Shown: piece by piece, positions 1 through 43,665 of the stretch
How positions within the stretch are numbered: position 1 is the first letter of the stretch
Layout: each line of letters begins with the position of its first letter
Assembly: GCA_029974925.1 (NCBI GenBank)
Contig: JARKQH010000107.1
Location: 1 to 43,665 of the forward strand
Direction of reading: 5' to 3'
Origin: Verrucomicrobiota bacterium
GTDB lineage: Bacteria > Verrucomicrobiota > Verrucomicrobiia > Limisphaerales > UBA8199
Length of the DNA: 43,665 nt
Made by a program: the position numbers and the translations under genes
The notes under the pieces: generated by a model
The model's input: only the letters and a program-made list of their open reading frames with translations
The model's database searches: none
Told to the model about the DNA's origin: nothing

Positions 1-414
1 CAGCAGGGTCTGCATGTCCGCCACGGCAACCTTGAAGCCGGGCAGGACCCTCCAGGTCTGCCCCCATTGCTGCATAAACCCGGCAAACCGCTCTCGCAAC
101 GGCCCCCCATCGCTCTGCCGCGCCAGATACTGCGCGTCGAAGGAGCTGTCCTCCAGGACCACCGAGCAAACCAGCACACTGCCGGTGTTGACCACCTGCT
201 GGACCAGCGCGCGCCCGCCATACACCGTCTCCTCCCCCATCCGCACGCAAAAGTCCTGGAGCACCTCCGAACTGCAGATCACCGGTTCCGGGCTGTAAAC
301 CTCGACCGAAGCCGAATGCCGGGTCAAATGAACCACACTTCCGCGCAATTCCAGACCCTGGCTGGTTCGGAAGGCGACAAAGCCCTCTTTAACATTTACG
401 TCATTCACGGGCAT
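1..414 (-). CDS. Partial CDS (C-terminus off the left edge): PilZ-like N-terminal region, possibly of an 'extracellular factor 3-OH-PAME'-type methyltransferase
   Basis: Reverse-strand frame open from ATG (412-414) to position 1: MPVNDVNVKEGFVAFRTSQGLELRGSVVHLTRHSASVEVYSPEPVICSSEVLQDFCVRMGEETVYGGRALVQQVVNTGSVLVCSVVLEDSSFDAQYLARQ... Not in the ORF track because it has no stop in the window. Family call is from recalled sequence style (EVYxP..I..SEVL.DF.....E..VY.GRA.V...VNTG) only. Confidence 0.6.
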   Translation of the reverse strand, partial: MPVNDVNVKEGFVAFRTSQGLELRGSVVHLTRHSASVEVYSPEPVICSSEVLQDFCVRMGEETVYGGRALVQQVVNTGSVLVCSVVLEDSSFDAQYLARQSDGGPLRERFAGFMQQWGQTWRVLPGFKVAVADMQTLL

Positions 415-540
415 TTTTTGGGCGCTGGAAACAAGCTGAATCACCAATCGCGCGGTCCGCGGTGGAATCCAACCACAAATTCTGGACACACCACCGGGGG
501 ACGTGTCCCGATTTGAGCCAGCGGGCCACGGAGAAACCGG

Positions 541-1815
541 TTAAAACCGCAAGCCGACTGAAAGCGCAACTGCATGACTGATAAAGTCATAGGTGCCGTC
601 TGCCGTCTGGAACGCGGCGGAGTAGCGGCTGCCCGCCACGGAATGGTTTGGGCCGTAGCCGAATTCATAGGCCAGGTCTGCAGTCCATTGTTTCCGGTGA
701 AACCCGATGCCGGCGCTGACGAAGTGCCGGTCCAGGTCGGCCACCAGCGGAGTGTAGTTTGCGTCCGGCACGGAGTTCTCGTTGTAAATGTAGCCAAAGC
801 TCACATGCCAGCCATTGGCAAAAAACCGGGTCACGCCAAATTCATAATACCAACTTGCATCCCAATACAAAGGCAGATTGACCTGCTGCGGAATCAAAGC
901 TCCAAGGCCACGCTGCTGACGAATTGCCAGGGCGTCCAATTGGTTCCACGCGGTGTAATCCGCATTAAACTCCAGATTCCATTGGGGCGTGGGGCGGTAG
1001 GAAATGCCCAGAACTGCTTTGAGAGGAAAACGAAAGTCCGTATCGGCACCCACTTGCTGGGGAGGAAACGCAGGCACGTTGAACGGGCCGTAGGAGAAAG
1101 GGAAAGAGTTGTAATACTCAGTATAGCCTTTCATGTTGACCTCGGTGGTGCTTCGGAAATTGGCTCCCAAGGAGACTTTATCATGCACGCGCCACAGCAG
1201 GCCAAGATTGTACCCCGCGCTCCACCCGTCGCCCTTGAACTTGAACAGGTCCAAGTCCTGGCTGGGCCAGATGAGGCCTTGGCGCAGGTCAACCTCGGCG
1301 TAATTCACGACGGCGCCTGCAGCCACTGAAACGTTCTCCGCCACCTGCCAGGAAACAACCGGGTTGATGTTATAGCTGCGAAGGGAGCCTTCGGTAGCGA
1401 CCGTCCGAAACCCTGTTTCTTGGGGCCAACGGGAACTCAGGCCGAAGGGCGAGTACAGGCCCAATCCGAGGCTAAGGTCTGAATTCTCCGGGCTCCAAGT
1501 GTAGAAGAACTGGGGGACCAGGTGGTTGTGTTTATCGCTGTGATACTTGGGCCCGCCCTGGGGAGGCACAAACCCGGCGTCCATGTGGATGGCATAGGCT
1601 CCGAACCGGACATTATTTCCCTCCAACTGGCTTATTCCGGCAGGGTTATAGAAGATAGCCGAGGGGTTGTCTGCGGTGGCCACAAATGCCATGCCACGCC
1701 CGACTGCAAAAGCATCCTGATCGGGCAAGGCAAAGCCGGTGGCGAACGCGGAATGGGCTGCGCTCAGCCAGCAGGCCGCAAAAGAATAGAGCAAGAGTGT
1801 TTTTCTCAGTTGCAT
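541..1815 (-). CDS. OmpP1/FadL/TodX family outer membrane protein
   Basis: Signal peptide MQLRKTLLLYSFAACWLSAAHSAFA then TGFALPDQDAFAVGRGMAFVATADNPSAIFYNPAGISQLEG, the classic FadL N-terminus; aromatic C-terminal ending VGLRF. Start chosen at internal Met (1815) to place the signal peptide. Confidence 0.9.
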   Translation of the reverse strand: MQLRKTLLLYSFAACWLSAAHSAFATGFALPDQDAFAVGRGMAFVATADNPSAIFYNPAGISQLEGNNVRFGAYAIHMDAGFVPPQGGPKYHSDKHNHLVPQFFYTWSPENSDLSLGLGLYSPFGLSSRWPQETGFRTVATEGSLRSYNINPVVSWQVAENVSVAAGAVVNYAEVDLRQGLIWPSQDLDLFKFKGDGWSAGYNLGLLWRVHDKVSLGANFRSTTEVNMKGYTEYYNSFPFSYGPFNVPAFPPQQVGADTDFRFPLKAVLGISYRPTPQWNLEFNADYTAWNQLDALAIRQQRGLGALIPQQVNLPLYWDASWYYEFGVTRFFANGWHVSFGYIYNENSVPDANYTPLVADLDRHFVSAGIGFHRKQWTADLAYEFGYGPNHSVAGSRYSAAFQTADGTYDFISHAVALSVGLRF

Positions 1816-1954
1816 AGACTCGTGATGGGTTAAAGCATATTGAATGCCGAGGTGTTCACACTGCAAAGTCCTGACTCATAACCAGCTACCTGACCCCGAA
1901 ATCCAAGGGTCTTGGTCCCGGAGAACGGCCGGCGTCCCGGTCCTTCAAAGATGC

Positions 1955-2875
1955 TTAAACATTCCCGGTCTGCCTTTCTTCGCGACATACCGATGTTCCG
2001 CAGTCAGCCAATCCACCGGGCGACTCCACGTCCGGGCCGGCTGTTTTTTGCCTGGATTTACGGGCTTCAATTACCTTTCGAAAGAACTCGTGCACACCCA
2101 TTCGGCTGGTGAACCAATTGCCCAACGTGGGCGAAAGGGCGGACAAAGCCAGGAGCGGCCGCACGGGGTAACGATTGACGATGACCTCGGGGAGATCGGC
2201 CTCGATGGCTTTGATCAAGGCTTTGGCGACCGCTTCGGGCCGGCAACCCGCCAGGAGGGCGGGAGCCGAGCAACCGCTCGAGCTTTTGAGCCGGGCGTAG
2301 ATGCCGGCTTCCACAAACCCCGGCACGATGACCGATGCGCTGACGCCGGTGCCGCGGTAGGTGGCGCGCAGGGAGGCAGTGAAAGCCACCAACGCCGCCT
2401 TGGTGGCGGCGTACGGCTCTTGACATGCGGGCCCCGCCTTGCCAGCCAGGGAAGAGATATTGACGATGTGTCCCTGGCGGCGCTCGAGCATCTCGGGCAA
2501 AAGATGCCAGGCCAGGAACATCGGCGCTTCCAGGTTCACAGCCAGCACCTCGGCGATCTGGCTTCCGGTCAGTTCGTGATAAACCTCGGTGTATTCAACC
2601 CCGGCGTTGTTGACCAGAACGTCCACGGGCCCGAAATCCCGTCGGACCCACTGGAGGATGTCCTGTCGTTGTTTGCCGTCCCGGAGGTCGGCGATGTAGG
2701 CCTTGGCGAAGGTGCCGTTCCCGGTTAGCGATTGGCGAAGGGGCTCCAGCTCGGCGCCGGGATGGGCCACCAAAGCGAGGCGTGCTCCCTTCCTGGCGAA
2801 CGCCTCCGCCATCACCCGCCCCAGCCCCCCGGAAGCGCCAGTCAGAAGCACCGTGTTGCCGCCTGAAAGATTCAT
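1955..2875 (-). CDS. Short-chain dehydrogenase/reductase (SDR)
   Basis: TGASGGLGRVMAEAFARKGARLALV, NNAGVEY, NISSLAGKAG, YAATKAAL (YxxxK). Confidence 0.92.
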   Translation of the reverse strand: MNLSGGNTVLLTGASGGLGRVMAEAFARKGARLALVAHPGAELEPLRQSLTGNGTFAKAYIADLRDGKQRQDILQWVRRDFGPVDVLVNNAGVEYTEVYHELTGSQIAEVLAVNLEAPMFLAWHLLPEMLERRQGHIVNISSLAGKAGPACQEPYAATKAALVAFTASLRATYRGTGVSASVIVPGFVEAGIYARLKSSSGCSAPALLAGCRPEAVAKALIKAIEADLPEVIVNRYPVRPLLALSALSPTLGNWFTSRMGVHEFFRKVIEARKSRQKTAGPDVESPGGLADCGTSVCREERQTGNV

Positions 2876-3001
2876 GCTGCCGGGAGAGCTTAGGGAACGG
2901 CTTTCCGCTCAACAACAAGAAAACCTCAAAACCACCGCGCGCCCCTTCGGGAGGGCGGCACCCACAGGAGGGGCCCCTACGGCCTTGTCAGGGGCCTGCC
3001 A

Positions 3002-4279
3002 TTAGCTTTTGGGCACGGCTCGTCGAGCGGGGTAGAGCAGGCGGAACTTGCCGGAGCTTTCGGGCAGGAGCAGGTCGGTGGGCTCGACGGTCACAAGCTC
3101 TGGGGCAACGCCCAGCAGCAGGGCCAGCCGGTGACGCAGGGTGGCGGGGAGCACGGACGGGCAGGGGGCCGCGTCGGGTACGAACCTCAAACGCCACCGG
3201 TCCGGTTCCTCGAGCAGTTGATAATGCGCCACGCCTTCCAGACCGGCAAAGCACTGGTCCACCTGCCAGGCGGTGACCCGCCGGCCGTCGGGCGACCGCA
3301 GGGCATCCCGCGACCGGCCGTGAACGGTGTAATGCACTGGCCCGCCGGCTTGGTGGCGCTCGACCAGGTCGCCGATGCGATAGCGGATCAAAGGCATGAA
3401 CTCGTTGGTCAGCGTGGTGACCACCAGCTCGCCCCGGCCCTCTGCATCCGGTTCGATCACCTCCAGGAAGGCCGTTTCCTCACTGGGCCGCATCCGGCCG
3501 TGGGTGTCTTCCATGAGCAGATGCCCCGTCTCGGTCGAGCCATACAAATTGAAAACCGGCACGCGGAACACGCGCTCGAGCACGCGGCGATGGGTGACGC
3601 TCACAAACTCGTAGCTCGCAAGGATGAATTGAAGCGAAGGCAGGCGGATGCCGTGGCGCTCGCAGTAGCGCGCGAACACGACGCCATAAACGGGGTCCAC
3701 ATCCAGAAACTGCGGCTCCCATTCCCTCGCCTCCGCCGCGATCCGCGCCAGGTCCCCCTCGCTCCACAAAAACGGCAGCCGCGAAAGACTCACAAAAAGG
3801 GCATTGCCCAACACCCGCTCGGAGCGGGTGGGGACGCCCCGGTAGCAAATGTCGCCGCTGCACACCGGCGAGCTGAGGGTGACGCGGCGGGCTTCGGGAA
3901 ACTCATCCAGAACATGGCGCACCAGCGGATTGAGCCGCAGGGCGCGCTCCTCCTGCTCATTCCACCAGCCGGCCCCCAGCAGCAGGGGCGTGCGTTCCTC
4001 CGACGTGCCCGAGGTGTGCTCCAGCTCGACCAGGTCCCGCTCGAGCAGGTCCTCCAATTCGACCTCCGCCCCGAGAAAATTGCGCGGGAAATCGCGCCGG
4101 ATGTCGGCCTTGGTCATCAAGGGCAGGCGGCGGAAGGGATCGGCCGCGCCCGGCTCGTCCCACGCGCCAAGGTATCGGTCGTTGTGATACAAGGGAATGC
4201 GCCGCAGCCATCGGGCCACGGGTTGCGTGACCGAGGGCGGCGCGGCCGCCGCCGGTTTCAGTTCAGTTGTTGCCAGCAT
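3002..4279 (-). CDS. PaaK-like AMP-binding protein (phenylacetate-CoA ligase / coenzyme F390 synthetase family)
   Basis: HTSGTSEERTPLL, FNLYGSTETGHLLMEDTHG, GRGELVVTTLTNEFMPLIRYRIGDLVE. Confidence 0.8.
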   Translation of the reverse strand: MLATTELKPAAAAPPSVTQPVARWLRRIPLYHNDRYLGAWDEPGAADPFRRLPLMTKADIRRDFPRNFLGAEVELEDLLERDLVELEHTSGTSEERTPLLLGAGWWNEQEERALRLNPLVRHVLDEFPEARRVTLSSPVCSGDICYRGVPTRSERVLGNALFVSLSRLPFLWSEGDLARIAAEAREWEPQFLDVDPVYGVVFARYCERHGIRLPSLQFILASYEFVSVTHRRVLERVFRVPVFNLYGSTETGHLLMEDTHGRMRPSEETAFLEVIEPDAEGRGELVVTTLTNEFMPLIRYRIGDLVERHQAGGPVHYTVHGRSRDALRSPDGRRVTAWQVDQCFAGLEGVAHYQLLEEPDRWRLRFVPDAAPCPSVLPATLRHRLALLLGVAPELVTVEPTDLLLPESSGKFRLLYPARRAVPKS

Positions 4280-4371
4280 GGGTCAAAGCATTGGGCGCCT
4301 GGGCGCACGAATGAAACATATTAGCACAACTTTGGCTGGATGAAAACCGGCCATGCGGCCCTCGTGCCGCC

Positions 4372-6114
4372 CTACGCGGCGGCGCTTTCCCGCCATTCGA
4401 TCACCTTGAGCTGGACGGACAGGCGGCCATGGTAATGGTTGACCTGGGGCGCGAAGGCCAGGTCAAAGGCATCCTCGGGCAACAAGCGGTTGCCCACCGA
4501 CCACCAGACGGCCTCCTGGGTGGTGGGGCCGTCGGTGACCCATAATTTGGCGTGTTGTTTGTCGGCGCCAAGCCGGACCGGCGGGCGGGCCAGCCGCAGA
4601 TTGCGGGCGCAGAACTGGACGGGCGGATTGCCGTGGCCAACGGGTTTGAGGCGGTCGAGCTCCTCGAGGCTGGCGAGGGTGAGGTCCGCCAGACCCACTT
4701 CCGCATCCAGCCGCAGGGAGGGTTGAAGGCTTTCCTTCCGAAGCGCTTGCCGGGCCAGCTCATTGAGCCGGGTGCGGAAGGACTCGAGTTTTGACGGTTC
4801 CAGTGCCAGTCCAGCCGCCATGGCATGGCCGCCATGGCGAAGCAACAGGTCCTCGCACTGGCGCAAGCTCGCCGCGAGGTCAAACCCTTCGATGCTGCGT
4901 CCCGAGCCGCGCCAGGCCCCGGCATCGCCGCCAACAATTATCGTCGGCCGATAAAACTGCCGCAGAATTCGGGAGGCCACGATGCCCACGACACCGAGGT
5001 GCCAGGATTCACGGCCCTCAACGATGACGAAATCACGGTCGGGGTCGAAGCGCGACCGGACCGCGGCGAGGGCTTCGTCGAAAATGCGCCGTTCGATTTC
5101 CTGCCGTTCGCGGTTCTGCGCGTCGAGCTGCCGGGCCAGCGGATGAGCCAGGGCGAGGGTGGGGGTTTGCAGCAGGCGCAACGCGGCTTCGGCGGTTTCC
5201 AAACGCCCGGCGGCATTCAGGCGCGGCGCAAGCTGGAAGCCCACTTCATGCACTCCGAGCGGGGCCGAACTTCGAGCCACTTCCTTGAGCGCCACCAAGC
5301 CGGGACGGGTCGTGGTCTCGAGCCGTTGGAGGCCGGCGGCGACCAGGATGCGGTTTTCGCCCGTCAAAGGAACCACATCGGCGACCGTGCCCAGCGCCAC
5401 CAAATCCAGCAGCGGCCTTAAGTCGAACGCGCCCGCCGCCGGCCAGCCGGCCTGGCGCCCATGCTTGACCAGGGCGTGCGCCAGCTTGAACGCAAGGCCC
5501 GCCGAGCAGAGTTCCGTAAACGGCGCCTTGCCACCCGGCGAGGTTGAAGCAAGGCGCGGATTCACCAAGGCGCGGGCGTCCGGCGGCGGATCAGAAACCT
5601 GGTGATGATCCAGCACGATGACATCCACCCCCCGCTCCTTCAGCCAGGCGATGGGGCTTCGGGCGGTGGAACCGCAATCCACCGCCAGCAGCAGGCTCGG
5701 GGCGAACCGTTTGAGACAATTCTCGATGGCCTCCTGGCTCAGCCCGTAGCCCTCGTCCATCCGGTTCGGCAAATACCATTCGACCCGCCAGCCCAGCGCC
5801 CTCAAAACCTCCACCAGCAGCGCGGTGGAGGTCACCCCGTCCACATCGTAATCCCCAAAAATCGCCAGCGGCTCCTGCTTGTCCCGCGCCCAAACCAGCC
5901 GCTCGACCGCCGCAGCCATGTTCGGCAGCAGAAAGGGGTCCGCCAGGTGCTTGAGGCGCGGTTCGAGGAACAGCGCAACCTGGGCAGGCTCCCCGATTTC
6001 GCGGTTCAACAGGCATTGGGCCACCAGCGGCGCAATGCCCAGCCGGGCCGCCAGCTCCGCCGCCCGGGCCGGCTGCGGAGGGGCAATGGTCCAGCGGTAT
6101 TTCACGCCGCCCAT
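4372..6114 (-). CDS. recJ: Single-stranded-DNA-specific exonuclease RecJ
   Basis: FGDYDVDGVTS, VDCGSTA, VLDHHQVSDP, LVALGTVADVVPLTGENR, PRLNAAGRLETA, GHAMAAGLAL. Start taken at MGGVKYRW (6114) rather than the longer ORF start at 6309. Confidence 0.93.
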   Translation of the reverse strand: MGGVKYRWTIAPPQPARAAELAARLGIAPLVAQCLLNREIGEPAQVALFLEPRLKHLADPFLLPNMAAAVERLVWARDKQEPLAIFGDYDVDGVTSTALLVEVLRALGWRVEWYLPNRMDEGYGLSQEAIENCLKRFAPSLLLAVDCGSTARSPIAWLKERGVDVIVLDHHQVSDPPPDARALVNPRLASTSPGGKAPFTELCSAGLAFKLAHALVKHGRQAGWPAAGAFDLRPLLDLVALGTVADVVPLTGENRILVAAGLQRLETTTRPGLVALKEVARSSAPLGVHEVGFQLAPRLNAAGRLETAEAALRLLQTPTLALAHPLARQLDAQNRERQEIERRIFDEALAAVRSRFDPDRDFVIVEGRESWHLGVVGIVASRILRQFYRPTIIVGGDAGAWRGSGRSIEGFDLAASLRQCEDLLLRHGGHAMAAGLALEPSKLESFRTRLNELARQALRKESLQPSLRLDAEVGLADLTLASLEELDRLKPVGHGNPPVQFCARNLRLARPPVRLGADKQHAKLWVTDGPTTQEAVWWSVGNRLLPEDAFDLAFAPQVNHYHGRLSVQLKVIEWRESAAA

Positions 6115-6302
6115 AGTGACGAAACCGCGACGCAACTCAAGTCCCGCCGCAGACCATTCCGCCGGCCCAAAAGATGGGGGGAAAGGGCTGCCGGGAGAAG
6201 CCAAACGGCGCGGACCTTGATTCCGCCGACGCCCGCCAAGGATTGCGGCGCCAACACCGGCTTGGGCAACGATTCCGCCGTTTTTTCCGGTTTTTGACCC
6301 GC

Positions 6303-6330
6303 TTGACACTTATGCCTTGATTGATATTGT
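6303..6330 (+). promoter_or_regulatory. Candidate sigma70-type promoter upstream of rpmH
   Basis: TTGACA (6303-6308), 16-nt spacer, TATTGT (6325-6330), 83 nt upstream of the rpmH ATG. Confidence 0.5.
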
Positions 6331-6413
6331 CTTGGATTCCGATTGCGGAGTGTTTCCCGGCGATGCTGTGAGGGAACACGGCGCGCGAGGCGCGCCAGTG
6401 CAGAGATTTTTTT

Positions 6414-6551
6414 ATGAAGCGACAATATCAGCCATCGAAAATCCGGCGCAAACGCCAGCATGGGTTCCTGAGCCGCAACTCGACCAAGAGCGGTCGCGGC
6501 ATCCTCAGGAATCGGCGGCGCGTGGGGCGCAAGCGGCTGACCCCGGTCTAA
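6414..6551 (+). CDS. rpmH: 50S ribosomal protein L34
   Basis: Manual translation: [45 protein letters not shown]. 45 aa, below the cutoff of the supplied ORF track; immediately upstream of rnpA. Confidence 0.97.
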
Positions 6552-6560
6552 TGGGCTGCT

Positions 6561-6932
6561 GTGATGGCCGCCGGAAGCCCATTGCGGCTGCGGCTCGGGC
6601 GCCCGGTGCGGATTCGTCAAAACCGGGAATTTGCCCGCGTGCGGGCGGAAGGCCGGCGTTTGGCGTCGGGCTGTCTGGTGGCCAACTGGCGGCCTTTGGC
6701 GGGCGGTTCGCGGTCGCGGTTGGGCGTGATCAGCAGCGGCAGCCTGGGCTCGGCGGTCGCGCGCAACCGGGCGCGGCGGCTGCTGCGCGAGGTGTTCCGG
6801 CGCCACCAGCATGAGCTGGCGCAACCGGTGGACCTGGTGTTGATCGCCCGCCAGTCCATTGTTGGCAAAGGGCTGGCGGAGGTGGAGCGGGATTTTCTGA
6901 ACGCCCTGCAAAAAGCAAAATTGTGCAGTTGA
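6561..6932 (+). CDS. rnpA: Ribonuclease P protein component
   Basis: [18 protein letters not shown]..., SRLGVIS...[19 protein letters not shown] (RNR signature), synteny with rpmH/yidD. GTG start at 6561 or ATG at 6564. Confidence 0.95.
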
Positions 6933-6951
6933 CCAGCAACAACAGCGGCGC

Positions 6952-7239
6952 GTGAACGCGGCCCAACACATTCTCATCCTGGCCATCCGGGCTTATCGCC
7001 TCACGATTTCGCCCGCGAAGGTGTTTTTGTTCGGGCCCGCGGCGGGGTGCCGGTTCGAGCCAAGCTGCTCGGTGTATGCCGCCCAGGCGGTGGCCGCGCA
7101 CGGCGCCCTGTCGGGAAGCTGGCTGGCCCTCAAGCGGATTGGGCGATGTCATCCCTGGGGCGGTTGCGGCCATGATCCCGTGCCGGCCAAAGTGTGTCCG
7201 CCGCACGGCTCCAGTCAGTCCTGCTCCTGCCCTCCCTAG
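6952..7239 (+). CDS. yidD: Membrane protein insertion efficiency factor YidD
   Basis: [12 protein letters not shown]...[49 protein letters not shown] start; synteny. Confidence 0.94.
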
Positions 7240-7247
7240 ACGTTTTC

Positions 7248-9095
7248 ATGGATCGTAAATCTATCCTCATCCTGGTGGTTTGTTTTGTCCTGCTGATGCT
7301 CTGGTATCCGCTGGTCAACAAAATCTTCCCACCCGTTCCGCTGCCCGCCGGTGCGACCAACGCTCCGACGGCGGTGGCTGCCGCCACCAACGGCGCGACC
7401 TCCGCCCCGCCCGTTGCCGTTCCCCCCGGTCTGACTGCCGCCCCGGCGTTGCCAGCCGTCATCCCGGCCGCGCCTGACGCGCCGGAGGAACTGATCGAGC
7501 TCACCAACGCCATGGCCCGCTACACCTTCACGTCGCGGGGAGGGGGACTCAAGCAGGTCCAATTGCTCGAGTACCCGGAAACCGTGCCCACCCGCCGGCA
7601 GCGGCGACAAGGACCGCAGGACGTGGCCACGCTCAACGTGCCGGCGCCCGCGCCCACGCTGGCGTTGATGGACGGCCCCGCCTGGCAGGGCGACGGCCAG
7701 TTCGAGTTGACGCGCATCGAAAACGGCGTTCAGGCGCGGAAGCTGCTCCCCAACGGACTGGAGATCCTCAAGACCTTTCACTTGAGCACCAACTACCTTC
7801 TGGAAGCCCGGGTGCGGCTCGAAAACCGCGGTCCCGAGGCGCTGGCGCTGCCGCCGCAGGAGTGGGTGGTCGGCACCGCCACCCCCATGAACGCGCAGGA
7901 CGACGGCTCGGCCGTTGGCGTCATGTGGTTCAACGGTTCAGGCGAAACCGACATCAGCGCCCCCTGGTTCGCCAACAAAACCCTCGGCTGTTTCCCCGGA
8001 ACGCCGCGCGCCCTTTATCAGGCCGGCCAGAGCAATGTCGTGTGGGTGGCGGTCCACAACCAGTTTTTCACCCTGGCGGCGATGCCCCAGCACCCGGCCC
8101 TCGAGGTCATTGCCCGCAAGCTCGAACTGCCCCGGCCCACCGGCGAGGATGCCCGCGACCTGCCGCCCAACCGGCCCCCGCCGCTGGGGTACCAGGCCAC
8201 CATGGTTTATCCCGGCCTGACTTTGGCGTCCGGCCAGGCCCTCGAGCGCGACATCCACATCTTTGCCGGTCCCAAGGAGTATCGGACCCTGGCGCGCATC
8301 GCGGCCCGTTTTCATAATGACATTGACCGGGTGATGGGGTTTGGCGGGTTCTTTGGCTTCTTCTCGAAGGCGCTGCTGTTGAGCATGAACTGGCTGCATC
8401 ATGCGCTGAGTCTCTCCTACGGCTGGGCGATCATCGTCATTACGATCATCATCAAGCTGCTGTTCTGGCCGCTCACCCAGGCCAGCACCCGCTCCATGAA
8501 ACGCCTGCAGGCCCTCCAGCCGCAAATGAAGGCCATCCAGGAGAAATACAAGGATGATCCCGCCCGCATGAATCGCAAAATGATGGAGTTCATGCGCGAG
8601 AACAAAGTCAGCCCGCTGGGCGGCTGCCTGCCCATGCTCCTGCAAATGCCGGTGTTCATCGGCTTCTTTTACATGATCCGCAGCGCCATCGAGCTGCGGG
8701 GCGCCGCCTTCCTCTGGGTGGCCGATCTCAGCCGGCCCGACACCCTGTTCATGATCCCCGGCCTGGGCTTCATTCCCTTCATCGGCGTGCCCGGCGTGGG
8801 GCTGCCCTTCAACCTCCTGCCCCTGATCATGGGAGCCACCATGTTCTGGCAGGCCCGGCTGACGCCGCCCTCGCCCGGCATGGACCCCATGCAGGCCAAA
8901 CTCATGCGCTACATGCCGCTGATGTTCATGGTTTTCCTGTACAATTTCTCCGCCGGGCTGACCCTTTACTGGACGGTCCAGAACCTGTTAACCATCGCCC
9001 AGACCAAGCTGACGAGCACCCAGCCCGCCGCGGCGGCCGCCCCCCAACCGGCCAAACCGGCGGCGCCGTCAGCTCCGTTGAAGAAACGCAAATAG
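7248..9095 (+). CDS. yidC: Membrane protein insertase YidC
   Basis: MDRKSILILVVCFVLLMLWYPLV; LFWPLTQASTRSMKRLQALQPQMKAIQEKYKDDPARMNRKMMEFMRENKVSPLGGCLPMLLQMPVFIGFFYMI; NLLTIAQTKL. Start at the internal ATG (7248). Confidence 0.97.
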   Translation: MDRKSILILVVCFVLLMLWYPLVNKIFPPVPLPAGATNAPTAVAAATNGATSAPPVAVPPGLTAAPALPAVIPAAPDAPEELIELTNAMARYTFTSRGGGLKQVQLLEYPETVPTRRQRRQGPQDVATLNVPAPAPTLALMDGPAWQGDGQFELTRIENGVQARKLLPNGLEILKTFHLSTNYLLEARVRLENRGPEALALPPQEWVVGTATPMNAQDDGSAVGVMWFNGSGETDISAPWFANKTLGCFPGTPRALYQAGQSNVVWVAVHNQFFTLAAMPQHPALEVIARKLELPRPTGEDARDLPPNRPPPLGYQATMVYPGLTLASGQALERDIHIFAGPKEYRTLARIAARFHNDIDRVMGFGGFFGFFSKALLLSMNWLHHALSLSYGWAIIVITIIIKLLFWPLTQASTRSMKRLQALQPQMKAIQEKYKDDPARMNRKMMEFMRENKVSPLGGCLPMLLQMPVFIGFFYMIRSAIELRGAAFLWVADLSRPDTLFMIPGLGFIPFIGVPGVGLPFNLLPLIMGATMFWQARLTPPSPGMDPMQAKLMRYMPLMFMVFLYNFSAGLTLYWTVQNLLTIAQTKLTSTQPAAAAAPQPAKPAAPSAPLKKRK

Positions 9096-9151
9096 ACTGG
9101 GCAAACCGCCGCCTCTGCTTTAATAGATAACCCATCACGCAAGCGCACGAT

Positions 9152-9601
9152 ATGCCTGCCGAACCAAAATTGACGCTCGAAACCCTGTTGAACCTTCTCG
9201 GGTTCCAAGCCACCGTCGAGGAACACCGCATGGAGGATGGCATCCTGCTGGACGTGAAGACCGACGACTCCGGCCGCCTGATCGGCCGGCAGGGCCAAAC
9301 CCTTTCCGACCTCCAGTACATCACCAATCGCCTCCTCTTCCAGCAGGACCCCGCCGTTCCCAAGGTCATGGTGGATGTCAGCGGCTACCGCGCCCAGGCG
9401 CGGGAGGCCCTCGTCAAAAAGGCCAAAGAAGCGGCCGAAAAAGTCCGCCGCTGGGGCGACGTGGTCGAGCTGGAACCGCTCAGCGCGTTTGACCGCCGCA
9501 TCGTTCATCAAGCCCTGAAGGATGATCCCACCGTCGAAACGCACAGCGTCGAAGTAGAAGGCACCGACAAGAAGGCGATTCTTCTCCGCCCCCGGCATTA
9601 A
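9152..9601 (+). CDS. jag: Jag/KhpB-family KH-R3H RNA-binding protein
   Basis: Follows yidC; GRLIGRQGQTLSDLQYITNRL (KH GxxG-like) and R3H-type PLSAFDRRIVHQALKDDPTVETHSVEVEG. Confidence 0.88.
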   Translation: MPAEPKLTLETLLNLLGFQATVEEHRMEDGILLDVKTDDSGRLIGRQGQTLSDLQYITNRLLFQQDPAVPKVMVDVSGYRAQAREALVKKAKEAAEKVRRWGDVVELEPLSAFDRRIVHQALKDDPTVETHSVEVEGTDKKAILLRPRH

Positions 9602-9745
9602 CCCCGCCCGAGGCCGGGACGCCGTGGCCGCCTGCAACGGCCGCGCCGGGGAGAAGCTTCTCAAAAAAAAGGGACGCGGCGTTGTCCCTCCAGCGCCGCC
9701 CCTTCTCCGCTTTATTTGCGTCGCGCTCGGGCCTATCCTTCCAGC

Positions 9746-10921
9746 GTGGCACGCCTGGTGTTGGACCATGTCAGCAAGAGCTACGGTGCCGGGGGCGGCA
9801 ACCGCATCCGGGCGCTGGCCGGGGTGAGCCTCGAGCTGGCCAGTGGCGAGCTGCTGGCGGTGGTGGGCCCCTCCGGGGGTGGCAAAACCACCTTGTTGCG
9901 GCTCATTGCCGGCCTGGAGGAACCGGATGGCGGGGACATTTTCATCGGAGACCGGCGGATGAACGGGGTGCCGCCCAAGGAGCGGGAGGTGGCCATGGTG
10001 TTTCAAAGCCCGGCTTTGTATCCTGAAATGACGGTTTTCGAGAACCTCGCGTTGGGCCTGCGCATTCGACGCGCGCCGGCCGCCGAGACCCGCCAACGGG
10101 TCTTGGAAACCGCCGGGTGGCTGGGGCTCACGGACTGTCTCTCGCGCCGCCCCGCCTCGTTGTCCGGCGGACAACAGCAGCGGGTGGCTCTCGGCCGGGC
10201 CCTGGCGCGCCGCCCGCGTCTGATCCTCCTGGATGAACCGCTGTCGCAACTGGACGTGCCGGCGCGCGAGCAATTGCGCGGGGACCTTGTCCGCCTGCAA
10301 CGGCAACTGGGCGCCACGATGCTTTACGTCACCCATGACCAGGCCGAGGCGCTCGCCGTCGGCCAACGGATCGCGGTTCTGGAAGCCGGCACGGTGCAGC
10401 AGCTCGGCCCGCCGGAGACCATTTACCAACATCCCGCCAATCTTTTCGTCGCTCGCTTCATCGGCTCCCCGCGCATGAACCTGTTTCCCGGCCGCTTCCG
10501 CCGGTCTTCCAACGGCGTCCGGTTCGAGACGACCTCCGGGCAGCCGGAGCCGGCGCTGGCTGGCCTGCCGCTGGGGAAAACCCACCTCGCCAATCTCGAA
10601 GGCTGGATGGACCGGGAGCTCATTTTGGGGTTGCGGCCCGAGCACGTCAAAGAGCGGGACCGGCAGGCGCTGGAGGCGGGAGGCACGAAGGTTGAAGCGC
10701 GATCTTCGAACGTCGAACTTAAGCCGGAGGTGAAGGGGCGAGTCGTGCGGCTGGATCGCACCGGCCCGGACTGCTTTGGGTGGCTGGAGTCCCGCGGGCT
10801 GGTCATCGTGGCCAGGCTGCCCGGCGACTGCGCGTGGCGCGAGGGGGAGGATCGCACGGTCGAGCTGGAACTGGAGAAGGCGTGCTGGTTTGATCCGGCA
10901 ACGGGAAAGGCCATCGCATGA
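9746..10921 (+). CDS. ABC transporter ATP-binding protein (MalK/UgpC-like)
   Basis: GPSGGGKTTLLRLIAGLEEPDGGDIFIG, LSGGQQQRVALGRALARRPRLILLDEPLSQLD, YVTHDQAEA, TOBE-like C-terminus. GTG start at 9746 is more plausible than TTG 9716. No permease genes nearby. Confidence 0.92.
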   Translation: MARLVLDHVSKSYGAGGGNRIRALAGVSLELASGELLAVVGPSGGGKTTLLRLIAGLEEPDGGDIFIGDRRMNGVPPKEREVAMVFQSPALYPEMTVFENLALGLRIRRAPAAETRQRVLETAGWLGLTDCLSRRPASLSGGQQQRVALGRALARRPRLILLDEPLSQLDVPAREQLRGDLVRLQRQLGATMLYVTHDQAEALAVGQRIAVLEAGTVQQLGPPETIYQHPANLFVARFIGSPRMNLFPGRFRRSSNGVRFETTSGQPEPALAGLPLGKTHLANLEGWMDRELILGLRPEHVKERDRQALEAGGTKVEARSSNVELKPEVKGRVVRLDRTGPDCFGWLESRGLVIVARLPGDCAWREGEDRTVELELEKACWFDPATGKAIA

Positions 10922-11805
10922 GAGTTCTGATTGTCGGCTGCGGCTATGTGGGCCTGCCGCTTGGCGCTGAGCTGGCGCGCGGCGGTCACGAGGTGTTTGG
11001 GCTCCGCCGCAGCGCGGAAGCAGCCGGCGCCCTGGCCCAGGCAGGCATCCAGTGGGTGCGCGGGGACGTGACGGACCGCGCGCAGTTGGCCGCCATCGCC
11101 CCCCGGTTTGATTGGGTGGTCAACACCGTCTCGGCATCGGGGGGCGGCGCGGAGGATTACCAGCGGACCTATTTCGAGGGCACGCGAAACCTGATTGAAT
11201 GGCTGGCGGATACGGGCCTGAAGAAATTCGTTTACACCAGCAGCACGGGGGTCTATGGCCAGGACGACGGTTCACTGGTGGACGAGCACAGCCCCGCGGA
11301 ACCGGAGGCGGCCACAGGCCGCGTGCTGGCGGAGGCCGAACGCCTGTTGCTGACGGCGGCGCGCGAGCGCAACTTCCCCGCCGTGGTGTTGCGGGTGGCG
11401 GGCATCTATGGGCCGGGGCGCGGTTTTTATCTGCGTCAAATGCTCAGCGGCCAGGCCCGCATCGAAGGGGATGGCGGGCGATTCGTCAACATGATCCACC
11501 GGGATGACGTGGTGGGCGCCATCGTCGCGGCGCTGGAGCGGGGCAAACCCGGCCACGTTTACAATGTCTGCGACGACGAGCCGGCGCCGCTGGCCGAGGT
11601 CTATGACTGGCTGGCCAGGGAGTTGAGCCTGCCGCCCCCGCCGCGGGTCGCGGGAGGGACCGCCGGGCCCGGCCGGCGGGCGGCGACCAACAAACGCGTT
11701 TCGAACCGCCGCTTGCGCGAAGAGCTGGGATATCAGCTCAAATACCCCACCTATCGGGAGGGTTACCGCGCCGAGCTCCGCGCGCGTGGCGCCGCCCCTG
11801 GCTGA
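10918..11805 (+). CDS. NAD(P)-dependent epimerase/dehydratase family protein (extended SDR)
   Basis: VLIVGCGYVGLPLGAELARGGHEV, YTSSTGVYGQ, LRVAGIYGPGRG, NMIHRDDVVGAIVAALE; ATGA start/stop overlap with the upstream ABC gene. Confidence 0.88.
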   Translation: MRVLIVGCGYVGLPLGAELARGGHEVFGLRRSAEAAGALAQAGIQWVRGDVTDRAQLAAIAPRFDWVVNTVSASGGGAEDYQRTYFEGTRNLIEWLADTGLKKFVYTSSTGVYGQDDGSLVDEHSPAEPEAATGRVLAEAERLLLTAARERNFPAVVLRVAGIYGPGRGFYLRQMLSGQARIEGDGGRFVNMIHRDDVVGAIVAALERGKPGHVYNVCDDEPAPLAEVYDWLARELSLPPPPRVAGGTAGPGRRAATNKRVSNRRLREELGYQLKYPTYREGYRAELRARGAAPG

Positions 11806-11904
11806 TGGGCGCCCGGCCCCGTCCATCGCGGAGAAACCTCCGGCGACCGCTTTGGGGATTCAGGACGGCGTGCCGGCCTGCGTAATCGTTGGGCCTGAAT
11901 GAAA

Positions 11905-11933
11905 ACGCCCGCCCGGCGGGGCCGGGCGGGCGT
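11905..11933 (-). terminator. Rho-independent-like terminator of the pyrophosphatase gene (between convergent genes)
   Basis: Perfect 13-bp inverted repeat ACGCCCGCCCGGC-GGG-GCCGGGCGGGCGT; on the minus strand it is followed by TTTTC. Confidence 0.75.
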
Positions 11934-11953
11934 GGTGAAGGAGTGTCAGAGGA

Positions 11954-14428
<2,475 letters not shown>

Positions 14429-14715
14429 AAAATAGAACGCAAACTATGGCAAAACAGGCCCCGTCAACGCCAACACTTTTTTTGTAAAAAACGCGCCATT
14501 TGTTGCACCGGACCCAAGCCGAAAGAACCGGCGCCGCCAGGGAATTCCGGCTTTCGCGAGTTCAGAAGTTGTTTTCAACGAATTACTTGCGATCAATTCA
14601 GCCCTCCCCTTGCCCCGGCTTCCCGAACCGGTTACAGTTTGGCCAGAACATTCTCGAAAGCCGTTCGAGGGCGGGAAAACTCCGCCGGGCTGTCGCAGAA
14701 AAGAAAGGTCTCATT

Positions 14716-15330
14716 ATGCGCGTGAAAAGCATCCGTGGTTTCTCAGCCTGGGCAGCTCTTGCCCTGGTCCTGGTCCTGACATCGTTCGGTTACGCTGCCG
14801 ACCCCGCCGCCGCCGCGGCGCCGAAGAAAACGCCGGATGTGATTTTCGTGCCGACGCCGCAGCCTGTGGTGGAGCGGATGTTGGAGCTGGCCGAGGTCAA
14901 GAAAGGCGATGTGGTCTATGACCTGGGCTGCGGCGACGGACGCATCGTCGTCACCGCCGCCAAGAAATACGGCGTCAAGGCCGTCGGCTTCGACATTGAC
15001 CCCCAGCGGATCAAGGAATCCCTCGAAAACGTCAAAACCAACCGCCTGGAGCACCTCGTCACCATCAAGGAGGCGGACATCTTCACCCTGGATTTGAGCG
15101 GGGCGGACGTGATCACGCTCTACCTGCTTCCCGAGCTCAACGTCCGCCTGATTCCGCAGCTCGAGAAGCTCAAGCCCGGTTCCCGCATTGTTTCCTTCTC
15201 CTTTGACATGGAGGGCATCAAGCCCGACAAGGTGGTGCATGAGGACGGGGAAACCATTTACAAATGGACAACCCCGCTGAAGCGGGAAAGCGGCGCCGCC
15301 ACCCGTCCGAAGCGCGACCCGGATAATTGA
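14716..15330 (+). CDS. Class I SAM-dependent methyltransferase (FAM173/ATPSCKMT-like) with N-terminal signal peptide or membrane anchor
   Basis: MRVKSIRGFSAWAALALVLVLTSFGYAADP... then VPTPQPVVERMLELAEVKKGDVVYDLGCGDGRIVVTAAKKYGVKAVGFDIDP. ATG at 14716. Confidence 0.88.
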   Translation: MRVKSIRGFSAWAALALVLVLTSFGYAADPAAAAAPKKTPDVIFVPTPQPVVERMLELAEVKKGDVVYDLGCGDGRIVVTAAKKYGVKAVGFDIDPQRIKESLENVKTNRLEHLVTIKEADIFTLDLSGADVITLYLLPELNVRLIPQLEKLKPGSRIVSFSFDMEGIKPDKVVHEDGETIYKWTTPLKRESGAATRPKRDPDN

Positions 15331-15380
15331 GAGGGCCTATTTCCCTTGCGCGGCGACGCGCTTGGCCCATCCTTTAGGCC

Positions 15381-16400
15381 ATGCCTGAGCGGATGATTTC
15401 GGATGTACTGGCGAAGCCGGACGCGGCGTTGGAGATGACGCTGCGGCCGTCGCTGTTCTCCGAGTTTACCGGCCAGTCCAAGGTCAAGGAACGGCTCGAA
15501 ATCACCGTGGCCGCCGCTCGAAAGCGGGGCGAAGCGATTGACCACATCCTGCTGAACGGCCCGCCCGGCCGCGGCACGACCACGCTGGCCAACATCATCG
15601 CCAAGGCCATGGGGGCGAATCTCAAGAGCACCAGCGGCCCGACGATCGAAAAAGCGGGCGATCTGGCCGGCCTGCTGACGAATCTCGAGGAAGGGGATGT
15701 GCTGTTCATTGACGAAATCCACCGGCTGCAAAAGACCATCGAGGAGTATCTCTACCCGGCGATGGAGGATTTCAAACTGGACATCATCATTGACCAGGGG
15801 CCCAACGCACGCAGTGTGCGCCTGAACCTGCCGCGGTTCACCCTCATTGGCGCGACCACCCGCAGCGGCCTGCTCACCGCGCCCCTGCTCACCCGCTTCC
15901 CCATCCGCGAGCGGTTGGATTATTATCAGGCCCCCGAGCTCCAGCAGATCGTCCTGCGCTCGGCCCGCCTCCTCGGCGTCGAAATCGAGCCGAACGGCGC
16001 GATGGAAATCGCCCGGCGCAGCCGGGGCACCCCGCGCATCGCCAACAACCTCCTCCGGCGCGTGCGCGATTACGCCGAGGTCCGCCATGAGGGGCGCGTT
16101 ACCGTCGCGGTGGCGGACCAGGCGCTGGCCATGCTCGAGATTGACGAAAACGGGCTGGACGAGATGGACAAGCGGATTCTCGAGAGCATCATCGTCAAGT
16201 TCGGCGGGGGGCCGGTCGGGTTGGGGTCGCTGGCGGTGGCGGTCGGCGAGGAACCGGACACCCTCGAGGAGGTGTATGAGCCCTACCTCATCATGGAGGG
16301 GTATCTCAAGCGCACGCCGCAGGGGCGCGTGGCCACCGAACTGAGTTACCGCAAGCTCGGCGTCAAGTTCCGCCCGGGCAGCCAGCCCGCCCTCCTGTAA
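15381..16400 (+). CDS. ruvB: Holliday junction branch migration helicase RuvB, with altered Walker A (GPPGRGTTT)
   Basis: [95 protein letters not shown]. Walker A Lys position is ACG (Thr). Confidence 0.93.
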
Positions 16401-16410
16401 GAGCCCGTCC

Positions 16411-19400
16411 ATGTCGAAGTCGTCTGCACGGCCCGGCATCCGGCTCCGGGGAGTTCGCCACAACAACCTCAAGAACTTCGATCTCGACCTCCCGCTCAAC
16501 CAGTTGATCGTCATCACCGGGCTGAGCGGCTCGGGCAAAAGTTCGCTGGCCTTTGACACCCTCTTCGCCGAAGGCCAGCGCCGGTACATCGAGACCTTCT
16601 CGCCCTACGCGCGCCAGTTCCTGGACCGGATGGACAAGCCGCAGGTGGACCGGATTGAAGGCATTCCCCCCGCCATTGCCGTCGAACAACGCAACACGGT
16701 CAAAACCACCCGCTCAACGGTGGGAACCATGACGGAGATTTGCGACTATATGAAGGCGCTCTGGCCCCACGTCGCGCAACTCCATTGCCGCCAATGCGGT
16801 CAACCGGTCCGCAAAGACACCCCGCAGGACGTTTGGCGGGAGGCGTCGGCCGGCGCGGCGGACCGCTCCGTGGAGCGGCTCGTGACCTTCGAGCTGCCCT
16901 TGAGCGACAAGCTCACCCTGGCGGAGTCCCTGGCCCTGGTGGCCCGGCAGGGCTATCAGCGGCTGCTGGTGGGAGGCCGGGTGATTCGCCTCGAGGAAGC
17001 GGCCGCCCGGATGGCGGGCGAGGCCGGATCGCTCGTCGTCGTCCAGGACCGCTTGCGGCCGGCAGGAAACCGCGCCCAGTTCATCGAGGCTTGCGAGCAA
17101 GCCTATCACTTTGGCAAAGGGAGGCTGACCCTGTGGACGCTGGACGAAAACTCGCACGCCCGCGACTCCCGGCATTTCTCCAACCGCCTGCACTGCGCCC
17201 GCTGCGACCTCGAGTATCGCCCCCCCACCCCGGCGTTGTTCAGTTTCAACCACCCCGTCGGGGCCTGCCCCACGTGCCGCGGATTTGGGCGAATTATCAC
17301 CATAGATTACCACCTGGCGCTGCCAGACCGCTCGCGAACGCTGGCCGAGGGCGTCGTCAAGCCCTGGCAAACCGGCCAGGGCCTGGAATGCCAGGCGGAT
17401 TTGCTGCGCCTCTGCCGCCAGCATCAGATTCCGACGGATGTGCCGTTCCAGGACCTGCCGCCGCAGTGGCAAAAGTTTGTCATCGAAGGCGACCCCAATT
17501 ACGGCAAGGATGCGGCCCATGAGTGGCCCCACGCCTGGTACGGCGTCAAAGGCTATTTCCGCTGGCTCGAATCCCGGGCCTATAAAATGCACGTGCGCGT
17601 GTTGCTCTCCCGCTACCGCGCCTACACCGCCTGCCCCGCCTGCCAGGGCAAACGCTTCCAGCCCGACACCTTGCTCTATCGCGCGCCCCGGCCCCCGGCG
17701 CTCCGGGAAAGCCCAGGGACGAAGTCCGAGGGCCCCTCGGGTTTGACCCTCGCAGATTTTTACCACCTGCCGATTCGGGATGCCTTGCGGTTTGTCGCGG
17801 ACTTGGAGACGCGGCTTGGGCTGCGGCGCAATGACCCGCAGGCGATCCTGTTGGGCGAGGTGAAATCCCGCCTGGCGTATCTCGAAGCTGTGGGTCTGGG
17901 CTATTTGACCTTGGACCGTCCCACCCGGTCGCTTTCCGGGGGCGAAACCGAGCGGGTGAACCTGACCACCTGCCTGGGGACGCGTCTGGTCAATACCCTC
18001 TTCGTTTTGGACGAACCGAGCGTGGGGCTGCACCCGCGAGACACTCAGCGCTTGGTGCACACCCTCCAGCAACTGCGCGACGCGGGCAACACGGTCGTCG
18101 TGGTGGAGCACGAGGCCAGTGTAATCCGCGCCGCAAACCAGATTGTGGACCTGGGGCCGGGTCATGGGGCCAGCGGGGGCAAAGTGGTGTTTCAAGGCAG
18201 TTACAGCGGCATTCTGAAAGCCCCCGCATCTCTCACCGGCGCCTACCTGTCCGGACGCAAGCACATCGAGCTGCCCCCCCGCCGGCCGGTTCTCCTGTCC
18301 CCGGCCACCGGAACCGTCCCACGCAATACCATTCCGGAGGCGCTCAAATTGCGGGACGTCCCCGCCCCGGCGCCGACGCCGCAACCTTGTGAATTCCTGC
18401 GCCTGGAACACGCAACCCGGCACAACCTCAAGGATTTAACCGTGGACATCCCGCTCGGGCGGCTGGTCTGCATCACCGGCGTAAGCGGCTCGGGAAAGAC
18501 CACTTTGGTGCGCGAGGTCTTGCTGCCCTTGCTGGCGGCGCGGCTCGAGACGCAGAGGGCCGCCGCCAAAGCCTCGGAGCGGTCCGATGCCGAGGCCGTC
18601 GAGAGCGACGACGACCAGGAATTGTCAACGGAGGCGGAAGTGCCGGCAGCCCGAATCAGCGGCTGGGAAAGCCTCGGGCGGGTGGTGCTGGTGGACCAGG
18701 CAATCCTGGGCAAGACCCCGCGGTCGAACCCGGCGGTTTACATCGGCGCCTTCGAGGAAATTCGCGAGTTTTTCGCGCAGACCGAGCCGGCGCGCCAACG
18801 GGGCCTCAACGCCAGCGCGTTCAGCTTCAATTCCACCCAGGGACAGTGCGAACGCTGCCGGGGCGCCGGTTACGAAAAAATCGAAATGCAGTTCCTCAGC
18901 GATGTTTTTATCCGCTGCCCCGACTGCAATGGCCGGCGCTATCGCCAGCACATCCTCGAGGTGAAGGTCAAAGGCGCCTGGGCCCGGCCCTGGTCCATCG
19001 CCGACCTGTTGGAGGCCACCGTCGAGGAGAGCCGGCAGTTCCTCTCCGCCTTCACCGAATCCCGCCCGGCGCGGCGAGCGGTCGAAAGCCTGCGCTGGCT
19101 CGAGGAAGTCGGTTTGGGCTACCTCAAGCTGGGCCAGCCCATCAATACGCTGTCGGGCGGTGAAAGCCAGCGGCTGAAGCTGGTTCGGCACCTTGCCGAA
19201 GCGGAGCGGGACGCTGACGGCAAACTCGACACAACGGGCGCCGACAAACCGACGTTGTTCCTCTTCGACGAACCCACCACCGGCCTGCATTTCGATGACG
19301 TCCGCGTCCTCCTGGGCGTCCTTCAGCGCCTCGTCAGCTCAGGACACTCGGTCCTGGTCATTGAACATAATCTCGAGGTGATCAAGTGCGCCGACTGGGT

Positions 19401-19581
19401 GATTGACCTCGGTCCGGATGCCGGGGATGAAGGTGGGCAGGTGGTTGCCGTCGGCACACCCGAAACCGTTGCCGCCTGCGCCCACAGCCACACCGGCCAA
19501 GCGCTCCGCGAAGTGCTGCCAGCCAAAAAAACTTCTCGTTCTGCAAATCCGAACCGGACGGTGCCGCGCCGCATGCGGTAA
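16411..19581 (+). CDS. uvrA: UvrA-family excinuclease ABC subunit A (long form)
   Basis: GLSGSGKSSLAFDTLFAEGQRRYIETFSPYARQFLDRMDKPQVDRIEGIPPAIAVEQ; CXXC zinc motifs (LHCARC...GACPTCRGFGRI; CERCRGAGYEKIEMQFLSDVFIRCPDCNG); LSGGETERV and LSGGESQRLKL. Could be a paralogue rather than the canonical uvrA. Confidence 0.88.
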   Translation: MSKSSARPGIRLRGVRHNNLKNFDLDLPLNQLIVITGLSGSGKSSLAFDTLFAEGQRRYIETFSPYARQFLDRMDKPQVDRIEGIPPAIAVEQRNTVKTTRSTVGTMTEICDYMKALWPHVAQLHCRQCGQPVRKDTPQDVWREASAGAADRSVERLVTFELPLSDKLTLAESLALVARQGYQRLLVGGRVIRLEEAAARMAGEAGSLVVVQDRLRPAGNRAQFIEACEQAYHFGKGRLTLWTLDENSHARDSRHFSNRLHCARCDLEYRPPTPALFSFNHPVGACPTCRGFGRIITIDYHLALPDRSRTLAEGVVKPWQTGQGLECQADLLRLCRQHQIPTDVPFQDLPPQWQKFVIEGDPNYGKDAAHEWPHAWYGVKGYFRWLESRAYKMHVRVLLSRYRAYTACPACQGKRFQPDTLLYRAPRPPALRESPGTKSEGPSGLTLADFYHLPIRDALRFVADLETRLGLRRNDPQAILLGEVKSRLAYLEAVGLGYLTLDRPTRSLSGGETERVNLTTCLGTRLVNTLFVLDEPSVGLHPRDTQRLVHTLQQLRDAGNTVVVVEHEASVIRAANQIVDLGPGHGASGGKVVFQGSYSGILKAPASLTGAYLSGRKHIELPPRRPVLLSPATGTVPRNTIPEALKLRDVPAPAPTPQPCEFLRLEHATRHNLKDLTVDIPLGRLVCITGVSGSGKTTLVREVLLPLLAARLETQRAAAKASERSDAEAVESDDDQELSTEAEVPAARISGWESLGRVVLVDQAILGKTPRSNPAVYIGAFEEIREFFAQTEPARQRGLNASAFSFNSTQGQCERCRGAGYEKIEMQFLSDVFIRCPDCNGRRYRQHILEVKVKGAWARPWSIADLLEATVEESRQFLSAFTESRPARRAVESLRWLEEVGLGYLKLGQPINTLSGGESQRLKLVRHLAEAERDADGKLDTTGADKPTLFLFDEPTTGLHFDDVRVLLGVLQRLVSSGHSVLVIEHNLEVIKCADWVIDLGPDAGDEGGQVVAVGTPETVAACAHSHTGQALREVLPAKKTSRSANPNRTVPRRMR

Positions 19582-19632
19582 TCGCCGGTCCGCAACAGGT
19601 CTGCAATCCGGGAGCCGATTCGGGGGGAGGAA

Positions 19633-20379
19633 TCAAGCCGGGGTCTTTTTGCCCGGGCGCGAGGGCGTCTTGCGCGCCGGTTTGGCCACTTGCATCTGTT
19701 CGCGCAGGCGGGTCAAAGCGGCAAGAGCGGCCTGGCTTTCGGCGGCTTTCTTGCTCTTGCCCTGGCCCCGCGCCAGCTCGACGCCGGCATGGTGAACGGT
19801 ACACTCGAACACCCGGTCATGATCCGGTCCGGTGGCTGAAACCACGTGGTAAACCGGCACTTCGGCCGAAATCGCCTGCACCAGCTCCTGGAGTTCTCCT
19901 TTGGGGTTTTCAATGATGGGAAGGACGGTCAGCTCCCCAAATACCGTTCGAAAAACCCGCAGAATGAGCGCCCGCGCGGTTTCGAAGTCGCTGTCCAGGA
20001 AGACCGCCCCTAGCACGGCCTCGAAGCAATCGGCCAGCGCCGAGCTCCGGTCCCGCCCGCCTTGCAGCTCTTCGCCCTTGCTTAGAATCAGATGCTGCCC
20101 AAGGCCAAGCTGCCGGGCGTGGTCGGCCAAGGTGCGGCGGTTGACCAGCTTGGCGCGGGCCTTGGTGAGTGGCCCTTCATCAAAATCGGGAAACCGCTGA
20201 TAGAGTTCCTGGGTCAGGACCAACTGGAGGACCGCATCCCCGAGGAATTCAAGGCGTTGATTGGTTTGGAGCGAGGCGCCTTGCTCATGGGTAACCGAGG
20301 GGTGCGTCAGCGCCAGCTTGAGCAGGGCCGTGTCCCGGAAGGCGTATCCAAGCTTTTCCTGCAGTTGCTCGTATTCCAT
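19633..20379 (-). CDS. rnc: Ribonuclease III
   Basis: NQRLEFLGDAVLQL signature, ALADCFEAVLGAVFLDS, C-terminal dsRBD (GKSKKAAESQAALAAL). Confidence 0.95.
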   Translation of the reverse strand: MEYEQLQEKLGYAFRDTALLKLALTHPSVTHEQGASLQTNQRLEFLGDAVLQLVLTQELYQRFPDFDEGPLTKARAKLVNRRTLADHARQLGLGQHLILSKGEELQGGRDRSSALADCFEAVLGAVFLDSDFETARALILRVFRTVFGELTVLPIIENPKGELQELVQAISAEVPVYHVVSATGPDHDRVFECTVHHAGVELARGQGKSKKAAESQAALAALTRLREQMQVAKPARKTPSRPGKKTPA

Positions 20380-20401
20380 CGCTCAGAATCACCGGTTCAA
20401 A

Positions 20402-21070
20402 TCAGGCCTTGGCCGATGATGCCCCCGTCTCTGCTCCAGCCAGGTCCGTTGTGCCCCCATCAGCCGGGGAAGAGGCGGCCCCCTCCGCGGCGGGTTCCTG
20501 AGCCTGAGCCACCTCGGCGGCGGGGCCTGCTCCACCCGGGCTCTGGGGAACCGCCGGGTTCAGGCCGTGTTCGAGAAGTTCGGCCACATCGCGCTGAACC
20601 GCATCAAGCTGGTTCAGTTGCAGGACAGGGTCCACCACCGTAAACACATCCCCCGTGCGAGGGTGCTCGTAGATAAACACACGCTGCCCGTCCCGGACGA
20701 CCTGCTCCTTGACCTTTAGCAGCCGCTTGCGTTCGAGCATGACCGCCAGGATGTACATCGCGGGAGCGTAACGTGGATCATTGATTTCCACCAACTTGCG
20801 CAGGAGGGATTCGGCGTTCTCCTTGTGGATCGGCTCGACGGGGGGCGGCGGCAGCTCGTAAATCCCCTGCCAATACGAGACGAACCCCTTGCGCTCCCGC
20901 GCCCCCTCGCTGTATTGCTTGTCCCAGCAGCCCCGGCAAATGTCCAGCCGCCGGAATCCTGTCCGCTCGTCAAAAAGGAGGGTGTGGTAAACCTCCTTGT
21001 CGGCAAAGGACTTGCCACACGCTTCGCAAGCGTGGGCGCGGGATTGAATGTTCCACTCGATCATGGGCAC
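20402..21070 (-). CDS. Hypothetical protein with N-terminal CxxC...CxxC zinc-ribbon-like module
   Basis: MPMIEWNIQSRAHACEACGKSFADKEVYHTLLFDERTGFRRLDICRGCWDKQYSE; tail rich in Ala/Pro/Glu. Immediately upstream of rnc on the same strand (22-nt gap). Confidence 0.75.
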   Translation of the reverse strand: MPMIEWNIQSRAHACEACGKSFADKEVYHTLLFDERTGFRRLDICRGCWDKQYSEGARERKGFVSYWQGIYELPPPPVEPIHKENAESLLRKLVEINDPRYAPAMYILAVMLERKRLLKVKEQVVRDGQRVFIYEHPRTGDVFTVVDPVLQLNQLDAVQRDVAELLEHGLNPAVPQSPGGAGPAAEVAQAQEPAAEGAASSPADGGTTDLAGAETGASSAKA

Positions 21071-21209
21071 GGCTCAAAAACGGCTCAAACTCACCCCTAT
21101 TATTCCCATCAGACCAGCCGCTGCAACCCTCAACTGCGCATGGCCGGTCGCTCGTCGGGTCCTCCCAAACCTTGTATTCCAGTCCGGGTGCCGGAACTGT
21201 CGCTGGCTG

Positions 21210-21403
21210 ATGGCTCAGCCACCTCAAGCAGTCCTGGACCTTGTCCGGCGGTTCGAAGAAAACCGCGAAGCATACCACTCGCCAGCCTATAACGAGACAC
21301 AGCTCCGGCGGGAGTCTCTGGACCCCTGCTCAAGGCTCGGAGCCGGGATGTCGCCAATGAACAGGGCTGCGCGCCCACGCTGACGAGAACGTCCCGGCAG
21401 CAG
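21210..21403 (+). pseudogene. Decayed N-terminal relic of an Eco57I/type IIG-like restriction-modification (or PglX-like) protein
   Basis: MAQPPQAVLDLVRRFEENREAYHSPAYNETQLRRESLDPC, then a frame change gives KARSRDVANEQGCA. Matches the remembered N-terminus '..LVERFERNREAYRSPQYNEAQLRREFIDPFFKALGWDVxNxQGYAEAYKDV'. No downstream methyltransferase body. Confidence 0.6.
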
Positions 21404-21470
21404 GCCGCCCTTCTGCCGCGCCTGGAGGGTGGACTCCAGGTTGGCGCAGGAAGAACGTGCCAGACTTAAA

Positions 21471-21485
21471 CCCGGGCGGCCCGGG
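21471..21485 (-). terminator. Possible short terminator hairpin downstream of the autotransporter-repeat gene
   Basis: CCCGGG-CGG-CCCGGG with TTTAAG following on the minus strand; a second hairpin CCTGGAG-GGTGGA-CTCCAGG at 21421-21440. Confidence 0.4.
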
Positions 21486-21488
21486 ACC

Positions 21489-24400
21489 TCAGAAGGCCTG
21501 CAAGCGGAAAAATCGTTGCGGCTCGCTCGTGTTGACGGGAACGGTGAAGCTGAAGCCGCCATTGCCATCGAAAACATTCGTGAGCGCGGGAGTCCAGCTT
21601 GCAGCCGGGAGGCCAATGTCTGTCGCCGTCAACACCCGGTATTCTCCGTTGGGAAGGCCGTTGCCGCCGCTGACCGTCAGGTTGCCGTCGGCGACGACGA
21701 CGTTCGTTATGCCCGGCTGGACGCTCGCGACCGTGATCGTGCCCGCCGTGTTCAACGCGCTCAGGTTCCAGCGAAGGCCCGGACCGGGCGTTGCCGGCTG
21801 GACCGCGCTGAAGGCGCCCAGGTAGCTGCCGGCGTTGAAGAGCTTGAAGCTGTCACCGGCCTGATAGGGCGCTCCAAGATTCACGAGGATGAGCGTGCCG
21901 CCATAGGTGATGCTGGCGCCGGCTTGAAGCACATCGTTTGTGCCCAGGGACCGGTCGAGTTCCATGATGTTGGTCCCCTGCAGCACCACGGCGCCGCCGA
22001 CGGTCAACCTGCCAATGGACGTTCCCGGCGTGAGCGTGCCGGCGGCGTTGACTTCGAGGTTGCCGGCAGCCGAGCCGTTGCCCGCAAGCACGCCCCCGGC
22101 GACCGTGATCGTGCCGCCTCCGCTGAGCGTTCCGGCCAGGTTCAGGGTGCCGCTATTGACCAGCGTGTTGCCCGAATACGTGCAGGTCCCGTCCAAGGTA
22201 AGGGTCCGGAGGCCGGCCATGATAATGCCGGAGGGAGCCGATTCGCCCACGTTGTTCAACACCAAATCCGAGCCGATTTGCGGCGTGGTATTCCAGCCCG
22301 GTGTTTTTGGCGAGAAGGCGGCATCGCCGCCGGTCAGCGTGACGCTTTGGAACACGACCGGATGGTCCGGACCGGTGCCATTGAGGTTCACCCCCAGTTC
22401 CTGCCCGCCGCCAATCCTGAGGTTGCCCATGGTGATGGTGCTTCCCGCCGGCGCGGACCCCAAGGGGTCCAGAACCACAAGACCGGTCCCGGCCACTACG
22501 ACGTCATTGCCAAATACCGTGGCGCCAGCCGAATTATTCCGCAGGTTGAGCTCCGAATAGGTTCCGTTCAGTGTATTGTTGGTCAGCACGCCGCCCTGCA
22601 GCACGATTTTCCCCGTGCCGGCCGGGCTGAAGGGGCCGGCCACGCTGGTTTGCAGTTCCCCCTTGACCCGGTTGGAAAGAATGAGGGTGCCGCTGAAAGT
22701 GCTGACCTCGGTGCCGCGCAGCCGGAAGCCGCTGCCGCCATCGGGCGAGGGGTCGTTGAATACGGTGGCGACAATCACCGTACCCGCCCCGTGCCAGGAA
22801 TTGGTGAAGCTGACTTCAATGCCGTCGGTCGGGGTGAGAAGATTCTGGGGGTCGGCGATGTAGAGAGTGGAAGTCGTGGAAGCGGCGGCGGTCACGCTCA
22901 TGGGCGCCGGGTTGAGGGTGACGGTTGTGCCGAGGGTGCCGCCCGCCAGCAGAATTTGATTGGTGTGGGCCGCCCCGAGCACGAGCGTCCCTCCGCTGTT
23001 AACCGTTACGGCGGCGCCAGAGCCGGGCGCATTCAGATGGCCGGTTCGCAGCGTGCCGTTGTTGACCGTCAATCCTCCGCTGAAGCTGTTGGCCCCGCTG
23101 AGGATGAGTGTGTTGGGGCCATTCTGCAGGAGGCTGCCCGGCCCCGAGATGGCGTTGGCCACGGTGGCATTGACCGGTTGATCGAACGCCAGCTCGCCTT
23201 CCACCGAGATGGCTCCCAGGAAGTCGTTGGCGGCGCTGTTGGCGAGGGTCAGCCTGCGGGACCCTTGCTTGGTAATGCCGGTGGATCCGCTGAGCTTGCC
23301 ACTGCCGGTGAAGGTGTAGTCGAGAACGTTGTTGTCCACCGTCAGGCTGCCCGGCGTCAGGGTTTCGGTCACGAGATGGACCGTCGAAGTGAGCGCCGTG
23401 TCATTGAACGTGACGAAATCGCCGGCGTTGTTGTAATTGGTCGGCACACCGCCCGCCAGCCAGTTGAGGGTGGTGGTGTCCCACAGGCCGTTTTGCGCGC
23501 CGGTCCACACGATGGCCTGCGCCGGCGGCGGGCCGTTGGTGACGATCAGGTCAATCGTCAGGGTGGCCAGGTTGTTCGACAGATACCCCTCGAACGGCGG
23601 GCTGCCCGCCGGCAGCGTGCCCAGCCCGATATTGTCGAAGCCCAGGCCGCCAATGGCATTTGCGTACTGGATCACTTGGAACTGGGCCGGATAAGCGCTA
23701 ATCGAGGGAAGCGAGCGGATGTTGATCACGTTGGTGCTGCCGCCGGTGGTCAGCGTTACCACGTTGGCCGGGGCCGATTCCGCCGCCCGCAGTGTCAGGG
23801 TCGCATCGCTCACGTCCAGGAGGTCAATCGGATTGCTGGCGCTGCCAAAGCTGCCACTCACGCTCAGTGATCCATTCGCCACCGTAACGATGCCCGTGGT
23901 CGCCAGCGAGGTGGTCTTGATCATGTCCCCCGCGGTCACGCTTCCGCCCCCCTGAATATTCAGGGTTCCCGTGGCGGAGGTGCCCACCGACGCGGTGCTC
24001 TTGTTGCCCAACGAGAGGGTTCCGACGGTCAGCTCCCCGGCATAACCGACCGTCAGCGTGCCGGTGGCGCGGGAATTGGTCGAGTTGCCCGAACATACCG
24101 CCAGGTTGATGGTTGTGGCATCCACCACTCCCTGGTCGAATTCAAACAGCCCAATCGCGCTGTAACCGCCGGTGTCCGACCCGCTCTGGCTGCGGCTCAT
24201 CTGGCCCAAGGTCAGAGTCGCGAACTTGAGGTCCACCGGATGGCCATTGAACAACACGTTGCCGGTGGTGATCAACGTGGCGGTCCCGCCCGTGTTGCGG
24301 TTGCCGACCGTCATCGTCGTGCGATGCGAATCGGTTCCGCCGGCGCCGCGCATTCTCAAGCCGCCGGAACCGCTTGCGAACTGCAGGGTCGTTGTGGACC

Positions 24401-25109
24401 GGCCCCCGCCCACGTTGAACGTGTTCACGTTAATAATGTTCGTGCCGGCGCCGACGTTGAAGCTCGGGGTGGAGGAGGTGCCGGTGGCGCCGTTGATGTT
24501 GATCGTCCCGGCCGTGATGTGGTTGCTGCCGCTGGCCAGCGTGAGGTTGCCGGAGCTTCGGCTTCCCAACGTCCCAATCGCGATGGTGCCCGCGCTGGCG
24601 TTATAAACAAACGTGGCCAGACCCGAGAGGTCCAGGTTGCCCGGAGCCTGGCTGCCACTGCTGGCGCTGCCGTTGCCGAGCGTCATGTTTCCCGTGGCCA
24701 CAAAGGTGCCCTCGCCCACCAGGGCGGCCGACGTCGTGATGCCCCCCGCGGCAAGACTGCCAACCACCGTCGCTCCGCCGACCGTCAGGGTGGTCCCGGC
24801 CGGAATCTGGGTCACGTGCCAGGCGCTGGAATTGGTGTAGCTCAAGGCGGCTATGGTGGTGTCGGCGCCCACAATGTTGTTGACGGTGAACTGGTCCCCG
24901 ACTGTCGCAGTATCGTTGAAAATCGCGGTATCCCCCGAACCCGGGGGACTCGGATTCCAGTTGGCGGGCGTGGCCCAGAGCGTATCCACCCCGCTGGCCC
25001 CCGTCCAAAGCGTCGTGGCGGCGTGGGCTGCGCCGACCAAGACCCCGGACAGGAGGGTGGCGACCAGGAGGCTCTGGAAGTTCGAGAAGTGAGAGCGATG
25101 GATTTTCAT
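21489..25109 (-). CDS. Secreted autotransporter-associated beta-strand repeat protein
   Basis: Signal peptide MKIHRSHFSNFQSLLVATLLSGVLVGAAHA; repeats such as GSGKLSGSTGITKQGSRRLTLANSAANDFLGAISVEGELAF, LLQNGPNTLILSGANSFSGGLTVNNGTLRTG; C-terminal RFFRLQAF. Confidence 0.9.
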   Translation of the reverse strand: MKIHRSHFSNFQSLLVATLLSGVLVGAAHAATTLWTGASGVDTLWATPANWNPSPPGSGDTAIFNDTATVGDQFTVNNIVGADTTIAALSYTNSSAWHVTQIPAGTTLTVGGATVVGSLAAGGITTSAALVGEGTFVATGNMTLGNGSASSGSQAPGNLDLSGLATFVYNASAGTIAIGTLGSRSSGNLTLASGSNHITAGTININGATGTSSTPSFNVGAGTNIINVNTFNVGGGRSTTTLQFASGSGGLRMRGAGGTDSHRTTMTVGNRNTGGTATLITTGNVLFNGHPVDLKFATLTLGQMSRSQSGSDTGGYSAIGLFEFDQGVVDATTINLAVCSGNSTNSRATGTLTVGYAGELTVGTLSLGNKSTASVGTSATGTLNIQGGGSVTAGDMIKTTSLATTGIVTVANGSLSVSGSFGSASNPIDLLDVSDATLTLRAAESAPANVVTLTTGGSTNVINIRSLPSISAYPAQFQVIQYANAIGGLGFDNIGLGTLPAGSPPFEGYLSNNLATLTIDLIVTNGPPPAQAIVWTGAQNGLWDTTTLNWLAGGVPTNYNNAGDFVTFNDTALTSTVHLVTETLTPGSLTVDNNVLDYTFTGSGKLSGSTGITKQGSRRLTLANSAANDFLGAISVEGELAFDQPVNATVANAISGPGSLLQNGPNTLILSGANSFSGGLTVNNGTLRTGHLNAPGSGAAVTVNSGGTLVLGAAHTNQILLAGGTLGTTVTLNPAPMSVTAAASTTSTLYIADPQNLLTPTDGIEVSFTNSWHGAGTVIVATVFNDPSPDGGSGFRLRGTEVSTFSGTLILSNRVKGELQTSVAGPFSPAGTGKIVLQGGVLTNNTLNGTYSELNLRNNSAGATVFGNDVVVAGTGLVVLDPLGSAPAGSTITMGNLRIGGGQELGVNLNGTGPDHPVVFQSVTLTGGDAAFSPKTPGWNTTPQIGSDLVLNNVGESAPSGIIMAGLRTLTLDGTCTYSGNTLVNSGTLNLAGTLSGGGTITVAGGVLAGNGSAAGNLEVNAAGTLTPGTSIGRLTVGGAVVLQGTNIMELDRSLGTNDVLQAGASITYGGTLILVNLGAPYQAGDSFKLFNAGSYLGAFSAVQPATPGPGLRWNLSALNTAGTITVASVQPGITNVVVADGNLTVSGGNGLPNGEYRVLTATDIGLPAASWTPALTNVFDGNGGFSFTVPVNTSEPQRFFRLQAF

Positions 25110-25390
25110 AACCGGCTGGACCGTAACTGAGTTGCTTTTCTTGTGTACATCCGCCCCGAAACCGGAATGAAAACGGTTTGGGCTGACTTCTCAAATCCTA
25201 AGCGCCGCCAGCCCCGCGTGTCAAGTCAGCAAAAGGCCGGTCCTGAACGAGACGCTCGATCCAGACTTGCCCCCGGCCCCACCTTCGGCGAGGATTTTCC
25301 CCAATGAATACTGGCATCCTTATTGGGAACCCTTGAGCCGCGGGCATCCGCCAACCCCAACCGCCTCCATTTCTCCCGCCCCCGTCCATC

Positions 25391-27022
25391 ATGCGAGCCC
25401 AGGACCAAGCCGCCGCCGAACGACAGGTCGAAACTGCTCCGGCCAACCACCGCTGGCCACCCCAAGTCAAATACATCGTTGGCAACGAAGCCTGCGAGCG
25501 CTTCAGTTATTACGGCATGAAGGGCATTCTCGCCCTTTACATCACCACGGTGCTGCTCAAGACCCAGGACGATGCCACCACCATCATCGCCCTGTTCAGC
25601 GCCCTGAACTACTTCATGCCGCTGGTGGGGGCGTGGGTTTCCGACCGGTTCTGGGGCCGTTACCACACGATTCTCTGGATTTCCCTGTCCTACTGCGCCG
25701 GGCATGCCGTGCTGGCCACCAGCGACTTCGTCCCGACCCTCGAGGGCAAAACCTGGACCCTTTACGCGGGCCTGGCTCTCATCGCCTTCGGGTCCGGCGG
25801 CATCAAGCCCTGCGTGTCGGCTTTCATGGGCGACCAGTTCAGGCCCGATCAGCGGCACCTCCTGCAGAAAGCCTACGCCGCTTTTTATTGGTCCATCAAC
25901 CTGGGCTCCTTCTTCTCGTTTCTGATCATCCCAGCCATTCGCAAGCAATTCGGCTATAGCTGGGCGTTCGGCGTGCCGGGCATCTTCATGGCCATTGCCA
26001 CCCTGATTTTCTGGCTGGGCACCAAATATTACGTGCGCATCCCGCCCGCCCGCGTCACCAAGACCGCAGGCTTTCTCCGGGTGTTTCTCTCCGCCCACGC
26101 CGCGCAGGGCGGCCCCCGCCTCGGCTCGTGGCTCAATCTGCTGACGGCCATCGGCATCCCCCTTTTTGCCATGGCGGCCCTGGCTTTCGTGGCCTTCAGC
26201 CGTTCAAAAGCGCCGTGGCTGGCCTGGCTGAACTGGACCGCGCTTGGCGCCATCGCCGTTTGGTATGTCTTGATCCTGGTCTTGAGCCTGTCCCGCCGGA
26301 TGGAAATGCCCGAGGGCTTCTGGCTGAGCGTGCAGAACCGGTTCAGCGACACGGAAATTGCCGCCGCCCGCTCCGTCAGCCCCATCTTGTTCGTCTTCGC
26401 CCTGATCCCGGTGTTTTGGGCGCTGTTCGACCAGACCTTTTCCACCTGGGTCCTCCAGGGCGCGAAAATGGTTCCCTATCGCCTGGGGCGGTGGACGATT
26501 GGGCCGGAAGAGATGCTTTCGGCCAATCCGTTGTTCGTCATGCTGCTGATCCCGGTGATGACCTGGGGGCTGTATCCGCTGCTCGGGCGCCTGGCCACGC
26601 CGCTGCGGCGCATGGCCGCCGGCATGTTCCTGGCCGCCCTCTCCTACGTGGTGGTGGCGATGCTTCAATCCCGCATCGAAGCCGGCGCCCAGCTCTCCAT
26701 TCTGTGGCAAATCCTGCCCTACATCATCCTGACCATCGCCGAGGTGCTCGTTTCAACCACCGGGCTCGAGTTCGCCTTCCGGGAAGCGGCGCCCCAGATG
26801 AAAAGCACCATCATGGGCTTCTGGAATCTCACGATCACCATGGGCAACCTCATGGTCGTTGGTTTTACCCGCGCGCTCGCCGGGGAAGGAGCGCACGACG
26901 CTTCGGTCAGCAGTTCCCGTTTTCTGATGTATGCCGCGCTGACGTTCGCCGTGGCCATCCTCTTCAGCCTCGTCGCGGCGTTCTACCGCTACCGCGACAC
27001 CGCCGCCGCCCAAGGCAAGTAA
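25391..27022 (+). CDS. POT/PTR2 family proton-dependent oligopeptide transporter
   Basis: NEACERFSYYGMKGILALYIT (ExxERFxYY), GAWVSDRFWGRYHTI, FYWSINLGSFFSF, IAEVLVSTTGLEFAFREAAPQMKSTIMGFWNL. Confidence 0.95.
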   Translation: MRAQDQAAAERQVETAPANHRWPPQVKYIVGNEACERFSYYGMKGILALYITTVLLKTQDDATTIIALFSALNYFMPLVGAWVSDRFWGRYHTILWISLSYCAGHAVLATSDFVPTLEGKTWTLYAGLALIAFGSGGIKPCVSAFMGDQFRPDQRHLLQKAYAAFYWSINLGSFFSFLIIPAIRKQFGYSWAFGVPGIFMAIATLIFWLGTKYYVRIPPARVTKTAGFLRVFLSAHAAQGGPRLGSWLNLLTAIGIPLFAMAALAFVAFSRSKAPWLAWLNWTALGAIAVWYVLILVLSLSRRMEMPEGFWLSVQNRFSDTEIAAARSVSPILFVFALIPVFWALFDQTFSTWVLQGAKMVPYRLGRWTIGPEEMLSANPLFVMLLIPVMTWGLYPLLGRLATPLRRMAAGMFLAALSYVVVAMLQSRIEAGAQLSILWQILPYIILTIAEVLVSTTGLEFAFREAAPQMKSTIMGFWNLTITMGNLMVVGFTRALAGEGAHDASVSSSRFLMYAALTFAVAILFSLVAAFYRYRDTAAAQGK

Positions 27023-27062
27023 CGACCGCAAACTCCGGGCTTCGAACGCCGGCGCTCGGAAC

Positions 27063-27084
27063 CCGGGCGCCGCGCCGCGCCCGG
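27063..27084. terminator. Candidate bidirectional terminator hairpin between convergent genes
   Basis: CCGGGCGC-CGCGCC-GCGCCCGG, 8-bp stem, no clear U tract; located in the 66-nt gap between the POT gene and korB. Confidence 0.35.
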
Positions 27085-27088
27085 CGGC

Positions 27089-28045
27089 TTACTGCATCTT
27101 CTCGAAGGTTTTCTGCAGAATCTGCCAGTCTTTCAACCCCTTGAGCTTTTCCCGGGCGGCCGCAATCAATTCCGCTTCGCGCGCGCCCTTGGTTGGGCGC
27201 TGGACCTGGTAAAAGATGCCGAAATAGCCGGGGAACGGCTCGTCGGCGAGCTTGTAGGCGGCCACCTCGTTGGTGACATCGTGCGTCGCCGGCACGGTGT
27301 TGAACACGCCGCCCTTGCGCGGGTTGGCGGCATCGAAGGCGCCCTCGTAGAACTCGACGCACTCGCTGAGACATTCAATGAAACTGAAGCCGTCATGGTC
27401 CATCGCCGCTTCCATCATTTGCATGACGTGGTTCGGATTCGAATGGGTGGTGCGCGCCACAAAGGTCGCCCCCGCCGCCAGCGCCTGTTTCACCGGATTG
27501 ATCGGGTAATCCACCGCGCCCCACACGTCGGTCTTGCTCTTGAAACCCAAAGGCGAGGTGGGAGAGGTCTGCTTCTTGGTCAACCCGTACACCCAATTGT
27601 CCATCGCCACGCACGTCAGTTTGATGTTCTTGCGCGCGGTGTGGGTGAAATGGTTTCCGCCGATGGAAAAGAGGTCGCCGTCCCCCCCGAACACAAACAC
27701 ATGCAGGTCCGGCCGTGACAGGGCCACGCCACTGGCGAAGGCCAGCGAGCGGCCATGAATGTAGTGCGCGCCGTAACTCTGCACGAAGTAAGGAAACCGG
27801 CTCGAGCAGCCGATGCCGGAAATGGTGGTGATCTTTTCCTGCCAGAGGCGGCGTTTCTCGATCAGCTTGAAGTACAACGCGAGCACCGAAAAATCACCGC
27901 AACCGGGGCACCAGGTCGGATGGTCCGCCGCCAGCTCCTTCTTGGTGAGCGGCTTCCGCTCCGGGGCGGCGGGCACCGTCCGGGAGGCATCGGGTGAAAG
28001 AACCGGGGGTTTGTCCATGGGAGTATCAACAACAGTGGCGCTCAT
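27089..28045 (-). CDS. korB: 2-oxoacid:ferredoxin oxidoreductase subunit beta
   Basis: HPTWCPGCGDFSVLAL, GIGCSSRFPYFVQSYGAHYIHGRSLAFASG, FGGDGDLFSIGGNHFTHTARKN; directly follows the alpha subunit. Confidence 0.93.
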   Translation of the reverse strand: MSATVVDTPMDKPPVLSPDASRTVPAAPERKPLTKKELAADHPTWCPGCGDFSVLALYFKLIEKRRLWQEKITTISGIGCSSRFPYFVQSYGAHYIHGRSLAFASGVALSRPDLHVFVFGGDGDLFSIGGNHFTHTARKNIKLTCVAMDNWVYGLTKKQTSPTSPLGFKSKTDVWGAVDYPINPVKQALAAGATFVARTTHSNPNHVMQMMEAAMDHDGFSFIECLSECVEFYEGAFDAANPRKGGVFNTVPATHDVTNEVAAYKLADEPFPGYFGIFYQVQRPTKGAREAELIAAAREKLKGLKDWQILQKTFEKMQ

Positions 28046-28074
28046 AAGGGTAAAGGTTTGCGAAGGGCTCAAGG

Positions 28075-29913
28075 TCAGGATGCATGAACCGGTTGCTCTG
28101 GAGCGGGCCCGGCGGCCAGCACCGCCCGCGCGCGCTCGAGAATCTCCTTGACCTTCCAGGTCAGGCCGTCGGTCTTGTTGATGCCGGCGATTCGCGAATC
28201 GCAAAAGCGGGCCCGCAACAGCCCGGCCAACTGGCCGTAGCCGTACAGTCCTTCGTCATTCATCTCGACCACGCGAATGCTGCCGAACCCGGCAAAAATC
28301 TCTTCCAGCCCGGGTGGCAAGGGATACAGATGCTTCAAATGCAGCGACGAAATGCTTTCGCCGGCCGCCCGCGCCCGGTCCACCGCCTCCTGGATGGGAC
28401 CGCGGGTCGAGCCCCAGCCCACCAACAGCAGCCGCCCTTCCGGCGGGCCATAGACTTTCGGCACTGGCAGCGTTCGCGCCAGGGCTTGGAGCTTCCGCCG
28501 GCGCTTGGCTGTCATTTCCATGTGCAGCCGCGGCGATCCGGTCGGATGCCCCATTTCGTCGTGCTCCAATCCGCCCGCCACGGGGTAACGCCCGTTGAGA
28601 ATCCGCGTGCCCGGCACCACCCGCGGGGTGACGCCGTCGGGGGACGACAGATCATAAGGCTTGTATTCCGCCACGGGCGTGAAGTCCGGGCTGATGTCCT
28701 GGCAGACCTTTTCGAGGTCGGGCGTCGGGAAGGCTTCAATCCGGGTGGCAATGGCCTGGTCGCTGAGGATGAACACCGGCACATTGTACTTCCGCGCGAT
28801 GTTCACCGCTTCGATCGCCGTGTAAAAACAATCCTCGACGTCCGCCGGCGCCAGCACCACTCGAGGAGCATCCCCATGACTGCCGTAGCACGCCAGGTTC
28901 AGGTCCGACTGCTCCACCTGGGTCGGCAGACCGGTCGAAGGGCCCCCCCGCTGGATATTGATGACCACCAGCGGCACCTCGGACATCACCGCCCAGCCCA
29001 AGGATTCCATCTTAAGCGAAATCCCCGGCCCGCTGGAACCGGTCACCGCCACCCGCCCCGCGAAACTCGCCCCGTTCGCCATCGAAATCGCCGCAATCTC
29101 ATCCTCGCATTGCACGAAAGTCCCCCCGTACTTCGGCAGCTCCCGGCGCAGAATCTCCATCACGTCGGACCAGGGCGTGATCGGATACGCCGCCCCAAAC
29201 CGCACGCCGGCGGCGATGACACCATAAGCCAGCGCCTCATTGCCATTCATCACCACCTGGCGCCCGGAACGGTGCCGCGCTTCGGCAAACCGGTAGGTCT
29301 CCGTCCAGGCGCCCACCGTGTACCCGTAACCCGCGTGAAACGCCGCCATCGCGTTCTTGAGGACGCTCTCATCCTTGCCCTTGAACCGTTCGGTGATCAG
29401 CTCCTCCAGCTTCGGCACGTCGAGGTCAAACATCCGCGCCAGCAACCCCAGGGCGAAGACGTTCTTGCCCTTGTCCTTGGCCGTGCCTCCAATCGCCTCG
29501 ATGGTCAGGGTCGAAATCGGGATCCCCACATGCCGGTACCGGCCCTGCATCTCCGGATTCGGCTGGACATGATCCGTGTCGTAAAGCACCAGCCCCCCGG
29601 GACGCAGCGACGCCAGGTGCCCGTCATACGAATGCTGGTAAAACGCCAGCAGCACATCCGCCTCGTCCCCCGCGCTGAGCACCTCGCCCGACCCGATGCG
29701 AACCTGGAAAATGGAGGGTCCGCCCGAAATGGTCGAAGGAATCGTCATGAAGGTCATGACCTCCTGCTCGGTGCGGCCGGCCAGCCGCGCCAGAAATCCG
29801 CCAATGGCCTGAATGCCATCCTGCGAATTGCCGGCGATCCGGATGACCGCCTCGTTGATCGTGCTGACCCTGGGAGCGCCGCCTGCGGCGGCGGCAGCTT
29901 CGGTCGTGTTCAT
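28075..29913 (-). CDS. korA: 2-oxoacid:ferredoxin oxidoreductase subunit alpha (fused gamma-alpha)
   Basis: Gamma-like N-terminus (IAGNSQDGIQAIGGFLARLAGRTEQEV), NGNEALAYGVIAAGVRFGAAYPITPWSDVME, VTGSSGPGISLKMESLGWAVMSEVPLVVINIQRGGPSTGLPTQVEQSDL. Confidence 0.93.
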   Translation of the reverse strand: MNTTEAAAAAGGAPRVSTINEAVIRIAGNSQDGIQAIGGFLARLAGRTEQEVMTFMTIPSTISGGPSIFQVRIGSGEVLSAGDEADVLLAFYQHSYDGHLASLRPGGLVLYDTDHVQPNPEMQGRYRHVGIPISTLTIEAIGGTAKDKGKNVFALGLLARMFDLDVPKLEELITERFKGKDESVLKNAMAAFHAGYGYTVGAWTETYRFAEARHRSGRQVVMNGNEALAYGVIAAGVRFGAAYPITPWSDVMEILRRELPKYGGTFVQCEDEIAAISMANGASFAGRVAVTGSSGPGISLKMESLGWAVMSEVPLVVINIQRGGPSTGLPTQVEQSDLNLACYGSHGDAPRVVLAPADVEDCFYTAIEAVNIARKYNVPVFILSDQAIATRIEAFPTPDLEKVCQDISPDFTPVAEYKPYDLSSPDGVTPRVVPGTRILNGRYPVAGGLEHDEMGHPTGSPRLHMEMTAKRRRKLQALARTLPVPKVYGPPEGRLLLVGWGSTRGPIQEAVDRARAAGESISSLHLKHLYPLPPGLEEIFAGFGSIRVVEMNDEGLYGYGQLAGLLRARFCDSRIAGINKTDGLTWKVKEILERARAVLAAGPAPEQPVHAS

Positions 29914-29990
29914 GCCATGCATTCTGGATTGCTGTTCTGGTGTCGCGCCCGACTGCGTCCGCAATCAGCGCCATTTAATATCTAAATAAA

Positions 29991-30018
29991 ATTCTATCAT
30001 TCTGACCCGAAGTGTCAA
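29991..30018 (-). promoter_or_regulatory. Candidate sigma70-type promoter of korAB
   Basis: Minus strand TTGACA (30018-30013), 16-nt spacer, TAGAAT (29996-29991), in an AT-rich island. Confidence 0.6.
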
Positions 30019-30075
30019 TGGATTATAAACCGTTTTATCAGCTTGACCGACAAGACCTTGCGTCAGAGTTGCTAA

Positions 30076-30093
30076 TTGTCATCAGACTGACAA
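30076..30093. promoter_or_regulatory. Palindromic operator-like site TTGTCA-N6-TGACAA upstream of korAB
   Basis: TTGTCATCAGACTGACAA, perfect 6-bp half sites; a longer inverted repeat AATATCTAA (29977-29985) / TTAGATATT (30104-30112) brackets the region. Confidence 0.5.
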
Positions 30094-30148
30094 AAAATGT
30101 TAATTAGATATTTGAATCATCCTGCCTTTTCCACTTCATGGCCGTTGC

Positions 30149-30928
30149 TCAAGCCCCGCCCGCCCCGAGATAGTATCGCAACGCCTCGGCCACCCCCGCG
30201 CCCTGCGATGCCTGGCTCACGTATCCCCCTTGTTCCAGCACGGCGGCCCGGACGGGTGGGACCGCGTTGGCCGGCGCCGCCAGGCAGGCTGCATACGCGC
30301 GCGACAGCATCGGCAGATCGTTCAGATGATCGCCGGCCGCGAAGACTGCTTCCCGCGACAGCCCGAGCCGCCGCGTGATTTCCGCCAGGGCCGTGCCCTT
30401 GTTGTAGGCGCGGTGACTGAACCGGGCGTAAACGTCGTTGCGCACGACGGTGAGGTCGGGCACGCGCCGGCAGTAATGCTCGAGGTGGTCCAGGATGAGG
30501 TCCATGTCGCCGTTGGTGCTGGTGATCAGGCAGAGGGGCGAATAAGCGTCCTCATAAATCCGCGCGTGGAAGCGGGCATTGATCCAGGCCACCATCGCCG
30601 GCACGTCGGGCCGGATGCGCGCGAACAGCTCGGCGTGGGCGCGGTGGCACGCCTCGTTCCACTCCGGCAGCGGCACGTATTGGGAATCCCGGTGCTGATA
30701 CACTTCCCGCTCGACCAGAACCAGGTAGTCGGGCTCCACCTCGATGCCGGCGCGCCCCAGCGCTTCCATCAGGCTCGACATGTCCCGGCCGGTGTTGATG
30801 ATCCACCGCGCCCCCTCGGCCTGCAGCCGCGCAATCTGTTCCTGCAATTCGCTCGGGATGGGCGGGTGCTCAAATTCCGTGAAGAGTGTCCCATCGAAAT
30901 CCGTTGAAAGTAACTTGATCCGGGTCAT
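30149..30928 (-). CDS. HAD-superfamily hydrolase, Cof-like subfamily
   Basis: LLSTDFDGTLF (DxDGT), IINTGRDMSSL, KGTALAEITRRLGLSREAVFAAGDHLNDLPML. Confidence 0.9.
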   Translation of the reverse strand: MTRIKLLSTDFDGTLFTEFEHPPIPSELQEQIARLQAEGARWIINTGRDMSSLMEALGRAGIEVEPDYLVLVEREVYQHRDSQYVPLPEWNEACHRAHAELFARIRPDVPAMVAWINARFHARIYEDAYSPLCLITSTNGDMDLILDHLEHYCRRVPDLTVVRNDVYARFSHRAYNKGTALAEITRRLGLSREAVFAAGDHLNDLPMLSRAYAACLAAPANAVPPVRAAVLEQGGYVSQASQGAGVAEALRYYLGAGGA

Positions 30929-30980
30929 GATGCTGTTCTTGCCTCCTGACAGATTGGTGGGATACTGGGAATTGTCAAAA

Positions 30981-31259
30981 ATGAAAACCGCTTACGAATT
31001 GGCGATGGAGCGCCTGGCGCGGAGTTCGCCCTCCATCAAGCTGTCCGCGCGGCAAAAGCAGGCCCTGGCGGAACTGGACGCCCGGTACGCCGCCAAAATC
31101 GCCGAACGCGAGCTTTTGCTCAAAGGCGAAATGGCCAAGGCCGCCGAGCAGGGCGACTTCGAAGCTCTCGAACAGCTCGAAAAACAACTGGTTAGCGACC
31201 GCAAATCCCTGCAGGCCGAGCTGGAGGAAAAGAAAGAGCAGATTCGACAGGGCAAGTGA
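30981..31259 (+). CDS. Small charged, probably coiled-coil hypothetical protein (92 aa)
   Basis: MKTAYELAMERLARSSPSIKLSARQKQALAELDARYAAKIAERELLLKGEMAKAAEQGDFEALEQLEKQLVSDRKSLQAELEEKKEQIRQGK; internal ATG of ORF 30744-31259. Confidence 0.75.
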   Translation: MKTAYELAMERLARSSPSIKLSARQKQALAELDARYAAKIAERELLLKGEMAKAAEQGDFEALEQLEKQLVSDRKSLQAELEEKKEQIRQGK

Positions 31260-31361
31260 CTGCGGACGCCGGAAGGGCTTGCTTGCGCCTGCCGGGGGTT
31301 TGGGCTTTCGAATCGCCCGCCGGAACCGGCTGTCTCGAGCCCGCGGCCTCCCGCTGCCGCC

Positions 31362-32318
31362 TTACTCTGGAGGCGGCAAGGAGGTGTCTGCGTCGTCCAG
31401 GCCGTCGTGCCAACTCAGCGGCGCCAGCGACAGGCCGCCACGCTCCCAGCCGGCGTGGCTGATGTACCATTGGCCGTCCACATCCCGCACCACCTCGGAG
31501 GCGTGGGCGTGGATGGTGCCGACCTGGTTCTGGATTTCCCAGTGAAAGGGGTCCTGGCTCAGAAACACGTTGATCGTCCCCCCATCACATGCGAACAAAT
31601 AATAGGAAGCGCCCCGCCTTAAAACAAACGGCGACTCGGTCGGCCCGCCGAAGGTCCCCGTTCGGGGATGGGTGAACACGACGCGCCGGTTGCCCCATCT
31701 GAGCAGGTCCCGGCTCGTCACCGCCGCCACCACATGGTTGCCGCCCTCCGGCTTCGAGGTGGCGGTGTAATACAAAATCCATTCCCCGCCGGCGGACAGC
31801 ACCATCGGGTCCCGCGCATCAAAACCATCCGTCAACAACGGATTCGCCGGGCTCCGTTCCCATTCCCACAGGTCTTTCGAGGTCAGCAAATGAATCTTGT
31901 ATTGGTGCCCCTGGCTGTTGCCGACGCACACAAACATGTAGTAGAGACCGTTGTGCCGGATCACATGCGGCGCCCAGAACAGCCATTCCCCGTGCTTCGC
32001 CCAGTCCGCCATGACCGCAAAACGCTCCTTGCGCCACGGCGCCTGGGTCAACCGCTGCGCCGTGGCGTGCAGCAGATTCTTGCCGGGGTCCCGAAAAAAA
32101 TCCACCGGGAGGATGTGGGTGATGCCGAACACGTGCCAGGTGCCGTCCGGGCCACGAACAAAAGTGTGGTCGTTGATGCACCACGGATCGCGTTCGCCGG
32201 CTTGGGGGTCGAAAATTTCGATGAACTTGCCCGCTTCAACCAGCACCCGGTTGGTGGCGGCCGGGCTGCCGCAGGCCATTCCCCCCGCCAGGAGCGCCAT
32301 CCAGAGAACGGTCCTCAT
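31362..32318 (-). CDS. Secreted glycoside hydrolase-like protein, five-bladed beta-propeller (GH43/GH32/GH130-like)
   Basis: MRTVLWMALLAGGMACGSPAA signal; RDPWCINDHTFVRGPDGTWHVFGIT, FWAPHVIRHNGLYYMFVCVG, DARDPMVLSAGGEWILYYTATS, GGPTESPFVLRRGASYYLF. Confidence 0.75.
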   Translation of the reverse strand: MRTVLWMALLAGGMACGSPAATNRVLVEAGKFIEIFDPQAGERDPWCINDHTFVRGPDGTWHVFGITHILPVDFFRDPGKNLLHATAQRLTQAPWRKERFAVMADWAKHGEWLFWAPHVIRHNGLYYMFVCVGNSQGHQYKIHLLTSKDLWEWERSPANPLLTDGFDARDPMVLSAGGEWILYYTATSKPEGGNHVVAAVTSRDLLRWGNRRVVFTHPRTGTFGGPTESPFVLRRGASYYLFACDGGTINVFLSQDPFHWEIQNQVGTIHAHASEVVRDVDGQWYISHAGWERGGLSLAPLSWHDGLDDADTSLPPPE

Positions 32319-32337
32319 TTTCCGCCTCCTCCCCGCC

Positions 32338-33777
32338 TCAACGCAACGAGTCAAACCAGCTCAGGATGAGCGGCACGCCGGAAAACAGGCAGGTGCCATG
32401 CGTCCCCCCCGGATTCGGGTCCACCAGTTGCACCCGGTTGGTATCCGCGCCGGCCGCGACAAAGCTCGCATAGGCGATGGCCGAATTGGCAAACGGGACC
32501 ACATCATCCGCCGCGCAGTGGAACAGGCGGGTGGGCGAAACCGGGGCCCAGCCGAGCAAGTCGTTCTCCCGCAATACCAGGCGGAAGGGATGATTCGGAT
32601 CGTTCTTGAACGCCTCGAGAAAGGCCGGCTTGAGAATCTCACTCGGAATGCCCGAGGGCGGCATCGCGGCGTCAATCTGGTCGCCGGTATGTTCGCCATC
32701 GAACAGGGGAGGGAGCGTGTGGGCGTAAGGCTCGACCAGAACCTCGGCGGGATCCTCAAACAGGTGATAAATGCTGTTGTAGGTGAACAGGACGTAGGGA
32801 AGATAGTTCGGCGACGGATAAGCCTGGGGCGCCACCATGATGGTGGCCATGGTCCCGGACAGATCATACGGGCCATCCGAGGGGGCCGAGGCGGTAATGG
32901 GAAACTCGGCCGCATGTTTCCGTTCGATTTCCTGTTGCGCGGCCAGCGTCACATATCCCCCCTGCGAATAGCCAAACAGGAAGAGCTTCCCGCTCAAGCC
33001 CTGCGGCACCGCTTGCTGGATCGCCGGCACGCCCGCCACGCTCGCCCGCGCCGCCCGCAACATGTCCACCACCGCCGTCGCGCTCGAGCGCCGGTGCACG
33101 TAGGGATGCACGTTCGTCGAACCCTCGCCCAGCCCCAGGTAATCCGGCATCGCCACCACGTAGCCGTGACACGCCGCAATCAAACCCACCGCCCGCTCGG
33201 GCACGCCCACATACGACGGCGCGTCAATGCGCCGATGGACCGTTCCATGCTGGTAACTGAACAAATCCGCCGGCGTTGGAATGCCCACCGGGACGAAGAG
33301 CGCCCCCGACGCCAGCGTCGGCCCCAGCAACCCGTCCACCGTTTCGTAATCTATCCGGTAAACATTCACGCCGTACGAGGCGGTAAAAGGGATATCAATC
33401 CCATACTGCAGCTCCGCCACCTGAATCAACGAATTCATTGTCGCCTGCGACGCGCTTTCCTGGAACGTCACCCCCGCCACCCGTCCCCGCTCAATCACCG
33501 CCAGCCGGTAAAACCGCGCGGCCTCCGTTCCAAGCGGGTCGGCAAAAGTCGTCCCGCCAATGGGCCAGTCATCCCACGGCAACAAAGGCGTCCAGCGCCC
33601 TCCCGCCAAGGCGGGCCGGTATTGGACGGTATAAACCTTGCCCGCCCCCTGGCTGGGCCACGTCAATCGCACCTGGTCGTTCTCCGGTTGGATGCTCAAA
33701 TTAAAGCCCCGGCAGGGCGCCTCAGACAGAACCCCGAACATCCACGCGACACTCAGGAAGTAAACTAACCGTTTCAT
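32338..33777 (-). CDS. Secreted alpha/beta hydrolase, secretory-lipase-like, with N-terminal RFYRL module
   Basis: Signal peptide MKRLVYFLSVAWMFGVLSEAPCRG; VAMPDYLGLGEG, LFGYSQGGYVTLAAQQEIERK (nucleophile elbow GYSQGG), CAADDVVPFANSAIAY, and NPGGTHGTC with the likely catalytic His. Confidence 0.85.
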   Translation of the reverse strand: MKRLVYFLSVAWMFGVLSEAPCRGFNLSIQPENDQVRLTWPSQGAGKVYTVQYRPALAGGRWTPLLPWDDWPIGGTTFADPLGTEAARFYRLAVIERGRVAGVTFQESASQATMNSLIQVAELQYGIDIPFTASYGVNVYRIDYETVDGLLGPTLASGALFVPVGIPTPADLFSYQHGTVHRRIDAPSYVGVPERAVGLIAACHGYVVAMPDYLGLGEGSTNVHPYVHRRSSATAVVDMLRAARASVAGVPAIQQAVPQGLSGKLFLFGYSQGGYVTLAAQQEIERKHAAEFPITASAPSDGPYDLSGTMATIMVAPQAYPSPNYLPYVLFTYNSIYHLFEDPAEVLVEPYAHTLPPLFDGEHTGDQIDAAMPPSGIPSEILKPAFLEAFKNDPNHPFRLVLRENDLLGWAPVSPTRLFHCAADDVVPFANSAIAYASFVAAGADTNRVQLVDPNPGGTHGTCLFSGVPLILSWFDSLR

Positions 33778-34063
33778 GGGAATGACCTTTCTGGAATTAC
33801 GCGCCCGCCGCTCTCCCAGGCGGCCGGCCTGCTCCGGCCGCGCCGCAATTGAAGTTGGCCCGGGCTCATAATGTTCCCATCCTCCCCTCGCATGGCGGGC
33901 CTGTCAAGAAGCCGCGCCATCCTTCTGGTTCGCGCCCTCCCCACCCGCCCCGGCGGTTCCCGCGCGCGGGGGCCCCGTTTCAGGCCGCCCGGGGCGGAAA
34001 GCGGAAGGAGGCGACAGTGGTTTTGCATTGACAAAGTGGCCTTTTTTTGCCATCAGGGCGGGG

Positions 34064-34663
34064 ATGCGGATCGCCGTAACTCAAATGAGCAACGAGGTGC
34101 TGTTGCGCCAGTTGCTGGACGCCATTCCCGCATTCGTGTTCCTGGTGGACCAGGACGTCACGATCCTCGACTATAACGCCGCGGCGGCGGAATTGCTCGG
34201 ACCGGACCCCCAGAAGGCCTTGCGGCAGCGGAGCGGGGAGGCAATCCGTTGCGCTCGCGCCAAGGACTCGCCAGAGGGATGCGGCCGCGGCGGTTTTTGC
34301 CGCCACTGCGGACTGCGGTCGGCGGTAAATGAAGCCTTCGCGGGCCACCGGGTGGTGCGCCGGCGAGTGCGCATGGAATTGATGGAAGCCGGCGAGTCGC
34401 GGGAGGTCTGTTTTCTCTTAACCGCGTCGCCGTTTTCGTACCAGAACCATGAGCGGGTGGTGCTGGTGCTGGAGAACCTGAGCGAGGTGGTCCAGTTGGA
34501 GCGCATCATCCCCATTTGTGTTCGCTGCCATAAAATGCGCGACGACAAGCAATTCTGGTCCAATGTGGACGAATACCTGCGCCGGCACATAGACCTGACC
34601 TTCACGCACAGCCTGTGCCCGGACTGTGTGCGCATCGAGAAAGCGAAGCTCGAACAAACCTAG
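34064..34663 (+). CDS. PAS-domain protein with two cysteine-rich motifs
   Basis: LLDAIPAFVFLVDQDVTILDYNAAAAELLG; CARAKDSPEGCGRGGFCRHCGLRSAV; C-terminal IPICVRCHKMRDDKQFWSNVDEYLRRHIDLTFTHSLCPDCVRI. Start ATG 34064 or 34085. Confidence 0.8.
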   Translation: MRIAVTQMSNEVLLRQLLDAIPAFVFLVDQDVTILDYNAAAAELLGPDPQKALRQRSGEAIRCARAKDSPEGCGRGGFCRHCGLRSAVNEAFAGHRVVRRRVRMELMEAGESREVCFLLTASPFSYQNHERVVLVLENLSEVVQLERIIPICVRCHKMRDDKQFWSNVDEYLRRHIDLTFTHSLCPDCVRIEKAKLEQT

Positions 34664-34690
34664 AACCCGATTCCCAGCCGGGGGGGCGAA

Positions 34691-37600
34691 ATGGACCGCA
34701 CCGCAGTAACAAGAAACACCCGGCGCGCAGGGTTGGTGGTTGCGTGGGGGCTCTTGGGGTTATTGGTCCAGTGGAATCCCGCCTGCGCCCAGATCGGCCC
34801 TTCTTCAACTGAAAGCGCGGCAACCGGCGCCGCGGCGGTGTCGCCGTCCGGAGGCACCTATCCACAGGACCCACTCGGACTGTGGCGCGAAGCCAGCCCC
34901 GCCGCCTTCCCGGCCGGCGCCAAGGTCTGGATCGAGCCGCAGCCGTTTCGCGCCTTTCGCCTTGACCGCAGCCGCATGGAGGCCCTGCTGGCCCAAGCCC
35001 CGCGCGAATCGGCACAATCCGTGACGGACTCGACAAGCCTGGTCACTCTGCCCCTGCCGGAGGGCGGTTTCGCCCACTTTCGTTTTGTGGCGGTGGCGGT
35101 GATGGCGCCGGAGCTTGCGGCCAAATTCCCCGAGATCCGGACCTTCGTGGGCCGGGGAATTGAGGATCCGAGCGCCACGGCGCGATTCGACCTCACCCCG
35201 GCGGGTTTTCATGCCCAGGTCCTCCGGCGCGACGGGGCGGCTTATATTGACCCCCTGTTCCAAGGCGACTGCGAGTGGCACGCCGTTTATTTGCGGAAGG
35301 AATCCCCGCAGACCGCCGGCGAGTTTCGCTGCTCAACAGGGGCCGGTTCGGAGGAATCCGCGGCCTTCGGGCCGGATGCCATTCCCGCAGCCGTCCCCAG
35401 GCCGACGCCGCCGCAAGCGCCTTTCGGCACGAACTTGAGAGTGTATCGCCTCGCCTGCGCCGCCATGGGCGAATACACGCAATTTCATGGCGGCAGCGTG
35501 GCCAACGGCATGGCCGCCATCGTAACCGCCATCCACCGTGTCAACGCGGTTTATGAGACCGACCTGGCCATTCGCCTCCAGCTCGTCGCCAACAACGATC
35601 TGGTGGTCTATACCAACGCCGCCACCGATCCGTACACCAGCACCGACCTGCAGGTCCTCCTCAACCAGAACCAGGCGAATCTGGACAGCGTCATCGGCAG
35701 CCCCAACTACGACATCGGCCATCTTTTCGGAACCCGGTCCGACGGCCGAGCCTATATCGGGGTGGTTTGTCTGGCGGGTCTCAAGGCCGGGGGCTACACG
35801 GGCAGCGCGGCGCCGGTGGGCGACCCCTTTTTTATTGACTACGTCGCCCACGAGATCGGTCATCAATTCGGGGCCAGCCACACCTTCAACGGCACCAACA
35901 ACGCCTGCGGCGGCTGGCCTCCCAATCGCAATTCCGCCACGGCATACGAACCCGGCAGCGGCTCCACCGTGATGAGCTATGCCGGCATCTGCGGGCCCGA
36001 CAACTTACAACCCAACAGCGATCCCTATTTCCATTCCGCCAGCATCGAGGAAATCCTCGCCTTCGTCACCTCGGGCGTCGGCAGCTCCTGCCCACTGCTG
36101 CTGCCGACTTCCAACTCCCTGCCGGTCGTCACGGCTCCCGCCACCGTCGTCATCCCGCGGGACACCCCTTTCCGCCTGACGGCAGCCGCCTCCGACCCCG
36201 ACGGCGACCCGCTGAGTTACTGCTGGGAACAACGCGATCTGGGGCCGCCGGTCCCGCTCGGGGCGCCCGACAATGGCGCCAGCCCCCTGTTTCGGTCTTT
36301 TCCTCCGACACCGCTCGGCATCCGCACCTTTCCGCAACTCACCGGCCTGGTGGCCGGCGTTGCGGTCAGAGGCGAGGGGCTGCCCACGACAAACCGGACC
36401 CTGCATTTCCGGGTGACCGTCCGCGACCACTGCCCCGCCGGCGGTGGCATGGCCGCCGCGGACACCGCCGTCGAGGTCGCCAGCAACGCCGGGCCTTTCC
36501 GGATTACCGCCCCCAATACCCCCGTTACCTGGTCCAATATCCACACCGTCACCTGGGAGGTCGCCGGCACCACCAACCCCCCGGTTTCCGCCGCCGCCGT
36601 CAACATCCTGCTCTCCACCAACGGCGGTCTGACGTTCCCGATTGTCCTGGCTGCCAATACCCCCAACGACGGAGCCGAGACAGTGCAGTTCCCCCGGCTC
36701 GACACCTCCACCGCCCGCCTCCAGATCGAGGCGGTTGACCAGGTCTTTTTCGACATCTCCGACACGGATTTCTCCCTGGTCTCGTTCGTTCCCGCGCCCC
36801 GGATCGAGCTGGGGTCCATCGCGTTGCTTCGTGAAAACTGCGGGCCGCCCAACCACCGCCTCGACACCGGCGAAAGTGTTACGATGGAATTTGCGTTGAA
36901 AAACCTCGGAACGGCGCCCACCACAAACCTGGTTGCAACCTTGCTGGCCACCAACGGCGTGTTGCGGCCCAGTGCCCCGCAGCTCTTTGGCGCGCTCCCG
37001 CCCGATGGACCGGCGGTTGCCCGCCCGTTTGCCTTCGTGGTGGGCGCGCCGTGCGGCAGCAGCCTGGGCGCGGTTTTGGAGCTGCGCGACGGGGACGCCT
37101 TGCTGGGTACGGTTGAAAGCGCTTTGCCGGTTGGCACGAATGCTTATGCAACCTTCGTTTTCACCAATCCCGCCAGCATTGCCATCCTCGACAACGAGCC
37201 GGCAGACCCCTACCCCTCCGCGATTACCGTCTCGAACCTCGCCGGCCGTCTGGCCAAAGTCACCGTCACCCTGACCGACTTCTCCCACCCTTATCCCGAC
37301 GATGTGGACATCCTGCTCGTTGGCCCGCAAGGACAGAACGTCATGCTGATGTCCGACGCGGGGGGAGACTTTATCGTGAAGGGCCTGAACCTGACTTTTG
37401 ACGACGAGGCGCCCTCGCCCCCGCCTGACAACCTCGTTCTGAGCTCCGGAACCTGGCAGCCGTCCAACTTTGGTTACGCCCCTGACGAACTGGCGCCCCC
37501 GGCGCCCGCCGCCCCCCATGGCCAATCCCTCAGCGTGTTCAACGGCACGGACCCCAACGGGGTGTGGTCGCTGTTCGTCCAGGACGACGACCAGCAACTG

Positions 37601-38842
37601 TCCGGCGGGCTCGCGGCGGGCTGGGCGCTGCACCTCACGACGGCCACACCGGCCTGCTGCGAGGGGCCGGTGACCGCCGACCTCGAGTTGGCTGCCTCCC
37701 TCGTGTCAACCCAGCTCCAGGTCGGCTCCGAAATCACGCTGGCCCTCCGGGTTACCAACCACGGGCCGGCCGAGGCGTTCGCCGTGACCGTCACCAACCT
37801 CCTGCCGGCGGGCCTCGCCCTGCTGTCCGCCAACGCGACACAAGGCACCTGGGCTTTGCGGGACGCCCGCGTCATCTTCGCGCTGGGTGACCTGGCCCCC
37901 GGGGCCGCGTGCGAACTCACCCTCAATGCTCTGGTCCAAAATCCTGGCGCGCTGTGGAACGTGGCGGAGGCAGCCGCCAGCACGACCGACCCGTTGGCGG
38001 CCAACAACGCGGCAACGACGGTCATCGTGGCAAACGTACCGCCCGCGATTTCGCCCGTCGCCGACCTCGAAACGCCGGAGGACACCCCGCTCCAGATTGC
38101 GCTGACCGTGAGCGACCCTGACACGCCCTTGGAGGGGCTGTCGCTTTCGGGTTTCTCAGCCGATACCAATCTTGTGCCGGACGCTCAGTTTTGGTTCGAC
38201 GGGGCGGGCGCCGACCGCACGCTCATGCTCCTGCCCGCGACCAATCAGTCTGGCTCGACCCTGATCACGGTGGTTGTCAGTGATGGCCTCGCTTCAAACT
38301 CCGTTTCCTTCACCCTGACGGTTCTGCCGGTGAATGACCCGCCCGAGCTGGCCCCCATCCCGGATCAGCTCCTGGTCGAGGGCCAGACGCTGGTCTGGAC
38401 CAATCTGGCCTTTGACCCCGATCCGCCCCCCAACCTTCTCTCGTTCCGCCTGGAAACCAACGGCCCGCCGGCGATGCAGCTTGATCCGCTTACGGGCGTG
38501 CTCACCTGGACGCCGGGCGAGGCGGACTGCCCCTCCACCAACGCCATAACGGTTGTGGTTGACGACGATGGCGAACCGCCTTTGAGCGCCAGCCAGTCTT
38601 TCGTCCTGACCGTGCTGCCCCGCCTCGTCTTCCGGTCCGTCGCCTCGTCGAATGGCACGCTGGTCCTCCGCTGGCGGACCATTCCAGGAAGAACCTATCG
38701 CCTCCAGTACCAGGACACGCTGGGGGCGTCCAACTGGACCGACCTGGCTCCAGACCGCACCGCCGAGGGCCTCGAACTCGAGGCCGCCGATTCGGTCCAG
38801 CCCGAGGCGCAGCGGTTCTACCGGGTTCAATTGCTGCCGTGA
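34691..38842 (+). CDS. Secreted multidomain reprolysin-like zinc metalloprotease (M12B-like, P domain, DUF11-like, Ig/cadherin-like repeats)
   Basis: HEIGHQFGASHTFNG (HExxHxxGxxH); proprotein-convertase P-like domain (VTLTDFSHPYPDDVDILLVGPQGQNVMLMSDAGG...NGVWSLFVQDD); ADLELAASLVSTQLQVGSEITLALRVTNHGPAEAFAVTVTNLLPAGL (DUF11); C-terminal YRLQYQDTLGASNWTDL...RFYRVQLLP. Confidence 0.92.
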   Translation: MDRTAVTRNTRRAGLVVAWGLLGLLVQWNPACAQIGPSSTESAATGAAAVSPSGGTYPQDPLGLWREASPAAFPAGAKVWIEPQPFRAFRLDRSRMEALLAQAPRESAQSVTDSTSLVTLPLPEGGFAHFRFVAVAVMAPELAAKFPEIRTFVGRGIEDPSATARFDLTPAGFHAQVLRRDGAAYIDPLFQGDCEWHAVYLRKESPQTAGEFRCSTGAGSEESAAFGPDAIPAAVPRPTPPQAPFGTNLRVYRLACAAMGEYTQFHGGSVANGMAAIVTAIHRVNAVYETDLAIRLQLVANNDLVVYTNAATDPYTSTDLQVLLNQNQANLDSVIGSPNYDIGHLFGTRSDGRAYIGVVCLAGLKAGGYTGSAAPVGDPFFIDYVAHEIGHQFGASHTFNGTNNACGGWPPNRNSATAYEPGSGSTVMSYAGICGPDNLQPNSDPYFHSASIEEILAFVTSGVGSSCPLLLPTSNSLPVVTAPATVVIPRDTPFRLTAAASDPDGDPLSYCWEQRDLGPPVPLGAPDNGASPLFRSFPPTPLGIRTFPQLTGLVAGVAVRGEGLPTTNRTLHFRVTVRDHCPAGGGMAAADTAVEVASNAGPFRITAPNTPVTWSNIHTVTWEVAGTTNPPVSAAAVNILLSTNGGLTFPIVLAANTPNDGAETVQFPRLDTSTARLQIEAVDQVFFDISDTDFSLVSFVPAPRIELGSIALLRENCGPPNHRLDTGESVTMEFALKNLGTAPTTNLVATLLATNGVLRPSAPQLFGALPPDGPAVARPFAFVVGAPCGSSLGAVLELRDGDALLGTVESALPVGTNAYATFVFTNPASIAILDNEPADPYPSAITVSNLAGRLAKVTVTLTDFSHPYPDDVDILLVGPQGQNVMLMSDAGGDFIVKGLNLTFDDEAPSPPPDNLVLSSGTWQPSNFGYAPDELAPPAPAAPHGQSLSVFNGTDPNGVWSLFVQDDDQQLSGGLAAGWALHLTTATPACCEGPVTADLELAASLVSTQLQVGSEITLALRVTNHGPAEAFAVTVTNLLPAGLALLSANATQGTWALRDARVIFALGDLAPGAACELTLNALVQNPGALWNVAEAAASTTDPLAANNAATTVIVANVPPAISPVADLETPEDTPLQIALTVSDPDTPLEGLSLSGFSADTNLVPDAQFWFDGAGADRTLMLLPATNQSGSTLITVVVSDGLASNSVSFTLTVLPVNDPPELAPIPDQLLVEGQTLVWTNLAFDPDPPPNLLSFRLETNGPPAMQLDPLTGVLTWTPGEADCPSTNAITVVVDDDGEPPLSASQSFVLTVLPRLVFRSVASSNGTLVLRWRTIPGRTYRLQYQDTLGASNWTDLAPDRTAEGLELEAADSVQPEAQRFYRVQLLP

Positions 38843-38886
38843 AACGGCGAAAGCTCCCGGGCTGACGGATGCCCCTCCCGCCCGGA

Positions 38887-40065
38887 TCAGGCGCGGAGAA
38901 CGGTGGCGCCGGCTGCGGGCCGCGAGACGAACAGCGAGGGCTTGATCCCGGTGCGCTTTTCGTAATCGGCCGCGATGCGATCCGCGATGGCCTGCACCGA
39001 CTCGGCCCGGACCAGGGCGACGGTGCATCCGCCAAACCCGCCGCCGGTCATGCGGCAGCCGTACACCCCGCCGGCGGGGCCGATGCCGCGGGCGATTTCA
39101 ACCACCGCATCCAGTTCGGGGCAACTGACTTCGTAATCGTCGCGCAGCGAGGCGTGACTGGCATACATCAGCTCGCCCACCTTCGCCCAATTCGAGGCCC
39201 GCACGGCTTTGGCGGCCTGCAGCGTCCGCTCGATTTCCCCGATCACGTGCCGGGCGCGGCGGAAGGCAACCGGGTCGGTTTTCCCGGCGGCCGCCTCGAG
39301 TTGGGCCGCCGTCGCATCGCGCAGGGAGGCGACGCCCAGTGACTTCGCGGCGGCTTCGCACTGGGCGCGGCGTTTGGCGTATTCGCCGCCGGTCAGCTCG
39401 TGCTTTACGTTGGTGTTGGTAATCAGCAGCTCGACCGCCCCGTCGGTCATCGGCACCAGCTCCGTCTGCCGCGACCGGCAGTCCAGCAGCAACAGGTGGT
39501 CCGGCCGGCCCATGACAGAAATAAACTGGTCCATGATCCCGCAAGGCATGCCGGCGTACTCATGTTCGGCCTTCTGACACAGCAGCGCTTTTTCGACCGG
39601 ATCCAGTTTATGACCGGTGATGGTTTCCAGGAGGGTGGCGGTGGAAACCTCGAGCGCGGCGCTGCTGGACAGACCGCCCCCCAGGGGAACGGTCGAGTGG
39701 ATGAGCGCATCAAAGCCGGGCACTTTGACGCCCCGGGCGGCAAAACCCGCCAGGACGCCCAGCGGGTAATTGTACCAGGTCCCCTTGGGCGCCGGCTTCA
39801 AGGGCTGGGCCAGGTCAATGGACGCCGGGCCGTTGCCGACGGTCGAGCGCAGTTGGACCCGGGCTGGCGCCTCGCCGGCCGGAGCGGCCGCAATCACCGT
39901 GTAACGGTCAATAGCCATCGGGAAGACGAAGCCGTCGTTGTAATCGGTATGCTCGCCGATGACATTCACGCGGCCCGGGGCGGCGGCGATCCAGCGGGGC
40001 GGGCGTCCGTAAGTCTGGGTGAATCGTTCGGCAACCAGGTTGCCCAGTTCGTTCAAGGTCATCAT
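38887..40065 (-). CDS. galK: Galactokinase
   Basis: AAPGRVNVIGEHTDYNDGFVFPMAIDR, PLGGGLSSSAALEVSTATLLE, YGCRMTGGGFGGCTVALV. Confidence 0.96.
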   Translation of the reverse strand: MMTLNELGNLVAERFTQTYGRPPRWIAAAPGRVNVIGEHTDYNDGFVFPMAIDRYTVIAAAPAGEAPARVQLRSTVGNGPASIDLAQPLKPAPKGTWYNYPLGVLAGFAARGVKVPGFDALIHSTVPLGGGLSSSAALEVSTATLLETITGHKLDPVEKALLCQKAEHEYAGMPCGIMDQFISVMGRPDHLLLLDCRSRQTELVPMTDGAVELLITNTNVKHELTGGEYAKRRAQCEAAAKSLGVASLRDATAAQLEAAAGKTDPVAFRRARHVIGEIERTLQAAKAVRASNWAKVGELMYASHASLRDDYEVSCPELDAVVEIARGIGPAGGVYGCRMTGGGFGGCTVALVRAESVQAIADRIAADYEKRTGIKPSLFVSRPAAGATVLRA

Positions 40066-40083
40066 GGCAGTTACTCGTTGGGT

Positions 40084-41130
40084 CTATTCGACGGCAAACC
40101 GATAAATCGCGGTCTGGCGATAAGTCTGGCCCGGACGCAGGATCACCGACGGGAAAGCCGGTTCATTGACCGCGTTGGGAAAATGCTGGGTCTCGAGACA
40201 AAAGGCGCTATGACGGGCGTAGGCAACGCCCCGTTTGCCCACTAGGGACCCGTCCAGGAAGTTCGCCGTGTAGAGCTGGAGGCCGGGCTGCGTGGTTTCC
40301 ACCTCCATCACCCGCCCGCTGCCCGGTTCCGTCACCCGCGCCGCCAGCGCCAACGACCCGCCCCCGCTGTTCAGCACGAAGTTGTTGTCGTAGCCGATGG
40401 GATCGCCCCGCAATTGGGAGAAGCGGGCGCCGATTGGGGTCGGGCGGGTAAAATCCAGCGGCGTGCCCTTCACCGCCTTGATCTCGCCGGTGGGAATGAG
40501 GTCGGCATTCGACGGCGTGAAATGGTCTGCGGCAATCATGAGCACGTGGTCCAGCACGTGGCCCTGGCCTTCGCCCGCCAGGTTGAAGTAGGAATGATTG
40601 GTGAGGTTCACCGGCGTGGCCTGGTCGGTGGTCGCCGTGTAATCAATCCGCAATTCGTTGGCCGCCGTCAGGGTCATCAGGACGGTGACCTCGAGCCGGC
40701 CGGGATAACCTTCCTCCAGGTCCGGGCTGATGTAGGCAAACCGGACGGCCCCGGCGCCCTGGGGTTCGGCTTCCCAAAGGACCTTGTCGAAGCCGCGCAG
40801 CCCCCCGTGGAGGTGGTTCGGGCCGTTGTTCACAGCCAGGTGATAGGTTTTGCCGTCCAAGGTGAATTTCCCGCCGGCAATGCGGTTGGCCACGCGCCCG
40901 ACCGTGCAGCCAAAGTAGGGGTGTCCCTTGAGGTAGGGTTCAAGCCGGTTGAAGCCCAGAACGATGTCGGCGAACCGCCCCTGGCGGTCCGGCACGTGCA
41001 ACTCGGTGATGATGGTGCCATAATTGGTGATTTTGGCCACCACCCCGTTCGAATTGGTCAGCGTGAACAGTGTCGCCGGCCTGCCGTCGGGCAAAACGCC
41101 AAAACTCGACGTTTCCAGATTCGCTTTCAT
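40084..41130 (-). CDS. galM: Aldose 1-epimerase (galactose mutarotase)
   Basis: FTLTNSNGVVAKITNYGTIITELHVPDRQG, GCTVGRVANRIAGGKFTLDGKTYHL, NLTNHSYFNLAGEG, DNNFVLN. Confidence 0.95.
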   Translation of the reverse strand: MKANLETSSFGVLPDGRPATLFTLTNSNGVVAKITNYGTIITELHVPDRQGRFADIVLGFNRLEPYLKGHPYFGCTVGRVANRIAGGKFTLDGKTYHLAVNNGPNHLHGGLRGFDKVLWEAEPQGAGAVRFAYISPDLEEGYPGRLEVTVLMTLTAANELRIDYTATTDQATPVNLTNHSYFNLAGEGQGHVLDHVLMIAADHFTPSNADLIPTGEIKAVKGTPLDFTRPTPIGARFSQLRGDPIGYDNNFVLNSGGGSLALAARVTEPGSGRVMEVETTQPGLQLYTANFLDGSLVGKRGVAYARHSAFCLETQHFPNAVNEPAFPSVILRPGQTYRQTAIYRFAVE

Positions 41131-41236
41131 CTTGCCAGTTCTTGTCCGGAGACGCGGCGCCGACGCTCGCGGCTTCCCCCCGCTCGAGTGGCGGTTTCCC
41201 GCCCATCCCGAGGCCCACCCCCGGCGCCCGACCGGA

Positions 41237-41458
41237 CTATTGCTGCGGGACCGGGTTCACCCTCGCCCCGCGCCAGGCCAGGATCAGCATCGCGACGCCG
41301 AACACCGTCAGCAACATCCCCCACAACAGGTTGACGTTGATGTCGAGGGAGCGATGGTAAAGTTCGGCGTTTGATCCGGTGATCAGGCCGTAAACCACCA
41401 GCATGACTCCGATGAGCGAGAACATGAGGCCGATCGGCCAGCGTATATCCAGTCCCAT
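41237..41458 (-). CDS. Small two-TM membrane protein of unknown function
   Basis: MGLDIRWPIGLMFSLIGVMLVVYGLITGSNAELYHRSLDINVNLLWGMLLTVFGVAMLILAWRGARVNPVPQQ; between SSS transporter and galM. Confidence 0.8.
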   Translation of the reverse strand: MGLDIRWPIGLMFSLIGVMLVVYGLITGSNAELYHRSLDINVNLLWGMLLTVFGVAMLILAWRGARVNPVPQQ

Positions 41459-41476
41459 AAAACAGTTCCTTTCGAT

Positions 41477-43405
41477 TTACCAGAAGATGAGGTTGAGAAT
41501 CACACAGCACACCAGGAGGATGACGCCCAGCGTGGCGGGCCGCAGGTACCAGGCCTTTTCCTCGTCCTTGATCTTCGGCGTGAGGGAATACACCAGGCCC
41601 TTGAGTTCCGCGTCCGTCTTGGTGCGGCGGGTTACCAGCGAAATCCCCAGGGTCAGGACAAAGCAGACGGTGAAGGCGAAGCTGGCCAGCCAGAAGTTCT
41701 GCGCCATCTCGCTCGGGAAGGTTTGCCACACGGCCAGGTAGCCGCCCTTGACGCCGGGAGCGTTGCCGGCCGAGAGGGTGAACGCGTGGAAGAGGGCCGA
41801 ACCGGCGATGCCGCCAAACAGGCCCAGGAAGGCGCCGGTGCCGGTGGTGCGCGCCCAGAACATGCCCAGGAGGAAGGTGGCGAACAAGGGCGCATTCACA
41901 AAGCCGAACACCAACTGGATGATGTCCATGGCGTTGTTATACATGGAGGCGAAGTAGGCGCAGGCGATACTGAGCAAAATGCCCACCACCGTGACCGCCT
42001 GGCCCATCCAGAAGTAGTGCTGGTCGCTCTTGTTCGGAGCGATGTAGGCCTGGTAGAGGTCATAGGTCCACACGGTGTTAAAGGCCGTGACGTTGCCCGC
42101 CATGCCTGACATAAACGAGGCCAGCAGGGCGGTCAGCGCCAACCCCAGCAGCCCGGGCGGGCAGTACTTTTTCACGAGGGAAAGAATCACGCCGTCGTAG
42201 TCATACTCGGCGATGGCGTCATAAATGCCCTGCTTGATCTGCTGGTCGGTCATCTGTTCGGCGCCTTTGACCAGGGCGGTGATGCGCTCGGCGTTGAGCT
42301 TGCGTCCCATCGCCTCGGAAACCATCGGCAGCGCATCCTCGGGGTCCATGGCCGCCGCCATCTTCACCGCTTCCACGGCCCGGTTATAGACATTGTCGCT
42401 GATGATCGGCGGCGGAATGCGGTATTGCTTGTCGGGCATCGAGGTCAGCGCGATGGCAATCATCCCGGGCACGATGACCAGCGCCGGGAACAGCATCTTG
42501 GGCACCGCGGCAATCAGGGGGGTGCGCCGCGCCGCGCTCATGTTCTTCGCTGCCATCGCGCGCTGCACCACCAGGAAGTTCGTGCACCAGTAACCGAACG
42601 ACAGCACAAAACCAAGCCCGAACACCATCGCGAACCAGTCCACGCCCATCGGGTTGGCGGCCGGTCCGCTTAACAACGGCTTCCAGGCGCTGGTCCAGGC
42701 TTCGCTCGGGTAGGCGTTGGTGCCCAGGTTCAACGCGGCCGGGTTTTGGGCCACCGTTTGCAGCGAGGCTTTCATCGTCCCCCAACCGCCGACGTCCTTG
42801 AGGCCGAGATACACCACCGGGGCAAAGCCCAGCACAATCATGAAGAACTGGAGCACCTCGGTGTAAATCGCGGAGGTCAGGCCGCCTTTGAGCACATAGA
42901 TCAGGACCACGCCGGAGCAGATCCACAGGGCGATGTGGTAGTTCCAGCCCAGCAACTGGTTCAGCAGCTTGGCCAGCGCGTTCATCGAGATGCCCGACGC
43001 GAACACCGTCATCACCGCAAACGCAATCGAGTTCAACGCCCGCACCCGCTCGTCAAACCGCATCTTGAGGTATTCCGGCACCGACCGGGCCTTCGACCCG
43101 TAGTAGAACGGCATCATGAAGATCGCCAGAAAGACCATCGCCGGAATGGCCCCCACCCAGTAAAAATGACTCGTGGCGATGCCATACTTGGCGCCGCTGG
43201 CCGCCATGCCGACCAGTTCCAGCGCCCCCAGGTTGGCCGAGATGAAGGCCAGCCCCGTCACCCAGGCCGGAATTGACCGGCCCGAGGTCAGAAAGTCCGA
43301 CGAACTCTTGAGATACCGTCGCAGGGCGAAGCCAATGCCGACCACGAACGCGACGTAAATGATAAGGATGGCGTAATCAATCAGGCCAAGTTGTACGCTT
43401 TGCAT
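41477..43405 (-). CDS. Sodium:solute symporter (SSS family), likely sugar
   Basis: FLTSGRSIPAWVTGLAFISANLGALELVGMAASGAKYGI, KARSVPEYLKMRFDERVRALNS, YVLKGGLTSAIYTEVLQFFMIVLG. Confidence 0.93.
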   Translation of the reverse strand: MQSVQLGLIDYAILIIYVAFVVGIGFALRRYLKSSSDFLTSGRSIPAWVTGLAFISANLGALELVGMAASGAKYGIATSHFYWVGAIPAMVFLAIFMMPFYYGSKARSVPEYLKMRFDERVRALNSIAFAVMTVFASGISMNALAKLLNQLLGWNYHIALWICSGVVLIYVLKGGLTSAIYTEVLQFFMIVLGFAPVVYLGLKDVGGWGTMKASLQTVAQNPAALNLGTNAYPSEAWTSAWKPLLSGPAANPMGVDWFAMVFGLGFVLSFGYWCTNFLVVQRAMAAKNMSAARRTPLIAAVPKMLFPALVIVPGMIAIALTSMPDKQYRIPPPIISDNVYNRAVEAVKMAAAMDPEDALPMVSEAMGRKLNAERITALVKGAEQMTDQQIKQGIYDAIAEYDYDGVILSLVKKYCPPGLLGLALTALLASFMSGMAGNVTAFNTVWTYDLYQAYIAPNKSDQHYFWMGQAVTVVGILLSIACAYFASMYNNAMDIIQLVFGFVNAPLFATFLLGMFWARTTGTGAFLGLFGGIAGSALFHAFTLSAGNAPGVKGGYLAVWQTFPSEMAQNFWLASFAFTVCFVLTLGISLVTRRTKTDAELKGLVYSLTPKIKDEEKAWYLRPATLGVILLVCCVILNLIFW

Positions 43406-43428
43406 AAGTTTTGGTTCGAGCCGGGGAA

Positions 43429-43457
43429 GGATTAAGGAGTTTAAATGGCCTTGTCAA
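43429..43457 (-). promoter_or_regulatory. Possible promoter of the symporter-galMK operon
   Basis: Minus strand TTGACA (43457-43452), 17-nt spacer, TAATCC (43434-43429); perfect -35 but weak -10. Confidence 0.35.
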
Positions 43458-43526
43458 TGCCGGGACTGCGAAAAATCCGCGATTCCCCGCGTAAAACCAA
43501 TCCGAACCCCGCGGCCCCGCCCGGCC

Positions 43527-43665
43527 TCAGCGCGCCCCTTGATCGCCGGGGTAGGGCAGGCGGTAGTGGGGATTCCACTGCCGCCACTGCCAGTCCGACT
43601 GCTCGGGCCACGGCGCGCAACCGGCCCCAAGCCAAGCCAACAGCCCAAGCATAACCGTACCAGCC
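43527..43665 (-). CDS. Partial small lipoprotein-like ORF running off the right edge
   Basis: Reverse-strand translation ...AGTVMLGLLAWLGAGCAPWPEQSDWQWRQWNPHYRLPYPGDQGAR*; lipobox-like LGAGC. Not in ORF track (too short / start may be outside). Confidence 0.45.
   Translation of the reverse strand, partial: AGTVMLGLLAWLGAGCAPWPEQSDWQWRQWNPHYRLPYPGDQGAR

Follow-up and report, generated by a model that had tools for sequence, protein, structure and literature searches.

Ruv locus and altered Walker A motif

The window analyzed here, the whole 43,665-nucleotide stretch of DNA, lies on one contig (C29) of a draft assembly of a Verrucomicrobia-group bacterium; this assembly is incomplete, consisting of 487 contigs with a total of 5.73 Mb, and is rated 97.6% complete with 4.4% contamination. 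Positions 15381 to 16400 of the window, on the forward strand, are occupied by ruvB, an intact open reading frame of 339 amino acids that encodes a full-length protein with the P-loop, lid, and winged-helix domains. The gene is preceded by a methyltransferase-like gene and followed by uvrA (16411–19581); the assembly encodes at least three UvrA-like proteins, this one included, with others on contigs C203 and C290. The characteristic Pfam architecture of RuvB (PF05496/PF17864/PF05491) was recovered over the whole length of the ruvB product (RuvB_N, 5.8e-74; AAA_lid_4, 3.9e-32; RuvB_C, 1.1e-21), and the top matches in a PDB search were RuvB chains, which bears out the identification of this gene as ruvB in an earlier note made from the sequence alone. 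The closest homologs come mostly from metagenome-assembled genomes of the Verrucomicrobia group, including Verrucomicrobia subdivision 3, Limisphaerales, and Pedosphaera. The Walker B motif, sensor 1, the arginine finger region, and sensor 2 are all present, and the residues in these regions all occur in the relatives; together with the uninterrupted frame, this agrees with the previous description of the gene as open and intact outside the Walker A motif.

The Walker A motif itself (15558–15584, forward strand) reads GPPGRGTTT instead of GPPGLGKTT. The codons at positions 15555–15581 are AAC GGC CCG CCC GGC CGC GGC ACG ACC, which translate into N GPPGRGTT. Two bases on the forward strand, 6 bp apart, are private to this sequence: G at 15571, where the codon of the nearest relative has T, converts CTC to CGC (codon 15570–15572) and Leu64 to Arg, and C at 15577, where the codon of the relatives has A, converts AAG to ACG (codon 15576–15578) and Lys66 to Thr. 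Thus, the loss of the Walker A lysine that had been read from the window is confirmed, and a single transversion indeed suffices for the Lys66Thr change; the motif, however, does not differ by one change alone, given that Leu64Arg (15571) is present as well. The assembled sequence does not conform to GxxGxGK[ST], the pattern with the catalytic lysine that is expected of RuvB. The organism's own gene may nevertheless conform to it, the assembled change being, probably, a base error.

Two singular residues in a constrained protein

We aligned 109 RuvB relatives with 59–89% identity that were obtained from a genome search and from a public genome collection; a few of these are one record present in both collections, and 100–105 are left after de-duplication. 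The GPPGLGKTT motif is present in all 109 aligned sequences, without exception. When all 339 positions were scanned, Arg64 and Thr66 turned out to be the only residues that are absent from every relative. A pattern search among 320 genomes of the order detected no other case of a Lys-to-Thr replacement in the RuvB context: the pattern of the Thr-for-Lys motif matches in 3 of the 320 genomes, namely, in the window and in two unrelated frames that are not RuvB. In the set of genomes searched, the genus is represented by this assembly alone, and all these comparisons are with more distant relatives. A lineage-wide change of the motif was considered and rejected because every aligned relative has lysine. 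Lysine in all close relatives, with the window showing a low-coverage singleton base, had been named beforehand as the outcome that would speak against a genuine change, and the part of it that concerns the relatives is what was obtained for the aligned sequences.

In comparisons with the seven nearest relatives, ruvB shows dN of about 0.07–0.09 and dS of about 0.7–1.2, with dN/dS of about 0.06–0.10. Judging from these substitution rates, the gene is under strong purifying selection and, apart from the motif, appears to be strongly constrained. The combination of low dN with high dS implies that ruvB was functional until very recently or is still functional. Altogether, this protein resembles the known RuvB in its complete three-domain architecture and in that all its residues but two are found in relatives; it differs from them in its Walker A motif, where GPPGRGTTT replaces GPPGLGKTT, a reading confined to this assembly.

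We further examined the quality of the assembly at positions that are invariant among relatives in other conserved genes. None of these positions is violated in rpoB (0/701), rpoC (0/708), fusA (0/319), or hppA (0/182; on the same contig as ruvB), for a combined count of 0/1,910. In uvrA, also on the ruvB contig, 3 of the 307 invariant positions are violated (R223Q, K389R, and F821Y). A globally poor assembly was accordingly rejected, with four conserved genes clean and only three private changes in uvrA. Given that conserved genes are clean elsewhere, the two radical changes in ruvB, located 6 bp apart, look like a single local event.

The RuvAB system and other AAA+ genes

A search for a second RuvB across the 97.6%-complete assembly found none. 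The remaining matches to PF05496 in the assembly are weaker AAA+ proteins encoded at four loci, three of which have a lysine-bearing Walker A motif; the next-best match, on contig C121, has GPPGTGKTS. The failure to find a second RuvB in the assembly contradicts the suggestion in the earlier note that the altered subunit might enter a mixed hexamer with another RuvB. Compensation, also proposed there, gains no support, with no other position of RuvB departing from the relatives. The genes for the partner proteins, ruvA (6.8e-62) and ruvC (4.6e-32), are intact and adjacent on contig C164 (5813–6933); this pair and ruvB sit on different contigs.

Several other genomes present peculiarities of their own. 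No match at the RuvB level was found in six genomes, two from the same family (G003 and G005) and four from the same order (G020, G034, G038, and G049); the best matches in these six genomes, with values of about 1e-9 to 1e-12, are RarA-like by size and position. Either missing contigs or a true loss of ruvB would fit the observations in the six genomes. Genome G003 is rated 96% complete, and in view of this case, the group may be able to do without RuvB. In yet another genome of the same order, the RuvB match (G042, C592:1332–2273) contains one in-frame TAA.

Origin of the two private bases

Both private changes replace A or T with G or C (T to G at the first base, A to C at the second), the surroundings are GC-rich, GGC motifs stand before both bases, and a small inverted repeat, CGGCC-CGCCC-GGCCG (15557–15571, forward strand), takes in the first of them. 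Positions with A or T have been reported to suffer systematic Illumina errors more often than positions with C or G; the commonest substitution is to G, followed by substitution to C, and errors become likelier when several GGC motifs precede (PMC3295828). Another report lists inverted repeats and GGC as error triggers (PMC4787001), and in earlier data, A to C was reported to be the error seen most often (PMC3334598). However, in conflict with these error spectra, one later study places the two substitutions concerned here (T to G, A to C) among the rarest miscalls (PMC6053417). The ruvB site is similar to the described systematic errors (PMC3295828, PMC4787001) in the A/T to G/C direction of the changes, the GC-rich composition, the position after GGC, and the adjacent inverted repeat, but the strongest published motif, GGT to GGG, is not its exact context. 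As expected of systematic errors, the changes are private to one assembly and fall on positions that are invariant elsewhere. Many relatives have a similar GC-rich context without any such error in their assemblies, a point against this explanation. The agreement in base change and context would count as support for an error rather than as proof. A hairpin-templated mutation was considered as well and rejected: the T to G change lengthens the GGCC stem by one pair, but the A to C change is left unexplained, and the DNA fold of the window form, in which CGGCC pairs with GGCCG, is no better than those of shuffled sequences (z 0.04).

The explanation that we favor, with a probability of roughly 0.78, is that the RuvB of the organism is an ordinary one that reads GPPGLGKTT, and that G for T at 15571 and C for A at 15577 are local sequencing or consensus errors. 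The two changes, both of them radical and close to each other, are seen in no relative and lie within the motif alone, in an otherwise well-constrained gene of which no second copy was found; we infer that they originated, most probably, in sequencing or assembly and not in the cell. A stronger argument for an artefact than the error context is that a lone, constrained RuvB would have to lose both the Walker A lysine and its invariant neighbor, in one assembly only. Systematic Illumina miscalling could have occurred in the GC-rich stretch after the GGC motifs and the inverted repeat, and low or one-stranded local coverage might then have fixed the miscalls into the consensus. The true protein would be a normal ATP-driven motor of Holliday-junction branch migration. 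A base error, which the earlier note had rightly held to be a serious alternative, is made likely by the restriction of the changes to one assembly, against 109 relatives.

That the sole RuvB of a living Verrucomicrobia-group bacterium truly lacks the Walker A lysine, whether through a recent knock-out of RuvAB or with Arg64 partly substituting, we consider unlikely. Of these possibilities, a real, very recent loss-of-function allele, in which the ATP-binding lysine and RuvAB branch migration are gone, is the main rival of the favored explanation but is itself improbable, even if the bases are present in an assembly that is accurate otherwise in five conserved genes and the lack of a RuvB match in G003 from the same family suggests that loss may be tolerated. 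Such an allele would have arisen via one multi-base event (and such mutation events do occur) or via two substitutions in quick succession, and other routes, for example, those involving RecG or RadA, would take up the load. However, the protein shows no other sign of decay and has a low dN/dS, the changes are both radical and lie in one catalytic loop, in a context reported to be error-prone, and the allele would be a singleton across the 109 relatives and 320 genomes.

Far less probable is an altered nucleotide site, in which Arg64 takes over the phosphate contact or RuvB serves as a nucleotide-free structural subunit. The joint appearance of Arg and Thr in one loop, with the remaining motifs all kept, would be compatible with such a change, but neither residue occurs in any relative, there is no compensating change elsewhere in the protein, and no wild-type RuvB partner for a mixed hexamer was found in the assembly; furthermore, in the RuvB of T. 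thermophilus, the Walker A lysine K51 contacts and coordinates the phosphates (PMC10272136). The most remote of the alternatives, replacement of the motif by a segment copied from another P-loop gene through gene conversion or assembly mixing, could yield both changes 6 bp apart from one imported piece, but a search of the assembly with the 20-base mutant motif found no other place with fewer than 3 mismatches and eight places with 3 mismatches, not above the control counts, and matches to a shorter motif within the window are at the chance level.

The assembled sequence can be compared with laboratory mutants of RuvB. Walker A lysine mutants are known for E. coli (K68) and T. maritima (K64), in each case engineered singly. 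The equivalent lysine is replaced in the assembled sequence, but, unlike in those mutants, threonine is accompanied by the change of leucine to arginine two residues upstream, and the replacement probably does not exist in the living cell. If the changes are an artefact, as is likely, they call for caution with regard to catalytic-residue changes reported from single assemblies of uncultured genomes in the absence of a check of relatives and reads, and two private transversions that lie this close together can usefully be taken as a warning. If the changes are real, the organism, with no backup copy found, would possess a natural RuvB that lacks the ATP-binding lysine, a case that would bear on the dispensability of RuvAB.
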